Assembly (NCBI GenBank): GCA_017643395.1
Contig: JAEPNP010000001.1
Location: 1,611,001 to 1,675,000 of the forward strand
Length of the DNA: 64,000 nucleotides
Direction of reading: 5' to 3'
DNA from: Rhodothermales bacterium
Lineage (GTDB): Bacteria; Bacteroidota; Rhodothermia; Rhodothermales; UBA10348
Position 1 is the stretch's first letter. Each line of letters starts with the position of its first letter. Under the pieces are notes generated by a model that was not told the origin of the DNA, did not search any database, and saw nothing but the letters and a program-made list of their open reading frames with translations. Shown here in pieces: positions 1-64,000 of this stretch. Position numbers and translations under genes: made by a program.

Positions 1-2
1 AC

Positions 3-1601
3 TCACTCGATCCCGGCACCACCTACTTCTGGCGGGTGCGGGCCGAATCTGTTGCCGGTCCCGGGCAATGGTCCACGACAGGCAGTTTCTCGACACGGCA
101 GGTCCCTCCCGGCGCGCCCTCAGGAAGGTGGCCAGTGTCCGGCACTGTGGATGTGCCCATCACTACGGAACTGCACTGGGACCCCGCCACTCGGGCCGAC
201 TCGTACGATTTCCAGCTTTCACAACACGCTTCATTCGACTCCCTGGATGCCTCCGCGTCGGTGACCACCACCAGCATGCCGCTCAGCGGCCTCGGGAAGG
301 GCATCACCTATCACTGGCGCGTCCGGGCGGTCAACACGGGTGGGACCAGTGAGTGGGTGGCCTACTGGTTTCAGACCGAGATGGAAGCGCCGCCGGCGAC
401 ACGCACGGCCTGGCCGTCGGACGGGGCCGTCGAAACGCCGCTCCGGCTCTTTCTGCGCTGGGATCCAGCCTATCAGGCGCAGACTTATCGCGTGCAGGTT
501 TCCCAGTCGGTCACCTTTGATCAGGTGTTGGTCGACTCGTCCGGCGTTGCGTCCGATTCGCTGCGAATCGGGCCGCTCAAACCCTATCGTGTGCATTTCT
601 GGCGTGTCATGGCGGCCAACCGGGGCGGGGAGAGTGCCTGGAGTCCCATCGCAAGTTTTCGCACGTCATCGAACGCGGAGCCGACCGCCGTGGACGATCT
701 GGGCCAGGTGCTGGAGGACGTGCCGGCAGAGTTCGCGGTGCTCAACAATGACACCGATCCGGAGGGCGATGCGCTCTCCATCGCGTCCCTGACCAGTCCG
801 GCGTTCGGTTCGGCGTCCATCCGGAACGATACGCGTATTCGCTACCAGCCGGCGCTGGAGTTTTCGGGCGCGGATTCGCTGCGCTACACCGTCTCGGACG
901 GGCGCGGTGGTGAGGCGAGTGCGTGGCTGCGTATCACGGTATTGCCCGTCGATGATCCGCCCCCGGCCCCGGACATTTTGCTGCCCCAGGCCGGCTCGCA
1001 TGTGTTCATCGAGGGTGACCCGAATCGCCTCCTGCGCGTCACCTGGAACGCAGTGCAGGACGTGGACAGCCCGGAGGTGCGGTACCGCTGGGAGTTCGCC
1101 GCACTGCCCGGCATGTCACCGGTACTTATTTCGCGCGATGTCGGCACCGCCACCATGATCGAGGTGCCTTTCGGCGACCTGGCAGCGGCCCTGACTGCGG
1201 GAGGGATGGCCACGGCCACCTCCGGGACCGCATTTCACCGGGTTGTCGCGACCGACGGACAGAATCTTTCGTTTGGCCTGGCAGCGGCTGTCTCTGTAAC
1301 GCGGGGTCTCATGACCGATGTCGCCTCGGTGGAGTTGCCAACCGAGTTTCGCGCCGGCGTGGCGTTTCCGAACCCGTTCGGCAGGCAGGTGACCGTGCCG
1401 CTGGCCGTCCCGTCCGCTGCTCCCGTGGATATCCGAGTATCCGATGCGCTTGGTCGCGTGGTCTGGAGCGGCGAGCGCCATCTGTCTGCGGGCCATCACC
1501 AGGTCGAGGTGCCGCTGGATACCGTTCCAAGCGGTTTCTACGTCATCGACCTGATCTGGAAGAGCGGCCGGCAGGCCGTGGCTGTCATGAAGGCGCGCTG
1601 A
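3..1601 (+). CDS. Secreted multi-domain protein with FnIII-like repeats, cadherin-like domain and T9SS sorting domain (5' partial)
   Basis: The frame is open from the first bases of the window, so the gene begins upstream. It starts inside a fibronectin-III-like repeat (TTYFWRVRAES), followed by two more repeats ending in YHWRVRA and VHFWRVMA. A cadherin-like/Big_9 module follows around 660-950 (AVDDLGQVLED, VLNNDTDPEGD, YTVSDGRGGE). The last ~80 residues begin FPNPFGRQVTVPL and end with GFYVIDLIWKSGRQAVAVM, the layout of a type IX secretion C-terminal sorting domain. The protein is therefore expected to cross the outer membrane and be anchored or released at the surface. The FnIII and cadherin-like modules suggest adhesion or matrix binding; no catalytic domain is visible in the part present. 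The product class is secure; the specific role is unknown. Confidence 0.85.
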   Translation, partial: SLDPGTTYFWRVRAESVAGPGQWSTTGSFSTRQVPPGAPSGRWPVSGTVDVPITTELHWDPATRADSYDFQLSQHASFDSLDASASVTTTSMPLSGLGKGITYHWRVRAVNTGGTSEWVAYWFQTEMEAPPATRTAWPSDGAVETPLRLFLRWDPAYQAQTYRVQVSQSVTFDQVLVDSSGVASDSLRIGPLKPYRVHFWRVMAANRGGESAWSPIASFRTSSNAEPTAVDDLGQVLEDVPAEFAVLNNDTDPEGDALSIASLTSPAFGSASIRNDTRIRYQPALEFSGADSLRYTVSDGRGGEASAWLRITVLPVDDPPPAPDILLPQAGSHVFIEGDPNRLLRVTWNAVQDVDSPEVRYRWEFAALPGMSPVLISRDVGTATMIEVPFGDLAAALTAGGMATATSGTAFHRVVATDGQNLSFGLAAAVSVTRGLMTDVASVELPTEFRAGVAFPNPFGRQVTVPLAVPSAAPVDIRVSDALGRVVWSGERHLSAGHHQVEVPLDTVPSGFYVIDLIWKSGRQAVAVMKAR

Positions 1602-1612
1602 GCCACCGCCGA

Positions 1613-1633
1613 GTCCGCGGTCTGACCGCGGAC
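1613..1633. terminator. Hairpin between convergent genes
   Basis: GTCCGCGG at 1613-1620 pairs with CCGCGGAC at 1626-1633 around a TCTGA loop; counted as DNA, the inverted repeat is 10 bp with one central base. It lies between the stop codons of two convergent secreted-protein genes. There is no clear T tract, so it may act as a bidirectional stop or stabilise RNA 3' ends. Confidence 0.5.
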
Positions 1634-1654
1634 CCGGCGATGGGGACCGTCTTA

Positions 1655-3052
1655 TTACTTGAGCAGGGTCATCGCTCGCGTCACCGAAGCGGACCCGGCC
1701 GTGAGGCGATACAAATAGACGCCTCCCGGCAGCCCGTCAGCCAGCCAGGTGACTTCATGGTCTCCTGCGGCAAACGGCCCGGATGCAAGCGTTGCAACCC
1801 GGCGTCCGAGCGCATCAAATACCTCCAACTCTACCGTTGCAGGGGCGGGGAGGCTCCACGCGATCAAGGTCTGCGGGTTGAATGGGTTGGGGTAGTTCTG
1901 GTCCAGTTGAAACGCCACGGGGGTGGCGGGATCGTCGACGCTCGTGGCCAGGCCCAGCCAGTTGAATCGCACGATCTCCAGTTCATAGACACCGACCGGC
2001 GTGTCAACCGACAGTGTGGCGGATGTGATTTTGCCGATGTCTTCCCGCGCGTCATAGGACTCGGTCAGCACCGGAAAAAATCCGCCGACTCCGTCTCCGC
2101 TTTCGAAATGCAACGCAGTAGGCAGTGAACGCGCCGAACCAAGCACGCGGTATTCCACCGTGCTGCGGCCGGTCGGAACCCAATCGCTGCCGTCATGCTC
2201 TTCCGTAACGATCACCTCTGCGGTCAGCGCGCCTGATGGGATGTCGTAGGTCCGATCGGTGGTCTGGCGCTCCTGGGGTTGCCAGGCCGAGCCATCGTGA
2301 TAATCAAACGAGTAGTCCGGCAAACGCAGGGACAGCATCAGACCGTCCAGGTCAATCATTTCGTCCTGCACAGCCAGCCAGGCAGTCTGAAGGTCCGCGA
2401 CGTTTCTGCCCGGATAGACATAGCGTTCCGTCGGAACCCAGAACCCGGGCGCCGCGGACTCCCAGGTCTCGGTGACTCCGGTGGCCGACTCCTCCAGGCG
2501 CACGCGCTCGGAATCGATCCATGAGGTGCCGTCCCAGATGCGGAAGAGCGCACCGACGGTGAGTTCGCCGCTCAGCGTGTACGTGCCCTGCTCGGCAGGT
2601 ATCCAGCTACCGTCCTGAAACATGAAGTCGGTATAGGCTGTGACGAGACCTTCGCTCAGCGCGTAGTCCGTCTTGCTGAACGGCCGCCATTGCCCATCGA
2701 TCATGACCCACTCTGCGTCCGAAAGAATGGCGCCGCTGGAAACCGCGAATTGTGAGCGCTGCTGAGGCTCCCAGGCTTCCGCGTCGGCATTCCAGGTGTC
2801 GAAGAAGCGCAGTGCAAGGTCTTCGCCGTCGTACAGGCTGCGGACCTGGGAGGCATTCTGCCACCCCTCGTCAACGCGTGCCTGACGCACAACGATATCG
2901 GGTCGATAGCGGACCGTGCTCATCTTGGAGGCGATGCGCTCGGCGCCTTTGAACAGCCTGTTCTCTGTTCGGCGAGACTGCCCATCTACCGGGATCGCCG
3001 TGAAGAGAAACACCAGCGCAACGACCACCGGCCGTAACAAGGTGTAATTCAT
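1655..3052 (-). CDS. Secreted protein with T9SS C-terminal sorting domain
   Basis: About 465 residues. The chosen ATG at 3052 gives a clean signal peptide (MNYTLLRPVVVALVFLF... ending near VDGQ); an in-frame ATG five codons upstream is possible. The middle (~60-370) is built of repeated strands of the pattern WxxxxRxxYxYxxGxL with many Trp and Tyr, probably a beta-rich repeat fold. The end carries QNYPNPFNPQTLIAWSLP, then VFDALGRRVATL and GGVYLYRLTAG, the standard type IX sorting domain of Rhodothermota and other Bacteroidota. It is convergent with the preceding surface protein. The passenger region has no recognised enzyme motif; function unknown. Confidence 0.85.
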   Translation of the reverse strand: MNYTLLRPVVVALVFLFTAIPVDGQSRRTENRLFKGAERIASKMSTVRYRPDIVVRQARVDEGWQNASQVRSLYDGEDLALRFFDTWNADAEAWEPQQRSQFAVSSGAILSDAEWVMIDGQWRPFSKTDYALSEGLVTAYTDFMFQDGSWIPAEQGTYTLSGELTVGALFRIWDGTSWIDSERVRLEESATGVTETWESAAPGFWVPTERYVYPGRNVADLQTAWLAVQDEMIDLDGLMLSLRLPDYSFDYHDGSAWQPQERQTTDRTYDIPSGALTAEVIVTEEHDGSDWVPTGRSTVEYRVLGSARSLPTALHFESGDGVGGFFPVLTESYDAREDIGKITSATLSVDTPVGVYELEIVRFNWLGLATSVDDPATPVAFQLDQNYPNPFNPQTLIAWSLPAPATVELEVFDALGRRVATLASGPFAAGDHEVTWLADGLPGGVYLYRLTAGSASVTRAMTLLK

Positions 3053-3209
3053 GTCAGGGACACGCATCGGGTGTCCCGAATGAGAGGACCTCCCAGGGGT
3101 AGCGCGTTTTGGGCCGGAGGCGGAGCCCGCACGCAGGGTGTCACCTTCCGGCGACCATGCCCTTCTACGATGATCGCAAAATCGGATTCAGCCGTCGGCG
3201 ACTATTTTT

Positions 3210-3812
3210 TCAGCTGGCGGGATTTGCGGAGACCCGGTATCCGTAGTTCCAGGACCCCCAGACATCCTTGATGCGCACCTTGCCGATGACCTCGTCCTCC
3301 CCGGCAAGAACCGTCTTTCGCAGCCCTTTCTTGGGCAGTTTCAGCGCCTCCAGTTCGTTTATGGTGATCTCCACATCCCGCGCCACGGCCGAGCGGTTGA
3401 AGAAGCGGTAGACAATGTCCCGCTCCTCGAATTCCACGGTCACACACCCGACGCTGTCGATGCAGTAGGGCTCGGGTACCGGCGCCCAGAGCAGCCGCGA
3501 TCTGCGCCGCTTGCGCGACACCTCCTGGGGAGACGATTTCGTCAGCCGAAAGGCCATCGTTGACTCGCCCGCTCGAATCAGCGTGGTGACCGGGAGGCGC
3601 TTGGTCGACCGGTAGTTGTACAGATCCGTCATTTCGATCAGCACCCAGGCGTCCCGCTCGGACCGGTTCTCGAGCATGTAGTCGATGCGGCCGCGCCGCT
3701 GCTCGCGCTCGTAAATGCATACGCCCTGCGGCCAGCAGGACTCGTTCATGCGCTGCGCCAGCGCGTCAATCGGGAGTACAAGGACAATCAGCAAAAGGGG
3801 GAGATACTTCAT
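3210..3812 (-). CDS. Exported protein with two Cys-containing modules
   Basis: About 200 residues. The ATG at 3812 is chosen because it starts a signal peptide (MKYLPLLLIVLVLPIDALAQ); the longer frame adds ten hydrophilic residues. The mature part looks like two diverged copies of one module, each opening with a Cys-x5-CV-like element (CWPQGVCIYERE, then CIDSVGCVTVEFEE) followed by charged beta strands. The same module occurs twice in the gene just upstream, whose stop codon is 13 bp before this start, so the two form an operon of paralogues. The paired cysteines could form disulfides in the periplasm. I recognise no named family; function unknown. Confidence 0.75.
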   Translation of the reverse strand: MKYLPLLLIVLVLPIDALAQRMNESCWPQGVCIYEREQRRGRIDYMLENRSERDAWVLIEMTDLYNYRSTKRLPVTTLIRAGESTMAFRLTKSSPQEVSRKRRRSRLLWAPVPEPYCIDSVGCVTVEFEERDIVYRFFNRSAVARDVEITINELEALKLPKKGLRKTVLAGEDEVIGKVRIKDVWGSWNYGYRVSANPAS

Positions 3813-3825
3813 GGACTCTCTGGGT

Positions 3826-4854
3826 TTAGTAGATCTCTCCATTGCGAAGGCCGCGCACGGAGCCGTCTCTCATGTGAAAACGTATCGGGACGGAGGCAAG
3901 GCTCAGATCCGGCTTCAGAATCTGTACCGTCAACATGACGAACTGGGGCGCATGACCCAGAATGGCGCCGGTGGAGAGGGTGCTGTCGACCGCCACATCC
4001 ACCCGGTCCAGGTAGCGATAGACGGCCTGGGAGCCGTCTTCGTGTTGCACGGTCACCGAGTACACGTCGCCGGTGTCCTGGCGCGACTGGTGCGTGCCCA
4101 GCACGATGCCACCGCGTGACGCGCGCACCCGGGCTCCGTCGGGAACGTACCAGTACACGCCGTTCCGCTCGTCCGCACGTTCACTCCGACCCTTGCGCAC
4201 GGGTCGTTCCGGAACGGCATGCGGGAGCAGGTAGGCCGCATCCAGGCTGTGCCGCTCCCCGATCGCTCCGTTGTACCAGCGGTAGGTGAAGCGGTAGTTG
4301 TGCGGCTCCATCGGCCGGGGGATGTAAGTCTCGACCAACAGCACCGTATCCGCCGGAGGCACCACCTTCCACAGGGGCAGCGCCTGGTCGGCATACAGGT
4401 TCTCGAACTGCGTCGGCCGAAACTGCAGGGAGATCACCTTGTCGGTCAGGTTCATGCCGTAGAACAGCACTTTGTCGTCCATCTTCCGGGCAAGCACGCA
4501 GGCTGTCTCGTCAGAGCATTGCATCTCGCCCAGATAGTCCGGCAGGGTGTAATACTTCAGCTCGTAGTTGACGTACTCATTCTGACGAAGCCGGCGCAAT
4601 GTCAGCGCCTTGGTGGTCGTTCCGGGCTCGTAGACGGCCGAGTAGGGCAGGTCACGGTCAGACACGAGGTTCAGGAGCCTGGGCATCAAAATGACTCGCT
4701 GGGCCTCATCCAGGCGCGACTCGACCCAGATGGTAATCTCATCCTGCCCGTCGCGCGCGAAGACGCAGACGGTATTTTCCACGCACGAGCGCTGTGCGGA
4801 GGCAATCTGGGCGCCGGCCAGCGCCAGTATGATCATGAGGGGGGCGGTGCGCAT
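3826..4854 (-). CDS. Exported Cys-module protein with degenerate M23 (LytM-like) C-terminal domain
   Basis: About 342 residues, starting at 4854 (MRTAPLMIILALAGAQIASA signal peptide, with AAGGAAAG-like purines upstream); the in-frame ATG at 4902 would add 16 polar residues. Two modules follow, opening CVENTVCVFARDG and CSDETACVLARKM, homologous to those of the next gene. The last ~115 residues resemble an M23 endopeptidase fold: GARVRASRGGIVLGTH, VTVQHEDGSQAVYRYLD, then STGAILGHA and MLTVQILKP. The catalytic HxH of the final strand is replaced by TVQ, so zinc hydrolysis is unlikely and a peptidoglycan-binding or activator role (as in EnvC/NlpD-type pseudo-LytM domains) is an inference. First gene of a two-gene operon. 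Confidence 0.75.
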   Translation of the reverse strand: MRTAPLMIILALAGAQIASAQRSCVENTVCVFARDGQDEITIWVESRLDEAQRVILMPRLLNLVSDRDLPYSAVYEPGTTTKALTLRRLRQNEYVNYELKYYTLPDYLGEMQCSDETACVLARKMDDKVLFYGMNLTDKVISLQFRPTQFENLYADQALPLWKVVPPADTVLLVETYIPRPMEPHNYRFTYRWYNGAIGERHSLDAAYLLPHAVPERPVRKGRSERADERNGVYWYVPDGARVRASRGGIVLGTHQSRQDTGDVYSVTVQHEDGSQAVYRYLDRVDVAVDSTLSTGAILGHAPQFVMLTVQILKPDLSLASVPIRFHMRDGSVRGLRNGEIY

Positions 4855-4958
4855 GATCCGGGCTTTCCTTGAACAACGGAATTCCGGCCCGAAGTCCGAC
4901 ACCTCGGGCCGCCGGCATCCTACCCGGCCCTGCCCCGGCCGTCAATGGCAGTTTAACA

Positions 4959-5348
4959 CTATTGTGAGGCTGCCCCGGCCTCCGCAATGCATTCGATTTC
5001 CACCAGAGCGTCCAGCGGGTTCTGCCGAACCGCAATGGCGGATCGCGCCGGCGTGTGGCCCGCAAAACGGCGTGCGTAGACGGCGTTCATCGCCTTGAAA
5101 TCGCCCATGTCTTTCAGGAAAACGGTGCACTTGACCACGTTTTGAAGCGTCAGGCCCAGGCCACCGAGCACAATCTCGATGTTGTCCAAAACCCGCTCGG
5201 TTTGCTCGGCGACGTCAGCCCCCACCAGCTCCATGGTGTCCGGGTCCAGCGGGGTCTGGCCCGAAAGAAAAACGAGGCCTCCGGCTGAAATGGCGTGGCA
5301 GTAGGGTCCGATGGCGGCCGGAGCACCGTCTACGTGATGAACTGTCAT
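4959..5348 (-). CDS. ridA: RidA family reactive-imine deaminase
   Basis: 129 residues, the normal length of the YjgF/YER057c/UK114 family. RidA hydrolyses reactive 2-aminoacrylate and related imines released by PLP enzymes, protecting other PLP enzymes from damage. The signature PARSAIAV carries the substrate-binding Arg (R102) and VEIECIA the Glu (E119) equivalent to R105/E120 of the E. coli protein; GPYCHAI and LSGQTPLD are also typical. The ATG overlaps the stop of a 21-codon ORF as ATGA, so translation is probably coupled to that ORF and to the GNAT gene upstream. Cytosolic trimer expected. Confidence 0.93.
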   Translation of the reverse strand: MTVHHVDGAPAAIGPYCHAISAGGLVFLSGQTPLDPDTMELVGADVAEQTERVLDNIEIVLGGLGLTLQNVVKCTVFLKDMGDFKAMNAVYARRFAGHTPARSAIAVRQNPLDALVEIECIAEAGAASQ

Positions 5349-5410
5349 TGCTGGATGAACTCGTCGGGAATGGGGTGTTCGGGGGCTCCCTGGCGCCAGA
5401 TCACGGACAT
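5345..5410 (-). CDS. Candidate 21-residue small ORF between GNAT and ridA
   Basis: ATG at 5410, TGA at 5347-5345. The product begins MSVIWRQGAPEH and ends PDEFIQQ. An AAGGGA purine run lies 8 nt before the ATG, the GNAT stop is 13 bp upstream, and the TGA overlaps the ridA ATG as ATGA. These features fit a real coupled small gene or a leader that carries ribosomes into ridA. The short length means chance cannot be excluded, and no family is recognised. Confidence 0.45.
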   Translation of the reverse strand: MSVIWRQGAPEHPIPDEFIQQ

Positions 5411-5423
5411 GATCCAGGTCCCT

Positions 5424-5930
5424 TCATGGTCGCGGGAGGATGTATCTGTGCACTGGGCCCTCGGGGCGTTCCATCACCTCATCGAACGTGAATCCCAGGC
5501 GTGACAGCACAGCGGCCGACGGATTGTTTCCGGGCGATGTGATGGCCAGCACGGCCTGACGGTTCGGTTGATCAAACGCATGCGCGAGGACCGCCCGACC
5601 CGCCTCGGTGACGTAGCCCTTTCCCCGAAAGGGAGGGTCGAGGGAAAAGCCCAGGTCCGGGTGTTCCAGGTAGTCCCGTTGGAGCAAGCCGCACATGCCC
5701 ATCGCCCGTGCATCTTTCGCCCGCTCAATCAGCATGAGCCCGAAGCCGTGCTTGGCATAGCTCGCCACAGGGCCCAGGCGGAGATAATTTTCAGCGTCCC
5801 GGAGCGAGCGCACGCCCGAATCGCGGATGTTTTCGATGAACGAGGGCTCGTTGACGTGATCCAGGATGAACGGAGCGTCGTCCAGCGTCATGCGCCTGAG
5901 AATGAGTCGCTCCGTTTCGAGTCTGGTCAA
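5424..5930 (-). CDS. GNAT family N-acetyltransferase (RimJ/RimL type)
   Basis: About 168 residues. It has the RimJ/RimL/YdaF layout: LETERLILRRMTLDDA at the start, an acceptor region, then the acetyl-CoA loop in DLGFSLDPPFRGKGYVTEA and the late AITSPGNNPSAAVLSRLGF motif. Such enzymes transfer acetyl groups to protein N-termini, amino acids or small amines; the substrate cannot be told here. The start is placed at a TTG at 5930 because the conserved N-terminus begins just there and TTGA overlaps the TGA of the preceding DUF5916 gene; the longer open frame upstream is only the shadow of that gene. Downstream lie the 21-codon ORF and ridA. Confidence 0.85.
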   Translation of the reverse strand: MTRLETERLILRRMTLDDAPFILDHVNEPSFIENIRDSGVRSLRDAENYLRLGPVASYAKHGFGLMLIERAKDARAMGMCGLLQRDYLEHPDLGFSLDPPFRGKGYVTEAGRAVLAHAFDQPNRQAVLAITSPGNNPSAAVLSRLGFTFDEVMERPEGPVHRYILPRP

Positions 5931-8125
5931 AGCAGGATCAGGTACGTCAGTTTGGCGACCGCTACGCGGTCCGTCAGCAGGAGATTGGCGCGCGGATCGA
6001 ACAACACTTCGTCGTCGCCGGCAAAATGGTAGGCCGTATTGAAGACGAAAAACAGGTCGCTGCCCGGTGTGTGAATCCAATCCACCCGAATGTTGGCCTG
6101 CAGGTCCCGCGAGAAGTTGTCGTACTGGATGAGTGCCTTGGCGAACAGATTGCGACTCGCTGCCGCGAGAATCGAACTGGAGATCACGGTGGCATCAAAG
6201 CGACCGTTGTCGATGGGCAGGTCGATGACGGAGTGCCGAATGCCCCCCTCGATAGTCAGGTATTGGGAGTGCCTGAATCCGGCGTCAGCCGTGAAGTTTG
6301 TACGGGTCCCATCGAAGAAGCCACTGGTGGACACCGACCCGCCCGCGAAGAACCGGCGGCTTTGATCGCTTCCGGCGGAGATGCTGTATTCGCCGTAGGT
6401 GTAGTCGCCCGGCAGGATCTCGGCATCCGGTCGGATAAAGAAGCTGTCTGTGAGGCGCTCGAACACACGCTCGTATTCGACCTCCACCCGGTCTCTGCGG
6501 TGGCCCTCCACGCGTCCCTGGATGCCGAACTCCGTAGTCTGCTTTTCTCCGTCCTGGCCTTCGATGTACTGGTACTCGGCTTCGAAATCGAACCGCCGAA
6601 TGAAGGGCAGTGACTCGAAAGAAACCACGGGCTGGTAGTTGCCGCGCACGTAGTACTCCCGGAGGTCCCTGCGCCTGACAAAACCCAGAGCCGGGCGATA
6701 ATTCTCGCCGACCGTGGTAAATCGTGCGTTGCCTCCGTACGTGTCGTTGCCCACCCGGAGTGCCACGTGGCCTGCCCAGTCCTCCTGGGAGGGGTCCGAG
6801 TCCTGCACGGTGGCAAGCCAGCCTGTCAGACTGCTGGCGCCCCAGAAGCGACGCTGGGCGTCGATGCCGAGGGCGCGGTTGAACGTGCCGTCCGCCCGTT
6901 CGAGGTTGGTTACGATACCGCCGGCGGTGGCCCGCGATCCGAGCGAGGTGCGTGCGCGGACGACGGTGTTGTTGGCCGAAGCCGAGCCGAACAGGTCGCC
7001 CATGTCCTCCCCGGTTTCGATGTTGAGCATGCCGACCGAGAAGCGTCCGATTTGTCCGGTCAGCCGGGCGCCGGTGAGGATCTGGTCGGACAGCCCGATC
7101 CGACGCGAAAAGAAGGTCTGTGTGGACCGCGGATTGCCGTGCTGGAACAGGCCGGACCGCTCCAGGAAGAACTCGCGCTTCTCGGGGAAGAAGAGACTGA
7201 ACCGGCTTAGATCCAGCTGCACGTTGTCCGCCTCCACCTGCGCGAAGTCCGTGTTGACCGTCAGATCCAGCGTCAGGTCACTGCGAATGCCATACTTGAG
7301 ATCCACTCCGAAGTCCCTAGTGAAATCGCTCTCTGTGGCCTCGAAGGCCAGGTCGGGGCGATTGGTCTGGGCACCCGTGATCACGTAGGGTTTGATCTCG
7401 ATGTTCTTGCCCCGGCGCACATCGCGTATCCCAGTCAACGTGCCGTATTGCGACACGGCCGACAGCACACTGAAGCTGTTGCCGAACTCCAGGCCGATGG
7501 CGGGCCAGAGGCTGCGTTCATTCTTCCGGTTCACCATGCGGCTGAGCATCAGGCCGAACTCAACCTCGTCGCCTTTGGGGAAACGCAGTTGCCGGAATGG
7601 AATGGAGACTTCCATGGACCAGCCCTCGTCGTCGATGACCGTCTCGCTACGGAACACGGCGTCCCACGAAAAGCTGTCCAGGGTGAGGCCCTCGTCGGTG
7701 ATGGTGGCGTCGTCCTGCGTGCCGAGCGCGTTCATCTCAAACAGGTAGGCATTGCGCCCGTCCTGATAGGTGTCCAGGGCGATATAGGCGTGGTCGTCCC
7801 GGTCATTGCGCCCACCGCGCTCAAGGTTCTTTGCGCGAATGAGTTCGGGTTCGGAGTCATAAAACTTGAACGCGAAGTAGAGATTGTCCCGGTCGTAGGC
7901 GATACGGACCTCTGAGCGCTCGGTCGCGGGGGAGCCGTCTTCCGGCCAGACCTGGATAAACTCCGTGATGGGCTCGATCTGCTGCCAGACCGCATCGCCC
8001 AGATTCCCGTCGATCCGGGGGGCTTCCTCCACGCGCACGGCCGTCCAGCGGTGGGTGGCATGGTTTTGGGCCAACGCCGGGGCGGCGGTCAGTACGGCGA
8101 GGAAGACCAGGAGGGCAGGGCGCAT
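5927..8125 (-). CDS. DUF5916 family protein: CBM9-like domain plus outer-membrane beta-barrel
   Basis: 732 residues from an ATG at 8125 that starts a signal peptide (MRPALLVFLAVLTAAPALAQ); the open frame runs much further upstream without protein-like sequence. Residues ~25-200 form a CBM9-type carbohydrate-binding domain (APRIDGNLGDAVWQQ, VRIAYDRDNLYFAFKFYD, GWSMEVSIPFRQLRFP). The rest is the DUF5916 barrel with VNTDFAQVEADNVQLD, FFPEKREFFLE and alternating aromatic strands to the C-terminus ending in hydrophobic LTYLILL. Members sit in the outer membrane of Bacteroidota and are usually of unknown substrate; sugar or glycan binding is inferred from the CBM. The stop overlaps the GNAT start, suggesting coupling. 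Confidence 0.9.
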   Translation of the reverse strand: MRPALLVFLAVLTAAPALAQNHATHRWTAVRVEEAPRIDGNLGDAVWQQIEPITEFIQVWPEDGSPATERSEVRIAYDRDNLYFAFKFYDSEPELIRAKNLERGGRNDRDDHAYIALDTYQDGRNAYLFEMNALGTQDDATITDEGLTLDSFSWDAVFRSETVIDDEGWSMEVSIPFRQLRFPKGDEVEFGLMLSRMVNRKNERSLWPAIGLEFGNSFSVLSAVSQYGTLTGIRDVRRGKNIEIKPYVITGAQTNRPDLAFEATESDFTRDFGVDLKYGIRSDLTLDLTVNTDFAQVEADNVQLDLSRFSLFFPEKREFFLERSGLFQHGNPRSTQTFFSRRIGLSDQILTGARLTGQIGRFSVGMLNIETGEDMGDLFGSASANNTVVRARTSLGSRATAGGIVTNLERADGTFNRALGIDAQRRFWGASSLTGWLATVQDSDPSQEDWAGHVALRVGNDTYGGNARFTTVGENYRPALGFVRRRDLREYYVRGNYQPVVSFESLPFIRRFDFEAEYQYIEGQDGEKQTTEFGIQGRVEGHRRDRVEVEYERVFERLTDSFFIRPDAEILPGDYTYGEYSISAGSDQSRRFFAGGSVSTSGFFDGTRTNFTADAGFRHSQYLTIEGGIRHSVIDLPIDNGRFDATVISSSILAAASRNLFAKALIQYDNFSRDLQANIRVDWIHTPGSDLFFVFNTAYHFAGDDEVLFDPRANLLLTDRVAVAKLTYLILL

Positions 8126-8364
8126 AATGCTCAGGGTTGCACGCGAACGATTTTTGGGGTGACGGCTGGGAAGTTGCCGTAGGAAAGCCACAGGGCGGAC
8201 TTGCCACCCGCCCGCCTGAGGCAGGTCGCACGAAGGGTCGCAATGCGCATGGGTGTCTGCGGATGTTCCGCAGCAGACGAGGCTGCCCGGGACCGGGTTG
8301 CACGCTCTCCTGGGCAGTCCTGCGTCCCGGAGGTGCCGTACGTCGCCGCTCCGATGCGGTTTGT

Positions 8365-9009
8365 TTAGCTGCGACTGGGGAAAACGCCCGTGGTAGCGAT
8401 AATGAAGTTGATCGCCAGATACGGCTGAAGGTTGTCCACAGGCTGAGAGCCTCCCGTTGGGGTCACCTGGACGGCGTCGGAAGCCATCTGGACGTCGGCG
8501 CTGCGGCCGTAGGCCCCCGGGTCGCTCGCCCAGACCGCGCTCTCCGGAGAAGCGGTGTCTCCGGGGGTGCTGGCGCCTGCTACGGTGACCGCATGCGTGT
8601 GACTGGGCAGGTTCGCGCCGGACAGCGTGGTCGTGGCTGCGCCTCCGCGCTGTCCAGTCTGAAAGTTCGGCAGACCGGGTCCGAGTCCGCTCCCGAGGGG
8701 AACGCGGCCGCGGAGGTCCGGGAGGGCGAAGGTCGTGCGGCCATCGCCACCGTAGAAAGTCCCCAGCAGAGAGAAGAGTGCCGAATGCTGCGAAATCGAA
8801 AGCAGTTGGCCGTTGCACAGCGCCCACCCACGCGGCGCAAAGTTACCGGCAAACATGCTGATCTCCCCGAGGTAGGGCTCAACAGGTCGAGACCGGAATT
8901 CAGGAACGTCGGAAGCCTTGGCAGCGCCCGTGATCAGGCCTCCACCAAAGACGGAGGCAACGAAGCGGCGGAAGAAAGAACGGCGGGTATCGGCGAAGGA
9001 AGCGGACAT
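8365..9009 (-). CDS. Phage tail-collar domain protein (microcystin-dependent-protein-like) with Tat-type leader
   Basis: About 214 residues from the ATG at 9009. The leader has twin arginines followed by a hydrophobic stretch (TRRSFFRRFVASVFGGG), fitting Tat export. The rest is a tail-collar domain: GEISMFAGNFAPRGWALCNG, LFSLLGTFYGGDG, FALPDLRGRVPLG, then SHTHAV and a C-terminal PYLAINFIIATTG. The same fold is found in phage tail fibres and in free-standing bacterial proteins of the MdpB type. No other phage genes are nearby, so a domesticated exported protein is more likely than a prophage remnant. Function unknown. The ~240 bp downstream of its stop, before the DUF5916 start, holds no gene that I can see. 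Confidence 0.85.
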   Translation of the reverse strand: MSASFADTRRSFFRRFVASVFGGGLITGAAKASDVPEFRSRPVEPYLGEISMFAGNFAPRGWALCNGQLLSISQHSALFSLLGTFYGGDGRTTFALPDLRGRVPLGSGLGPGLPNFQTGQRGGAATTTLSGANLPSHTHAVTVAGASTPGDTASPESAVWASDPGAYGRSADVQMASDAVQVTPTGGSQPVDNLQPYLAINFIIATTGVFPSRS

Positions 9010-9178
9010 GGCAAACACCACTGGTTGAGACAATGCCAAGGTATACATGGCGCATGGCATGGCCATGACCGTTATTCCCCGGAGCACAAAGCCCATCCCG
9101 TGGACCACTGCCCGAACTGGACCGTTTTGTGACGGTGCTGCGATCCGTGCTGGATCACGGGCTCCCAACCTGAATCCC

Positions 9179-9706
9179 ATGAAACGACTGCTCTTCCTCG
9201 CCATGGCCGGCTTGTTGGTACTGCCCGTGCGAGGCCAGTCCGCCGAAGAGGACCTGGCCACCATTCGCAACTACGTCAAGGTCTCCGACGAGCTCGCAAC
9301 GTCCGGACAGATCGCCTATGACCAGATCGCCTCCCTGGCCGAGCTCGGCTACGATGTGGTAGTCAACCTGGCCACGGCCTCCGAGAGTGCCAATGCGCTT
9401 GAGGGCTATATGGTGGTCGAGGCGGGCATGACCTATGTACACATCCCCGTGTCCTGGGGCGAGCCGTCCATGCGCGACCTGGAGATGTTCTTCGATGTCA
9501 TGGAGATGAACGAGGATCGCAAGGTGTTCGTGCATTGCTTTGCCAACATGCGTGCGTCGGCATTCACCTATCTGTACCGCACGCTGGTGCAGGGTGTCTC
9601 GGAGGAGGAGGCGAAGAAGGCCATGGATCCGGTGTGGGATCCGATGGAGCTGGAGCAGTGGGCCGATCTGATCGAGCGCGCCCAGGCCGAACACAAGACG
9701 GACTGA
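9179..9706 (+). CDS. Exported tyrosine-phosphatase-like protein
   Basis: 175 residues from an ATG at 9179 opening a signal peptide (MKRLLFLAMAGLLVLPVRGQ). After it the fold resembles the DUF442/dual-specificity phosphatase group: ASLAELGYDVVVNLAT, then the P-loop VFVHCFANMRASAFTYLYR. The loop is HC-x4-R, one residue shorter than the classical HC-x5-R but usual for this branch. The catalytic Cys and Arg are therefore present. Export to the periplasm is predicted; the substrate is unknown. It is divergent from the tail-collar gene and only 3 bp before the next gene, with which it forms an operon. Confidence 0.75.
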   Translation: MKRLLFLAMAGLLVLPVRGQSAEEDLATIRNYVKVSDELATSGQIAYDQIASLAELGYDVVVNLATASESANALEGYMVVEAGMTYVHIPVSWGEPSMRDLEMFFDVMEMNEDRKVFVHCFANMRASAFTYLYRTLVQGVSEEEAKKAMDPVWDPMELEQWADLIERAQAEHKTD

Positions 9707-9709
9707 GCG

Positions 9710-10228
9710 ATGCGCACTGTGCTTTTTGTTGGCATGCTGCTGCTCGCAGTGCCCGCAGCGGGTCAGGAAGTAGCCATGGCCGACCTTCAGATGGCCGACG
9801 GAAAGGTGGTCCTGAGGGCCACAGGCGCGGCATTTACCGGAGAAATGATGCACTACCACCCGGACGGCGCCGTTTCGAGCAGATCGGCCTACGTCGAGGG
9901 GCTGCGACACGGCCTCGACCGCGATTGGGACCGGAACGGTCATCTGCGCGGCGAGCGCATGTGGGCGAATGATCGCAGGCACGGCACCGATCGTGTCTTC
10001 GATCACAATGGCAAGTTGCTGCTGGAGACGACCTGGGTCGATGGCGCTCGGGAAGGCGCAGTGGTATGGTTCTACCCCGAGGGCGGAAAGCGGTACGAGA
10101 CTGCGTTCGCGCATGGGAAGCGCCACGGCATCTGGCGACAGTTTGCCGCGGACGGCTCACTGTCCATGGAGACCGAATGGGACATGGGCACGCTGGTCAG
10201 GCGGCACAACCCGCACGCCGGACACTGA
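9710..10228 (+). CDS. Exported MORN-like repeat protein (YwqK type)
   Basis: 172 residues with a signal peptide (MRTVLFVGMLLLAVPAAGQ). The body has about four repeats of ~22 residues of the form GxxHGxxxxWxxxGxLxxExxW (for example GLRHGLDRDWDRNGHL, NDRRHGTDRVFDHNGKL, GKRHGIWRQFAADGSL). These are the MORN-like repeats of the family annotated as YwqK antitoxins, although export argues against an intracellular antitoxin here. It starts 3 bp after the phosphatase-like gene. Role unknown; surface or periplasmic binding is an inference from the leader. Confidence 0.75.
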   Translation: MRTVLFVGMLLLAVPAAGQEVAMADLQMADGKVVLRATGAAFTGEMMHYHPDGAVSSRSAYVEGLRHGLDRDWDRNGHLRGERMWANDRRHGTDRVFDHNGKLLLETTWVDGAREGAVVWFYPEGGKRYETAFAHGKRHGIWRQFAADGSLSMETEWDMGTLVRRHNPHAGH

Positions 10229-10254
10229 TTGCCGTCAAAGCGCCCGTCTCGGGA

Positions 10255-10279
10255 CGCCGCGGCCGACCGGCCCGCGGCG
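10255..10279. terminator. GC-rich hairpin after the MORN gene
   Basis: CGCCGCGG at 10255-10262 pairs with CCGCGGCG at 10272-10279 across a 9-nt loop, 27 bp after the stop of the MORN-like gene. There is no T tract, so factor-independent termination is uncertain. The rest of the 184-bp gap up to the cytochrome gene shows no ORF. Confidence 0.35.
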
Positions 10280-10412
10280 CTGAGCACGTTGCACTTCCGG
10301 CGCGGCGCTGCGCCGGACCGGGTGCAGGGCACGCAGGAAAGGGAGGCCTCCGTGCCTTGCATCTACCCCCGGGTGGTGCCGTAGTGTGCGGAATCACCTG
10401 CCCGAGCCCGCC

Positions 10413-11147
10413 ATGCGCATCGTTCTCCTCTGCCTGCTCTTCCTTGTACCTGCCGCCGAGCTGGATGCGCAGCAGTGGTCCTGGCCTGAGCGGGCCCAGA
10501 ATCTTCAGGTGCTGCCGGCCGATTTCCCCGGGTCACGCATCGGGGCCGTCATGCGCGGGTTCACGCGATCGCTCGGAGTGCGCTGCTCGCATTGCCACGT
10601 GGGTGAGGAGGGGCAGCCGCTGAGTACCTACGACTTTGCCTCGGACGACAACAGGAACAAGGTCACGGCCCGGGCCATGCTGAACATGCTCGGAGACATC
10701 AACGATGCGCTCGATACCATCGAGCCGAACGGCGAGCGCATCAACATGTGGTGTCACACGTGCCACCGCGGCACGGCCAGGCCCGGCACGCTGCAGGAAG
10801 TGCTGATGATGACCTACCGTGCGGACGGCGGAGAGGCCATGCTGGCGCAGTACGCCAGTCTGCGCGAACGCTACTACGGCCGGGGCGCGTACGACTTCGG
10901 TGAGAACTCGCTCAACGCGGCCGGCTACGAAGTGCTCGGCCTCGAGGACTACGACACGGCCATCGCGCTATTCCGGCTGAATGTGGAGCACTTTCCGCAA
11001 TCGTCGAATGCGTATGACTCGCTCGCAGAAGCCTACATGGAGTCCGGCAACAACGAACTCGCCGAGATCTTCTATCGCAAGGCGCTGGAACTGGACCCCA
11101 ACAACAGCAACTCCCTGGAGATGCTGAGGACCGTCAAGGCGCACTAG
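10413..11147 (+). CDS. Diheme c-type cytochrome (reaction-centre cytochrome-like) fused to TPR
   Basis: 244 residues; the ATG at 10413 starts a signal peptide (MRIVLLCLLFLVPAAELDAQ). Two heme-binding motifs, CSHCH (58-62) and CHTCH (114-118), are each preceded by a helix with a candidate axial Met (AVMRGF and TARAMLNML), the pattern of the photosynthetic reaction-centre cytochrome subunit family but with two of the usual four sites. Residues ~165-240 form TPR helices (YDTAIALFRLNVEHFP, NELAEIFYRKALELDPNN). Non-phototrophs often carry such cytochrome-TPR fusions; periplasmic electron transfer is likely, partner unknown. No photosynthesis genes are in view. Confidence 0.85.
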   Translation: MRIVLLCLLFLVPAAELDAQQWSWPERAQNLQVLPADFPGSRIGAVMRGFTRSLGVRCSHCHVGEEGQPLSTYDFASDDNRNKVTARAMLNMLGDINDALDTIEPNGERINMWCHTCHRGTARPGTLQEVLMMTYRADGGEAMLAQYASLRERYYGRGAYDFGENSLNAAGYEVLGLEDYDTAIALFRLNVEHFPQSSNAYDSLAEAYMESGNNELAEIFYRKALELDPNNSNSLEMLRTVKAH

Positions 11148-11231
11148 TCCGGGCCGGTCGCCGGCGAGGTCAGGAGCTGACGCAGTGCAAGCCGTGCGTC
11201 GGCCTGGTCACTCCCCGCTGAACCATGTCGC

Positions 11232-11765
11232 TCAGGCCCGGAAGATCTCCACGCTCTCCATGGTGGTGCTGTGGTTTCCAGCCGCAGCGATCTCTGCGAT
11301 CAGATCGCCACCTTCGGTGACTTCGCCGAAGATCGCGTGCTTGCCATCCAGCCACGGCGTGGGAACTTCCGTGATGAAGAACTGGCTGCCGTTGGTGTGC
11401 GGTCCAGCGTTGGCCATGGACAGCATGCCCGGCTTGTCGTGGCGCAAGCCCGCCGCGAACTCGTCTTTGAAGCGGTAGCCGGGTCCACCCGTACCGGTGC
11501 CGAGCGGACAGCCGAACTGGATCATGAACTCGGGGATGACACGGTGAAACACCAGGCCGTCGTAGAAGGGCCGCTGCACCGTATCGCCGGTCTGCGGCTC
11601 GCGCCACTCCGCCGTGCCGGTCGCCAGTCCCACGAAGTTGGCTACGGTCCTGGGGGCCTCCTGCTCAAACAATCGCGCCGTGATGGTGCCCGCGGAGGTG
11701 TTGAAGCGTACAAAGAGATCGCCGTCGCCGGGAATGTCGAAGGATTCAGGGGCGGAGAGAGCCAT
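11232..11765 (-). CDS. Peptidyl-prolyl cis-trans isomerase, cyclophilin type
   Basis: 177 residues from the ATG at 11765 (MALSAPESFDI); the longer frame upstream lacks protein character. It has the single-domain bacterial cyclophilin motifs: ITARLFEQEAPRTVANFVGLA, FYDGLVFHRVIPEFMIQFG (catalytic Arg in FHR), GPHTNGSQFFITEVPTPWLD and HAIFGEVTEG. No signal peptide, so cytosolic: it speeds proline isomerisation during folding. It is convergent with the cytochrome gene and follows the aldehyde dehydrogenase start-side gene order on the minus strand by ~150 bp. Confidence 0.93.
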   Translation of the reverse strand: MALSAPESFDIPGDGDLFVRFNTSAGTITARLFEQEAPRTVANFVGLATGTAEWREPQTGDTVQRPFYDGLVFHRVIPEFMIQFGCPLGTGTGGPGYRFKDEFAAGLRHDKPGMLSMANAGPHTNGSQFFITEVPTPWLDGKHAIFGEVTEGGDLIAEIAAAGNHSTTMESVEIFRA

Positions 11766-11918
11766 GGTGAGTCGGTTTGGGTGCGGTCGGCCGCAGTTAC
11801 AATGAGCGGCCCAAACCCGGCCCCCGCCGGGCGGGTTGCTCCTTGACGGGTTCTTCTCGCTGCGCCGCAGCCACACGCCGTGTCGACGCCGGACTGCGCA
11901 GTCCCTGGGGCAGCGGTC

Positions 11919-13340
11919 CTAGCTCGGCATGCCGCGCATGATGAGCACCTTGGGCTCGGTCATCTCCTGCATCGCAAAACGCACGCCCTCCCGGCCGAAC
12001 CCAGAGTCCTTGGTGCCGCCGTACGGAAAGTTGTCCACCCGGAAGGTGGGGGTGTCGTTGATGAGCACCCCCCCGTAGTCGAGTTCGCGGAAGGCGGTCA
12101 TGGCACGCCCCACATCGCTCGTGAAAATGCCCGCCTGCAGACCGAACCGACTGTCGTTGCATCGGGCGATGGCCTCGTCAAAAGTGTCGAACGGCTCGAT
12201 CACGGTCACCGGGCCGAAGACCTCCTCGCGACACACCTTGGCGTCACTTGGCACATCCGTCAGCACGGTGGGAAGGACCACCTGGCCCTCAGACGTGCCG
12301 CCTGTGTGCAGTGTGGCGCCGGCCTGCACGGCCTCCTGTACCCAGGACAGCACCCGGTCTACGTGGCGTGGTTCGATAAGGGGTCCCACGACGGTGTCCT
12401 CGCGCATGGGGTCTCCCCAAGGCACGTCCTCCGTGGCGCGAACAAACCGGTCCACAAATTCCCGGTACCGAGCTCGAGCCACAAAGACGCGCTGCACCTT
12501 GATGCAGACCTGCCCGGCGTTGGCCCACGCCCCGGTTACGATGGGGCCCATAACAGCGTCCAGGTCCGCCGTCTCGTCCGCGACGCAGGGCGCGTTGCCG
12601 CCCAACTCCAGCAGGACCTGCTTCTTGCCGGCGAGGCTCTTGAGCTTCCAGCCGACCCTGTCGCTGCCGGTGAACGAGAGCACTCTCAGCCGATCATCCT
12701 CGACCATGCGCTGGGCGACTTCAGGTTCGCAGTGCAGCACGCTGAGCGCCTCAGGCGGCCATCCGGCGTCAAGCATGATTTCGGCAAGCCGGTATCCGGT
12801 CAGCGGGCACTGGGGCGGCGGCTTCAGGACGGTCGGAGCGCCTACGGCCGTGGCAGGGGCCAGTTTGTGGGCGATGAGGTTCAGGGGGAAGTTGAACGGG
12901 GAAATGGCAGCGACCGGTCCGCGAGGCACGCGCTCATACATGAGTAGACGCCCCTCCGCGCGTGGTTCGAGATCAAGCGGCATGACCTCTCCCGTTGGCT
13001 GCCGGCAGGCCCCGGCGGCCAGGGTGAACGTCACCTGAGCCCGGCGGACTTCCCCCCGGGCGTACTGAAGCGGTTTTCCACTCTCGCGCACCATGGTGAG
13101 CGCGAGGCCTTCGGCTTCGTCATGGATAGCCGCGGCCGTTCGTTCCAGAATCGTCGCCCGTTCGTGCGTCGGCATGCGCCGGGTGTGGTTGAACGCTCTG
13201 ACCGCGGCCTCGATGGCTCGGTCCATGTGCTCCGGACGCGCCAGGCTCGCCGCAGCCACCGTCGACCCGTCAAACGGATTCAGAATGTCGTCGTGTCGAC
13301 CGGAATCGACCTCCTTGCCGGCGATCAGGAGATGTCGCAT
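11919..13340 (-). CDS. NAD(P)-dependent aldehyde dehydrogenase
   Basis: 473 residues, full ALDH length. Visible: ISPFNFPLNLIAHKLAPA (substrate/cofactor cleft), VLKPPPQCPLTG (cofactor Lys), SFTGSDRVGWKL, catalytic base Glu in LLELGGNAPC, and catalytic Cys in ANAGQVCIKVQRVFV; the EEVFGPVTVI motif closes the fold. It oxidises an aldehyde to the acid. The divergent neighbour, 44 bp away, is a GABA-type aminotransferase that would make succinic semialdehyde, so this may oxidise that product; this is inference from context because the sequence resembles the broad non-phosphorylating group rather than classical GabD. Shared promoter region at 13341-13384. Confidence 0.92.
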   Translation of the reverse strand: MRHLLIAGKEVDSGRHDDILNPFDGSTVAAASLARPEHMDRAIEAAVRAFNHTRRMPTHERATILERTAAAIHDEAEGLALTMVRESGKPLQYARGEVRRAQVTFTLAAGACRQPTGEVMPLDLEPRAEGRLLMYERVPRGPVAAISPFNFPLNLIAHKLAPATAVGAPTVLKPPPQCPLTGYRLAEIMLDAGWPPEALSVLHCEPEVAQRMVEDDRLRVLSFTGSDRVGWKLKSLAGKKQVLLELGGNAPCVADETADLDAVMGPIVTGAWANAGQVCIKVQRVFVARARYREFVDRFVRATEDVPWGDPMREDTVVGPLIEPRHVDRVLSWVQEAVQAGATLHTGGTSEGQVVLPTVLTDVPSDAKVCREEVFGPVTVIEPFDTFDEAIARCNDSRFGLQAGIFTSDVGRAMTAFRELDYGGVLINDTPTFRVDNFPYGGTKDSGFGREGVRFAMQEMTEPKVLIMRGMPS

Positions 13341-13384
13341 GTGCCTCCGCGTGACGTACCATTGGCCAACCAGACTTCGATGCC
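13341..13384. promoter_or_regulatory. Divergent promoter gap between aldehyde dehydrogenase and aminotransferase
   Basis: Only 44 bp separate the two start codons, so both promoters and any operator must lie here or inside the coding ends. This favours co-regulation. I see no clear inverted repeat or consensus hexamers. Confidence 0.4.
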
Positions 13385-14695
13385 ATGGCCGGTGCCCGCA
13401 ATCTAATCGAACGCCGCAACGCGATGGTGCCGGCTGCCGTCGGCCAGTTTGCAGGGGAGATGACGGCGGTGTCGGCTTCCGGCGCGCGCATCACGGACGC
13501 GGAAGGTCGAGTGTTTATCGACTTCGCGGGTGGCATCGGCGTCATGACGGTCGGGCACTGCGCGCCGGAGGTCGTGCAGGCCATCAAGGATCAGGCGGAA
13601 AAGCTGATTCACACCTCCATTCACGTGGCCAGCTACGAACCCTACGTAGCGCTCTGTGAGAAGCTGGCCGACCTGTTTCCCCATGGGGATCGCACGCGGG
13701 TGATTCTAATCAACTCGGGTGCGGAGGCAGTGGAGAACGCCATCAAACTGGCTCGTCAGGCGACCGGGAGGCCGGGTGTGATCTGCTTTTCGGAGGCGTT
13801 CCATGGGCGCACGCTGATGGCACTGAGTCTGACTTCGAAGACCAAATACAAGACCGGCTGCGGGCCGCTGGCGCCCGAGGTCTACAGGCTTCCATACCCG
13901 AATCACTTCATGTACGGCGACGGGCTCTCTGAAGCCGCCTTTGTGCAGCGTGAACTCGACCGTCTGGAAGCGGCCTTCCTGAACATGGTGCCTTCGGATC
14001 AGGTCGCGGCGGTCATTCTCGAGCCCGTGCAGGGCGAAGGTGGATTCGCCGTGGCGCCTCCGGCCTACCTGCAGGGCCTGCGCCGGATCTGCGACGAACA
14101 CGGAATCATGCTCATTCTCGATGAGGTGCAGTCCGGTTTTTGTCGGACCGGGCGATGGGCGGCGTACGAACACGCGGGCATTGTGCCGGATCTGTCCACG
14201 TGGGCCAAGGCGATGGGCGGGGGCATGCCGATCTCGGCGGTCGTTGGCAAGGCATCGGTTATGGAGGCAGCTGCTCCGTCAACCGTCGGGGGCACCTATG
14301 GAGGCAATCCAGTGGCCTGTGCTGCTTCTCTGGCGGCCATCGGGATCATGGAGCGTTGCAACCTGAATGCCCGTGCCGTCGAGGTGGGCGGGAAGATCCG
14401 TGCGTGCTTCGAGCGGCTGCAGCGCGCCACGCGCCTTGTGGCGGACATTCGTGGTCTGGGCGCCATGCTGGCCATGGAGCTCTGCGAGCACGGGGACCGT
14501 TCGCGGCCGGCGGGCGATGCGGTCCGTGCTGTGTGCGCGGCGTGTCGCGAGCGCGGGCTGATCGTGCTTCCGAGCGGGGCTCACGGCAATGTGATCCGGA
14601 TTCTGGTGCCGCTTGTCATCTCGGACGCCGAGCTGGATCAGGGTCTGGCGATTCTGGAGGAATCCGTGCTGGCCGTGGCTGTGCCGGTGGTCTGA
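13385..14695 (+). CDS. gabT: 4-aminobutyrate-type class III aminotransferase
   Basis: 436 residues, class III PLP aminotransferase. Landmarks: FIDFAGGIGVMTVGH, INSGAEAVENAIKLAR (phosphate loop), FHGRTLMALSLTSK, ILEPVQGEGGF, LILDEVQSGFCRTGRW (PLP Asp), and the Schiff-base Lys in STWAKAMGGGMPI, followed by GGTYGGNPVACAA. These are the features of GABA transaminases, which convert 4-aminobutyrate and 2-oxoglutarate to succinic semialdehyde and glutamate; 5-aminovalerate is an alternative substrate. Start at the ATG of MAGARN. Divergently paired with an aldehyde dehydrogenase that could consume the product. Confidence 0.9.
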   Translation: MAGARNLIERRNAMVPAAVGQFAGEMTAVSASGARITDAEGRVFIDFAGGIGVMTVGHCAPEVVQAIKDQAEKLIHTSIHVASYEPYVALCEKLADLFPHGDRTRVILINSGAEAVENAIKLARQATGRPGVICFSEAFHGRTLMALSLTSKTKYKTGCGPLAPEVYRLPYPNHFMYGDGLSEAAFVQRELDRLEAAFLNMVPSDQVAAVILEPVQGEGGFAVAPPAYLQGLRRICDEHGIMLILDEVQSGFCRTGRWAAYEHAGIVPDLSTWAKAMGGGMPISAVVGKASVMEAAAPSTVGGTYGGNPVACAASLAAIGIMERCNLNARAVEVGGKIRACFERLQRATRLVADIRGLGAMLAMELCEHGDRSRPAGDAVRAVCAACRERGLIVLPSGAHGNVIRILVPLVISDAELDQGLAILEESVLAVAVPVV

Positions 14696-14704
14696 GCGCT
14701 GCGA

Positions 14705-14790
14705 TGCGGCCTGGCGGTTGGAATCGGCGCCCCGCGGGGCGGTGCGGCCAGGCGGTTGGAATCGGCGCCCCGCGGTGCAGTGCGGCCAGG
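14705..14790. repeat. 38-bp tandem repeat, 2.3 copies
   Basis: Units start at 14705, 14743 and 14781 (the last only ~10 bp), each opening TGCGGCC and containing GGCGGTTGGAATCGGCGCCC. The two full copies differ at only a few positions. The repeat fills the gap between the convergent gabT and Gre-factor genes. Confidence 0.85.
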
Positions 14791-14803
14791 ACCCCCGCGG
14801 AAC

Positions 14804-15316
14804 TCAGTCGGCCGCGTAGTGGATCTCCGCCACCGTAAATTCCCGCTCCCCGCCCGGGGCGGGCATGCGGACCCCATCGCCCGTTTTTTTGCCCGTAAGG
14901 CGCTTGGCCACCGGGGCCAGGAAGCTGATTCGGGCGTCTGTGGGGTTGGCCTCGTCCACCCCGACAATGGTCATCACACGTCGGGGCAGGCCCTGGGTCT
15001 CGAGCGTTACCGTCGCGCCGAAGCGCACCTCCGCGGCCGGTTGGGAGGCCGGATCCACCAGCCGCGCTGAGGCGATACGTGCCTCCAACTGGGTGATCCG
15101 CCCCTTGAGCACTGCCAACTCCCGGCTCCGATCCGCGCTGTCGCGCGGACCCGCCGCGAGTTTGCCGCGCTCAGCCTCCAGCCGCGCCAGCTCCTCTCGG
15201 AGCAGCCGAAGCCCCCGAGGCGTCACGTAGTTCGCCACGCCCGGCGGAAGCGCCGGCCGCGGCGGAATGACCACATGGCCATCAGGGGCGTCATCCTTGA
15301 CGAACGCGCGACTCAC
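14804..15316 (-). CDS. GreA/GreB family transcription elongation factor
   Basis: 170 residues. The start is a GTG at 15316: the next residues SRAFVKDD are the conserved N-terminus of the GreB-like family, and GTGA overlaps the TGA of the upstream DUF885 gene. The N-terminal coiled coil (LRLLREELARLEAER ... ELAVLKGRITQLEARIASAR) and the C-terminal FKBP-like domain (FGATVTLETQ, ARISFLAPVAKRLTGKKTGD) are complete. Gre factors enter the RNA polymerase secondary channel and stimulate cleavage of backtracked RNA. Coupling to a peptidase-like lipoprotein gene is unusual and may reflect only genome compaction. Confidence 0.88.
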   Translation of the reverse strand: MSRAFVKDDAPDGHVVIPPRPALPPGVANYVTPRGLRLLREELARLEAERGKLAAGPRDSADRSRELAVLKGRITQLEARIASARLVDPASQPAAEVRFGATVTLETQGLPRRVMTIVGVDEANPTDARISFLAPVAKRLTGKKTGDGVRMPAPGGEREFTVAEIHYAAD

Positions 15317-16920
15317 AGGTGCGCGGGCCGTTTGCCGGTCATTTCCCACTGGATGAGTGCGGCGGGGATCAGGCCCGTATCGTTCATGTGGTCAAAGAAG
15401 CGGCGGATCGTGAAGTCCTGGCCGGTCGCGTGCTGGTACTCGGCCAGCAGCGTCTCGATCTGCGCCTTGCCGGTCAGGTAGCTGGTACCGTAGCCCGGCT
15501 GCATGAGGTACAGGTGCTGCTCGAAGCCCACTAATTGGCCGTTGGGTTGCATCCATCCACGTGGCGTCCATTCCACGGCATAGTCAGAGGCTTCCTGCAG
15601 CGTCCATTCGTTACTGTGCATGCGAAGACCGGCGATGGCCCGCGCCGCGCGTTGCGCCACCAGGATCCAGATGAGCTCTCTGCTGCGCGGCCGGCCGTCG
15701 ATAAACCCGGCGTGCATCATCATCTCCTCCATGGCCGTGGCCAGACCTTCGGAGCGGCTGTCCCAGATGTTGTATAGCAAAGGATTGGCGCGGATGGGGC
15801 TGGGGTGTGGCTCCGCACGCATGCGCTCCAGGTCAATCCAGTGGTACCAGTGCGTCTGCATGATGATCGGATCCCGGTAGATCACCTGGTAAAAGAAGTG
15901 CTGCGGGCCTTCCGGGCTGAAGGGACGCACCTGGGCCCGAAGCGCCGGGTCGAAATACGGCTTCATCTCCACGATATCCTTCGCCGCGAAAAAGGCGATG
16001 AAGTCGTCCACGGCCAGGTTCTGCAGGCGTTCGAAGTCGGCGGCGTTGTCGATGGGGTTCTGGGCCGGCAGACCGTGGTTGTTGTTTTCCTCCAGCCGGA
16101 GCGCGGTGTAGGAGCGGGCAAGCTCCCGCTGCACGATCTGCATCTCCTCCGCCCAGCCGTAGGGCGACAGGTGCACGTTCTTCAGATACCAGTCGTAGTT
16201 CTCGATCCCGAGCCCGGATGAACCGGTCTTCGAGGGCAGCTCTGCCTCCAGCCAGTCGGCAAAGGCCATCGTGGCGTCCTGGGCCTCCGAGATTGCTTCG
16301 CTGAGCGTCGGGGAGGCCCCGTCGGCCATCGCCCGAATGCGCTCCAGATCATCGTGCTGGTCCCGCACCACAGCAAGGCCCATGCGCCAGAGGTCCTGTT
16401 GGTTGCCGGTCAGGTTCGTGGGGGCCGCGGCCAACACCGCCGGGATGGTGCGGATGGCTGCCTCCAACTCCGAGGCCTGCGAAGGGAGGTCATACTTCCA
16501 CACGTCAATAAACCCGTATGCCAGCGGTCCCTCGTGCTCGGGCGTGTCGGACTGGTCCATCCAGATCTGCACGTACCAGGCCGGGTTGTTGGCCCACGGC
16601 TGCATGACCCGGTGGTCAAAGTCCAGTCCGTTCATTTCAGCCCTTACAAGGTGCCAGTCTACCTGCGCGGGGATGGGCCAGCCGGTGGTATCGAAAGAGG
16701 CCAGCCGGGCCTGCCACTCCGGCAAGGCGTTGTGGCGGGCGGCCATTGCCGAGGCGGAATAATCGTAGACGCCGTCCGTGGCAGGAGGCGCGTGGAAGGC
16801 ACGCCAGTCCTGGTAGAAGGCAACCAGCTCATCGTGGGTGGTGCCTTCTGTTTCGGCGGGTCCGCCGGGCTGGGCACAGGCCGTGAGCAGGAGGAGGGCA
16901 GTCGGGATGAGGGGTCGCAT
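15313..16920 (-). CDS. DUF885 family lipoprotein lacking the zinc-binding HExxH-like motif
   Basis: 535 residues. The ATG at 16920 begins a lipoprotein signal (MRPLIPTALLLLTAC, lipobox Cys). The helical body resembles DUF885 (DTTGWPIPAQVDWHLVRAEMNGLDF; GIENYDWYLKNVHLSPYGW; SRSEGLATAMEEMMMHAG). In active members the metal site is HELIPGHH plus EGWALY; here the corresponding stretches read THWYHWIDLERM and EGLATAMEE, so the peptidase centre appears altered or lost. A second DUF885 gene at 62070-63806 in this window keeps the full motif. Probably outer-membrane or periplasmic, possibly non-catalytic. Its last bases overlap the Gre-factor start. Confidence 0.8.
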   Translation of the reverse strand: MRPLIPTALLLLTACAQPGGPAETEGTTHDELVAFYQDWRAFHAPPATDGVYDYSASAMAARHNALPEWQARLASFDTTGWPIPAQVDWHLVRAEMNGLDFDHRVMQPWANNPAWYVQIWMDQSDTPEHEGPLAYGFIDVWKYDLPSQASELEAAIRTIPAVLAAAPTNLTGNQQDLWRMGLAVVRDQHDDLERIRAMADGASPTLSEAISEAQDATMAFADWLEAELPSKTGSSGLGIENYDWYLKNVHLSPYGWAEEMQIVQRELARSYTALRLEENNNHGLPAQNPIDNAADFERLQNLAVDDFIAFFAAKDIVEMKPYFDPALRAQVRPFSPEGPQHFFYQVIYRDPIIMQTHWYHWIDLERMRAEPHPSPIRANPLLYNIWDSRSEGLATAMEEMMMHAGFIDGRPRSRELIWILVAQRAARAIAGLRMHSNEWTLQEASDYAVEWTPRGWMQPNGQLVGFEQHLYLMQPGYGTSYLTGKAQIETLLAEYQHATGQDFTIRRFFDHMNDTGLIPAALIQWEMTGKRPAHL

Positions 16921-16992
16921 GGGGTCCGGTGTCGTGAGTCGGAGAAATTGCCCCATGTCGTCGCGATTTCAAAACCCGGAAACTTTCGCATG

Positions 16993-17024
16993 TTGTTTAT
17001 CGTGTATTTATTGCCGATAAACAA
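16993..17024. promoter_or_regulatory. Candidate operator: 10-bp inverted repeat in AT-rich gap
   Basis: TTGTTTATCG at 16993-17002 and CGATAAACAA at 17015-17024 form a perfect inverted repeat with a 12-bp spacer; half-site centres are 22 bp apart, two DNA turns. The surrounding 16961-17040 is about 65% A+T by hand count in a GC-rich window. It sits 20 bp before the DUF2975-HTH operon, so the HTH protein may bind here and control its own operon. Confidence 0.55.
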
Positions 17025-17044
17025 TAAATAATTGCCCTAAAACG

Positions 17045-17647
17045 ATGATTCAAGTTCTTGATCGTGTGCTGACGTTTCTCTGGTGGGCGGCGCTCGGGAT
17101 CGTGGTCTTTGCTGCGGCGATCGGCGCTTGGGCCGCTCTTGGCCAGCCGGAAAACGTTGAGTTCAACTGGTTCGCTTACGACGTCTCGGAGGAATTGCTC
17201 GAGAAGGCCGGTGGACAGGCCGAAATCGACCTGGGTGACTCCATGTCAATCAAAGTCGAGGAAGCCTCTCTCCGATCTTCGGATCCGGCCCTGGCCTGGT
17301 TCGGCATGGTCATGGGCAGTGCGTTCTTCGCCGTGTTCATGTTCGGCTTCCATCGCGTCAGACAGGTGGTGCGCTCCGCCGTGGACGGCACACCGTTCAT
17401 CCGGGAAAACGTCACCCGTCTTCGGGAAATCGGGTTCATCTATGTGGCCGAGTACCTCATCCTCGGTGTGGCGCAGGTGACGGCAGGCTTTGTGGCGCGA
17501 TCCCGAATACCGGACGAGTTGGCAGAGTCCAGCCTTTCGCTGAACGTCAACCCGGTAGTGATCGTCACCCCGCTCGTACTGTTCGCGCTGGCGGAGGTGT
17601 TCAAGGCCGGTGTCGATTTGCAGGAAGAACAAGATCTGACGGTCTGA
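17045..17647 (+). CDS. DUF2975 membrane protein
   Basis: 200 residues with four predicted membrane segments (about 10-32, 85-105, 130-150 and 170-190). The first hairpin encloses a ~45-residue acidic loop. Length and the TPFIRENVTRLREIGFIYVAEY stretch match the DUF2975 family. It overlaps the following HTH gene by one base (TGATG). DUF2975 genes are commonly paired with small YozG-like Cro/C1 regulators, and the pair is thought to act as a membrane-linked regulatory module, although the signal is not known. Confidence 0.85.
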   Translation: MIQVLDRVLTFLWWAALGIVVFAAAIGAWAALGQPENVEFNWFAYDVSEELLEKAGGQAEIDLGDSMSIKVEEASLRSSDPALAWFGMVMGSAFFAVFMFGFHRVRQVVRSAVDGTPFIRENVTRLREIGFIYVAEYLILGVAQVTAGFVARSRIPDELAESSLSLNVNPVVIVTPLVLFALAEVFKAGVDLQEEQDLTV

Positions 17648-17868
17648 TGCCGTTGGAAATCCATCTGGATCTGCTGCTGGTCGAGCGCAAAATGACCCTG
17701 ACCGAACTCGCCGATCGAGTCGGCATCACCATCTCCAACCTTTCGGTGCTGAAGACCGGCAAGGCCCGAGCGGTACGCTTTTCGACCCTGGAGGCAATCT
17801 GTCGGGAGCTGCAGTGTCAGCCGGGCGATCTCATCGCATACGTGGCCGAAGATCACGACGACTGCTGA
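17647..17868 (+). CDS. Small Cro/C1-type HTH regulator (YozG-like)
   Basis: 73 residues, almost entirely one helix-turn-helix domain: MTLTELADRVGITISNLSVLKTGKA (turn and recognition helix) then FSTLEAICRELQCQPGDLIAYV. This is the YozG-type partner of DUF2975. The ATG overlaps the DUF2975 stop. It probably acts as a dimer on the 16993-17024 inverted repeat upstream of the operon; that link is inference from distance and symmetry. It ends in acidic and Cys residues (AEDHDDC). Confidence 0.9.
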   Translation: MPLEIHLDLLLVERKMTLTELADRVGITISNLSVLKTGKARAVRFSTLEAICRELQCQPGDLIAYVAEDHDDC

Positions 17869-17937
17869 CCCCGATTGCCCTTGGTGGCGGTCTGATGTGG
17901 TACTACCTTGAAGGTTGCCACCAGCTCAGCAATAGTG

Positions 17938-20262
17938 ATGAAACGGGTTCTTTCTACGCTTGCCTCATTCATGCTCGTCGTCTCGGCGGCCGCCCAGACC
18001 AACCCGGACGCAGTCGCCTCCGGCGCGGGTTTCGGGGGAGCCATGGCTGCCATGGGCGAAACCATTTTCGCCGGCTCGGCGCCGGTCGGTTGGCAGACCG
18101 GTGACGAGCCGCCGGGCACTGTGTATCAGTACGAGCGCGATGCCACGGGCAACTGGGTAATCGTAGGGACCTGGCAGAGCCCGGAGCCAGAGGTCGGAGA
18201 CGATTTCGGGCGTTCCATCCACGTGCACGGTCCGCACCTGCTGGTGGGCGCACCTGGACAGTCGGCTACCTACGTCTGGGAGCATCAGGAGGACGACACC
18301 TGGACGCTGATCGGAACGATGCGGCCCAGTCGCCTGCCCGACGGAGCCGAGTTTGGTGGCTCCTACGCACGAGCGGGCTTTCGCAATCAGGCCGTGGCGT
18401 TTGCCGGCGGTGGGATTGTGGTGAGCGCCTATAACTCGGTGACCAACACCGGTCAGGTGCATCACTACACGCCGGACGGTACCGAGGTCATCGTGGCGGG
18501 AACTGAGGGAGAGGGGTTCGGCTTCTCGCTGGCCGGTGATTTCCGGCAGCCGCTCTTCATCGGAGTGCCCGGTGCGAACGAAGGAAAGGGCGCGGTGGAT
18601 GTGTACCTGTTCCGTGACGGGAATCTGGTGCCGGACGGACGCATTGCTCCCGAGGACCTGCCGGCACGCAGCGGCTTTGGCCGGTCCATCGCGTGGTCGG
18701 ACGGCACCTTCTACGCGGGCGCTTCGGGCCTGGGGGCCGTGCTGACGTTTGCCAAGTCGGACGATGGGGTCTGGGAGGAGACTGGACGCCTCGCCGCGGA
18801 GGAAGCCCAGGGGCTTGGCGTTCAGGTGGCTGCCGGCCACGGAAAGGTGTTGGCTTCCGATCGTCGGGGAGCAATGGTATTTGAGGGGGAGACGGCCACG
18901 CGCATTGAGGCGCCCGATGATCGTGCACGTCGCGGCTTCGGGATTGGCCTGGCCATCGCAAGCAATGCCGTAGCCGTCGGATCGCCGAGTGCAGACTATG
19001 AAGAGGGGCTGGCGACCGTGTTCGAACCGTCCGGTGATGGCTGGGCGGCCGCGTCCACGCTGGCACCTGAAATCACATTCCTCGAATCAATCCGGGGTGA
19101 TCAGGTGGACTGCGAGGAAGGCGCCGCCTCCATGTTCGGATGCGACAACGTGGATCTGATCTCCTTCGTGTCGTCGAAGGAAATGACCAGCGAGCGCGGA
19201 GTGAAAATGACCGACATCTGGGGGTGGGAAGACCCGGAGACCGGCCACGAATGGGTTCTGCTGGGCCGTACGGATGGCACCGCGTTCATCAACATCGCCG
19301 ACCCGTCGAATCCCGTGTATGTGGGCGAATTGCTTCGCACCGAAGGTTCACCAGGGGCTGCCTGGCGTGACGTCAAGGTGTACAAGGACCATGCATTCGT
19401 CGTCGCGGACGGATCAGGCCAGCACGGCGTGCAGATCTTTGACCTCCGCCAACTCCGCGATGTCGAAGTGGCCGACATGCCGGTCACCTTCGAGATGACC
19501 GCCCACTACACCGGGACCGCATCGACCCACAACATTGTGATCAACGAGGACACCGGGTTTGCCTATGCCGTGGGCAATCGCTCCGGCGGCGAAACCTGCA
19601 ACGGCCAGAGCCACATGATCGACATCCGTGATCCGGCCAACCCGACCTTTGCCGGCTGCTTTTCCGAGCCGCAGAGCCGCAGCACGCACGATGCCCAGTG
19701 TGTGCTCTACCACGGTCCGGACGCGGATTACGCCGGGCGAGAAATCTGCCTGTCCTCGAACGGATCGTCATTCGTGATCTCAGACGTCACGGACAAGGAG
19801 GACCCGAAAACGGTGGCCCTGGCAACGTATCCGATGACGCACTACACCCATCAGGGGTGGCTGGACGAGGACCACGCGTACTTCTACATGAACGATGAAC
19901 TGGATGAGATGGCCGGTGCGGTAGAGCGCACACGCACGCTCATCTGGGACGTGCAGGACCTCGATGACCCGCAGTTGGTCAATGAGTACTACCTGGATTC
20001 CGGGGCCTCGGATCACAATCTGTACATCCGCGGCAAGTACATGTATCAGTCCAACTATCAGGCCGGGCTGCGCATCCTGGACATCACCGATCCTGTCAAT
20101 CCGGTTGAAGTCGGCAACTTCGATACCGCGCCCTACGCGGAGGATGCGGCTGGCTTTGGCGGCTCCTGGAGCAACTATCCGTACTTCAAGAGCGGCATCA
20201 TTGCCGTGAGTTCGCGCGCGGAGGGGCTGTTCCTGGTGCGATTCCGGCAAATGGACTCCTAG
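17938..20262 (+). CDS. Choice-of-anchor-B (LVIVD) secreted protein with FG-GAP-like N-terminal propeller
   Basis: 774 residues; the ATG at 17938 opens a signal peptide (MKRVLSTLASFMLVVSAAAQ). Residues ~25-370 contain FG-GAP-like blades (VGDDFGRSIHVHGPHLLVGAPG, FGFSLAGDFRQPLFIGVPGAN, RRGFGIGLAIASNAVAVGSP). From ~385 on come LVIVD repeats typical of choice-of-anchor-B proteins (FINIADPSNPVYVGEL, MIDIRDPANPTFAGCF, ILDITDPVNPVEVGNF). Both halves are beta propellers, suggesting a surface or periplasmic binding scaffold. Unlike the two surface proteins at the start of the window it has no type IX sorting tail. Function unknown. The repeat region begins right after its stop. Confidence 0.85.
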   Translation: MKRVLSTLASFMLVVSAAAQTNPDAVASGAGFGGAMAAMGETIFAGSAPVGWQTGDEPPGTVYQYERDATGNWVIVGTWQSPEPEVGDDFGRSIHVHGPHLLVGAPGQSATYVWEHQEDDTWTLIGTMRPSRLPDGAEFGGSYARAGFRNQAVAFAGGGIVVSAYNSVTNTGQVHHYTPDGTEVIVAGTEGEGFGFSLAGDFRQPLFIGVPGANEGKGAVDVYLFRDGNLVPDGRIAPEDLPARSGFGRSIAWSDGTFYAGASGLGAVLTFAKSDDGVWEETGRLAAEEAQGLGVQVAAGHGKVLASDRRGAMVFEGETATRIEAPDDRARRGFGIGLAIASNAVAVGSPSADYEEGLATVFEPSGDGWAAASTLAPEITFLESIRGDQVDCEEGAASMFGCDNVDLISFVSSKEMTSERGVKMTDIWGWEDPETGHEWVLLGRTDGTAFINIADPSNPVYVGELLRTEGSPGAAWRDVKVYKDHAFVVADGSGQHGVQIFDLRQLRDVEVADMPVTFEMTAHYTGTASTHNIVINEDTGFAYAVGNRSGGETCNGQSHMIDIRDPANPTFAGCFSEPQSRSTHDAQCVLYHGPDADYAGREICLSSNGSSFVISDVTDKEDPKTVALATYPMTHYTHQGWLDEDHAYFYMNDELDEMAGAVERTRTLIWDVQDLDDPQLVNEYYLDSGASDHNLYIRGKYMYQSNYQAGLRILDITDPVNPVEVGNFDTAPYAEDAAGFGGSWSNYPYFKSGIIAVSSRAEGLFLVRFRQMDS

Positions 20263-20265
20263 CTT

Positions 20266-20400
20266 TCGGCTCGGCTCGGCTCGGTTCGGCGGGGCTCGGT
20301 TCGGTTCGGCTCGGTTCGGTTCGGCATCGGCATCGGCATCGGCTCGGCTCGGTTCGGCTCGGCGGGGCTCGGTTCGGCTCGGTGGGATTCGGCCCCTGAG
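20266..20400. repeat. Degenerate TCGGC/TCGGT pentanucleotide satellite
   Basis: The stretch is almost wholly TCGGC, TCGGT and GGGGC pentamers, with an interruption of CATCGG hexamers near 20325-20345. It starts 3 bp after the stop of the LVIVD gene. It has no coding character: the minus-strand translation is only low-complexity EPNR-like repeats. Confidence 0.9.
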
Positions 20401-20461
20401 CCGCCGCCCGCTCTCGCCGGACGGCCGCCCGCCGCCCGCGCCGCGCCCGCCGCGCCCGCTC
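20401..20461. repeat. GCC/CGC-rich low-complexity block
   Basis: CCGCCGCCCGC-type sequence joins the satellite to the first 209-bp unit and recurs at the end of each unit. No gene is visible. Confidence 0.7.
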
Positions 20462-20858
20462 TCGCCTGACGTGGAAAAGGGGCCCCTGATTCCACTCGGC
20501 GGTCGGCGCTCGCGGCGTCCGAGTGGACTAAGAGGCGATTTTCCACATCGCCTGTGTGATTCCGGCCCGCTGGGTGGAATTTAGCCCCGCAATTCCATGT
20601 CGGGACCCTTGCTCGGCGTATCGCGTGGCCGGGGGCGGCCCGCCGCCCGCGCCGCGCCCCGCGCCCGCTATCGCCTGACGTGGAAAAGGGGCCCCTGATT
20701 CCACTCGGCGGTCGGCGCTCGCGGCGTCCGAGTGGACTAAGAGGCGATTTTCCACATCGCCTGTGTGATTCCTGCCCGCTGGGTGGGATTTAGCCCCGCA
20801 ATTCCATGTCGGGGCCCTTGCTCGGCGTATCGCGAGGCCCGGGGGCCGCCGCCCGCCG
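20462..20858. repeat. Two tandem ~209-bp copies of a structured repeat
   Basis: Copy 1 starts at 20462 (TCGCCTGACGTGGAAAAGG) and copy 2 at 20671; over the first ~165 bp I count about four differences. Each copy has nested inverted repeats: in copy 1, GTGGAAAA 20471-20478 with TTTTCCAC 20539-20546, CCACTCGG 20492-20499 with CCGAGTGG 20519-20526, and TGGAATT 20575-20581 with AATTCCA 20591-20597. In copy 2 the last stem reads TGGGATT, which still pairs through G-U. Each copy also holds TTTTCCACA, a match to the DnaA-box pattern. Could be a structured RNA, a REP-like element or a protein-binding locus. Confidence 0.85.
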
Positions 20859-20970
20859 CCCGCGCCTAGCGCCGCCCGCGCCGCCCGCGCCTAGCGCCGC
20901 CCGCGCCGCCCGCGCCGTCGCGCCGCCCGCGCCTAGCGCCGCCCGCGCCGCCGCGCCGCCGCGGGAGCCC
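20859..20970. repeat. GCCGCCCGCGCC short tandem repeats
   Basis: Direct repeats of GCCGCCCGCGCC, several separated by TAGC, run up to the stop codon of the glycosyltransferase gene. They continue the GCC-rich tail of the 209-bp units. No coding potential. Confidence 0.85.
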
Positions 20971-22080
20971 CTACCCCAGCAGCGCGGCCTCGATGGTATC
21001 GGCCACGCGCTCCCAGCCGCCCTCGGCCAGCGCGTGGCGCCGGCCCTCGCGCGCGAGCCGATCCCGCAGTTCGGCGTCTGTGATCAGTCGCTCCAGGGCT
21101 TCGGCCAGGCTTTTGGCGTCGTCAGGGGGCACCATGAGACCGGTGTGATTCTCCAGGATGGCGTCCTCGATGCCGCCGGCCCGGGATCCCACAGAGGCGA
21201 TTCCCGCGGCGGCGGCCTCCAGGAAGACGAGCCCGAATCCCTCAACATCCGGGGGGGCGTGCAGCGGGACCATGCAGAACGCGTCCGAGGCCTCAAAGAA
21301 GCCGGGCATGTCCTCAAACGGGACGCCGCCGTGGAAACGAATCACCTGGTCCAGGCTACGCGCGGACACCATCGCCTGTAATCGCTTTCGCTCGGGGCCG
21401 TCCCCCACAATCCAGAGCCTGAGTGCGGGATACCGCTCCGCGAGTATCTGAACGGCGTCCACAATCAGATGCACGCCCTTCCGGGGCACGAGCCGGCAGG
21501 CCGACAGCAGCACGAACTCCGATTCGAGGCCATGTCGTCCGCGCCGGGCTGCTCGGCGCTCCGGATCAAAGTGGCCGGCGTCCACTGCGTTGGGCACAAT
21601 CTGGATTCGTCGCTCGTCCACGCCCAGACCCCGGGCAAGGCCTCCGACGAAGTTGCTCACCGCAAAGATGTGGTCGGCCGATTGGAAGGTGCGCCGGCGG
21701 ACATAGTTGTACACGGGACCGACATAAGGCGTGAACAGCAGTTCGCGGCCGTGCGCGCCAAGTCCAAGCGGACTGTTGCGACCGGCAAGCTGGCACGCTA
21801 GCGCCGAATACCACTGAACGCACAGCGTGGCGTCCACACCTTCGCGATACACACGGCGCAGGGTCGGCAGGGAGGCCAGCGGAAACGGATTCAGCCCGAG
21901 CGGGGTGCGCCGGGTCTCGAAGGGTTCCGGGGCATCTCCATCGGCCGCCCCGGGCCTGTCCGGTGCCACCACGGTGACGCGGTGCCGTGCCGCCAGCTTT
22001 CGGGCAATCTCCAGGCCGTAGCTCTGGGTCCCACCCAGGTCCGGCGGGAAGTCCTGGGAAACGATCAGGAAGTGCGCCAT
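20971..22080 (-). CDS. Glycosyltransferase family 4
   Basis: 369 residues, GT-B fold. N-terminal domain opens MAHFLIVSQDFPPDLGGTQS with the GG acceptor-side loop. The C-terminal domain has LLSACRLVPRKGVHLIVDA, LWIVGDGPERKRLQAM and the nucleotide-sugar site PPDVEGFGLVFLEAAAAG (E-x7-E). It transfers a sugar from an activated donor to a lipid or glycan, probably at the inner face of the cytoplasmic membrane. It follows the DUF3127 gene by 9 bp. No polysaccharide cluster is nearby, so the acceptor is unknown. The stop codon lies next to the GCC-rich repeats. Confidence 0.92.
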   Translation of the reverse strand: MAHFLIVSQDFPPDLGGTQSYGLEIARKLAARHRVTVVAPDRPGAADGDAPEPFETRRTPLGLNPFPLASLPTLRRVYREGVDATLCVQWYSALACQLAGRNSPLGLGAHGRELLFTPYVGPVYNYVRRRTFQSADHIFAVSNFVGGLARGLGVDERRIQIVPNAVDAGHFDPERRAARRGRHGLESEFVLLSACRLVPRKGVHLIVDAVQILAERYPALRLWIVGDGPERKRLQAMVSARSLDQVIRFHGGVPFEDMPGFFEASDAFCMVPLHAPPDVEGFGLVFLEAAAAGIASVGSRAGGIEDAILENHTGLMVPPDDAKSLAEALERLITDAELRDRLAREGRRHALAEGGWERVADTIEAALLG

Positions 22081-22089
22081 CAGGCGAGC

Positions 22090-22440
22090 CTAGAAGGGCA
22101 GCTCGTCGTCCATTTCGCTGGACTCCGGGAGCGGCGGGAGCGGCTCGGGCATGGGGTCCGCACCGTCGTCTTCGGCTCGCTCCAGACGCCAGGCTTTGAC
22201 GTCGGTGTACCAGCGGCCGTTGTACTCACGGCTGGAAAGGTCGATCGAGGCCGTCACGCGCTCGCCCTGCTTGAGGGCAAACCGATCGATGTTGTCGCCC
22301 CAGACGGTGATACACACCTTGCGGGGATATTCGCCGGGGATCTCGAGCACGAAGTCCTGCTTGCGCCACTGTCCGCGTTGGCTGGTACCGGACTGTTCTT
22401 CGAGAATCTGATCTACCGTACCGGTGAGCTTGAGGTCCAC
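22090..22440 (-). CDS. DUF3127 family protein
   Basis: About 116 residues. The conserved core is complete: GTVDQILEEQSGTSQRGQW, KQDFVLEIPGEYPRKVCITVWGD and SREYNGRWYTDVKAWRLE, followed by an acidic Pro-rich tail ending DDELPF. This DUF3127 arrangement, with the acidic tip, resembles single-stranded-DNA-binding-type OB folds and is typical of Bacteroidota. The start is set at a GTG at 22440 because the family begins there; the larger open frame upstream runs through a terminator and the end of another gene. DNA binding is an inference from fold and tail. In operon with the glycosyltransferase. Confidence 0.88.
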   Translation of the reverse strand: MDLKLTGTVDQILEEQSGTSQRGQWRKQDFVLEIPGEYPRKVCITVWGDNIDRFALKQGERVTASIDLSSREYNGRWYTDVKAWRLERAEDDGADPMPEPLPPLPESSEMDDELPF

Positions 22441-22531
22441 AGCAAATGGGTCTGTTGATGGGGGTGGATCACACGATGTCGCATGCGGGCCGGTTTCCCC
22501 TGTCGCTCCCGGGTTTCCCGAAGGACCCACG

Positions 22532-22564
22532 AAAAAGGCCCCACCCGGCGAACCGGGCGGGGCC
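22532..22564 (-). terminator. Strong intrinsic terminator of the LVIVD gene
   Basis: On the minus strand GGCCCCGCCCGG pairs with CCGGGTGGGGCC around a TTCG tetraloop (22537-22564) and is followed by TTTTT (22536-22532). It lies ~60 bp after the stop of the LVIVD/DUF305 transcription unit and before the DUF3127 start. Confidence 0.9.
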
Positions 22565-22624
22565 TCCTGACAGGGCATCCGCGGGCCAGCACATCCGCAC
22601 GCCCGCATATCCGCAGGCCGGGTA

Positions 22625-24409
22625 CTATTCCTCCGTCTCGAGCTGGCGAAGCACCTCAGCCAACCGGACGCGGATGTTGTCCACGTGGCTGGATCGGCCG
22701 GCGGCCAGGCTGGCCAGCGAACGGCGCTCCAGCTCGGCGGCGATTTCAGCGCGCATGGCCTCATCGCCCGTATCCACGGCCGCGTACAGCCCCTGGGCGT
22801 CGGAGTCGCCGGCACGAACGAGTTGGTCGATGTAGGCTTTTGCCACGACCGGGTGCGCGGGCCATTCCACACGCGGCTGCTCCTGCGCATTGAAGTCGCG
22901 CATGGAGACCAGCTTGGCGGCTTCGATTTCGTTGACCGTCAGGTGCTCGCTCGGCTCCAGCTGGAAAATGTCGAAGCCACGGGCAATCTCGGCACCAAAG
23001 AGGTAGCCGTTGTGCCAGTAGGTACTCCAGTAGCCCCCGGAAATCATGGTGGAGTCGTTCACGGGACCACGGTCGAAGAAGCCAATCTCAAACGCGTTCT
23101 CAGGGTCGGTGAAGTCGAAGATCGACATGCCGCCCTGGTACCACGCCTGGGCCTTGATGTCACGGCCGGGCACGGGAATGATCGAGCCGTTGTGGGCCAC
23201 GCAGTTCTCCAGCGTGGTCTGGGGCACGGGCAGTTTGTAGTAGCCGCGGAGTTTGAGTTTGCCGTCTTCCAGGTCGAAAATGGCATTGGCGCCCCAGGTC
23301 TGCGGATCGTTTTCGGTGCAGCGGGGTGCGCCGCCACCGCCCCACTCATCCGTAAAGATGATGGTGGTGCCGTCATTGTTGAACGTGGCCGAGTGCCAGT
23401 ACGCAAAGTTGGGGTCTACGACCTGCTCCACGCGAACCGGGTTGGCCGGGTCTGTGATGTCCAGCAGGATGCCGTTGCCCGAGCACGCGCCCGCGGCCAG
23501 TCCAACCGCCGGATATGCCGTGATGTCGTGGCACTGGTTGGTGCGCCGCGAAGACTGGGTGCCCGGACCATGGTCGCCACCCTGCCAGAGACCACCGATG
23601 TTGCCTTCGGACTCAAAGATGCGGGGCATGTTGACGATCTCGGCAGCGGCCGGATTGGCCATCGGCACCTTGATGACTTCGATGCGGAAGTAGGAGGTAT
23701 TGGGATCTTCGTCGGGATCGGTAGCCGATGAGCAGCCCGGCAGCTCCTCCGTAGGCCGTACACGGCTGGTGCCCTGCACGTAGACGTACACATTTGCGTC
23801 GTCGTTCGGGTCGGAGACTACCGTATGGGTGTGCGACCCGCGACATGTCTGCACGGCCGCCACCTGGCGCGGGGTGCGGATGTCCTGGATATCAAAGATG
23901 CGCACACCGCGGAAGCGCTCGTCGCTCACCACGTCCTGAACGCCCTGTGTGCCGCAATCAAGGCGGCCGCGGGTCTCCTGAACGGACATGAACAGGAGAT
24001 TCTTGTAGACGGACACGTCGCCCTGACCGCCTGGGCAGACCACCGAGGTCAACAGCGAAGGTTCGTTGGGGCTGGACACATCATAGATGTTGAAGCCTCT
24101 GTAGTTGCCGACAAATGCGTAGTCGCCCTGGAAGGCGAGGTCGGTGTTGGAAACGCTGCCACCGGTCAGCTGCGCGTCCTGGAATCCTTCAGGCTTCGGC
24201 ATGGTGGCCAGCAGGGTGACTCCCATCGCAGCTTCGCCGGCATCATACAGGCCGGGCTTCAGTCCGATACGGGGGTCATTCTCGTCCCAGTCCCAAAGTT
24301 TCTCCTTGGGAGGCTCCGGCAAGTTGGGTGGAGCATCCTGCGCGAACAGCGAAGGCGAAAGGCCGGCCGTCACGGCAATGGTCAGAACGGTGAGTAATGC
24401 TCGTTTCAT
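22625..24409 (-). CDS. LVIVD-repeat secreted protein
   Basis: 594 residues with a signal peptide (MKRALLTVLTIAVTAGLSPSLFAQ). Repeats of the LVIVD type run through the propeller: FQGDYAFVGNYRGFNIYDVSSPNEPSLL, GVRIFDIQDIRTPRQVAAVQ, GILLDITDPANPVRVEQVV, MSIFDFTDPENAFEIGFF. The last ~80 residues are helical (AAELERRSLASLAAGRSSHVDNIRVRLAEVL). It follows a DUF305 lipoprotein gene on the same strand with 27 bp between them, a pairing that suggests a shared envelope function. Many Cys residues hint at disulfides. No catalytic motif; function unknown. Confidence 0.85.
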   Translation of the reverse strand: MKRALLTVLTIAVTAGLSPSLFAQDAPPNLPEPPKEKLWDWDENDPRIGLKPGLYDAGEAAMGVTLLATMPKPEGFQDAQLTGGSVSNTDLAFQGDYAFVGNYRGFNIYDVSSPNEPSLLTSVVCPGGQGDVSVYKNLLFMSVQETRGRLDCGTQGVQDVVSDERFRGVRIFDIQDIRTPRQVAAVQTCRGSHTHTVVSDPNDDANVYVYVQGTSRVRPTEELPGCSSATDPDEDPNTSYFRIEVIKVPMANPAAAEIVNMPRIFESEGNIGGLWQGGDHGPGTQSSRRTNQCHDITAYPAVGLAAGACSGNGILLDITDPANPVRVEQVVDPNFAYWHSATFNNDGTTIIFTDEWGGGGAPRCTENDPQTWGANAIFDLEDGKLKLRGYYKLPVPQTTLENCVAHNGSIIPVPGRDIKAQAWYQGGMSIFDFTDPENAFEIGFFDRGPVNDSTMISGGYWSTYWHNGYLFGAEIARGFDIFQLEPSEHLTVNEIEAAKLVSMRDFNAQEQPRVEWPAHPVVAKAYIDQLVRAGDSDAQGLYAAVDTGDEAMRAEIAAELERRSLASLAAGRSSHVDNIRVRLAEVLRQLETEE

Positions 24410-24436
24410 GTCTGGCTGTGGTTAGGGGATCGTTCT

Positions 24437-25156
24437 TCAGCGCAGGTTGGCCAACATCTGGCGCATGCGCTGGATTTCCATGGTCTGGTCCTCTTCGACC
24501 GCGTCGGCGAAGCGGAAAATGTCGGTTTCCTGGGCGGCGCCCTCCGAGGCGAGCAGTTCACCGACCATGATGATGGCGCCCTGGTGATGCTGGATCATGT
24601 ATTCCAGCCAGAGCCGGTAGAACTCGTCGCCGGATGCGTCTTCAAGCTCCTTCATCTGTGCGAGGGACAGCATGCCCGGCATCGCCTCTGCATGGCCGTG
24701 CATCATGTGATGCGCGGTGGACTCAGGCACCTGCTCATCACGGTCCCGGAGCCACTTCTGCATGAGTTCGATCTCCGATTTCTGGGAGATCTCCATGCGA
24801 CGGCCCATGAGAATCAGATCCTGTCGTTCGGTGCGATCAGCAATGAGCGCGGTCATGTCGAGTGCCTGGGCGTGATGGCCGATCATGCCCTGCATGAAGG
24901 CTACGTCAGCCTCGGTGTAGGGCATGGGCCGGGCCGTCAACAAGCTCTCATTGAGCGGCCGGGATCCCTCGCCGGGAGCACCGGGCTGGACCACACGCGG
25001 CGATTCGCCAGGAGCACCGGGCTGGACCACCCGGGCACCGCCTTCAGGCGCAACATTCCCAGACGGTTCAGAGGTCGGTTGCTGGGCACTTCTTGTGCCG
25101 GTGCAGCCCGTCAGCGTCAGGCCGGCAAGTATCACTGCGTACACGAAACGCGGCAT
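24437..25156 (-). CDS. DUF305 lipoprotein
   Basis: 239 residues from the ATG at 25156; lipobox LTGCTG follows a short hydrophobic leader. A 12-residue tandem repeat (RVVQPGAPGESP, RVVQPGAPGEGS; 36-bp period in DNA near 24976-25045) forms a linker. The DUF305 domain is complete with its His-rich helices: FMQGMIGHHAQALDMTALI, MHGHAEAMPGMLS and YMIQHHQGAIIMV. DUF305 is a ferritin-like helical fold whose His/Met residues suggest metal (copper or iron) binding. Upstream partner of the LVIVD gene; both are predicted envelope proteins. Confidence 0.9.
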   Translation of the reverse strand: MPRFVYAVILAGLTLTGCTGTRSAQQPTSEPSGNVAPEGGARVVQPGAPGESPRVVQPGAPGEGSRPLNESLLTARPMPYTEADVAFMQGMIGHHAQALDMTALIADRTERQDLILMGRRMEISQKSEIELMQKWLRDRDEQVPESTAHHMMHGHAEAMPGMLSLAQMKELEDASGDEFYRLWLEYMIQHHQGAIIMVGELLASEGAAQETDIFRFADAVEEDQTMEIQRMRQMLANLR

Positions 25157-25277
25157 TCGAGAGGGGGACAGGTTGTTCAATCTTTCAGGCAGAGCGCGTC
25201 GTAACTCCGCCCGGGAGTTGCAGTTTCGTCTGGCACGGGGCACTATGGCGGCCGACAGACCACCTCTGGTTTCTCCC

Positions 25278-25637
25278 ATGAAACGAGTCCGACTAAGCGA
25301 AAAATTTGCCCAGTTCGATGATCAATGGAGTCCGCGCATCGTAGCCGCGCTGAACGGGCAGCACGTCAAGTTGGCGAAGATCGAGGGCGCCTTCGTCTGG
25401 CACTGCCATCCTGACGCGGATGAGCTGTTCCTGGTGGTCCGGGGTGCGATGGAGATGCATCTCAGAGACGGTGTGGTGCACCTGGAGGCCGGTGACCTCT
25501 TTGTGGTGCCCCGCGGCACGGAGCACCGCCCCGTTGCCGAGCGGGAAGCCGAGATCCTGCTGGTCGAACCCGCCGGAACGGTCAATACAGGCACGGCCGG
25601 CGGAGACCGCACGGTGAACGACCCTGCCTGGATCTAG
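25278..25637 (+). CDS. Small cupin-domain protein
   Basis: 119 residues, a single cupin barrel. The first motif is FVWHCHPDADELFLVVRG (metal ligands H42, H44, E49) and the second GDLFVVPRGTEHRPVA (H83), so the four-residue metal site is intact. ATG at 25278, divergent from the DUF305 gene with ~120 bp between. Stand-alone cupins of this type can be isomerases, dioxygenases or sugar-binding sensors; the substrate cannot be read from sequence. Its TAG overlaps the stop of the convergent histidine kinase gene (shared CTAG). Confidence 0.88.
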   Translation: MKRVRLSEKFAQFDDQWSPRIVAALNGQHVKLAKIEGAFVWHCHPDADELFLVVRGAMEMHLRDGVVHLEAGDLFVVPRGTEHRPVAEREAEILLVEPAGTVNTGTAGGDRTVNDPAWI

Positions 25638-27304
25638 GTGTGAACCTCGGCGGGCTCTTCCTCCGCGGGCAGGTCGAATCGGAACGTTGTGCCCTCACCC
25701 AGGGTGCTCTCAACCTTCAGGCGTGATCCGTGGCGGCCGACCATGTCCTGACTCAGGATCAGACCGAGGCCGGATCCTCGCTCGCGGTTCGTTCCGGGCG
25801 TGGAAAAGGCCGTGTCGATTCGGAAGAGCCTTTCGATGTCCTCGGGCGCCATACCCACGCCCGTATCCGATACCGCCACGTGCACCCGACCGTTGGACCG
25901 GCTGGCCGATAGCCTGACGCGGCCGCCATCGGAAGTGAACTTCAGCCCGTTCGAGAGCAGATTCAGGGTAATGCTGCTCAGCATGTTCGGGTCGGCCCAG
26001 GCCACCACATCTTGCTCGACCTCCACCTCCAGCGCGACCCCTTTCTCCTCCGCACCGGGTCCAAGTACAGCGACAAGTCGCCTGGCCGTGTCATGCACAT
26101 TGACCCGCTCCGGTCGGTGTTCCAACACGCCGGTCTGCAGGCGGGCCCAACTGAGCAGGTTGTCCATGAGATCGGCAAGGTTGCTGCTGGCCGTGACCAT
26201 ATGGGCGATGAACTCCCGGATGGCCTCACGCTGGTAGCTGTCGAAGTCGTTCCGCAAGGCGGTGGCCAGGGTTTGCACCGCCGCCAGGGGCGAGCGAAGG
26301 TCGTGGGAGATGATCGAAAAGAAGCGGTCCTTTGTATCGTTCGCCTCCTTCAGCTGACGAGCCTTCTCCTCCAGCTCGACCTCCGCCTGGAGGCGCCATT
26401 CGATCTCGTCGAGCAGCTTGACGTTGGCTTCCGAGAGCGCATCGCGGGACTCCCTCAGAACACGGGTCCAGTGCATCATGGTGTGATAGCCGAACACGCC
26501 GGTCGCCCCAATCAGCAGGAGCGTCACCCAGTGGACGAGGGAAAGGCCCTCGAACGCCTCCGAGATCTTCTCCAGGAACACCGGATCCTGTGCCGAAAGC
26601 GTCTCCATGGCCGCATCCAGGCGGGCCAGGCTGAAGTTGCGAACCAGAATGACGTAGCCGAACAGCGCCCCGATGATGACGCCGAACGCCAGACGCAACC
26701 TGGTTGAGGACAGCGCATCCTGCAACTCCCGGCCCAGTCCGTTGCGAGCCTTCCAGTCTTCGACTCTCGGTCCGAGCAGGGCAAAGAGGGGCGCGTTGAA
26801 GAGCATGGTCTGCAGGAAACCGCCCAGCCACCAGCCCTGCCATACAGGGAAGAGGTCATTGAGGCCAACGTTGTTCGTATAGCCCCAGACAAAGGACCCT
26901 GCCGAGCCTACCAGGCTCGCGGCGAACGCGGTCAGCGTGAAGAAAGCAAGCGAGGAGGCAGACCTCAGGTCCGTCCGGACCGGAACGGCCCGGTAGGCCA
27001 TGAAAAAGACCCCCAGGCCCAGGGGGTTGGCAAAGGCAAACAGGAACGTCCAGCCCAGGGGCACTCCGCCCACCAGAGCGACAATGGCCGTGGAGAGATA
27101 GGCCGGAATCGCCGCCCAGAAATAACCCAACCAGATCACGCATGCTGTCGCGAACAGCATCGGGATGTAGACCGTGACGAATACCTCGCCGCCTGCGAGC
27201 GGGATGCCGGTCCACTCCAGGAGTCGGGTAATGACTCCAGAGGGCACGAAAACGACCGCAAGCACCAACCAAACGACGGCCACGCGGCGAGCGGCCGGAG
27301 ACAC
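25634..27304 (-). CDS. Membrane sensor histidine kinase (MASE1-like)
   Basis: 556 residues from a GTG at 27304. About eight hydrophobic segments fill residues 1-290, arranged like MASE1 sensors (IPLAGGEVFVTVYIPMLFATACVIWLGYFW ...). A coiled coil follows (EANVKLLDEIEWRLQAEVELEEKARQLKEAND), then HisKA with the phospho-acceptor in SIISHDLRSPLAAVQ and HATPase_c boxes N (LNLLSNGLKFT), G1 (VSDTGVGMAPED) and G2 (GSGLGLIL). No response regulator is adjacent, so the partner is elsewhere. Convergent with the cupin gene. The 226 bp upstream (27305-27530) show no gene. Confidence 0.9.
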   Translation of the reverse strand: MSPAARRVAVVWLVLAVVFVPSGVITRLLEWTGIPLAGGEVFVTVYIPMLFATACVIWLGYFWAAIPAYLSTAIVALVGGVPLGWTFLFAFANPLGLGVFFMAYRAVPVRTDLRSASSLAFFTLTAFAASLVGSAGSFVWGYTNNVGLNDLFPVWQGWWLGGFLQTMLFNAPLFALLGPRVEDWKARNGLGRELQDALSSTRLRLAFGVIIGALFGYVILVRNFSLARLDAAMETLSAQDPVFLEKISEAFEGLSLVHWVTLLLIGATGVFGYHTMMHWTRVLRESRDALSEANVKLLDEIEWRLQAEVELEEKARQLKEANDTKDRFFSIISHDLRSPLAAVQTLATALRNDFDSYQREAIREFIAHMVTASSNLADLMDNLLSWARLQTGVLEHRPERVNVHDTARRLVAVLGPGAEEKGVALEVEVEQDVVAWADPNMLSSITLNLLSNGLKFTSDGGRVRLSASRSNGRVHVAVSDTGVGMAPEDIERLFRIDTAFSTPGTNRERGSGLGLILSQDMVGRHGSRLKVESTLGEGTTFRFDLPAEEEPAEVHT

Positions 27305-27530
27305 CTCGGTCAGGGTGCCCGGAAAAGGAAGCGGCCGGTAGGATCGGGCAACGTCCTGGCCCGCCGCACCGTCAGCTTTCGGAGCGATTGTCTTCAGGTG
27401 GGTCGGAATACGAAGCGCTGGTTCGCTAAACCTTCACACGGTTCCACGAAGGGCGCGCGCCGATGATCCGACCACCGAAAAAAAGCCTGCTCGCCTCATT
27501 CAAGGGCCACTCAGCGCGTCCTTTTCCGGA

Positions 27531-28838
27531 CTAAGCGCCCTGCAACTCGGCGGCCACCGCCTGAACTTCATCCAGCACCCGCAGCAGATTGCCACTCCAG
27601 AGTTTCCCGATCTCCTCCTCGGTATAGCCCCGGCGCACGAGTTCGAGCGTGACGTTGAACGTCTCGGACGCGTCGTTCCATCCCTTGACGCCGCCACCCC
27701 CATCGAAGTCGGAGGAGATGCCCACATGGTCGACGCCGATGGTTTCGACCAGATAGTCAATGTGGTCCACGAAGTCGGACACATCGACCGGCGCGGCATC
27801 GACGCTCTCCATACGCTCCTCCGCCGCCTCCATCACCGGCGCGACGCGAGCCATATACGCCTCCCGGTCCGCCGCAGGCATCGTGAACAGCGCTCGCCGT
27901 TCGACAATCAGCTCGATGCCCATCTCCTCTGCGACGACCGCGCGCACGGAGTCTGCTGCCAGTCGATACAGCCGGTCCTTCTCGGAGTCCACATAGCTGC
28001 GAAATGCAACGGTGTGAATGACACCTCCATTCTCCTTGAGGGCCATCAGCTGCTCATCGTCCATATTCCTGCTCACTCCGCTGAGTGCTCTGGCCGATGA
28101 GTGCGAAGCCATCACGGGAGCGACGGACAGACGCATGGTCTCCATGTTCGCTTCCTTCGAGGGGTGAGACAGGTCGATCATGATGCCGACCCGGTTCATC
28201 TCGGCAACCGCTTCGCGGCCGAGATCGCTCAGGCCGTTGTGCAACCAGACGTCGTCGCGCTCTCCGGTGTTTGAGTCGGAAAGCTGACTGTGTCCGTTGT
28301 GAGCCAGGGACATGTACCGGGCACCACGCTCCTGGAATTCTTCGATGCGGCTCAGGTCCGTGCCCACCGGATAGGCATTCTCGACCCCGATCATGGCCAC
28401 CAGCTTGCCTTCTCCGGCGATGCGTCGAACGTCATCGCTGGTGTACGCAAGTTCAATCTGCTCCGGAGCTTTCTCCTCGGCCAGCCAATGGATGGCGTCG
28501 AATTTCGAGATCGCGTTCTCATACGCGGCCGCGTAGCCCTCCTCCGAGAGCTCTCCCTGGCCCGTATAGACGATGAACCACGCCACGTCCAGTCCACCCT
28601 CTCGCATCTTGGGCAGGGTTACCTGGGTCTCCAGGTCCATCGTGTAGTTGCGCTCCTCGGTGAAGTTGCGCACGTTGATGTCGTCGTGCGTGTCGAGCGT
28701 GATGACACGCTCGTGAATGCCGCGGGCACGCTCGACCAGCGCGTCTTCAGATTCTGGGTTTTCGGATCCGGAGCAGGAGGTCAGTACGAGAGCAAGCGCC
28801 AGCAGCGCCAGCGACTGAACGCGACAAGAGGGGTTCAT
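27531..28838 (-). CDS. Membrane dipeptidase (M19) lipoprotein
   Basis: 435 residues from the ATG at 28838; lipobox LTSCSG. The M19 zinc site is intact: DTHDD (HxD) near the start, the bridging Glu in IGVENAYPVG, His in DLSHPSKEAN and ASHSSARAL, and Asp in DHVGISSDFDGGG. The renal-dipeptidase family hydrolyses dipeptides, including mixed L/D ones, here probably outside the cytoplasm. It is divergent from an S15 peptidase with 86 bp between starts, so the two may share control as a peptide-scavenging pair. Confidence 0.93.
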   Translation of the reverse strand: MNPSCRVQSLALLALALVLTSCSGSENPESEDALVERARGIHERVITLDTHDDINVRNFTEERNYTMDLETQVTLPKMREGGLDVAWFIVYTGQGELSEEGYAAAYENAISKFDAIHWLAEEKAPEQIELAYTSDDVRRIAGEGKLVAMIGVENAYPVGTDLSRIEEFQERGARYMSLAHNGHSQLSDSNTGERDDVWLHNGLSDLGREAVAEMNRVGIMIDLSHPSKEANMETMRLSVAPVMASHSSARALSGVSRNMDDEQLMALKENGGVIHTVAFRSYVDSEKDRLYRLAADSVRAVVAEEMGIELIVERRALFTMPAADREAYMARVAPVMEAAEERMESVDAAPVDVSDFVDHIDYLVETIGVDHVGISSDFDGGGGVKGWNDASETFNVTLELVRRGYTEEEIGKLWSGNLLRVLDEVQAVAAELQGA

Positions 28839-28924
28839 CACGAAATCGTCGGCAGGGGAAACGGGACGGAACCCGAAAGGTACAGTGAGACTCTTGACCC
28901 CGCACTGTTGACTTTCCGATTGCA

Positions 28925-30769
28925 ATGATGCCTTTCAAGCCCCTCGCTGCGTTGTGCCTGATTCTGCTGCTCGCGACGTCTGCCTGCGCACAGGATCTGA
29001 CCGACCCAGAGTTTTTGAGCGCCCGCCCGGTATTTGACGATGGGCAGGCCCAGGTCGTCGACGCGTTCGCCGATTCGGATACCTGGATTCGGGAGCAACT
29101 CTGGGTAGAAACCGAGTTCGACTCGGACGGTGACGGCACGCTGGACCGGGTGCACGTATCGGTGGTCCGACAGGCCCAGACCGATCTGAGTGACCTGCGG
29201 GTGCCGGTGATCTACGGGTCGAGCCCCTACTACTCGGGCACCTCGAACGACTACGACAACTTCTGGGACGTGCGGCACGAGTTGGGCGCCGAGCCGCCGG
29301 CCCGCACGCCCCTGCGAACACCGCAGCTCCGCACGCGGGACGGGATTTCCAACGGGTACGTGGAGGACTGGCTGCCGCGCGGCTTTGCCGTCGTGCACTC
29401 CGAATCACCGGGCACCGGTCTGTCTCAGGGCTGCCCCACGGTCGGTGGATTGAACGAATCGCTCGCGCCCAAGGCGGTGATTGACTGGCTCAACGGTCGC
29501 GCGAAAGGCTTCACGGCGCCGGTTGGGGGCGATGAGGTGGTTGCCGATTGGACAACCGGAAAGGTGGGCATGACGGGTACGTCGTACAACGGCACGCTGC
29601 CTCTGGCGGCCGCCACAACCGGCGTGGCGGGCCTGGAAGCAATCATCCCGGTGGCACCCAACACCTCTTACTACCACTACTACCGGTCCAACGGCCTGGT
29701 ACGGCACCCGGGAGGCTACCTCGGCGAGGACATCGACGTGCTCTACGACTTCATCCACAGCCGGGACTCGGACCGCCGTGAGTACTGCGACGCAACCATT
29801 CGGGACGGTCTGTACGCTGAGAACCAGGATCGGGTGACAGGGGACTACAATGACTTCTGGGCCGGCAGAGACTACCTGAACGTCATCGACAACGTGCGGG
29901 CCGCCACGCTCATGGCGCACGCGTTCAACGACTGGAACGTCATGCCCGAGCACAGTGTGCGCATTGTGGAGGCGCTCAAGGAGCGCGGCGTGCCGGTGCA
30001 GCAGTACTACCACCAGGGAGGCCACGGCGGCCCCCCGCCCATGGCCATGATGAACCGCTGGTTCACTCGCTATCTGTACGATGTGCAGAACGGCGTCGAG
30101 CAGGATCCGAAAGCGTGGATCGTGCGCCAGGGGAACGACCGTCTGGAGCCGACTCCCTACGAGGACTATCCCAATCCGGAGGCGTCCCCCGTTTCCCTCT
30201 ACCCCAATGCGGGCGGCCAGAGCATCGGCACGCTGACCTTGACGGCTCCAGGGGCCCAGGGGGTCGAAAGCCTGATTGACAATGTGTCCTTCGATGGGCA
30301 GGCCCTGGCTCGCGCCGAGTGGACGGAGCACAGACTGCTGTATGTCACTCCGGAACTGTCACAGGACGCCCACATCTCCGGCACCGCGTCCATCACCGTC
30401 AAGGTGGCCGCAGACAAGCCAGCGGCCAACCTCTCGATCTGGCTGGTGTCGCTGCCGTGGACCGAGGGAGGCCGCGCCAAGGGAGGCATCATCACCCGTG
30501 GATGGGCTGACCCACAGAATACCTCGCTTCGGGAGAGCTCTCCGCTCGTGCCGGGTGAGTACCGGGAGCTGACGTTTGATCTCCAGCCGGATGACCAGGT
30601 GATTCCGGCCGGACAACAGATCGGTTTGATGATCATGTCCAGCGACCGCGACTATACGCTGTGGCCCGAGCCGGGCACGTCGCTCTCCGTCGATCTCGAC
30701 GCAACGAGTTTGTCGCTTCCGGTTGTCGGCGGCATGCTTTCGTTCAAGAACCCGGAGGGCACCAACTGA
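28925..30769 (+). CDS. X-Pro dipeptidyl-peptidase / CocE-type S15 hydrolase, exported
   Basis: 614 residues with a signal peptide ending near SACAQD. The alpha/beta-hydrolase core has the nucleophile in GMTGTSYNG (S220), the Asp in HAFNDWNVMPEH and the His in YYHQGGHGGP. The C-terminal ~200 residues form the jelly-roll domain of S15 enzymes (HISGTASITVKVAADKPAANLSIWLVSL). These enzymes release X-Pro dipeptides or hydrolyse related esters and amides. ATG at 28925 (a second ATG follows directly). Its stop overlaps the next gene as TGATG. Confidence 0.9.
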   Translation: MMPFKPLAALCLILLLATSACAQDLTDPEFLSARPVFDDGQAQVVDAFADSDTWIREQLWVETEFDSDGDGTLDRVHVSVVRQAQTDLSDLRVPVIYGSSPYYSGTSNDYDNFWDVRHELGAEPPARTPLRTPQLRTRDGISNGYVEDWLPRGFAVVHSESPGTGLSQGCPTVGGLNESLAPKAVIDWLNGRAKGFTAPVGGDEVVADWTTGKVGMTGTSYNGTLPLAAATTGVAGLEAIIPVAPNTSYYHYYRSNGLVRHPGGYLGEDIDVLYDFIHSRDSDRREYCDATIRDGLYAENQDRVTGDYNDFWAGRDYLNVIDNVRAATLMAHAFNDWNVMPEHSVRIVEALKERGVPVQQYYHQGGHGGPPPMAMMNRWFTRYLYDVQNGVEQDPKAWIVRQGNDRLEPTPYEDYPNPEASPVSLYPNAGGQSIGTLTLTAPGAQGVESLIDNVSFDGQALARAEWTEHRLLYVTPELSQDAHISGTASITVKVAADKPAANLSIWLVSLPWTEGGRAKGGIITRGWADPQNTSLRESSPLVPGEYRELTFDLQPDDQVIPAGQQIGLMIMSSDRDYTLWPEPGTSLSVDLDATSLSLPVVGGMLSFKNPEGTN

Positions 30770-31347
30770 TGGTGGCCGTTACCTCTACCATGCTGGCGCT
30801 CGGGACCCAGGCGCCGGACTTCCATCTCCCGGATACCAACGGCGACTGGCATCGCATGTCCCAGGCTGTCGGAGCACCGACGGTGGTCATGTTCATCTGC
30901 AATCATTGTCCGTTCGTGAAGCTGGTGGTAGACGAACTGGCCGCACTCGCTCGCGACTACGCCGCCCGGGGCGTCAGATTCTTTGCCATCAGCAGCAACG
31001 ACATCGAGGCCTACCCGCAGGACGGCCCGGAGGCCATGAAAGCCGAAGCCGAGCGGCGCGGCTACACGTTCCCATATTTGCTCGACGAATCGCAGGACGT
31101 AGCCAAGAGCTACATGGCAGCCTGCACGCCGGATTTCTTCCTGTTCGACGCGGACCACCGGCTGGTGTACCGGGGGCAGTTGGACGACGCCCGTCCATCC
31201 AACGGGGTTCGACCCTCGGGCGCCGACCTGCGGGCCGCAGTCGATGCCGTGTTGGCGGGCAGGAGCCCATCGCCCGATCAAAAACCGGCCATGGGCTGCA
31301 ACATCAAGTGGAAACCGGGTAACCACCCGAACTACTTCGGAGCATGA
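30769..31347 (+). CDS. Thioredoxin-fold protein of the AhpC/TSA family
   Basis: 192 residues, cytosolic. The core motif MFICNHCPFVKLVVDEL has C44 and C47 as a CxxC pair, with a further Cys in YMAACTPDFFLFD next to the cis-Pro; this pattern is typical of the CNHCPFVK subfamily of thioredoxin-like proteins. Fold landmarks: GTQAPDFHLPDTNG at the start and AISSNDIEAYPQDGPE. Probably a thiol oxidoreductase or peroxidase. It is coupled on both sides: TGATG overlap with the S15 gene and ATGA overlap with the antiporter gene, forming one operon. Confidence 0.88.
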   Translation: MVAVTSTMLALGTQAPDFHLPDTNGDWHRMSQAVGAPTVVMFICNHCPFVKLVVDELAALARDYAARGVRFFAISSNDIEAYPQDGPEAMKAEAERRGYTFPYLLDESQDVAKSYMAACTPDFFLFDADHRLVYRGQLDDARPSNGVRPSGADLRAAVDAVLAGRSPSPDQKPAMGCNIKWKPGNHPNYFGA

Positions 31348-33335
31348 TGCTGGCGGTCGGCCTTCCGTTTCTGAACGAGATGGTGGCGCTGTTCATCGCC
31401 GCCGTTGCCATCGCGTACCTCTGCTACCGGCTGCGGCTGGTGCCGATCGTCGGGTTCCTGATAGCCGGCGTGGTCATCGGGCCCAGTGCGCTTGGACTGG
31501 TTGCCAATCAGGAGTTGGTGGATATCCTGGCAGAAGTCGGGGTGATTCTGCTGCTGTTCACCATCGGCATGGAGTTCAGTCTGGAGGCTTTGAGCCGACT
31601 TCGGCGTGCCATCCTGGTGGCCGGCGGCCTGCAGGTTACGGTTACCATCGCGGTGGTTGCCGGGATTCTGGCGGCGCTCGGAGTGGGCTGGAATGCGGCC
31701 ATCTTCACAGGCTGTCTCGTTGCGCTGAGCTCGACCGCGATTGTGCTGGGGCTGCTCAGCGAGCGTGACGAGACCGACACACCGGGAGGACGCATCTCCC
31801 TGGCGGTGCTGATCTTCCAGGACCTCGCTATCGTGGTCATGGTGCTGCTTGTCCCGATTCTTGCGGGCCAGGGCGGAGGGCCGAGTGAAGTCGCCATTGT
31901 GCTCGGCAAGGCGCTGCTGCTCATCGGCGCTGTGCTGCTGCTGGCCAGACGGGTGGTTCCGTGGATGCTGGAACACATCGCTCATACCCGGCGCCAGGAG
32001 ATGTTTCTGCTCGCCGTGGTGGCTATCTGTTTCGGGACCACGGCGCTGTCGGCCGTGGCCGGCGTCAGCCTTGCTCTGGGGGCGTTTCTGGCAGGGCTGG
32101 TGGTGAGCGAAAGCCGCTATCGGGACCATGCGCTGAGTGAGATACTGCCTCTGCGCACCGTGTTCAATGCGGTGTTCTTTGCGTCGGTCGGCATGCTGCT
32201 CGACCTGAGATTCCTCATGGAGCATCCGTTCCTGGTGTTGGCCGCCGCCGGGGCCGTCATTCTGCTGAAGATGCTCATCACCGCCGGCAGCGTGCTGGCG
32301 CTGGGTTATCCGACTCGAATTGCCGTGATTGTAGGGGTCGCGCTGGCGCAGGTTGGCGAGTTTTCCTTTGTGCTCGAGCGCGCCGGACGGGAGGTTGGCC
32401 TTACACCCGCGGGCATGGGTGACACGGGTGCGCAGACCTTCATTGCAGCCACGGTGCTGCTCATGTTGTTGACGCCCTTCCAGGTCGGGGCGGCTCCGGG
32501 AATCGCAAGGCGCCTGACGAGCGATCCGGACGGACGAGGTGAGGCCGCCGACGAGCAGGATCGCCACGAGGACCACGTGGTCGTTGTCGGCTACGGGCAC
32601 GCCGGCCGGCGCATTGTCAAGGTGCTTGCCGAGCGCCGCATTCCCTATGTGGTCGTCGAAATGAATCCCGAATCGGTGCGGGAAATGGAGGCGGAGGGCA
32701 TTCCGGTCATTTTCGGGGACGCCTCCCGTCCCCATATCCTGGAAATCGCCGAGATCGAGAAGGCCAAGCTGTGCGTCCTGGTTACGAACGAGCCCAAGCT
32801 GTCTGCGCCGATCATCCGGCAGGCTCGCTACATGAATCCGACCCTGCAGATCATCTCCCGCACGCGCTACCTGTCTGACATGGAGTCGCTGCAGGCGGCA
32901 GGGGCGGACATCGTGGTGCCCGAAGAGATGGAAACCACGGTGCGCATTTTCTCTCATGTGCTGAGCGCATACATGATTCCGGCCGAAGAGATAGACCGGC
33001 AGATCCGCATGCTGAGGGCAGACGACTACGGCGTGATGCGCGGCAGCATTCAGGAGGCACATCTGATGGTGCTGCAGGGCCTGGATGAGGAGGGCATGCA
33101 CACCCGTGCAGTGGCAGTTCGGGGCGGCGCCCCGGCGGTCGGACTGACGCTCATGGAACTCGCGCTCCGGCAGCGCTACGGCGTTACCGTGCTGGCCGTG
33201 CGCAGGGCCGGTCGCACCATCGCCAATCCGGCCGGCATCTTTGCCATCGATGAGGGGGATCGCCTGGTGATGGTGGGCACCGCGGAGCAGTTTCTGGAGT
33301 GTGCCGAGCTCTTCCGCGAGCCTGTGGACGCGTAG
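31344..33335 (+). CDS. CPA2 cation:proton antiporter with TrkA-N/TrkA-C domains (KefB/C type)
   Basis: 663 residues. The first ~390 hold 12-13 membrane segments of the Na+/H+ exchanger fold (IVGFLIAGVVIGPSALGL, LLLFTIGMEFSLE, LSSTAIVLGLL, LIFQDLAIVVMVLLVP, FFASVGMLLDLRF). A Rossmann RCK domain follows (DHVVVVGYGHAGRRIVKVLAERRIPYVVVEMN, VIFGDASRPHILEIAEIE), then a TrkA-C domain at the end (AVGLTLMELALRQRYGVTVLAVRR, GDRLVMVGTAEQ). It would exchange K+ or Na+ for protons under nucleotide control. Start ATG at 31344 overlaps the stop of the thioredoxin-like gene; that redox link recalls glutathione control of Kef but is inference. Confidence 0.92.
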   Translation: MMLAVGLPFLNEMVALFIAAVAIAYLCYRLRLVPIVGFLIAGVVIGPSALGLVANQELVDILAEVGVILLLFTIGMEFSLEALSRLRRAILVAGGLQVTVTIAVVAGILAALGVGWNAAIFTGCLVALSSTAIVLGLLSERDETDTPGGRISLAVLIFQDLAIVVMVLLVPILAGQGGGPSEVAIVLGKALLLIGAVLLLARRVVPWMLEHIAHTRRQEMFLLAVVAICFGTTALSAVAGVSLALGAFLAGLVVSESRYRDHALSEILPLRTVFNAVFFASVGMLLDLRFLMEHPFLVLAAAGAVILLKMLITAGSVLALGYPTRIAVIVGVALAQVGEFSFVLERAGREVGLTPAGMGDTGAQTFIAATVLLMLLTPFQVGAAPGIARRLTSDPDGRGEAADEQDRHEDHVVVVGYGHAGRRIVKVLAERRIPYVVVEMNPESVREMEAEGIPVIFGDASRPHILEIAEIEKAKLCVLVTNEPKLSAPIIRQARYMNPTLQIISRTRYLSDMESLQAAGADIVVPEEMETTVRIFSHVLSAYMIPAEEIDRQIRMLRADDYGVMRGSIQEAHLMVLQGLDEEGMHTRAVAVRGGAPAVGLTLMELALRQRYGVTVLAVRRAGRTIANPAGIFAIDEGDRLVMVGTAEQFLECAELFREPVDA

Positions 33336-33402
33336 CTGCTCGAGGCGAACCGCCCGGCTCGGGTCCAGGGGGAGAGCACGTCTCGAAGAGGAGGGATAAT
33401 CC

Positions 33403-33419
33403 GTAGGGGATGCCCCTAC
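33403..33419. terminator. Short hairpin after the antiporter gene
   Basis: GTAGGGG (33403-33409) and CCCCTAC (33413-33419) flank an ATG loop ~70 bp after the antiporter stop. No T tract follows. The rest of 33336-33524 shows no gene. Confidence 0.35.
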
Positions 33420-33524
33420 ATCCCGGGTGGGGAAGGTCGGACGATGGGGGTCCGGGTTGTACGGCGCTGTGGGGGCCGCTGGGACCGTAGGCTTCGATAG
33501 CCACAAGGCTCATCCCATCGAACC

Positions 33525-34079
33525 ATGATTTACGGTCCTCTGTCCCAACTGCTGGCGCTTGCAGCGCTGCTTCTGCTGCCTACGGAAAGACTGGACATCG
33601 ATGCAGCTTCCGCGCGCATGGAGGTGTCGGGAACCTCTACCGTGCATGACTGGAGTTGCGCGGTCGAGTCGGTCACTGGTTGGGTGAACACAGACGATTC
33701 CGGTGACGTGGCGTCCGGGGCGATCCAGGTCCCTGCCGGTGCCATCGAATGCGGCAAACGCGTCATGAATCGCAAGCTTCGCGATGCGCTGCGGGCAGAG
33801 GACCACCCTGTCATCGAGTTCCGCGGTGAGCGGGTGGTACGGCGCGGCGATGCGCTCGCCGTGGAGGGACGGCTCAGCGTGGCCGGTACGACGGCCGAGA
33901 TGACGGTGCCCGTGGAGGCAGTCCCCGAGCAGTCGGGTTACCGCCTGTCCGGGACCGTCACGCTGAGCCTGGAGGCCCTGAATGTCGACCGGCCGTCGGC
34001 AGTCCTTGGAACGATCAAGACGGGCGATGAGGTCACAGTCAGCTTCAGCGTGCTGGCAATACCGGGGAGCGCATCGTGA
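33525..34079 (+). CDS. YceI family lipid-binding protein, first of tandem pair
   Basis: 184 residues with a short exported N-terminus (MIYGPLSQLLALAALLLLP). The YceI lipocalin-like barrel is clear: SARMEVSGTSTVHDWSCAVE, IQVPAGAIECGKRVMNRKLRDALRAEDHPVIEFRGE, VEGRLSVAGTTAEMTVPVEA and VLGTIKTGDEVTVSFSVLA. YceI proteins bind long isoprenoid or amphipathic lipids in the periplasm. The TGA overlaps the GTG start of a second YceI gene, which in turn overlaps a barrel gene, making a tightly coupled three-gene operon. Confidence 0.88.
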   Translation: MIYGPLSQLLALAALLLLPTERLDIDAASARMEVSGTSTVHDWSCAVESVTGWVNTDDSGDVASGAIQVPAGAIECGKRVMNRKLRDALRAEDHPVIEFRGERVVRRGDALAVEGRLSVAGTTAEMTVPVEAVPEQSGYRLSGTVTLSLEALNVDRPSAVLGTIKTGDEVTVSFSVLAIPGSAS

Positions 34080-34669
34080 GGACGGCCCTGCTCATACCCG
34101 TGTTGGCCTGCGCGACGATTGCCTCGGCACAGATGCCGGTGGACGTGCTTCCTTCCAGTCGGGCATGGATCGAAGGGTCCGCTTCGGGCCGGAAGTTTGT
34201 CTGCCAGGTGGACTCCGTCGCAGGGACCGGGAGCTGGGATAAAACCGTCTCCGGAGAGCTCGCCATCTCGGTCGAGGGCATCGCCTGCGAAAACCGCCGC
34301 ATGACCGCGGATCTGCGCGACCTGCTCGATGTGACGGCGCATCCCTTCATCGAGTACGAGGTCCTGCGCGCCTGGCCGGAGAGCGATTCCGCCTCCGCCG
34401 TGGCCGACGGTTGGCTAACGGTAGCCGGAGCCTCTCGCCAGACTCAGGTCAGCGGCACGCTGGAGCGGGTCAACGCCGAGACAGCCCGTCTGCGCGGATC
34501 GGTTGATCTGATGCTGACCGACTTCGGGTTGCAGCCCCCCACCAAATTCTTCGGCCTGATCAAGGTCCGAAACCGGATAACCGTGCGATTTGACATCCAG
34601 GCTGCCGTGGGAGCGGCGGCCGTCGAGTCCACGCCTATGAACACCCCAACCAACAGAAACAAGTCATGA
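34076..34669 (+). CDS. YceI-like protein, second of tandem pair
   Basis: 197 residues from a GTG at 34076 (GTGA overlap with the gene before); signal peptide MRTALLIPVLACATIASAQ. It keeps the YceI pattern in diverged form: GSASGRKFVCQVDSVAGTG, IACENRRMTADLRDLLDVTAHPFIEYEV, DGWLTVAGASRQTQVSGTLE and PTKFFGLIKVRNRITVRFDI. The two copies align over the barrel but share limited identity, so the duplication is old or they were recruited separately. The C-terminal 15 residues are Thr/Asn-rich. The stop overlaps the next start as ATGA. Confidence 0.85.
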   Translation: MRTALLIPVLACATIASAQMPVDVLPSSRAWIEGSASGRKFVCQVDSVAGTGSWDKTVSGELAISVEGIACENRRMTADLRDLLDVTAHPFIEYEVLRAWPESDSASAVADGWLTVAGASRQTQVSGTLERVNAETARLRGSVDLMLTDFGLQPPTKFFGLIKVRNRITVRFDIQAAVGAAAVESTPMNTPTNRNKS

Positions 34670-35937
34670 CACGCGCCAACAAAACCCTGACCACCCTGCT
34701 GGCCAGCGCGGCGCTGATGCTAGCGGCCTGGGCGCCAAACAGCGCGATTGCCCAGTCGACCGCAATTCAGTTCAGCCGACCGGCAGGACAGACTGGTCTC
34801 CACGTTTTCGAGACCAGCAAGAACGATACGACCCCCTACACACCCCTGGGCCTGTACATCGGGGGTGCGTTCACCCAGCAGTTCCAGTCCCTGACCAACG
34901 AGAATTCGGCGCTGCCGAACATCGTGGATGGAGTGGACCAGAACGCCGCTCAGGAGATCGGAGCCGGATTCAACCTGGCGACCGCCAACCTGAATCTGGG
35001 CGTTCAGCTCGCAGATGGAATGCGGGTCAACCTGATCACCTACCTGAGCTCCCGGCACCACGCCGAGGCCTGGGTGAAAGGTGGTTATCTGCAGGTGGAC
35101 AGGTCGCCGTTCGACAATGATGCGCTGGACAGCTTCTTCGAACTGGCCACTGTGCGTGTCGGACACTTCGAGATCAACTACGGAGACGCCCACTTCCGTC
35201 GCACAGACAACGGGAACGCCATGCACAACCCGTTTGTCGGCAACTACCTGGTGGAGGCGTTCACCACGGAGATCGGCGGCGAAGTGCTGCTTCAGAAAAA
35301 CGGCTTGCTCGGCCTGGTCGGCGTGACCGGTGGCGAGATCAAGGGCCGTGTCGAGCGACCGGATGACCGGGCCCTGGCTGTCTACGGCAAGGTCGGCATC
35401 GACCGCATGCTCAATGATGACGTGCGGGTTCGACTCACCGGATCCGTCTACAACACCGCCAAGTCCGTTTCCAATACCCTCTACTTCGGCGATCGCGCCG
35501 GATCCCGGTATTACAACGTGCTGGGAGGTGGGGACTGGTCGGGCAGGCTGAACCCGGGTCTCAGGGACGATGTGCAGTCCTTCATGATCAACCCGTTTGT
35601 GTCAGTGAAGGGCTTCGAGTTCTTCGGCACGTACGAAAGCGCAAACGGCAGCGACAAGGAGTTCACGCAGTTTGCTGCGGAGGGCATCTACCGGTTCGGC
35701 GCCGAGGAGAATCTCTATGCCGGAGTGCGCTACAACGAGGTGAGCGGAGAGTTGCTTGGCGACGGCAGCGACGTATCCGTGGACAGGCTGCAGATTGGCG
35801 GCGGCTGGTTCGTCACCGGCAACGTGCTACTCAAACTGGAATACGTATCCCAGAACTGGAATGACTATCCGGACGCGAGTGTATTCAGCGGCGGAAGGTT
35901 CGACGGGCTCATGGTCGAGGGAGTCGTGGCATTCTAG
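34666..35937 (+). CDS. Outer-membrane beta-barrel protein of the YceI operon
   Basis: 423 residues with a signal peptide ending near AIAQS. The mature chain consists of alternating amphipathic strands with many aromatic and Gly residues (LGLYIGGAFTQQFQSL, FNLATANLNLGVQLADGMRVNLITYLSS, VRVGHFEINYGDAHFRR, LYAGVRYNEVSGELLG) and ends MVEGVVAF, with the terminal Phe typical of outer-membrane barrels. By size it would have ~16 strands. It is translationally coupled to two YceI lipid-binding proteins, suggesting a lipid or hydrophobic-compound pathway across the envelope; this is inference. A strong terminator follows at 35979-36021. Confidence 0.85.
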   Translation: MTRANKTLTTLLASAALMLAAWAPNSAIAQSTAIQFSRPAGQTGLHVFETSKNDTTPYTPLGLYIGGAFTQQFQSLTNENSALPNIVDGVDQNAAQEIGAGFNLATANLNLGVQLADGMRVNLITYLSSRHHAEAWVKGGYLQVDRSPFDNDALDSFFELATVRVGHFEINYGDAHFRRTDNGNAMHNPFVGNYLVEAFTTEIGGEVLLQKNGLLGLVGVTGGEIKGRVERPDDRALAVYGKVGIDRMLNDDVRVRLTGSVYNTAKSVSNTLYFGDRAGSRYYNVLGGGDWSGRLNPGLRDDVQSFMINPFVSVKGFEFFGTYESANGSDKEFTQFAAEGIYRFGAEENLYAGVRYNEVSGELLGDGSDVSVDRLQIGGGWFVTGNVLLKLEYVSQNWNDYPDASVFSGGRFDGLMVEGVVAF

Positions 35938-35978
35938 CCACCCCAACGCCATACTTCCCGCTGAACACGTGTTCGGTA

Positions 35979-36021
35979 CGGGCGCCCTTCCTGTTTGGGG
36001 GGAGGGGCGCCCGGCTTTTTT
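35979..36021 (+). terminator. Intrinsic terminator of the YceI operon
   Basis: CGGGCGCCC (35979-35987) pairs with GGGCGCCCG (36005-36013), then GCTTTTTT ends at 36021. It lies 42 bp after the barrel stop and just before the convergent racemase gene. Confidence 0.9.
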
Positions 36022-36028
36022 GGAGGCC

Positions 36029-37060
36029 TCAGGAAATGACGGGCCAGGTGTCGGAGAGCCGATATCCGAGCGGCCACGGATCTTCCGGATCCAGCATCAG
36101 CTGGCGGGTGCCGGCAATCCAGGCCCGGCCGGAGACCGCAGGGATGACCGCCGGGCTGTCTCCAACAGTGCTTTCCGCTGCGATGGTGCAGTCAAACGTG
36201 GAGTCGATTATCGATCGGGCCACGTACCGGTCGCCGACGTTCATCTCGCCACGCGCATGCATCACGGCCATCCGGGCGGAGCACCCCGTCCCGGTCGGTG
36301 AGCGATCAATCTTGCCAGGCCGAATGGCCACGGCGTTGCGTCCCGTCAGCGCACCTTGCACGCGCTCCAGCGGGCCGGTGAACTGGCAAAATGAGAGATG
36401 CCTCCATTCCGGATTTTCCGGATGACGGAATCCGAGTTGCTCAGTAGCGGCATCGGCGATGCGAACACCGGTTTCTGCCAGGGCACGGGCCTCCGACGGA
36501 TCCAGCGCAAACCCCATCGCCCGGGCATCCACCAGGACGAAGGAGTCTCCGCCGTAGGCCGTATCGACCTGCAGCGTGCCGATGCCCTCCACCTCGATGT
36601 GTGCGTCCAGCCTGTCTACGAAGCTCGGCACGTTCGTCAAGGTGATTCGCTCCGCCTTTCCGTCCCGGCACTGGGCTCTCACCGTCACCAGGCCGGCCGG
36701 TGCCTCCAGTTTGAGCACGGTTTCGGGCTCGGTCATGGGCAGGATGCCTGTGTCGAGCAGCACCGTGGCGACGCAGATGGTGTTTGAGCCAGACATCGGC
36801 GGCGTGTCCTCGGGCTCCATGATGATCCAGGCCGCGTCCGCCTCCGGGTGGTGCGGAGGGACCAGCAGATTCACGTGCCTGAAGACTCCGCCGCGCGGCT
36901 CATTGAGCACAAACTGGCGAAGTCGGTCGTCGCGGGCGATGAAGGTGCGCTGCTCCCACAGCGACTCACCCGGCGGCGGTGGCACGCCGCCGACAATTAC
37001 GTCGCCCACTTCACCTTCGGCGTGGCAGCTGACAATGTGGACGACCCGGGTGCTTCTCAA
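36029..37060 (-). CDS. Proline racemase superfamily protein with Ser/Cys active pair
   Basis: 343 residues from a TTG at 37060 ([20 protein letters not shown] is the usual N-terminus). In proline racemase the two catalytic residues are Cys in MCGH and in GTGxC. Here the first site reads [16 protein letters not shown] (S90) and the second [12 protein letters not shown] (C261). A Ser/Cys pair occurs in superfamily members that act on hydroxyprolines as epimerases or dehydratases, so a hydroxyproline-related reaction is more likely than proline racemisation. It follows an SRPBCC gene by 4 bp. Confidence 0.88.
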
Positions 37061-37064
37061 GGGA

Positions 37065-37511
37065 TCAGGCCGTGACGGGGGACTCCAGGAAGTCTTTCAC
37101 TGCATGCAGGTCCTTCTCCAGAGCGCCGCCGATCATGCGCATGGTGAACGGGACCAGGAGCCTGGAAAGCAGCTTGTGAGGACGGGCATCCATGACGAGG
37201 GTGAGCTCGCTGCCTCCGTTTTGGGGCGTCACCGTAAACACCGAATCCCATACCGTGCCGTGAGAATCGGCAACAATCCGGATGTGGTTGGGCGGCTCAT
37301 ATTCGGTCACCTCCAGCACCGTGTCGGCTTCCCGGCCGTTCATCGTCCTGGTCTCCCGGAAGCGCAGTCCGACGCCGGATGTGACGTCGGACAGCACCTC
37401 TATGCCTGTGATGTCCGGAACGGCTTCGGCAAAGCGGTTGCAGTTGCCAATCACGGCGAACACGGCGTCGGGATCGGCCTGGATGTGGCAGGAGGTAGTC
37501 ACGGAGGCCAT
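37065..37511 (-). CDS. SRPBCC family protein
   Basis: 148 residues with the START-like helix-grip fold: opening strand [34 protein letters not shown], central sheet ([37 protein letters not shown]) and long C-terminal helix with [20 protein letters not shown]. Such proteins bind hydrophobic ligands or act as cyclases or coenzyme Q-binding proteins; ligand unknown. First gene of an operon with the racemase-family gene; divergent from the LLM oxidoreductase (71 bp between starts). Confidence 0.85.
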
Positions 37512-37582
37512 GGCTCAGGCGGTCTGGTGGGACGCGAGTGGCCGCATGGCTAGCTTCACGGGAAGCGAACTACAGGCGGCGC

Positions 37583-38638
37583 ATGCAACTCGGAATCTAC
37601 ACCTTTGCGGAAAACACGCCAGACACTTCCTCGGGATCTGCCCGACCCGCAGAGGAGCGCATGAAAGATCTGCTCGACGAGGTGAAGCTCGCTGACGAGG
37701 TTGGTCTGGATGTCTACGCCGTAGGTGAGCATCACCGCCCGGAGTACCTGTCCTCCAGCCCGGCTACCTTTCTTGCGGCCGCCGCGGCCGTGACCAATCG
37801 CATCCGGCTCTCGAGCGCCGTGACCGTGTTGTCGTCGGACGACCCGGTTCGTGTCTTTCAGCAGTTCGCCACGGTGGACCTGATCTCGGCCGGGCGTACG
37901 GAGATCATGGTTGGTCGGGGGTCGTTCATCGAGTCCTTTCCGTTGTTCGGCAACGATTTGCGGGACTACGATGGGCTCTTTGCCGAGAAGCTGGACCTGC
38001 TCCTGAAGCTGAGGGCCGAGGAGCGCGTGACGTGGAGCGGTTCGCGCAGGCCAGGACTGGAAGACGCTGGAATCTATCCGCGACCCGTTCAGCAACCGCT
38101 GCCAGTCTGGCTGGCTGTGGGCGGCACGCCGGCATCTGTCGTACGGGCCGGAACGCTCGGACTGCCGCTTGCCCTGGCGATCATTGGAGGCAATCCCGCA
38201 CGATTTGCCGGCATGGCCGGTCTGTATCGGCAGACGCTGAACGAATCGGGCCATGACCCGAGTACTCCACTCAGCCTGAACCTGCACGGTTTCCTGGCCG
38301 ATAGTGCGGAGCGCGCGGCGGACATAGCCTGGGAGCCATTTTCGATGACCATGAATCGCATCGGCAGGGAACGAGGGTGGCCGCCAGTCTCACGGTCACA
38401 GTTCGAAGCTGAAATCGGACCTTCCGGAGCGCTACTCCTTGGAAGTCCCGAGGAGGTGGCGGCGAAGATCGCGCGCCACCACGCACTGTTTCGACACGAT
38501 CGCACACTCATTCAGCTCAGCGTAGGCTCTGTGCCGAGAGAGGCGATGATGCGGGCCATTGAGCTTCTGGGCACGGTAAAGCCCATCGTCCAGGAAATGA
38601 TCGACGGTCAGTCCGAAAGCGGACCGCCTGCCAGATAG
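37583..38638 (+). CDS. LLM-class flavin-dependent oxidoreductase (luciferase-like)
   Basis: 351 residues. The TIM-barrel signatures of bacterial luciferase-like monooxygenases are present: [83 protein letters not shown] and [31 protein letters not shown]. It would use reduced FMN (or F420) to act on an unknown substrate. Its last 31 bp overlap the end of the convergent ankyrin gene. Confidence 0.92.
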
Positions 38639-39327
38639 CGCTCCATGGCGCTGACCCCGACACCGTGATCGGATTCGGAATTCCGCGCCGGGTGGATTCG
38701 GTGCGGTCCATGGAGCAGCATGCGCAGGATGGCATCCGGGCGACAGTGCCAGCTGGCCCAGGACAGCGGGCTGTCACCATGCGCGTCCGTCAGCTCAACA
38801 TTAGCTCCGGCCGCCAGGAGCTGCTGGATCATGGCTGCCGACCCGTATGCCGCCGCACGATGCAGCGGCGACTCTCCTCGTGTGCGCGCGTCTCGCATGA
38901 AGCTGCCGGTCTCGATGTCCGGGATCGTGCAGGCGTTGGGATCGGCGCCGTGATTCAGCAGGACGCGCACAACCGGCTCGAACGTGGACCTTCCGGGATG
39001 GCAAGTGGCAGCATGCAACGGCGTTTCGGCCGTGTCGGGCAGCGGGTACCTGGGGTCGGCGCCCCGCTCGATCAGAAACTCGCAGAGCTGCCAATGGCCG
39101 TGAAATGCCGCCCCGTTCAGATCCAGGTTAGCGCCGAGTGCTGCCAGCTTCGCCCCGGCCTCTGTCAGGCGTCGGACCGCCGAGACGTCGCCATAGTAGG
39201 CGCACCACCTGAGCACGGACGTTCCTTGTTCGTCGACGCTGTCCGGTGAAGCACCTGCTGCAAGGAGGTCCCAGACGAGATCTGTCCGTCCTGCTGCAAT
39301 ACGCCTGATGATGCCCTCGTGTACCAT
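38608..39327 (-). CDS. Ankyrin-repeat protein
   Basis: 239 residues from the ATG at 39327 ([16 protein letters not shown]); a longer start at 39381 would run onto the divergent gene's start. At least five ankyrin units are visible: [113 protein letters not shown]. No signal peptide. Protein-protein binding is expected; partner unknown. The 3' end overlaps the LLM gene by 31 bp, and the C-terminal ~30 residues are not repeat-like. Confidence 0.88.
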
Positions 39328-39380
39328 TTGCGATCTGCCTGCGTATTCTGCCAGAATACCCCCATCCGTGAGTGTCTGCA

Positions 39381-40271
39381 ATGTCCCGTCCAGTACTGCA
39401 CCTGTCCCTGGTTCTCTTGTTTGTGGCTGGCTGCGGCGGAGATGGCAACTCCGGCGTGATCGACGGAATGGATCTCGGCGAAACGCTGGAGCTCGATCTG
39501 GCGAATCTCGCGGCAGTTCCAGGCAGCGCGGACACGTGGTCCCTGTACACCGCCCAGGCCGAGGCAGAGCCGGTAGGCACTACCTGGCTTGCCATCGCCG
39601 TGGCACCGGCGGCGGCAGGATCCCTGGCGGTGGCTGTGGACGAAGAAGGCGTGCTGGTGCGGTCGCGTCTCTGGGGCATGGAAGACCCGGATGCCGCGTG
39701 GGAGAACTACTGGCGACAGTTTGAATACCGCCGTACCCGGGGCCTGCAGCCCGACTCGGTCAGGGTCCCGACGTACCGCGACAGTCTGCTGCTGGGGCAC
39801 GCCCACATCATGCTGGATGCCAACTACGTGATTCGGCACACCATGGCTGTGACCGGCCGGGATGAGCGCCCCCCGGAGTCGTTCTACCAGTCGGTCGCGA
39901 TGGCTTTCGATACGGTCTCGACCATGCTTGAGCCCCTGCGCTCACATGTGGGGTCGGCAGCGTTTGACGACTATGCCTCCAAGGCGGGGGAGACCGCAGA
40001 GGCCCTGCGTGGGCTTTCGGGTTCCGGCGATCTCAGGGACGCAGTAATGGACTTCCGGCGCCAGAGCTGTGGCTCCTGTCACCGGCTGGAAACACCGCAC
40101 GGTGAGCTTCGCGACGCCAGCATGACGCAGATGCCGGACCGACTCTGGTATCAGGTGGGACTCGATGTATGGCCGGTCCCGGGCGAGGAGACCGTTTCCC
40201 AGGAAGTCGCGGATCTCATCCGGCAGATGATGGAGACGCTGGAGCCCGGCCGCGCTCCTGCCGAATCGTGA
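39381..40271 (+). CDS. Lipoprotein with a single c-type heme motif
   Basis: 296 residues. ATG at 39381 opens a lipoprotein leader (LHLSLVLLFVAGCGG). The middle is helical with HAHIMLDANYVIRHTMAV and later FRRQSCGSCHRLETPHGEL, where CGSCH is a c-type heme site. The rest has no domain that I recognise. It is likely anchored to a membrane facing the periplasm and may take part in electron transfer. It is divergent from the ankyrin gene (53 bp between starts), and its final 56 bp overlap the convergent YgjV gene. Confidence 0.7.
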   Translation: MSRPVLHLSLVLLFVAGCGGDGNSGVIDGMDLGETLELDLANLAAVPGSADTWSLYTAQAEAEPVGTTWLAIAVAPAAAGSLAVAVDEEGVLVRSRLWGMEDPDAAWENYWRQFEYRRTRGLQPDSVRVPTYRDSLLLGHAHIMLDANYVIRHTMAVTGRDERPPESFYQSVAMAFDTVSTMLEPLRSHVGSAAFDDYASKAGETAEALRGLSGSGDLRDAVMDFRRQSCGSCHRLETPHGELRDASMTQMPDRLWYQVGLDVWPVPGEETVSQEVADLIRQMMETLEPGRAPAES

Positions 40272-40749
40272 CGATCAGCATCCAAAGCCCGGAGCTGAAC
40301 GAGAGGGCATCTGAAACCAGCCCCGGGACGGACCCGACGATCAGGTTGTGCACCAGCCACATGGGAATGCAGGCCACCAGCAGCGCGCGAAAGGGAATGA
40401 CCTTCAGCTGGTAGCGGCCCAGACTGATCAGGGCCAGCCCGAGGGACGCAAAGAGGGACTCCACGCCCGTCCAGGAGAATGCCATGATCCCGCCGATCAC
40501 AGGGATCGTAGCCAGGTACAGCAGGCGAAAATTGCTGCGATCGCCCAGGGGTATCGCAAGCAGCGCCTGCAGGCCGGCCGTAGTGAGGAGAAGGGCCGCC
40601 GTAGGAGCGCTGATGAGGGCGTAGTGCAGTGCAAACAGGAACGCTCCGAATGCCTGCCCGAGCAGCATCCAGGTGCGGGACCGGAAAAAGGGCCAGCCAA
40701 CGTTGGCTGCCACTCCGATGAAGCCGATTATGTCGGAGAAGGGAGGCAC
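40216..40749 (-). CDS. YgjV family inner-membrane protein
   Basis: 177 residues with about five membrane segments (IIGFIGVAANVGWPFF, FGAFLFALHYALI, AALLLTTAGLQALLAIPL, LATIPVIGGIMAFSW, CIPMWLVHNLIVG). Order and spacing fit the YgjV family, small membrane proteins of unknown function. Start is a GTG at 40749; the next gene starts divergently at a TTG only 5 bp away, which is very close for two 5' ends. The 3' end overlaps the heme lipoprotein gene by 56 bp on the opposite strand. Confidence 0.82.
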   Translation of the reverse strand: MPPFSDIIGFIGVAANVGWPFFRSRTWMLLGQAFGAFLFALHYALISAPTAALLLTTAGLQALLAIPLGDRSNFRLLYLATIPVIGGIMAFSWTGVESLFASLGLALISLGRYQLKVIPFRALLVACIPMWLVHNLIVGSVPGLVSDALSFSSGLWMLIVTIRQERGRAPASPSSAG

Positions 40750-40754
40750 GGGCG

Positions 40755-41651
40755 TTGTCGCATCTGATCGTTACCAACGGATTGTCCGGCGTGGAGACCC
40801 TGCGGCTCGCGGGGATTCCAGGCGAATTGATGTCCTGGGACGACGTGCTCCACGACGGACCCGTGCGCGGCGCCTTGGCGCCATCGGAGTACCGGAAGTC
40901 GCGCGCGCGATTTCTGGGAGGGCTGGCCGGCGCAGACCAAGTCGAAGAGCGCCTGAAGCAGCGGGACGAACGTCTGCATGGCTACACGGGTGTCATCGTC
41001 CTTTGGTTCGAGCACGACCTGTATGATCAGCTCCAACTGGCCGAGATCGTCTCGCGGCTGGACCCGGCACGTGAGGTTCTGCTGGTGCCCCAGGACACCT
41101 ACATAGCGCATTCCCGGGCCGCGGCCCTGCAGCAGTCGTGGACCAACCGGGCACCCCTGTCGCATGATCAGCGCCGCCAGGCCGAAACGGTCTGGCGCAC
41201 GTTCACATCGGAGCGCCCGGACCTGATCTCGGAGCCCATCGCCCAGGATGCACTGCCCTTCATGCCCAGTGCGCTCCTCCGTTGGTGTGCCATGTTTCCC
41301 GACCGCCGGGCGGGGCTGAGTCGCACCGAGCGCCTGGTGCTGGAGCTGTGCGCGAACGGGCCCATGCCGGGTGGGCGATTGTTCGGCAGCACGCAGGCGG
41401 CGGAAGAGGCCGTCTTTCGGGGGGATTGGTCCTTCTGGCGGCTTCTGGACGGACTCAAGGGGCTCGTCGTGGCTCAAGGCGACGGTGCGCATCACGAACG
41501 GTCGTGGCAGTGCACTGCACTCGGTCTGTCGGTACTGCGTGGGGAGGTTGATCGTCTGGAGGCCGTCGGTCTGGACCGCTGGTTCGGCGGAACCAGAGTG
41601 ACGCCGCAAAACGACTGGCGCTGGGACGGCGAGCGCTTGCGCCGGGGATGA
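40755..41651 (+). CDS. DUF1835-like protein
   Basis: 298 residues. The N-terminus SHLIVTNGLSGVETLRLAGIPGELMSWDDVLHDGPV matches DUF1835, with the HDGPV element and later VIVLWFEHDLYDQLQLAEI. The C-terminal part (LSRTERLVLELCANGPMPGGRLF ... DWSFWRLLDGLKGLV) looks like a winged helix. The start must be the TTG at 40755 to keep the first strand of the conserved fold. Function unknown; a nucleotide- or nucleic-acid-related role is often supposed for the family but is unproven. Confidence 0.75.
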   Translation: MSHLIVTNGLSGVETLRLAGIPGELMSWDDVLHDGPVRGALAPSEYRKSRARFLGGLAGADQVEERLKQRDERLHGYTGVIVLWFEHDLYDQLQLAEIVSRLDPAREVLLVPQDTYIAHSRAAALQQSWTNRAPLSHDQRRQAETVWRTFTSERPDLISEPIAQDALPFMPSALLRWCAMFPDRRAGLSRTERLVLELCANGPMPGGRLFGSTQAAEEAVFRGDWSFWRLLDGLKGLVVAQGDGAHHERSWQCTALGLSVLRGEVDRLEAVGLDRWFGGTRVTPQNDWRWDGERLRRG

Positions 41652-41674
41652 CGAGGCTGGGCCCGAACGGCGGG

Positions 41675-42015
41675 CTACTTCTTCTTCTTCTTTGGAGGCA
41701 GGGTGCTGACGAACGCGTGCGCACGACCCACCCAGACAGCGAGCGCCGCGTCCGTACCGAGCCCGTCAGCGTGCACGTATACCATGCCCTTCATGGGCCT
41801 TCCCGTGAAATCCATGGGTCGCGCGTGTTCTTCCGCGAGGCACGCCTCGTGCTGGCCGGACCCACGCGAACCATCAGGTCGCTGCCCACGATGCCCACAA
41901 GCATGTGGCCGCGTTCCATCAGGCACAGGCCGCCAAACATCTTGCGTTCGGAGATCTCCGGCGCGTCTCCGACCACGTGCCGAAGCCGGCTTGCGAGGTG
42001 CTCGTCATAGGCCAT
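41675..42015 (-). pseudogene. TfoX/Sxy N-terminal-domain protein interrupted by a frameshift
   Basis: Two overlapping minus-strand frames together make one TfoX-like protein. From 42015: MAYDEHLASRLRHVVGDAPE, ERKMFGGLCLMERGHMLVG and DLMVRVGPA, after which the frame goes bad. From about 41860 the other frame continues EACLAEEHARPMDFTGRPMK, GMVYVHADGLGTDAALAVWV and a Lys-rich tail (PPKKKKK). Inserting one base near 41860-41864 restores the full ~113-residue family length. Either a recent one-base deletion has broken the gene or the assembly has an indel; no poly-base tract lies exactly at the break. TfoX-domain proteins of this short type are of unknown function. Confidence 0.85.
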
Positions 42016-42092
42016 TCTGTCAAATCCTCCGGCCTCCCTGAGGGCCTGTCGGTGCTGGAAGCGTTTCCACCACGAAATGTGGGGGCTCCGGG

Positions 42093-42282
42093 TGTGGACT
42101 AGCTGTGGAAAACCGCCTGTCGATGGACGTTTTGATCGGTTAGCATTTCCGAAACACAGCGTTTACGTCAAAAAACGCTGTTTTCAAACGGTTTATGCTG
42201 AATTGAAAATTGGCGATGGTTTCTGGAAGAAAGAAAAGCGGCAGAACAGGCCGAAAACGGCAATGTGGACAAACTGTGGATT
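42093..42282. other. AT-rich gap with DnaA-box-like cluster and hairpin
   Basis: This part of the 42016-42372 gap holds no gene. By hand count 42121-42280 is about 56% A+T, against a clearly GC-rich background. DnaA-box-like sites: TGTGGAAAA at 42104-42112 (reverse of TTTTCCACA, full match to TTWTNCACA), TGTGGACAA at 42264-42272 (one mismatch), and weaker ones at 42093-42101 and 42275-42283. A perfect 9-bp hairpin, ACAGCGTTT (42156-42164) with AAACGCTGT (42173-42181), precedes TTTT. It could be a replication origin, a DnaA-binding locus or a promoter region for alkB. Confidence 0.5.
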
Positions 42283-42372
42283 GGACCCGTGCGGCGACCC
42301 TCACTCGGGGTGATCCGTAGGGACTGCCGAAGCCTTCAAACCGGGGTCACGCTGAATCAAACGCGCTGAATC

Positions 42373-42942
42373 ATGGAGCCGGATCTGACCTACGAACCTG
42401 ACTTCCTGGATCAGGCGTCGGCACTCCGCTACCAGGATACTCTGACCCGCACGATCCCCTGGGAACAGCACCAAGTGCGACTTTTTGGGAAGTGGATAGA
42501 CACGCCGCGCCGTTCTGCGTGGTTCGGGGATCCGGGAGTTCGTTATGGGTATTCCGGGCAGGTCTACGATCCTCATCCCTGGACGGCTGAAGTGGCTCAA
42601 CTGCGGGCGGCCGTGGAATCCGCGAGCGGAGCGCGGTTCAACTCCGTGCTGCTGAATCTCTACCGCACGGGTCAGGACTCGATGGGTTGGCACGCGGACG
42701 ACGAGGCCGAACTCGGTGAGCGCCCTGTTATCGCCTCGCTGAGTCTGGGGGCCACCCGCAGAATGCGGTTTCGGCTCAAGGAGAATCACCGCGTAACTCA
42801 CGCCGTGGATCTCGCGTCCGGGTCCCTTCTCATCATGGGGCCTGACGTGCAGGCGGCATGGCAGCATGCCCTGCCCAAAACGAAGCGCGTGAGTCAGCCG
42901 CGCATCAATCTGACATTTCGCCTGGTCGGACCGCGCGGCTGA
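42373..42942 (+). CDS. alkB: AlkB-like 2-oxoglutarate/Fe(II) dioxygenase
   Basis: 189 residues, the size of the AlkB/ALKBH2-3 type DNA repair dioxygenases. The iron ligands are H107 and D109 in GWHADDEAEL and H165 in AWQHALPKT; RINLTFR supplies the 2-oxoglutarate-binding arginines (R177, R183). Substrate-lid residues NLYRTGQDSMGW and SLGATRRMRFR are conserved. It removes alkyl groups such as 1-methyladenine and 3-methylcytosine from DNA or RNA by oxidation. No regulator (ada/alkA) is adjacent; other repair genes lie within 6 kb. Confidence 0.92.
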   Translation: MEPDLTYEPDFLDQASALRYQDTLTRTIPWEQHQVRLFGKWIDTPRRSAWFGDPGVRYGYSGQVYDPHPWTAEVAQLRAAVESASGARFNSVLLNLYRTGQDSMGWHADDEAELGERPVIASLSLGATRRMRFRLKENHRVTHAVDLASGSLLIMGPDVQAAWQHALPKTKRVSQPRINLTFRLVGPRG

Positions 42943-43056
42943 CGGCAGTCGCGGAGCGGTCTCGAGGTGTGGTACGTCGGCCCGTACCCGGTCATTGAGC
43001 TTGCCCTGGCGCTCGGCGGTCCGGGTTCGCTCGAGGCCGATTTCCGTACCCTCGCG

Positions 43057-44088
<1,032 letters not shown>

Positions 44089-44191
44089 CTAGCGGGCCCA
44101 TTTGGGGCTGCAAGACCGCCGAGGCGAGCAAGATTTCGGCCGCGAGTGGCCGATGGCCGAGGCGTCGAGATGCAGGGAACTCGAAGCCCGT

Positions 44192-44197
44192 ATAATA
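44192..44197 (+). promoter_or_regulatory. Candidate -10 element (TATAAT) for the helicase operon
   Basis: A perfect TATAAT 46 bp before the chosen GTG start, in a gap of 175 bp between divergent mreB and the helicase. No good -35 is seen at the usual distance, and primary sigma factors of Bacteroidota use other hexamers, so this is tentative. Confidence 0.35.
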
Positions 44198-44242
44198 CAC
44201 ACGCGTCCAACGCTGTTAAACGCTGAAAAGGCGAGAAATCGC

Positions 44243-46735
44243 GTGAAAACCAGCCGAAACGTGCCTTTTTCCGATGACGACGCCGTTCTGCAGCCGGCGT
44301 TCTCCTGGTTCGATGCGCGCGGTTGGACTCCGTTCCCATTCCAGCAGGAGGTATGGCGCAAATACCTGGCAGGCGAAAGCGGACTGATCCATGCCGCGAC
44401 GGGATACGGCAAGACGTATGCGGCATGGTTCGGGCCCCTGCTGAAGGCGCTTCGGGACGGCGATGAGGGTGGAGGCGGCATTCGGGTCCTGTGGATCACC
44501 CCCCTCCGGGCGCTTGTCAACGACACGATGAAATCGCTGCAGGCACCGCTGGATGACCTTGAAATTCCCTGGCGAGTGGAGCGTCGCACAGGGGATACCT
44601 CCGCGGACACCAAGTCCCGTCAGCGGGATCGCTTGCCGGAGGTGCTGGTGACGACCCCGGAGAGCCTGTCGCTGCTGCTGACGTACGCGAACCTCAAGGA
44701 CGAATTCGCCTCGCTCGAGGCCGTGATCGTTGATGAGTGGCACGAGTTGCTCGGTAGCAAACGAGGCAGTCAGGCGGAGCTTTGCCTGGCACGACTTCGG
44801 CGTTGGTGCCCGGCCGTGCGGCTCTGGGGCGTCTCCGCCACAATCTCCAATCTCGACGAGGCTCTTCGGGTGCTGGTGGGCACCGAGCGAGCCGGCACGG
44901 GGGCGGTGGTCAGAGGCCGGGAATCCAAGAAAGTGGTGGTCGATGCCCTCCTGCCCGCCCAGGTAGAGCGTTTTCAGTGGACGGGTCATGTAGGCAAAAA
45001 CATGGCGGGTGCCGTCGCAGACCAGATCGACGAGGTCAGCACCTCGCTGGTGTTTACCAATACCCGGTCGAACGCCGAAATCTGGTACCACGAGTTGCTT
45101 GCCCGGCGTCCGGAGTGGGCGGGCCGGATTGCCGTACACCACGGCTCCATCGATCGAAAGACACGGCGATGGATCGAGCGCTCGCTTTCCGAGGGTGCCC
45201 TGCGCTGTGTCGTCTGCACATCCAGCCTGGACCTGGGAGTAGACTTCTCCCCGGTGGAACGGGTGTTTCAAGTTGGCAGTCCCAAGAGTGTTGCCCGCAT
45301 CCTGCAGCGCGCCGGTCGAAGTGGTCACCAGCCTGGAGCTGTCTCCCGCATCACCTGTGTGCCCACGCACGCGCTGGAGCTGGTCGAATTCGCCGCTGCC
45401 CGGCAGGCCGCGGAGGCCATGCAGGTAGAGCCCCGCGAGCCCATCGAAAAGCCGTACGATGTGCTTGTGCAGCACATGGTTACCGTAGCAATCGGCGGAG
45501 GTTTTCGCCCGTCCGAGTTCTTGGAGGAGGTGCGGGATGCCTGGAGCTTCCGCACGCTGGACGACGAGGAGTGGAGTTGGGCGCTTGACTTCTGCACCAC
45601 CGGCGGGGCCTCACTTCGGGCCTACGAGCACTATCGGCGGGTGGTGGATTTCGAGGGCACGATGGTATGCGCGTCCAACGAATTGGCGCGACGGCATCGC
45701 ATGTCCATCGGCACCATCGCCTCCGATACGTCGATCGGAGTCTACTTCCGCAACGGGCACAAGCTGGGCACCGTGGAGGAGTCCTTTGTCAGCCGCATGA
45801 AGGAGGGCGATGTGTTCTTCTTCGCCGGCCGCGTTCTGGAGTTCGTGCGTATCCGAGAGCTCAAAGCTTATGTGCGACCGGGCCGCGCATCGAAAGGCGC
45901 CGTTCCGCGATGGCAAGGCGGGCGCATGCCGTTGTCAGGCGAGATGAGTGCGGCCATGCGGCGCATGTACGACGCGGCCGGCAGAGGGCATATGGATGCG
46001 GTCGAAATGGACGCGCTGCAGCCGATTCTGGAGCTGCAGGCTGCCTGGTCCGTGGTGCCGCGCGAAGGAGACCTGCTTCTGGAGCGCGTGCATACCCGGG
46101 ACGGTCACCACCTCTTCCTGTATCCCTTTGAGGGGCGCACGGTACACGAAGGTCTGGCCGCGCTCATTGCCTGGCGCATGGCGCGCATCTCCCCGATCAC
46201 CGTAACGATGTCGTACAACGACTACGGGATCGAATTCCTGTCCGCCGAGCCGGCTCCGTTGGAGCGCGCCCTGGAGGAAGGGTTGTTTGAGCCTGAGAAT
46301 CTGATCGAGGACATCGAGTCCAGCATCAATGCTGCCGAAATGGCCCGCAGGCAGTTTCGGGGCATCGCCCGGGTGGCGGGGCTGGTCTTCTCAGGGTACC
46401 CCGGAAGGAGCAAGGGAGCGGCCCAGATTCAGGCATCCAGCAGCTTGTTGTTCGATGTCTTTGTCCGGCATGATCCGGACAACTTGCTGATCAAACAGGC
46501 CCGTCGCCAGGTGCGGGAAGAGCAGTTGGAGCAGAAGCGACTGGAGGCGACGCTCGAGCGGATCCGGACCGCACGCCTGGTGGTAGTGGATGTGCCCAAG
46601 GTGAGTCCGCTGGCATTTCCCATTCTCGTGGACCGTCTCGGGCAACGCCTCACCACCGAACGCCTGAGTACCCGCATCCGGCGCATGCAGCAGCAACTGG
46701 AGCTCGCGGCTGACGACACCCTGTCACAAGCATGA
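44243..46735 (+). CDS. Ligase-associated DNA damage response DEXH-box helicase (Lhr-like)
   Basis: About 830 residues. Helicase motifs: I in HAATGYGKTYAAW, Ia TPLRALVNDT, II VDEWHELLG, III WGVSATISN, IV-VI LVFTNTRSNAE, CTSSLDLGVDF and LQRAGRSGHQ, followed by the winged-helix and DUF4145-like core of Lhr proteins. The start is placed at a GTG at 44243, downstream of the TATAAT; the longer frame to 44102 lacks family similarity. The gene is translationally coupled to pdeM, as in the known cluster of ligase, exonuclease, helicase and phosphoesterase. The ligase and exonuclease are not in this window. Confidence 0.88.
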   Translation: MKTSRNVPFSDDDAVLQPAFSWFDARGWTPFPFQQEVWRKYLAGESGLIHAATGYGKTYAAWFGPLLKALRDGDEGGGGIRVLWITPLRALVNDTMKSLQAPLDDLEIPWRVERRTGDTSADTKSRQRDRLPEVLVTTPESLSLLLTYANLKDEFASLEAVIVDEWHELLGSKRGSQAELCLARLRRWCPAVRLWGVSATISNLDEALRVLVGTERAGTGAVVRGRESKKVVVDALLPAQVERFQWTGHVGKNMAGAVADQIDEVSTSLVFTNTRSNAEIWYHELLARRPEWAGRIAVHHGSIDRKTRRWIERSLSEGALRCVVCTSSLDLGVDFSPVERVFQVGSPKSVARILQRAGRSGHQPGAVSRITCVPTHALELVEFAAARQAAEAMQVEPREPIEKPYDVLVQHMVTVAIGGGFRPSEFLEEVRDAWSFRTLDDEEWSWALDFCTTGGASLRAYEHYRRVVDFEGTMVCASNELARRHRMSIGTIASDTSIGVYFRNGHKLGTVEESFVSRMKEGDVFFFAGRVLEFVRIRELKAYVRPGRASKGAVPRWQGGRMPLSGEMSAAMRRMYDAAGRGHMDAVEMDALQPILELQAAWSVVPREGDLLLERVHTRDGHHLFLYPFEGRTVHEGLAALIAWRMARISPITVTMSYNDYGIEFLSAEPAPLERALEEGLFEPENLIEDIESSINAAEMARRQFRGIARVAGLVFSGYPGRSKGAAQIQASSSLLFDVFVRHDPDNLLIKQARRQVREEQLEQKRLEATLERIRTARLVVVDVPKVSPLAFPILVDRLGQRLTTERLSTRIRRMQQQLELAADDTLSQA

Positions 46736-47397
46736 ACCTCGAGAACGCCGCCGTCATTGAGTTCGGCGGGGCACGTCTGGCGCTGCTTCCGGAGCGAGCG
46801 GTCGTCAATCTGGACTCCGGAGAGCTGTATCTGGCCGACTTGCATGTCGGGAAGAGTGCGACGTTTCGAGCGAATGCGATCCCCATTCCCGAAGGTGACA
46901 CCCGGGCTGATCTCGACCGCCTGCACCGGGCTATCCAACGAACGGGCGTTCGGAGGGTGGTGATTCTCGGCGATTTCCTGCACGCGCCGGCGTCGCACCT
47001 TGACGAAGTCTGGCCGGCCTGGCGACAGGCCCATACGGAATTGGAGGTTGTGGTTGTTCGCGGCAACCATGATGCCTGGGCCGGCGATCCTCGCCCGGAG
47101 TGGCAGGTGGAACTGGTGGATGCGCCCCTGGTCCGCGGCGAGCTGGCCTTACGGCACGAGCCCATTGTCGATCCGGCGCGGTTTGTCCTGGCCGGTCATG
47201 TGCATCCGGCCATTCGGCTGCGCGGGTCAGGGCGTGACCGTCTGTCCCTTCCGTGTTTTCATGTGGCGAACAGGCTGTTGACACTGCCTGCGTTCACTCG
47301 ATTCTCAGGCGGATACGGGGTCAGGGCGCGGGCCGGAGACCGGGTGTTCGCGATTGCAGAAGAGGCCGTGATGGACGTGACGGCGCTGGCGGCCTGA
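46732..47397 (+). CDS. pdeM: Ligase-associated DNA damage response endonuclease PdeM
   Basis: 221 residues of the calcineurin-like phosphoesterase fold. All metal motifs are visible: LADLHVGKS (D-x-H), ILGDFLHAP (GDxxH), VRGNHDAWAG (GNHD), the His in LRHEP, and LAGHVHPAIRLRG (GHxH). PdeM acts on nucleic acids in the ligase-associated repair system. The ATG overlaps the helicase stop as ATGA, so the two are made together. A terminator follows at 47447-47485. Confidence 0.9.
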   Translation: MNLENAAVIEFGGARLALLPERAVVNLDSGELYLADLHVGKSATFRANAIPIPEGDTRADLDRLHRAIQRTGVRRVVILGDFLHAPASHLDEVWPAWRQAHTELEVVVVRGNHDAWAGDPRPEWQVELVDAPLVRGELALRHEPIVDPARFVLAGHVHPAIRLRGSGRDRLSLPCFHVANRLLTLPAFTRFSGGYGVRARAGDRVFAIAEEAVMDVTALAA

Positions 47398-47446
47398 GCC
47401 CCTCGTGGGGGGCTTGCCGCTACTCCATCGCCCGAAAAAAGCAGGC

Positions 47447-47485
47447 AAAAAGAAAACCCGGCCTTACGGGGCCGGGCTCTCTTTC
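47447..47485. terminator. Terminator after pdeM, possibly bidirectional
   Basis: CCCGGCC (47457-47463) pairs with GGCCGGG (47470-47476); an A-rich run precedes it and CTCTCTTT follows, so it could stop transcription from both sides. Confidence 0.7.
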
Positions 47486-47715
47486 GGCGTCACCACGTTG
47501 CGGCTTTACGGAGCCACGCGGCGGGACGCGGTGTTCTGGCAGCCAGCCTGAGTCCAAACAACGGGCCAAGGCAGTTTTATGTCTGCCGGGCCCCTCAGGC
47601 GGTAAAAAAGGCGATCCAGGTGGGAAAGTCCGACGCGCGAACGGAAAAACCGTCCAGAGGGGGGCACGTGCCGATTCAGGTCGTCAGGCGAGCCCCGAAG
47701 ACAGGGACCTCCAGG
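47486..47715. other. Gene-free gap with several hairpins
   Basis: No ORF with protein character lies between pdeM and the VOC gene. Hairpins seen: GGCT/AGCC with a TTACGG loop (47502-47515), similar to the loop of the preceding terminator; GGGCC-AA-GGCAG (47563-47574) with CTGCC-G-GGCCC (47583-47593); and ACGG/CCGT around AAAAA (47641-47653). The density of stems suggests a possible structured RNA, but it matches no RNA family that I can name. Confidence 0.35.
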
Positions 47716-47721
47716 TGCACC

Positions 47722-48105
47722 CTAGGCTGGCTCAAACAGTGCAATTACCGCGCCCGCCGGATCCTGGATGACACAATATCGCCCATGCCCTGCCATCTCT
47801 TTGGGACCGGAGATCACCTTGCCGCCGCCTCCGCGAGTGGCTGCCATGGACAGGTCCAGGTCTTCCACATTCACGTAGATCATCCAGTAGGGGGGGAGGT
47901 CGGCGTTGCCGCCCCGGGCGTGGCAGACGCCCGTTGCCGGGTCTCCGGTCGAGGGCACCGTCATGGTGTAGTCCTCATAGTCGCCCATCTTGACAGGCTC
48001 CGGCTTCCATCCGACGACCTTGCTGTAGAAGTCCCGAATGCGTGGCGCGTCCTTTACGGTCAGGTCAAACCAGGTAACGGTTCCAGGTGCGGGTTTCTCA
48101 GGCAT
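47722..48105 (-). CDS. VOC family (glyoxalase-like) protein
   Basis: 127 residues from the ATG at 48105 (MPEKPAPGTVTWFDLTV). Two beta-alpha-beta modules of the vicinal oxygen chelate fold are seen: VKDAPRIRDFYSKVVGWKPEPV and WMIYVNVEDLDLSMAATRGGGGKVISGP, ending RYCVIQDPAGAVIALFEP. Metal ligands expected near the N- and C-terminal strands are plausible (E in LFEP). Substrate unknown. It is divergent from the DNA glycosylase with 43 bp between them. Confidence 0.85.
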   Translation of the reverse strand: MPEKPAPGTVTWFDLTVKDAPRIRDFYSKVVGWKPEPVKMGDYEDYTMTVPSTGDPATGVCHARGGNADLPPYWMIYVNVEDLDLSMAATRGGGGKVISGPKEMAGHGRYCVIQDPAGAVIALFEPA

Positions 48106-48148
48106 GGGCGCGGTTGTACGTTTGCACCAAAGTACGTCCAGTACCGCT

Positions 48149-49063
48149 ATCCCCGAACTCCCGGACATAGAAGCCTACCTGCATGTGCTCAGGCGCGACG
48201 TGGTTGGGCATGCGATCCAGCGCATCAGACTGAAGAGTCCGTTCCTGGTGCGCACATTTGAACCGCCGTTCCGGGAGATCGAGGGCCACGCCCCTTCCGG
48301 GCTGCGGCGTCTGGGCAAGCGGGTCGTCATGGAGTTCGAGGCCTTCGAGCCGACTCGTTTTGTGGTCATGCACCTCATGAAAGCAGGCCGCTTGAAGTGG
48401 GGAAAGCCAGGAGCCGGGCTGCCGGGCAGGATTGGCCTCTGTGCAATTGACTTTGAGCACGGCACGCTGCTCTTCACGGAGGCCGGCCACAAACGGCGCG
48501 CGTCGATTCACGTGGCCGAGGGCGCTCAGGCCCTTGGCGCGCTGGACCCAGGAGGACTCGAAATCGCCACGCTTTCGGCCGGCGCGTTTGCGGACAGGCT
48601 TCGCTCGCATCGACACACCTTGAAGCGTGGACTGACCGATCCCCACATTCTGTCCGGGATCGGATCCGCGTATGCGGACGAGATCATGCTGAGGGCGAGG
48701 CTTTCTCCCATGAAGCGCACGGATTCCCTGAGCGATGAAGAGGCGGAGCGCCTCCGGGCGGCGTGCCTGTCTGTTTTCGAGGAGTGGACGCAGCGCATCC
48801 AGGAGCAGGCCGGCGACGGCTGGCCCAGGATCACCGCCTTTCGTCCGGAGATGGCCGCTCACGGCAAGGCCGGCGAGCCGTGCCCGCAATGCGGGAGCGC
48901 CATTCAGAAGATCGTCTATGCCGAAACGGAGACGAACTATTGCGCCACCTGCCAGACCGAAGGACGCGTTCTGAAAGACCGCTCGCTGTCACGACTGCTC
49001 AAGGATGATTGGCCCAGAGATCTGGACGCGTGGGAGCAGCGCATGCGCCCCGGAGAGAGCTAG
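48149..49063 (+). CDS. Fpg/Nei family DNA glycosylase with apparent ATC start
   Basis: About 304 residues. These enzymes need an N-terminal Pro (after Met removal) as nucleophile, and the family starts M-PELPDIEAY. Here PELPDIEAYLHVLRRDVVG is preceded in frame by ATC (48149-48151), not by ATG, GTG or TTG. Other landmarks are normal: RRLGKRVVMEFE, HLMKAGRLKW, LTDPHILSGIGSAYADEI (helix-2-turn-helix) and the C-terminal zinc finger CPQC ... CATC. It excises oxidised bases. Upstream TTG or ACG codons would place Pro inside the chain. Either AUC is the start or the ATG has been lost by mutation or error. Confidence 0.88.
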   Translation: MPELPDIEAYLHVLRRDVVGHAIQRIRLKSPFLVRTFEPPFREIEGHAPSGLRRLGKRVVMEFEAFEPTRFVVMHLMKAGRLKWGKPGAGLPGRIGLCAIDFEHGTLLFTEAGHKRRASIHVAEGAQALGALDPGGLEIATLSAGAFADRLRSHRHTLKRGLTDPHILSGIGSAYADEIMLRARLSPMKRTDSLSDEEAERLRAACLSVFEEWTQRIQEQAGDGWPRITAFRPEMAAHGKAGEPCPQCGSAIQKIVYAETETNYCATCQTEGRVLKDRSLSRLLKDDWPRDLDAWEQRMRPGES

Positions 49064-49108
49064 GCTGGCCCGCATTGGCGCAACGGCGCGGCTAAAGCCG
49101 CCAACAAA

Positions 49109-49138
49109 AAAGGCCGGCTCCCCAGGAAGCCGGCCTTT
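49109..49138. terminator. Bidirectional terminator between the glycosylase and dnaA
   Basis: AAAGGCCGGCT (49109-49119) pairs with AGCCGGCCTTT (49128-49138), with A-tracts before and T residues after, between two convergent genes. Confidence 0.9.
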
Positions 49139-49149
49139 CGTGTGTTTGC

Positions 49150-50556
49150 TCACGCTGGACGCAATCTGCGTTCGAGTCGGTCCAGTTCGACAACGAATGC
49201 GGGATCCGTGTCGATCCGGGCCTGCACGGCTCGACAGGCGTGGATCACCGTGGAGTGATCCCGGCCACCGAACCGGCGGCCGATCGCCTCAAGCGACAGG
49301 GAGGTCATCTGTTTGCAGAAGTGCATGGCCACGTGGCGCGCATCGACAATGGGCCGCTTGCGGCTCTTTCCGATGAGCTGCTCGACCGTCATGCCGTAGG
49401 CTTCGGCTACCGTGTCCCGGATCTCCGCCGCTGACGGCGTGCGCCGTTTGGACGTGGAGATCACATCAGACAGCAGCGGCTGGACGACCTCCAGGGTCAG
49501 TGGGGAGTCGTCTATGTGCCGGGAGGCCAGGATGCGGTTGAGCGAACCTTCCAGGACACGGATGTTGTCCGTGACGTTGGCGGCTATGTACTCGATGATT
49601 TCAAACGGGAGATCCAGGCCGTGGCGATTTGCACCACGTTGCAGGATTGCGATGCGGGTTTCAAAGTCCGGCGGCTGTACGTCGGCACTGAGACCCCATC
49701 GGAATCGAGAAAGCAGTCGTTCCTCAACGCCCTTGATCTCGGACGGGGGCCGATCCGCGCACAGCACGATCTGGGCTCCGCCCTGGTGGAGGTCGTTGAA
49801 CAGATGGAAGAACTGCTCCTGGGTCTTCTCCTTACCGCTGAAGAACTGGATGTCGTCAACGATCAGGACGTCGATCTCCCGGAATGACCGGGCAAACTCG
49901 CCCAGCATGTTGTGCTGGACGGCGTGAACAAAGCAGTTGGTGAATGCCTCGCTCGTGAGGTAGAGCACGTTCAGCTCCGGGTGCGCATCGGCTGCCAGGT
50001 TACCGATGGCATGGGCCAGGTGGGTTTTGCCCAGGCCCACCTTCCCGTAGATCAGGAAGGGGTTGAAACTGGTTGCTCCGGGACGTTCGGCGACTGCGAG
50101 CCCTGCACTCCGGGCAAGCCGGTTGCAGTCGGCCTCGATGAAGTCGTCGAAGGTATAGGCAGGGTTGAGCGTAGCGGGGCGGGCCGGCGGCGCCTTCGCC
50201 GGCCCGGGCCTTTGAGAAGGTATCTCTGGCGCGGGGGTGGTTTCGGGTGGCTTTGAAGCGGAATTGCCTGAGTCGGGCGAACTCTGATGTCCAGGCCCCA
50301 GGACCCTGAAATGGATCTCGGGGGATCGGCCGTCGATGTCGGCAATGGCTTCCCGCAACAGGTCGGAGTAGTGGCGGGAAACCCACGTGCGATGGAAGTC
50401 ATCGGGGACTCCGAGTGTCACGCTGGGTGAGTCGGAATCCGTTTCAAAATCCAGTAGCTCTACCGGTCTTATCCAGGTATTGAACGGCTGAGCCGGCACG
50501 GCGCGTTGTAGCGAGTCCTTGCACTGTTCCCAGAGCGAGACGGACGCTGACGTCAT
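49150..50556 (-). CDS. dnaA: Chromosomal replication initiator DnaA
   Basis: 468 residues from the ATG at 50556. Domain I (1-70), a Pro-rich linker (~85-130), then AAA+ with Walker A GKVGLGKTH (171-179) and Walker B LIVDDIQF (231-238), sensor residues and LLSRFRWGL. The C-terminal domain IV carries the DNA-binding signature FGGRDHSTVIHACRAV. DnaA binds DnaA boxes and opens the origin. No dnaN or gyrB follows; the neighbours are a glycosylase (convergent) and bcp. A DnaA-box cluster lies just upstream at 50652-50831. Confidence 0.97.
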   Translation of the reverse strand: MTSASVSLWEQCKDSLQRAVPAQPFNTWIRPVELLDFETDSDSPSVTLGVPDDFHRTWVSRHYSDLLREAIADIDGRSPEIHFRVLGPGHQSSPDSGNSASKPPETTPAPEIPSQRPGPAKAPPARPATLNPAYTFDDFIEADCNRLARSAGLAVAERPGATSFNPFLIYGKVGLGKTHLAHAIGNLAADAHPELNVLYLTSEAFTNCFVHAVQHNMLGEFARSFREIDVLIVDDIQFFSGKEKTQEQFFHLFNDLHQGGAQIVLCADRPPSEIKGVEERLLSRFRWGLSADVQPPDFETRIAILQRGANRHGLDLPFEIIEYIAANVTDNIRVLEGSLNRILASRHIDDSPLTLEVVQPLLSDVISTSKRRTPSAAEIRDTVAEAYGMTVEQLIGKSRKRPIVDARHVAMHFCKQMTSLSLEAIGRRFGGRDHSTVIHACRAVQARIDTDPAFVVELDRLERRLRPA

Positions 50557-50651
50557 GCGGGCTAAGGTGGGTTGAAGAGAATAAAAGGGGAGGGGCGAAC
50601 CCGACCATGGTAGGTTGTCCGCCCGACCCACTTCAACCTTCCAGGCGGCTA

Positions 50652-50831
50652 CTTATCCACCCAGAATCCCCTCCTTTCCACAGACGCTCGTGTGGAAAAA
50701 AACCACCATCAAAATCGTGTGGAGCAGTTGCTCTGGGGGCCTACCGGGCTGATTGCGAAATAGCACGCTTCCGAAAGCATGCCCGACTCCGTGGGCGGCA
50801 CCCTTCCCGCACCGTGCCAGCGTTATCCACA
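50652..50831. other. DnaA-box cluster upstream of dnaA: candidate oriC
   Basis: In the 292-bp gap between dnaA and bcp: a perfect TTATCCACA at 50823-50831, TGTGGAAAA at 50691-50699 (reverse of TTTTCCACA, full match to TTWTNCACA), TTATCCACC at 50652-50660 (one mismatch), CTTTCCACA at 50674-50682 (one mismatch) and a weaker site near 50718-50726. An A-rich run (50694-50702) is present but no long AT-rich unwinding region. It may be oriC or a self-regulatory dnaA promoter. Confidence 0.6.
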
Positions 50832-50848
50832 CGTGATCGGCACGGAGG

Positions 50849-51313
50849 TCAGAGGCCGAACCGCTCCATGATTTCTGCGGCGTGATTGCCCACCTTGGGC
50901 TTTTTGATGATGTCCACCAGCGTGCCGCTCTCATCAATCAGATACGTGCTGCGAACGGTTCCCATGTACTTCTTTCCGTACATGTTCTTTTCGCGCCGCG
51001 CCCCGTACGCATTGAGAACCTCGTGCTCGGTGTCGGCGATCAGCGGGAAAGGCAGGTCAAACTTCTCGGCGAACTTCGCGTGCTTGGCGGCGGGGTCGTC
51101 GGAGACGCCCACGATGACCACTCCGGCGTCCTGAAGCGCCTCAAAATTGTCGCGCAGATTGCAGGCTTGCTTGGTGCATCCCGGAGTGTTGTCCCGCGGG
51201 TAGAAGTAGAGCGCCACTTTCTTGCCGCGCAGCTCATCGGAAGAAACATGACCGTCCTGCGTGGGGCCGGCAAAGGGCGGAGCGGGGGCCCCGATTTCTG
51301 GAGTGCTACTCAT
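50849..51313 (-). CDS. bcp: Thioredoxin-dependent thiol peroxidase Bcp/PrxQ
   Basis: 154 residues, a typical PrxQ. The peroxidatic Cys C46 lies in YPRDNTPGCTKQAC and the resolving Cys C51 five residues later, the alpha-2 type. Other motifs: VIVGVSDDPAAKHAKFAEKF, LPFPLIADTEHEVLNAYG, and RSTYLIDESGTL. It reduces peroxides with electrons from thioredoxin. Its ATG overlaps the stop of an upstream VOC gene as ATGA, so they are co-translated. Confidence 0.95.
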   Translation of the reverse strand: MSSTPEIGAPAPPFAGPTQDGHVSSDELRGKKVALYFYPRDNTPGCTKQACNLRDNFEALQDAGVVIVGVSDDPAAKHAKFAEKFDLPFPLIADTEHEVLNAYGARREKNMYGKKYMGTVRSTYLIDESGTLVDIIKKPKVGNHAAEIMERFGL

Positions 51314-51684
51314 GATTTCAGTTCGGAAAACGTCAGCAGGATACCGTCCATGTCCTCGATGGTGAACTCGAACAGTCCGAACAGACGGGGTTCGAGATCT
51401 CGCACGAGAGGCACGGTGCCCTGTATGCGATTGTACAGACCCCGAACATCGGCAATCGGGATGTGAAGGATGATCCGGTCATCGAGCGGAGCCTGCCGGT
51501 AATCGACCAGGGAGTCCCCCGACACGGATCTGAGCACGATGCGCAGTTCGCCGGCGCGCAGGAAGGCGCGGGTGACATCATCCTTGCCCGTTATGCGGAC
51601 CAGCTCAAATCCCAGCACCTGCTGGTAGAACTCAACCGAGCGGTTGATGTCCGAGACCGGGAAGGAGGGGATGAGGCCTTTCAT
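51310..51684 (-). CDS. VOC family protein (glyoxalase/bleomycin-resistance fold)
   Basis: 124 residues from the ATG at 51684 (MKGLIPSFPVSDINRSVEFYQQVLGFELVRI). One VOC half is clear there, and the second is IILHIPIADVRGLYNRIQGTVPLVRDLEP followed by LFEFTIEDMDGILLTFSE. Family members include glyoxalases, dioxygenases and antibiotic-binding proteins; this sequence does not tell which. First gene of the VOC-bcp operon. The 83 bp to the divergent radical-SAM gene contain the shared promoters. Confidence 0.85.
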   Translation of the reverse strand: MKGLIPSFPVSDINRSVEFYQQVLGFELVRITGKDDVTRAFLRAGELRIVLRSVSGDSLVDYRQAPLDDRIILHIPIADVRGLYNRIQGTVPLVRDLEPRLFGLFEFTIEDMDGILLTFSELKS

Positions 51685-51767
51685 GGGGCCGGGAAAATAG
51701 AGAACGCTGCAGACACGGGGAGGCCAAGGTTGCGCAAACCGCAAACATATGTGCAGAAACATGTGCG

Positions 51768-53336
51768 ATGCTGCAAGGTGAAATGCGGGTGGCAGACCTC
51801 AAGCATCATCGACGCGGGCGGGGCGCCGGAATCAATCCCGCCAACCGGTTCGACAGACTCTCGGTGGAGTTGGACCCGTCGGAGTTGGAGGAGGGCGAAC
51901 TGCGCACTGTGCCCACGCAGTACCTGACGGACGCCTCCCGGTCGGTGCTGTCTGAGAATTCAAGTCCGGATGTGCCGTTCCGGTACTCGCTGAATCCTTA
52001 TCGAGGCTGCGAGCATGGCTGCGTGTACTGCCTCGATCCCGGCACGCCGGTACTCATGGCCGATTCCTCAGCAAAGGCCATCGCAGATCTAGTGCCCGGC
52101 GATGAGATCGTTGGGACCCAAAAGGTGGGGGCCTATCGACGTTTCGTGAACACCCGGGTATTTGCTCATTGGTGGACACGAAAGCCGGCCTACGAGGTAG
52201 GCCTGGCCGACGGAACGTCCATCGTAGCCAGTGGCGACCACCGGTTCCTGACCGAACGCGGCTGGAAGTATGTGACGGGCGCGATGGCTGGTCCCGGTCG
52301 GCGGCCATATCTGACGACGAATAATCGGCTGATGGGGGTTGGCGAACTACCACGTCCAATGGGCGACCCCGCCATCTACAGGAAACGCTCTATCGCAGGC
52401 AAAGCCCTGAAGACGACCGACGACCTGCGGGTCGTGTCGATCACCCCGGTCGGTGAGAGGGACCTTGTTGACATCACGACAGGCACTTCAGACTTCATTG
52501 CGAACGGCCTGGTCAGTCACAACTGCTACGCGCGCCCCTCCCACGAATACCTGGGGTTCTCTGCGGGCCTGGACTTTGAATCCCGCATCGTCGTGAAACA
52601 CGACGCACCACGACTGCTGGCAGAGACCTTCGAGCGCCCGTCGTGGCAGCCGCAGGTGGTGGCGCTGTCCGGCAATACCGATGCCTACCAACCTGTCGAG
52701 CGCAAGCTCAAGTTGACCCGGCGCTGCCTCGAAGTATTCCACGACTATCGTAACCCGGTGGCCATTATCACCAAGAACCACCTGGTCACGCGCGATCTCG
52801 ATCTGCTTGGCGACCTGGCGTCCCTGGGTGCCGCCAGCGTCTTTGTGTCCATCACCAGCCTGAAAGATGAGGTGACCGGCAAGATGGAGCCCAGAACCTC
52901 ACGCGTTGGGCGAAGACTGGAGGCCATTCGCGCACTGAGCGAAGCGGGCGTGCCCACCGGAGTCATGGTGGCTCCGGTCATTCCGGGGCTGACAGACGAG
53001 GAGATGCCGGCCATCCTCGAAGCCGCGCGGGAGGCCGGCGCGCAGCGTGCGGCGTATATCGTGGTCAGGTTGCCCGGCACGGTCAGTCACCTGTTCGAGG
53101 AATGGCTCAAGCGTGAGTATCCGGATCGTGCTGCCAAGGTGATCAATCGTGTGCGGTCGCTTCGAGAGGGCAAGCTCAACCACTCCGACTTTGGCGTGCG
53201 CATGCGGGGGACAGGACAGTGGGCCGAACTCTTCAGCCGTCTGTTCAGGATGACAACGGACCGGCTGGGGTTCGACCGTCAGGGGCCGCCGTTGAACGCC
53301 GGACACTTCAGGAGGAGGCAAGGCGAGCTATTCTGA
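51768..53336 (+). CDS. PA0069/Rv2578c-type radical SAM protein interrupted by an intein
   Basis: 522-residue precursor. Host part: GRGAGINPANRFDRLSVELD, then LNPYRGCEHGCVYC, where C81 and C85 are the first two cysteines of the CxxxCxxC iron-sulfur motif. A mini-intein follows at residues 88-252, and the host resumes with C253 YARPSHEYLGFSAGLDFESRI. The TIM-barrel (VVALSGNTDAYQPVERKLKLTRRCLEV, VAIITKNHLVTRDLDLL, GVPTGVMVAPVIPGLTDEE) is intact. Without the intein the protein is ~357 residues, normal for the family. It cleaves SAM to a radical; the substrate is unknown. Start at ATG 51768, or at a second ATG five codons on. Confidence 0.93.
   Translation: MLQGEMRVADLKHHRRGRGAGINPANRFDRLSVELDPSELEEGELRTVPTQYLTDASRSVLSENSSPDVPFRYSLNPYRGCEHGCVYCLDPGTPVLMADSSAKAIADLVPGDEIVGTQKVGAYRRFVNTRVFAHWWTRKPAYEVGLADGTSIVASGDHRFLTERGWKYVTGAMAGPGRRPYLTTNNRLMGVGELPRPMGDPAIYRKRSIAGKALKTTDDLRVVSITPVGERDLVDITTGTSDFIANGLVSHNCYARPSHEYLGFSAGLDFESRIVVKHDAPRLLAETFERPSWQPQVVALSGNTDAYQPVERKLKLTRRCLEVFHDYRNPVAIITKNHLVTRDLDLLGDLASLGAASVFVSITSLKDEVTGKMEPRTSRVGRRLEAIRALSEAGVPTGVMVAPVIPGLTDEEMPAILEAAREAGAQRAAYIVVRLPGTVSHLFEEWLKREYPDRAAKVINRVRSLREGKLNHSDFGVRMRGTGQWAELFSRLFRMTTDRLGFDRQGPPLNAGHFRRRQGELF
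52029..52523 (+). mobile_element. Mini-intein (165 residues) in the radical SAM gene
   Basis: It starts with C1 in CLDPGTPVLMADSS and ends VSHN, followed by Cys+1. Hint-domain blocks are visible: block A (CLDPGTPVLMADS ... LVPGDEIVG), block B (GTSIVASGDHRFLTERGWKYV, with the conserved His), and F/G (RVVSITPVGERDLVDIT ... DFIANGLVSHN). The region between B and F is only ~60 residues with no LAGLIDADG or HNH motif, so the homing endonuclease is absent. Splicing joins CEHGCVY to CYARP and restores the CxxxCxxC site. Base composition resembles the host gene, suggesting long residence. Confidence 0.93.
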
Positions 53337-53412
53337 GACCTTCGGGGGTTCAGGATTGTGGGGCAACAGCCGATAACGAGACCACGAGCACCTTCCTCGA
53401 ACTCCCCTGACC

Positions 53413-55248
53413 ATGACCGCCCCTGCGCCCGTCCGCGCACGGTTTACAGCTCTCCTTCTTGGATGGATTGACGCCTTCCTGCCGAGAGGCGTCGTGCAGC
53501 CGGACGTTCGGCTGCGCATGCGGCTGGTGGTCGTATGCTCGTTCGGGTTGGCATTGTTCGCTGCATTCTTCGGACTCGTGGCGGCAACCCAGCAAGGCGC
53601 ATTCGGCCCGATCGCTGTGTTGTTGTTGGGCGGCGCCTTCGCGGCGACGGCACTGCCCCTGGTCTTGCGGAGGACCGGCTCCCGGGTGCTGGCGGGCACT
53701 CTGCTCTGCGCAGAGTTTGCGCTACTGGTCGGCATAGTGGCCTACCTCGGCAACGGATTCGATGCTGCGGTGCTGATCTGGATTCCAGCCGTGCCGCTGT
53801 TGGCTGCCTTCCTTGTAGGTCCCCGAGCGGCCGTGGCGCTTGCCTCGGTGACTGTCGCAGAGGTTGCACTGCTTTACGTGCTGAAGCAGGCGGGCCTGCA
53901 GGCCGAACCTTCGTTTTCATCGGAGCAGGTGGAGGCGACGAGATTTCTGGCGCTTATCTCCGGATGCATTCTCGCGGCCTTTCTGGGTTGGCTTTACGAG
54001 AGCCAGTCCCTGGTGACATTGCGAAGGGCAGCCCAGCGCACCCGCATTCTGCATACCATCGGCCGCTCGGTGCTGTCGGCCTCGACCGCGGAAGAGATCG
54101 CGGTGGCCGCGCTGGTCCGTCTTGGCATACTCGTGCAGAGCACGCGGTCCGCGATTCTCGAATACGACGACGAGGGCAACTATGCCCGTGTCCTGGCGGT
54201 GAGACTTCACGGCGAAGCCGAGATGGGGTCCGGGCGGCGCATTCCCAGGGATGTGCTCGGGCATCCGCGCAAACCTGCGGGCGATGCGGTCATCTACGGA
54301 CTCGCCGAGGGTGCCGAGCCGATCCCTTCACGCCTGCGGGTTCCTCTGGAGGTGGACGGAGCAAATCTCGGGCTTCTGGACCTGGGTGCACCGACAGCCC
54401 GAGCGTTTGATGCCGACGCAGAGGCCATCGCCCATGAAGTGGCGGACATGCTGGCGCTTGCCCTCAGGCAGAGGCGCTACGAACGGGAACTGGTCCGGGC
54501 CAAGGAGCGGGCCGAAAAGTCCGAGCAGCTGCAGAACGCCTTGCTAACCAACATGAGCCACGAGGTGCGCACGCCGCTTGCGGGGATCATGGGCATTGCG
54601 TCCGTGCTCCAGGAGGAAGTGGGCGGCGATCTGCGCGAGATGGCCAACATGATTGAAATCAGCGGCGAGCGACTGTTCAATACACTTGACTCGGTAATCG
54701 ATCTCGCGCAGATCGAGAGTGATGTGCTGACGTTTGAGGCGGTTCCGTTCGATGTGGTCGCGTGCGCCAGGGAGGTTGCCTCCGTCTTTGAGCGCGCCGC
54801 AACGGCCAAGGGTCTGGTGTTCTCTGTGGATGCCGATGAGGACGAGGTGCCGGTATTCGCGGACGAGGGCTGGACCCGCCGGGTGCTGCACTGCCTGGTG
54901 GACAACGCCGTGAAGTTCACCGAGTCAGGATCCATCAGGCTCATCGTGAGCGCCACTCGACAGGCGACCATGATCCGCGTGCACGATACAGGAATCGGGA
55001 TCAGTCCCGGATTCCAGCCTGCGGCGTTTGACGCCTTTCAGCAGGAGTCGTCGGGTATGGATCGCACCCACGAAGGGAGCGGGCTGGGACTGGCGCTGGC
55101 CGACAGACTGACCAACCTGATGGGTGGAACGCTTACGGTCGAGAGTTCTCAGGGGATCGGATCCACGTTCACGCTTCTTCTGCCGCGGCCTCCCAAACAG
55201 CCCGCGCCGACCGGTCGGCATCGCTCCGGATTTGGAACTCGCCGTTAA
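53413..55248 (+). CDS. Membrane histidine kinase with GAF domain
   Basis: 611 residues. Six membrane segments occupy ~35-200. A GAF-like domain follows (~210-350: ILHTIGRSVLSASTAEEIAVAALVRL, LRVPLEVDGANLGLLDLGAP). HisKA carries the acceptor His in LLTNMSHEVRTPLAGIMGI, and HATPase_c shows LVDNAVKFTESG, VHDTGIGISPG and GSGLGLALADRLTNLMGG. It senses an unknown cue at the membrane and phosphorylates a regulator encoded elsewhere. It starts 76 bp after the radical-SAM stop. Its final TAA overlaps the stop of the convergent DUF3052 gene. Confidence 0.92.
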   Translation: MTAPAPVRARFTALLLGWIDAFLPRGVVQPDVRLRMRLVVVCSFGLALFAAFFGLVAATQQGAFGPIAVLLLGGAFAATALPLVLRRTGSRVLAGTLLCAEFALLVGIVAYLGNGFDAAVLIWIPAVPLLAAFLVGPRAAVALASVTVAEVALLYVLKQAGLQAEPSFSSEQVEATRFLALISGCILAAFLGWLYESQSLVTLRRAAQRTRILHTIGRSVLSASTAEEIAVAALVRLGILVQSTRSAILEYDDEGNYARVLAVRLHGEAEMGSGRRIPRDVLGHPRKPAGDAVIYGLAEGAEPIPSRLRVPLEVDGANLGLLDLGAPTARAFDADAEAIAHEVADMLALALRQRRYERELVRAKERAEKSEQLQNALLTNMSHEVRTPLAGIMGIASVLQEEVGGDLREMANMIEISGERLFNTLDSVIDLAQIESDVLTFEAVPFDVVACAREVASVFERAATAKGLVFSVDADEDEVPVFADEGWTRRVLHCLVDNAVKFTESGSIRLIVSATRQATMIRVHDTGIGISPGFQPAAFDAFQQESSGMDRTHEGSGLGLALADRLTNLMGGTLTVESSQGIGSTFTLLLPRPPKQPAPTGRHRSGFGTRR

Positions 55249-55652
55249 CGCTTCTCCTTCCGGATGACCACCTTCAGTCCGGACCAGACCGAATCCACCG
55301 CGCACACCTTGACGTCCACAAGGTCCAGCGGGAATGCCTCGGCTCGAACTGCGTCCTCGCTCATGTCCGTCGGTACCCTGGAGGCCTTTTTTGGCCAGGA
55401 GACCCAGATCATGCCCGCTGGTTTGATCAGGGCCCGGAAGATCGGCAGCAACCGTGCAAGTTCGGCGCGCTCCATTACGAACAGGTGGCCCAGGTCGAGG
55501 GAGCCGGCCTCCGGGTGCTGTACGAACCGTACACCTTCCGGCATATCCGCCAGCAACCGCCTGTAGTGATCGGGTGGCTGAGCCACGTGCGCCACGAAGC
55601 CGGGTTTGTATCCCAACTTCTTGTAAAGGGGGGTTCCTGAAATGCCGCTCAT
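55245..55652 (-). CDS. DUF3052 family protein
   Basis: 135 residues, cytosolic. The conserved start GTPLYKKLGYKPGFVAHVAQPP and later LFVMERAELARLLPIFRALIKPAGMIWVSWPKKAS match DUF3052, ending AFPLDLVDVKVCAVDSVWSGLKVVIRKEKR. The family is common in bacteria, and its function is not known. It overlaps the convergent histidine kinase stop by 4 bp and is divergent from the DinB gene with ~70 bp between, where a TATACT at 55665-55670 might be a promoter element. Confidence 0.88.
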   Translation of the reverse strand: MSGISGTPLYKKLGYKPGFVAHVAQPPDHYRRLLADMPEGVRFVQHPEAGSLDLGHLFVMERAELARLLPIFRALIKPAGMIWVSWPKKASRVPTDMSEDAVRAEAFPLDLVDVKVCAVDSVWSGLKVVIRKEKR

Positions 55653-55725
55653 GGCGATCGGGGGTATACTGATCGCAAGATATCCCCTGGCTCAGCTCCC
55701 CAAACAACCCCCCCAAACAGAGCCC

Positions 55726-56361
55726 ATGTACCGCAAAACTCTCCCCCTGCTTGCCATAGCCCTGCTGACCGCAGGCTGCGCGGGCAACGATTCGGAGGCC
55801 CCAGAGGCCGAAATCACGGCTGAAGAGCCCACCAACATCATCGCTGCGGAGCTTATGGCCAACAAGGCCCGATTCGTGGAGGCCATGTCCGGCCTGAGCG
55901 CAGATCAGTGGGCCTTCCAGGAAGAAGACGGCCGATGGAGCCTCTCGCAGATCGCCGAGCACCTGATCAAGACGGAGAAACAGTCTCTCGCCGGTGTACG
56001 AGACGGTGTGCTGGCCACCGAGCCGACCGAACGACAGGCCAATCCGGACTCGCTGGACGGCTTCATCACGATGCTGCTGGGAGACCGCACTCAACGTTTT
56101 CAGGCTCCGGAGGGCGTTCAGCCTCAAGGCATCTACGCAACTCCCGAGGAAGCCGTCGCGGCCTTCACGTCGGCCCGAGATGAGATGATTGCCATCGCTG
56201 AGGAGAACGGTGAGGCCCTTCGTGATCACCAGATGGAGCATCCGATCGGCGCCACCCTGGATGGCCACCAGTGGATGCTTTTTGTCAAGGCGCACGCGGA
56301 CCGGCATCTTGCCCAGGCCGCTGAGGTCAAGGCTCACGCAGACTATCCCGCTTCCGAGTAG
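55726..56361 (+). CDS. DinB-family lipoprotein
   Basis: 211 residues; the ATG at 55726 opens a lipoprotein leader (MYRKTLPLLAIALLTAGCAG). After an acidic linker comes a four-helix DinB-like domain: FVEAMSGLSADQWAFQEEDGRWSLSQIAEHLIKTE and HQWMLFVKAHADRHLAQAAEVK, where three His residues (in AEHLI and KAHADRH) fit the usual metal triad. DinB-like proteins are thiol-dependent metal enzymes or stress proteins; export as a lipoprotein is less common. A strong terminator follows. Confidence 0.88.
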   Translation: MYRKTLPLLAIALLTAGCAGNDSEAPEAEITAEEPTNIIAAELMANKARFVEAMSGLSADQWAFQEEDGRWSLSQIAEHLIKTEKQSLAGVRDGVLATEPTERQANPDSLDGFITMLLGDRTQRFQAPEGVQPQGIYATPEEAVAAFTSARDEMIAIAEENGEALRDHQMEHPIGATLDGHQWMLFVKAHADRHLAQAAEVKAHADYPASE

Positions 56362-56381
56362 CGCCGTCGAGGACCACGCGC

Positions 56382-56417
56382 AAGCCCCGGTCGTCGTAGC
56401 ACGGCCGGGGCTTTTTT
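56382..56417 (+). terminator. Intrinsic terminator of the DinB gene
   Basis: AAGCCCCGG (56382-56390) pairs with CCGGGGCTT (56405-56413) and runs into TTTTTT (56412-56417), 21 bp after the stop codon. Confidence 0.92.
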
Positions 56418-56484
56418 GTGCCGGTGCCCAACATTCCGCCTCGGACCCCGTAGCGATGAGGGCTACCTTGCCCTGACGTTCACG

Positions 56485-57312
56485 ATGGCCCAATTCGCCC
56501 TTCCCGCCCCGGTGGAGATCTCCACACGAGACCGACTGCAGAAAACCAACTTGCTGCCGAGCCGCAGCATGGTGGTCGCCAGCAGGCCCTCAAACAGGGC
56601 GCTGACCACAGTGGGTCCCAAGAAAAGGCACCCGGTTATTCGTGCGCTGCCTTACGTGCCGGCCGTCTTCCCGCCCACCTGGCCCATCTACTTCGTGGCC
56701 TGGATCGTGCACCGGAGTCGGCGGCCCCAGAAGTCGATGCGGCTCGTGCAGAAGGCTGTGCGTCTGCTGGAAAAGGGCGAACCCGGCGTCGCCCTCAAGA
56801 AGCTGCAGGACGCACACCTGCTGAATCCGCAAAATGCAGACGCCCTGTATTGGCTTGGGCTTCTCCTTGCCCGGCAGGGGCGCCACGAGGAGGCCGTGGA
56901 AGCACTGGAGATCGTGGCGCGCCGTGCCCCGGGTCTACCCGAGGTAGAAGGTGCCCTCTCGCGTGCCTACCTCGAACTCGAGAACCCGGAGGGTGCCCTG
57001 CATCACGCGCAACGCCGCTTCGACGCAGACCCCTATACCATCGAATCCATCACTGGTCTGGCCGAAGCCTTCGAGGCCGTGGGCAAACTTGACCTGGCCA
57101 TCGACACGCTGAAGCAGACCCCCATCCACAAGCGGCGACTTACGGACGAGTTGGTGGACGTCGTGTACCGGCTGGGCGTGCTGCACGAAAAGGCCGGCGA
57201 CACGGACGAGGCAGTCGCCGCGTTCAAGCGCGTCTATGCCAAGGATCTCGAATTCCGAGACGTAAAGGAGCGCCTGATGCGCCTCGAAGACGAACCCGAC
57301 GCGACGGACTAA
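56485..57312 (+). CDS. TPR-repeat protein with N-terminal hydrophobic segment
   Basis: 275 residues from the ATG at 56485 (MAQFALPAPVEI). A Pro-rich hydrophobic stretch (VPAVFPPTWPIYFVAWIV) near 75-92 may contact the membrane. TPR helices run from ~105 to 260: KAVRLLEKGEPGVALKKLQDAHLLNPQNADALYWLGLLLARQG, EEAVEALEIVARRAPG, VVYRLGVLHEKAGDTDEAVAAFKRVY. TPRs bind proteins; partner unknown. The stop overlaps that of the convergent uvrC by 4 bp. Confidence 0.85.
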   Translation: MAQFALPAPVEISTRDRLQKTNLLPSRSMVVASRPSNRALTTVGPKKRHPVIRALPYVPAVFPPTWPIYFVAWIVHRSRRPQKSMRLVQKAVRLLEKGEPGVALKKLQDAHLLNPQNADALYWLGLLLARQGRHEEAVEALEIVARRAPGLPEVEGALSRAYLELENPEGALHHAQRRFDADPYTIESITGLAEAFEAVGKLDLAIDTLKQTPIHKRRLTDELVDVVYRLGVLHEKAGDTDEAVAAFKRVYAKDLEFRDVKERLMRLEDEPDATD

Positions 57313-59156
57313 ACCAGTTCGTCATTGGCCTGAAACCAGGCCTGCAGCTTCTCCAGCGTCTTTGGTCCGACTGCGTCCCGAAGCTCCTCTTCCTCCGCAG
57401 CCCGCACGCCCTTTACGGAGCCGAACTGCTCGATGAGCTTTCGCGCTGTTCGTTCACCTATACCGGGCACGTCCGTGAGCTCGGTGCGCAACTCGCGCTT
57501 GCGCTGCTTGCGCTGCAGCCGGACCGCAAACCGGTGGGCCTCATTGCGTGCGCGCTGCAGCAGTTGCAGGGATGCGCTGGCTCTCGGCACGAACACAGAC
57601 TCCCCATCGCCCGGGAAGAATACCTCCTCCAGGCGCTTCGCCAGGCCCACAACCGGGAAACGTCCATAGACGCCGGCATCCTCGAGCCCGGAAACGGCGG
57701 ACGACAACTGGCCTTTGCCACCGTCGATGACCAGAAGATCAGGCAGTGTGCCGTTCTCCTCGATACGCCGGGTATAGCGTCGCCGCACAACTTCCTCCAT
57801 GGACGCGAAGTCGTCTGAGCGTCCGCCGCCCACGCTGCGCACCTTGAACGAACGATACTCTGACTTGCGGGGCTTTCCGTCCACGAACACGACGCAACTA
57901 GCCACCACACCGGTGCCGCCGAGGTGGGACACGTCGAAGCATTCAATGCGTCGCGGAGGCTGTGGCAGTTTCAGGTCATCCTGTAGCTGCCGCACGGCAT
58001 GCGGGATGCGGCCTTCACCCTGACGGACCCGCTGCTGCCTGAACTCCTCCAGGAGCAGGGCCGCGTTGGACGTCACCATGCGGACCAGTGCCGCCTTGTC
58101 GCCCCGCTTGGGTTCGTGCAGCACCACATTGCGTCCCTTCTGCTCCCGCAGGAACGAAGCCAGCGTGTCCGGATCCTCGAGGGGCGTGTCCAGGAAGACC
58201 TCGTCCGGGTAGAAGGTGGCCTCCGTGTAGTACCGCTCCACCACCATCTGCATGAGGGCGGCATCCGACTCTTCTTCGATGCGGTTGAGATACTGCTGCC
58301 GACTGCCCACAATTTTGCCGTCCCGTACCTGAAACATGGCGGCCGCCGCAATCGCTTCCTCCCGGTCCACCGACAGCGCAAACAGGTCCCGGTCGACCTC
58401 CTCCAGGCTGACCACCTTCTGTCGCTCGGCATACTTTTCCAGTGCCCGTATGCGATTCCGCAGGTCGGCGGCGATCTCGAAGTTCATCGCTGCCGCCTGG
58501 TCCTTCATCTCATCCTTCAGAAGTCGAATGAGGCTGCCGGTTTTGCCATTGAGCAGTTGCTCTACCTGTCGGATGGTGTTGTCGTAGTCATCCTCCTGTT
58601 GCAGGCCGACGCACGGCCCCGCGCACTTCTTGATGTGGTACTGCAGGCACAGGGAATACTTGCCGGCTGCAATCGGCTCCGGCCTCAGGTTCAACGAGCA
58701 TGTGCGCAGTTGGAAAATGGAGCGGATCGTATCCAGCATGAGCCGCATGCCCTTCACGTCGGCATATGGGCCGAAGTAGCGCGAACCGTCCTTGCGCACA
58801 CGCCGAGTCGGGAAAACCCGCGGAAACGGCTCCTTCTTGATGACGATGTACGGGTAGGACTTGTCGTCCTTCAGGTTGACGTTGTACCGGGGCCGAAATC
58901 GCTTGATCAGGTTGTTCTCCAGGATCAGCGCTTCCGGCTCGGTGTCGGTCACAATCACGTCCACGTCGGCGACCTTGCGCACCAGCGCGCGAAGTCTGCC
59001 TTCGCTCTGTCCACCAGCCTTGAAGTACGAATTGACGCGGTTGCGCAGGTTCTTGGCCTTGCCCACATACAGCACCTTGCCGTCGGCATCCTTGTGCTGA
59101 TACACCCCGGGCTTTCGGGGCAGGTTGGCCAGTTTCTCGCGCAGGATGTCATCCAT
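57309..59156 (-). CDS. uvrC: Excinuclease ABC subunit C
   Basis: 615 residues, the usual length. The GIY-YIG nuclease is at the start (PGVYQHKDADGKVLYVGKAKNLRNRV), a Cys-rich element reads CSLNLRPEPIAAGKYSLCLQYHIKKCAGPC, and the UVR region follows (LLKDEMKDQAAAMNFEIAADLRNRIRALE). The RNase-H-like endonuclease domain (IECFDVSHLGGTGVVASCVVF, LLVIDGGKGQLSSA) and the C-terminal HhH pair (LTDVPGIGERTARKLIEQFGSVKGVRAA) are complete. UvrC makes both cuts around UvrB-bound DNA lesions. It lies 79 bp after a creatininase-family gene on the same strand. Confidence 0.97.
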   Translation of the reverse strand: MDDILREKLANLPRKPGVYQHKDADGKVLYVGKAKNLRNRVNSYFKAGGQSEGRLRALVRKVADVDVIVTDTEPEALILENNLIKRFRPRYNVNLKDDKSYPYIVIKKEPFPRVFPTRRVRKDGSRYFGPYADVKGMRLMLDTIRSIFQLRTCSLNLRPEPIAAGKYSLCLQYHIKKCAGPCVGLQQEDDYDNTIRQVEQLLNGKTGSLIRLLKDEMKDQAAAMNFEIAADLRNRIRALEKYAERQKVVSLEEVDRDLFALSVDREEAIAAAAMFQVRDGKIVGSRQQYLNRIEEESDAALMQMVVERYYTEATFYPDEVFLDTPLEDPDTLASFLREQKGRNVVLHEPKRGDKAALVRMVTSNAALLLEEFRQQRVRQGEGRIPHAVRQLQDDLKLPQPPRRIECFDVSHLGGTGVVASCVVFVDGKPRKSEYRSFKVRSVGGGRSDDFASMEEVVRRRYTRRIEENGTLPDLLVIDGGKGQLSSAVSGLEDAGVYGRFPVVGLAKRLEEVFFPGDGESVFVPRASASLQLLQRARNEAHRFAVRLQRKQRKRELRTELTDVPGIGERTARKLIEQFGSVKGVRAAEEEELRDAVGPKTLEKLQAWFQANDELV

Positions 59157-59235
59157 CGGGCGGGAAACGGTTGGCCCTGACCAAAGATTCGGGCGATGGG
59201 GTCAGCGGCACGCTCGACGGTCGCGGCGAGGCTCT

Positions 59236-60009
59236 TCAGGGTCGGTCTGCGTACAACTTGTCGCGCGGCGTCCCACACAGCTCCGTGACGAACGCGGCAA
59301 TGTCCCTGCAAACGGCGTCCAAATAGGCCTCTCCGCGCTCCGCGGAGGCGTGTTGCGGGTTACCGACTCCCGTGTCCTCCGAGATGCGTGTCCAGGGGCG
59401 GGGCGCCCATGCCCAGCCTTTTTGCATGGCATCTATCACAGGCCGCCGCTCCGCCCCCGAGCCAGCTTCGGACAGAGGCCGCACCAATTCCGGCGCCGCC
59501 ACCATCATAAGACTGGTCTCCATTTCACCGGCGTGGTCGCCCGGCTCCACGAAATACGGCTCACCAGGCACCACACGGTACCAGTCCACAGCACAGAGGA
59601 ATGTCTCTACCTCTGGCTGCAGCTCCCGGATCATCTGCTTGAAGCTGTTGCCGCCGTGGCCGTTGAGCACCACCAGCCGCGGAATCCCGTTGCCGTCCAG
59701 CGTGCGGGCGAGGTCCCGGAGCAGCGCAAACTGCGTGCTGGGGTTCATGTTGAGGCACAGGGGAATGTCCAGCTGTCCGGTTTGCACGCCGAAGGGCACC
59801 GTCGGAAGAACGATGGTCTTCGTTCCGGCCGCCCAGGCCCGGGCAGCGACCTCAGCGGCAATGTGGTCACACTGGATGGTGTCCGTGCTGTACGGCAGAT
59901 GGTAGTTGTGGGCCTCGGTCGCTCCCCATGGAAGAATGGCTGCTTCGAACTCCGTCCCGCGCACGTCTGCCCAGGTGGTTTCAGCGAGGATGTAGGGACG
60001 AGGTGTCAT
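59236..60009 (-). CDS. Creatininase-family amidohydrolase
   Basis: 257 residues from the ATG at 60009 (MTPRPYILAETTWADV). The family metal site is visible: Glu and His in LPWGATEAHNYHLPYSTDT, Asp in the same motif, the NGHGGN loop and the Glu in GDHAGEMETS. Family members hydrolyse creatinine, formamides in riboflavin/F420 synthesis, or peptide-like amides; the exact substrate cannot be told here. The long open frame that continues upstream to 61008 is a shadow of two genes on the other strand. Probably co-transcribed with uvrC. Confidence 0.9.
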   Translation of the reverse strand: MTPRPYILAETTWADVRGTEFEAAILPWGATEAHNYHLPYSTDTIQCDHIAAEVAARAWAAGTKTIVLPTVPFGVQTGQLDIPLCLNMNPSTQFALLRDLARTLDGNGIPRLVVLNGHGGNSFKQMIRELQPEVETFLCAVDWYRVVPGEPYFVEPGDHAGEMETSLMMVAAPELVRPLSEAGSGAERRPVIDAMQKGWAWAPRPWTRISEDTGVGNPQHASAERGEAYLDAVCRDIAAFVTELCGTPRDKLYADRP

Positions 60010-60108
60010 GGCCGCGAAGCTACGCGATGAGGTCAACGGAATGGTAATTGAGCCTGCCGTTCCGGAGGTTACCGAGGTACAACTCCGGGCTGGCGCCCAG
60101 TCCCGACC

Positions 60109-60459
60109 ATGGAACGACAGCAGGTGAACTGGTTGCGACTCGAGGGTCTCGTGGCCCTGGCAATCGCCGTCGTTCTTTACGCGGACTCCGGCTCGAGTTG
60201 GCTGATGTTCGCGCTGCTCCTTCTGACCCCCGATCTCTCCATGCTCGGGTACCTTCGAAATCCTCGAACGGGGGCGATCCTCTACAATGTGGGTCATTCC
60301 TACACGACCGTGGTTCTCTTCTGGGCGGTCGGGTCCTCTCTGGAATGGAGCCTGGCCGACCCCCTCGCTTTGATCTGGGTGGCCCACATTGGGTTGGATC
60401 GCATTCTCGGCTATGGCCTCAAGAGCAGCGATGCGTTCAAGAACACCCATCTTTCCTGA
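60109..60459 (+). CDS. DUF4260 membrane protein
   Basis: 116 residues with about three or four membrane segments (LVALAIAVVLYADSGSSWLMFALLLLTPDLSMLGYL, SYTTVVLFWAVGS, PLALIWVAHIGLDRILGYGL). The DLSMLGYL and HIGLDRILGYGLK elements are hallmarks of DUF4260, whose function is unknown. It is divergent from the creatininase gene (99 bp between starts) and lies just upstream of the YdeI-like gene. Confidence 0.85.
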   Translation: MERQQVNWLRLEGLVALAIAVVLYADSGSSWLMFALLLLTPDLSMLGYLRNPRTGAILYNVGHSYTTVVLFWAVGSSLEWSLADPLALIWVAHIGLDRILGYGLKSSDAFKNTHLS

Positions 60460-60465
60460 TTGGGA

Positions 60466-60960
60466 ATGCCCACCGAGCCCCACGTTTTCGCAACGACCAT
60501 CGAACGCCAGGACACGGGCATTATCACGCATGTCGTGGTGATCCCGCCCGAGGTGGCCGAGGCGTGTATTGCGGTCGGTCACCGGCGAGTGATCGTTCTG
60601 CTCAACGGCACGGAGCTCAGAAGGTCCATTTTCTCCACCAGGGATGGCGAATTCGGGCTGGTGATCGGCAGGACCTATGTGCGCGATCTGAAGCTGGCGG
60701 TCGGCGAACCCATGGTGGTCGAGATGTGGCCCGATCCCGAGCCCGATCGCGTGGATCTGTGCGATGAGCTGATCGCCGCACTCGAACAGGATCCGGAGGC
60801 CGCAGAGCGCTTCTACAACTGGACGCCCGGGAAGCAGCGCAGCCTGGCCGTGCATGTCTGCGGCGCGAAGCGCCCGGCTACCCGAGAGAAAAGGGCCGTC
60901 GAAATCTGTTACAAGCTGCGCACCTACACCCTGGCAGGAGATCGTAAAACAGATGCGTAA
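60466..60960 (+). CDS. YdeI/OmpD-associated family protein (DUF1905-like)
   Basis: 164 residues from the ATG at 60466 (a TTG two codons before is possible). The first ~95 residues form the DUF1905-like barrel (FATTIERQDTGIITHVVVIPPEVAEAC, RRVIVLLNGTELRRSIFSTRDGEFGLVIG), and the tail has the YdeI helix with FYNWTPGKQRSLAVHVCGAKRPATREKRAVEIC. Related proteins are called bacteriocin-protection or OmpD-associated, but without firm function. It starts 6 bp after the DUF4260 stop and overlaps the next gene by 8 bp, so the three form an operon. Confidence 0.82.
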   Translation: MPTEPHVFATTIERQDTGIITHVVVIPPEVAEACIAVGHRRVIVLLNGTELRRSIFSTRDGEFGLVIGRTYVRDLKLAVGEPMVVEMWPDPEPDRVDLCDELIAALEQDPEAAERFYNWTPGKQRSLAVHVCGAKRPATREKRAVEICYKLRTYTLAGDRKTDA

Positions 60961-62069
60961 CCCCGGATTTCTCATCGCCCTGATGCTCGCCGGCTGCGCG
61001 CCGGACATTTCGGGGACTTACAGCCTGGAGGTAACGGACTTCGCGCGCGCCGAGACCGGCTTACTGGAATTGGTCGGCAGCGGGGAGGATGTGTTCGGCA
61101 GGCTCACGCTGCAGTCGGATCCGCCCAGGGTCTATGCGCTCGGCCTCAGGCAATCGAATCAGGACTCCCTGTATTTCACGCTGGGATCGAACGGTTTCCT
61201 GGTGCTGCGCACGGACTCGACGGGGCGCTTCAAGTACTTCGGTGTCGATGCGGGCATCCGGGCTCGGCGCTCGGGATCTCCGCCCGCCGATCTCGAGGCG
61301 CTGGTGGAACTCAAACCCCTCTTCTCGACCCCCGACACGGACGACTCCTGGCCGACAGTCTCGCCCGATGGGGCCACCATGCTGTTCTCACGAGGTGTCA
61401 TCATGGAGCGGAGCCTACGGGGGACGGAATGGTCGGAGCCGGACACCGCCGGCTTCTCGATCCCGGGCGATGCGGCCCCACGGTTTGCTCCGGATGGCTC
61501 GTGGGTGCTGTTCGACTCCTCACGACCCAATCCGGCCTACCCTGAGCCGGTTCGCAGGCGGGACCTGTGGCGTGTGGATCGGCTCAGCCAAGGCGGCTGG
61601 GGGGAAGTTTCGGCCCTTCCGCACCCGATAAACGTGGATTCCGTGAGCGACTACCACGGGGCAGTCGCCACTTCTGGGGCGGTTTACTTCTCCAGTTTCG
61701 GCCGGGCAGGTGGTTCAGGTCGTTCGGACGTGTTCCGTGGTGATGCGTCCGGCGTGACCTGGCTGGGCCCGACGCTGAACACGGACGCAAGCGAGCCTGA
61801 CATCTTTGTGGATCCCGCCGAGCGCTACCTGATTCTCGTGTCGGCGGGCCTGGAAGGCGCCCAGGAAGACGATCTCTTTCTCGTGCCGCGTGAGGGCGCG
61901 GGCTGGGGGGCGCCGGCTCGGCTGTCCGCTCCGGTCAATTCCTTCGCCTTCGACTACGGGGCCTGGGTGGACCCGTCAGGGGGATGGCTGTACTTCAACA
62001 GCTTCCGCCGGGGCTCTTCTGACATCTACCGCGTCCCGCTGTCGGACATTCCGGAACTCGCTGCCCGGA

Positions 62070-62080
<11 letters not shown>
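60953..62080 (+). CDS. PD40/WD40-like propeller lipoprotein
   Basis: 375 residues. The ATG at 60953 starts a lipoprotein leader (MRNPGFLIALMLAGCAP) and overlaps the end of the YdeI-like gene; GGAG lies 11-14 nt upstream. Repeated beta-propeller blades of the PD40 type are seen: DDSWPTVSPDGATMLFSR, APRFAPDGSWVLFDSSRPN, SEPDIFVDPAERYLILVSA, YGAWVDPSGGWLYFNSFRRG, each with a central PDG or equivalent turn, and the end shows SSDIYRVPL. Outer-membrane-linked PD40 proteins often bind sugars or cell-wall material. The last 11 bp overlap the convergent DUF885 gene. Confidence 0.85.
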
Positions 62081-63806
<1,726 letters not shown>

Positions 63807-63820
63807 GGCAGCAGGGTGCA

Positions 63821-63860
63821 AAAACAAAAAGCGCCCCGGACCTGGCCAGGTCCGGGGCGC
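63821..63860 (-). terminator. Perfect 30-bp palindromic terminator
   Basis: GCGCCCCGGACCTGG and its exact complement fill 63831-63860; on the minus strand the hairpin is followed by TTTTTGTTTT (63830-63821). It ends the gene at 63912 and sits right in front of the DUF885 start. A second stem, ACTCCGC (63871-63877) with GCGGAGT (63898-63904), lies closer to the stop. Confidence 0.9.
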
Positions 63861-63911
63861 CAAAGTAGCGACTCCGCCGTGCAGGGTGTTACGCCCCGCG
63901 GAGTCAGAACA

Positions 63912-63998
63912 TCAGCCGACCAGTCCGTCTATGGCGGAGGCCAGCATGTGCACCTTGCGGGAGTCCGCTGCGCCATCGGCTTCCTGGTGCAGTTCGGC
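63912..63998 (-). CDS. C-terminal end of an unidentified gene (runs off the window)
   Basis: The frame is open to the right edge, and the TGA is at 63914-63912. The last 28 residues read ELHQEADGAADSRKVHMLAS and then AIDGLVG. Two terminator hairpins follow, which supports a real gene end. Too short to identify. Confidence 0.5.
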   Translation of the reverse strand, partial: AELHQEADGAADSRKVHMLASAIDGLVG

Positions 63999-64000
63999 AC

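Follow-up and report, generated by a model that had tools for sequence, protein, structure and literature searches.

What a segment of 165 residues does inside the iron-sulfur motif of a radical SAM enzyme, how it came there, and whether its removal might be controlled are the questions raised by a gene of a Rhodothermales bacterium (GenBank assembly GCA_017643395.1). The gene lies in a stretch of 64,000 nucleotides, analysed as a whole and called the window below, and the coordinates of its parts are collected in Table 1. Judging from sequence, we consider it very probable that the segment is a class 1 cis-splicing mini-intein of the Rv2578c/PA0069 third-cluster-cysteine family, which was acquired horizontally in a Rhodothermales lineage and has lost its LAGLIDADG endonuclease.

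Table 1. Parts of the interrupted gene, in window coordinates
Feature	Position	Strand	Remarks
ORF of the intein-interrupted precursor, PA0069-family radical SAM protein	51768..53336	+	522 aa plus stop
N-extein	51768..52028	+	ends NPYRGC(-7)EHGC(-3)VY, with the first two cysteines of CxxxCxxC
Mini-intein	52029..52523	+	165 aa, C1 ... HN, without endonuclease domain; in frame, no stop
Intein Cys1	52029..52031	+	takes the place of the third cysteine before splicing
Block B, SGDH	52230..52241	+	intein residues 68-71; His71 invariant in 79 homologs
Residual linker	52344..52424	+	about intein residues 106-132, LAGLIDADG site of full-length relatives; boundaries approximate
Blocks F and G, DITTGTSDFIANGLVSHN	52470..52523	+	
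C-extein	52524..53333	+	opens with Cys+1, the genuine third cluster cysteine of the host

The interrupted enzyme and its insert

The precursor, for which the ATG at 51783 is a possible true start, matches NF033668 (rSAM_PA0069) over the whole protein with 456.8 bits against a cutoff of 360, and the host is therefore a member of the PA0069 family, as the initial annotation had supposed. Pfam Radical_SAM matches it with 62.1 bits and the SPL profile weakly, while the radical SAM part of the precursor model also resembles the structures of spore photoproduct lyase and NifB. There are five cysteines in the precursor (81, 85, 88, 253 and 320). The unspliced motif reads C81-EHG-C85-VY-C88, in which C88 is the Cys1 of the intein, and once the exteins are ligated the host C253 would replace C88; the insert does split CxxxCxxC at its third cysteine, as first described. 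With a slash marking the splice junction, the N-extein ends in ...NPYRGCEHGCVY/C and the C-extein begins with C/YARPSHEYLG; the last intein codon is AAC at 52521-52523, the host Cys+1 codon follows at 52524-52526, and the spliced product would carry the ligated junction peptide CEHGCVYCYARPSHEY. The calculated masses are 39.6-40.2 kDa for this product, in line with the 39-40 kDa expected beforehand, and 17.9 kDa for the intein. The neighbouring genes on the minus strand are divergent (49150-51762) and encode DnaA, an AhpC/TSA peroxiredoxin and a glyoxalase-superfamily protein, among which the peroxiredoxin gene adjoins probably by coincidence; a histidine kinase gene lies downstream on the plus strand (53413-55248).

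The insert starts with Cys, ends with HN and is followed by the host Cys, which are the termini of a class 1 intein. On the insert alone, the intein N-terminal profile TIGR01445 scores 26.4 bits, above its cutoff of 24.5; the C-terminal profile also matches, with a score under its cutoff, and Pfam Intein_splicing matches with an E value of 7e-6, under the gathering score. NF038136 gives 195.7 bits, with residue 1 of the insert at profile position 76, and the best sequence matches in the PDB are inteins of the DnaB type and gp41-1. The block-B His71 (ASGDH71), block-F Asp148, H164 and N165 are all present and invariant across 79 aligned homologs; block-B TxxH reads SxxH here, likewise in 74 of the 79, and the splicing residues are the same as in endonuclease-bearing relatives. 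Cys1 is the sole cysteine of the intein. Modelled together with short flanking segments, the insert has a predicted HINT fold (mean pLDDT 77.9), and the cyanobacterial DnaB mini-inteins NpuDnaB (4o1r) and Ssp DnaB (1mi8), which share this fold, are among its best structural matches with a match probability of 1.00, although they are only 21-24% identical to it and sit in a different host protein. Overall, the mini-intein first proposed at 52029-52523 is confirmed with boundaries exact to the base, and the C1, block-B His and final HN-C on which splicing was said to depend are all in place.

The insertion site in relatives and in other bacteria

Related genomes were compared, as suggested in the initial annotation. 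The junction is readable in 22 relatives, including one congener, and in each the host gene runs continuously through GCEHGCxYC[YF]AR with no insert; another congener, whose gene lies at a contig end, matches both sides of the site with the insert absent. The intein is seen in the window genome only, both among the 60 relatives searched and among 394 genomes sampled from the phylum; three other genomes of the phylum give weak matches at 35-38% identity, with E values from 2e-8 to 8e-6, located in different and longer ORFs of 734-1565 aa. In the host tree, the window host groups with the insert-free congener (100/99), nested among insert-free relatives of its order, and because of this grouping the intein appears to have arrived alone: the sequences indicate that the intein moved and the host gene did not. 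Transfer of a whole gene from an intein-bearing donor is ruled out by the same tree. The closest matches to the intein are in Microbacteriaceae, with 64% for the locus L035; in the intein tree the window intein forms a long branch (0.56) whose position among inteins is not resolved there, and therefore no donor can be named. The G+C contents of the intein (0.61) and of the exteins (0.62-0.63) are uninformative as a mark of recent transfer.

To view the intein in a wider range, we scanned a collection of 84,980 species genomes, which yielded 194 relatives, and read out the best 80. In all of these 80, the insert starts at the codon of the third cysteine and Cys-7, Cys-3 and Cys1 are invariant, and in all 78 loci where it is readable the C-terminal end is HN/C[FY]AR. 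That places the same element at the same position in no fewer than 80 further bacterial genomes. The hosts are of two types, Rv2578c in Actinomycetota, and PA0069 in Pseudomonadota, Myxococcota, Trueperaceae, Rubrobacter and other Actinomycetota. The placement had been suggested to be special; instead, it is the rule of an intein family, as the best 80 of 194 loci show. The kind is already known, as had been noted, since NCBIfam holds a model, NF038136, named 'intein-containing Rv2578c family radical SAM protein'. Its members carry a homologous intein at the same codon, and two of our loci, L035 and L059, exceed its cutoff of 700 bits; the whole window protein scores 441.8 bits, under this cutoff, because its host is of the PA0069 type (NF033668). 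The window intein thus belongs to the homologous set of NF038136, and its host does not. The same intein at the same codon is also found in five PA0069-type hosts, L041 from Myxococcota, L047 and L104 from Pseudomonadota, L073 from Actinomycetota and L083 from Trueperaceae, which score 436-478 bits against NF033668. Unlike the window intein, those of L073, L083 and L104 have the full length of 346-348 aa, while those of L041 and L047 are mini-inteins like it but retain other residues at the deletion. Among the papers searched, none names inteins together with PA0069, and none of those found for pairs of inteins, radical SAM and Rv2578c is about this insertion as far as titles or abstracts tell. 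The finding is new for Rhodothermales; the novelty expected for this lineage holds modestly, in a sole case among the 394 phylum genomes, for an element of known kind.

Related inteins do occur on virus-like contigs, which does not imply viral delivery of the window intein. Two viral contigs, L115 and L116, share one translated ORF (2881-4920 in L115 coordinates) with an intein that is 45% identical to that of the window over 108 residues and likewise lies at the third cysteine of a CxxxCxxC motif (NPYVGCSNQCNY/C...HN/C). This intein is full-length, with a LAGLIDADG match of 20.0 bits, just below the Pfam cutoff of 22.5. Unlike the window host, its host is neither PA0069 nor Rv2578c by NCBIfam; the N-terminus matches phrog_13321 (unknown function), with no other match. 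An alignment-based viral scan found no further contigs, a search of a plasmid collection gave no match, and phage records yielded nothing closer than distant inteins of portal and terminase genes.

The window genome holds two other inteins, a mini-intein in DnaB (RESG/CLTGES...VVHN/SIEQ; L126 280-2283; G000:C1:1027435) and a long one in DnaE (YGFNK/CVVGST...IVHN/SHS; L127 1-3228; G000:C4:249372), the length of which would accommodate an endonuclease. It also has a microbial rhodopsin gene (G000:C3:295678-296352). A genome of the same order as the window's (G038) codes for a protein identical to xanthorhodopsin 3ddl, which comes from Salinibacter ruber, and this points to Rhodothermales as the order.

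Endonuclease loss and selection on the splicing domain

No homing endonuclease domain is found in the insert, either by Pfam scan or by alignment with full-length relatives, which bears out the earlier statement that the endonuclease is gone. Both ends are readable in 78 inteins, divided into 17 mini forms of 154-181 aa and 61 longer ones of 283-349 aa; the set was ranked by likeness to a mini-intein, which biases it toward mini forms. Pfam LAGLIDADG_3 is above cutoff in all four long inteins scanned (L059, L104, L083 and L053) and not found in the two mini ones scanned; for the remaining inteins, length decided the status. On the intein tree, mini and long forms are intermixed, with at least 13 changes of state, a rough count, as the tree has 141 columns and many poorly resolved forks. 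Pairs of mini and full sisters with good support, such as L037/L088 (98), hold whatever the count, and the remnants at the deletion junction differ between mini forms. Because so many changes are needed, endonuclease loss appears to be recurrent; loss is the likelier direction, while the change count alone cannot separate it from gain. In the window lineage, the intein was probably still endonuclease-bearing when it was gained horizontally, and LAGLIDADG would have been lost after that. The initial annotation took the missing endonuclease as a sign that the intein is fixed; this is the weak point of that reading, since the intein is seen in one genome only among the 60 relatives searched and loss appears to recur.

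Purifying selection seems to act on the splicing domains: eight pairs give a dN/dS of about 0.08-0.21, the window against L035 giving 0.16, though dS is saturated or nearly so in distant pairs. Such selection could favour a readable precursor instead of splicing.

Splicing and its possible control

From the residues and fold described above, we infer the course of splicing as follows. Cys1 would make a linear thioester, the acyl group would pass to Cys+1, Asn165 would cyclise, and the exteins would join, by which Cys+1 completes CxxxCxxC. This probably proceeds constitutively in a reducing cytoplasm. That the insert instead stays in the mature enzyme is extremely unlikely: its open reading frame alone speaks for retention, against the relatives that run uninterrupted through the junction and the full set of splicing residues. 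A refinement of the mini-intein explanation, and not an exclusive rival to it, is that splicing is gated by redox state, where oxidation would form a disulfide between Cys-3 and Cys1 that blocks the first step, so that an oxygen-sensitive enzyme would stay inactive until a reducing state returns. Such a block is possible, and there is precedent in a radical SAM protein: according to two reviews (PMC3922620, PMC10663303), a native Cys-3/Cys1 disulfide controls the activity of the MoaA intein of Pyrococcus abyssi, and a designed Cys-3 trap functions in Ssp DnaE. A position of the MoaA intein, too, at the third cluster cysteine would fit Cys-3 as the second ligand; MoaA is of another radical SAM family than the window host. 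Both cysteines are present in the window protein and in all relatives read (best 80 of 194), and the redox-trap structure 3nzm is among the matches of the intein model. However, both positions are set by the host motif, which makes the pair inevitable: Cys-3 is an obligatory ligand of the host cluster and Cys1 the obligatory nucleophile of the intein, and therefore their conservation is expected even without regulation and is uninformative on it. The window intein has no further cysteine, and the precursor model has low pLDDT flanking Cys-3 (under 50 at residues 80-85). We thus treat redox gating here as a testable hypothesis built on host-imposed positions, which are not evidence for it, and think it rather unlikely.

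Gating by a cluster or metal is considerably more doubtful. Here, before splicing, CxxxCxxC would use Cys1 as its third ligand to bind iron, zinc or [4Fe-4S], and binding would mask Cys1 and delay splicing. The motif is formally complete before splicing, and reversible zinc inhibition of mycobacterial DnaB splicing is reported in PMC7360933; but Cys1 is followed by LDPGT of the intein and not by YARPS of the host, it is part of the intein active site, and the precursor model gave no structural support. The resemblance of the unspliced motif to a cluster site, pointed out at the start, is correct as letters but not special, being equally so in every family member.

By itself the window case is ordinary, and the value lies in the set. 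An intein allele at one catalytic cysteine, in several phyla and two host types and with at least 13 transitions between mini and full forms, provides matched pairs, with which one may ask whether endonuclease-less inteins persist through regulation of the host; redox control is directly testable in them because the trap cysteine is always present. A broader and improbable reading is that radical SAM enzymes may offer inteins a general niche at their third cluster cysteine, with Cys-3/Cys1 as a built-in redox lock. One and the same codon would then have received homologous inteins in Rv2578c, in PA0069 and in the radical SAM-like protein of the virus-like contigs, and the MoaA intein would have entered separately. 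If that were true, the repeated survival of endonuclease-less forms would mean that hosts keep inteins for regulation.
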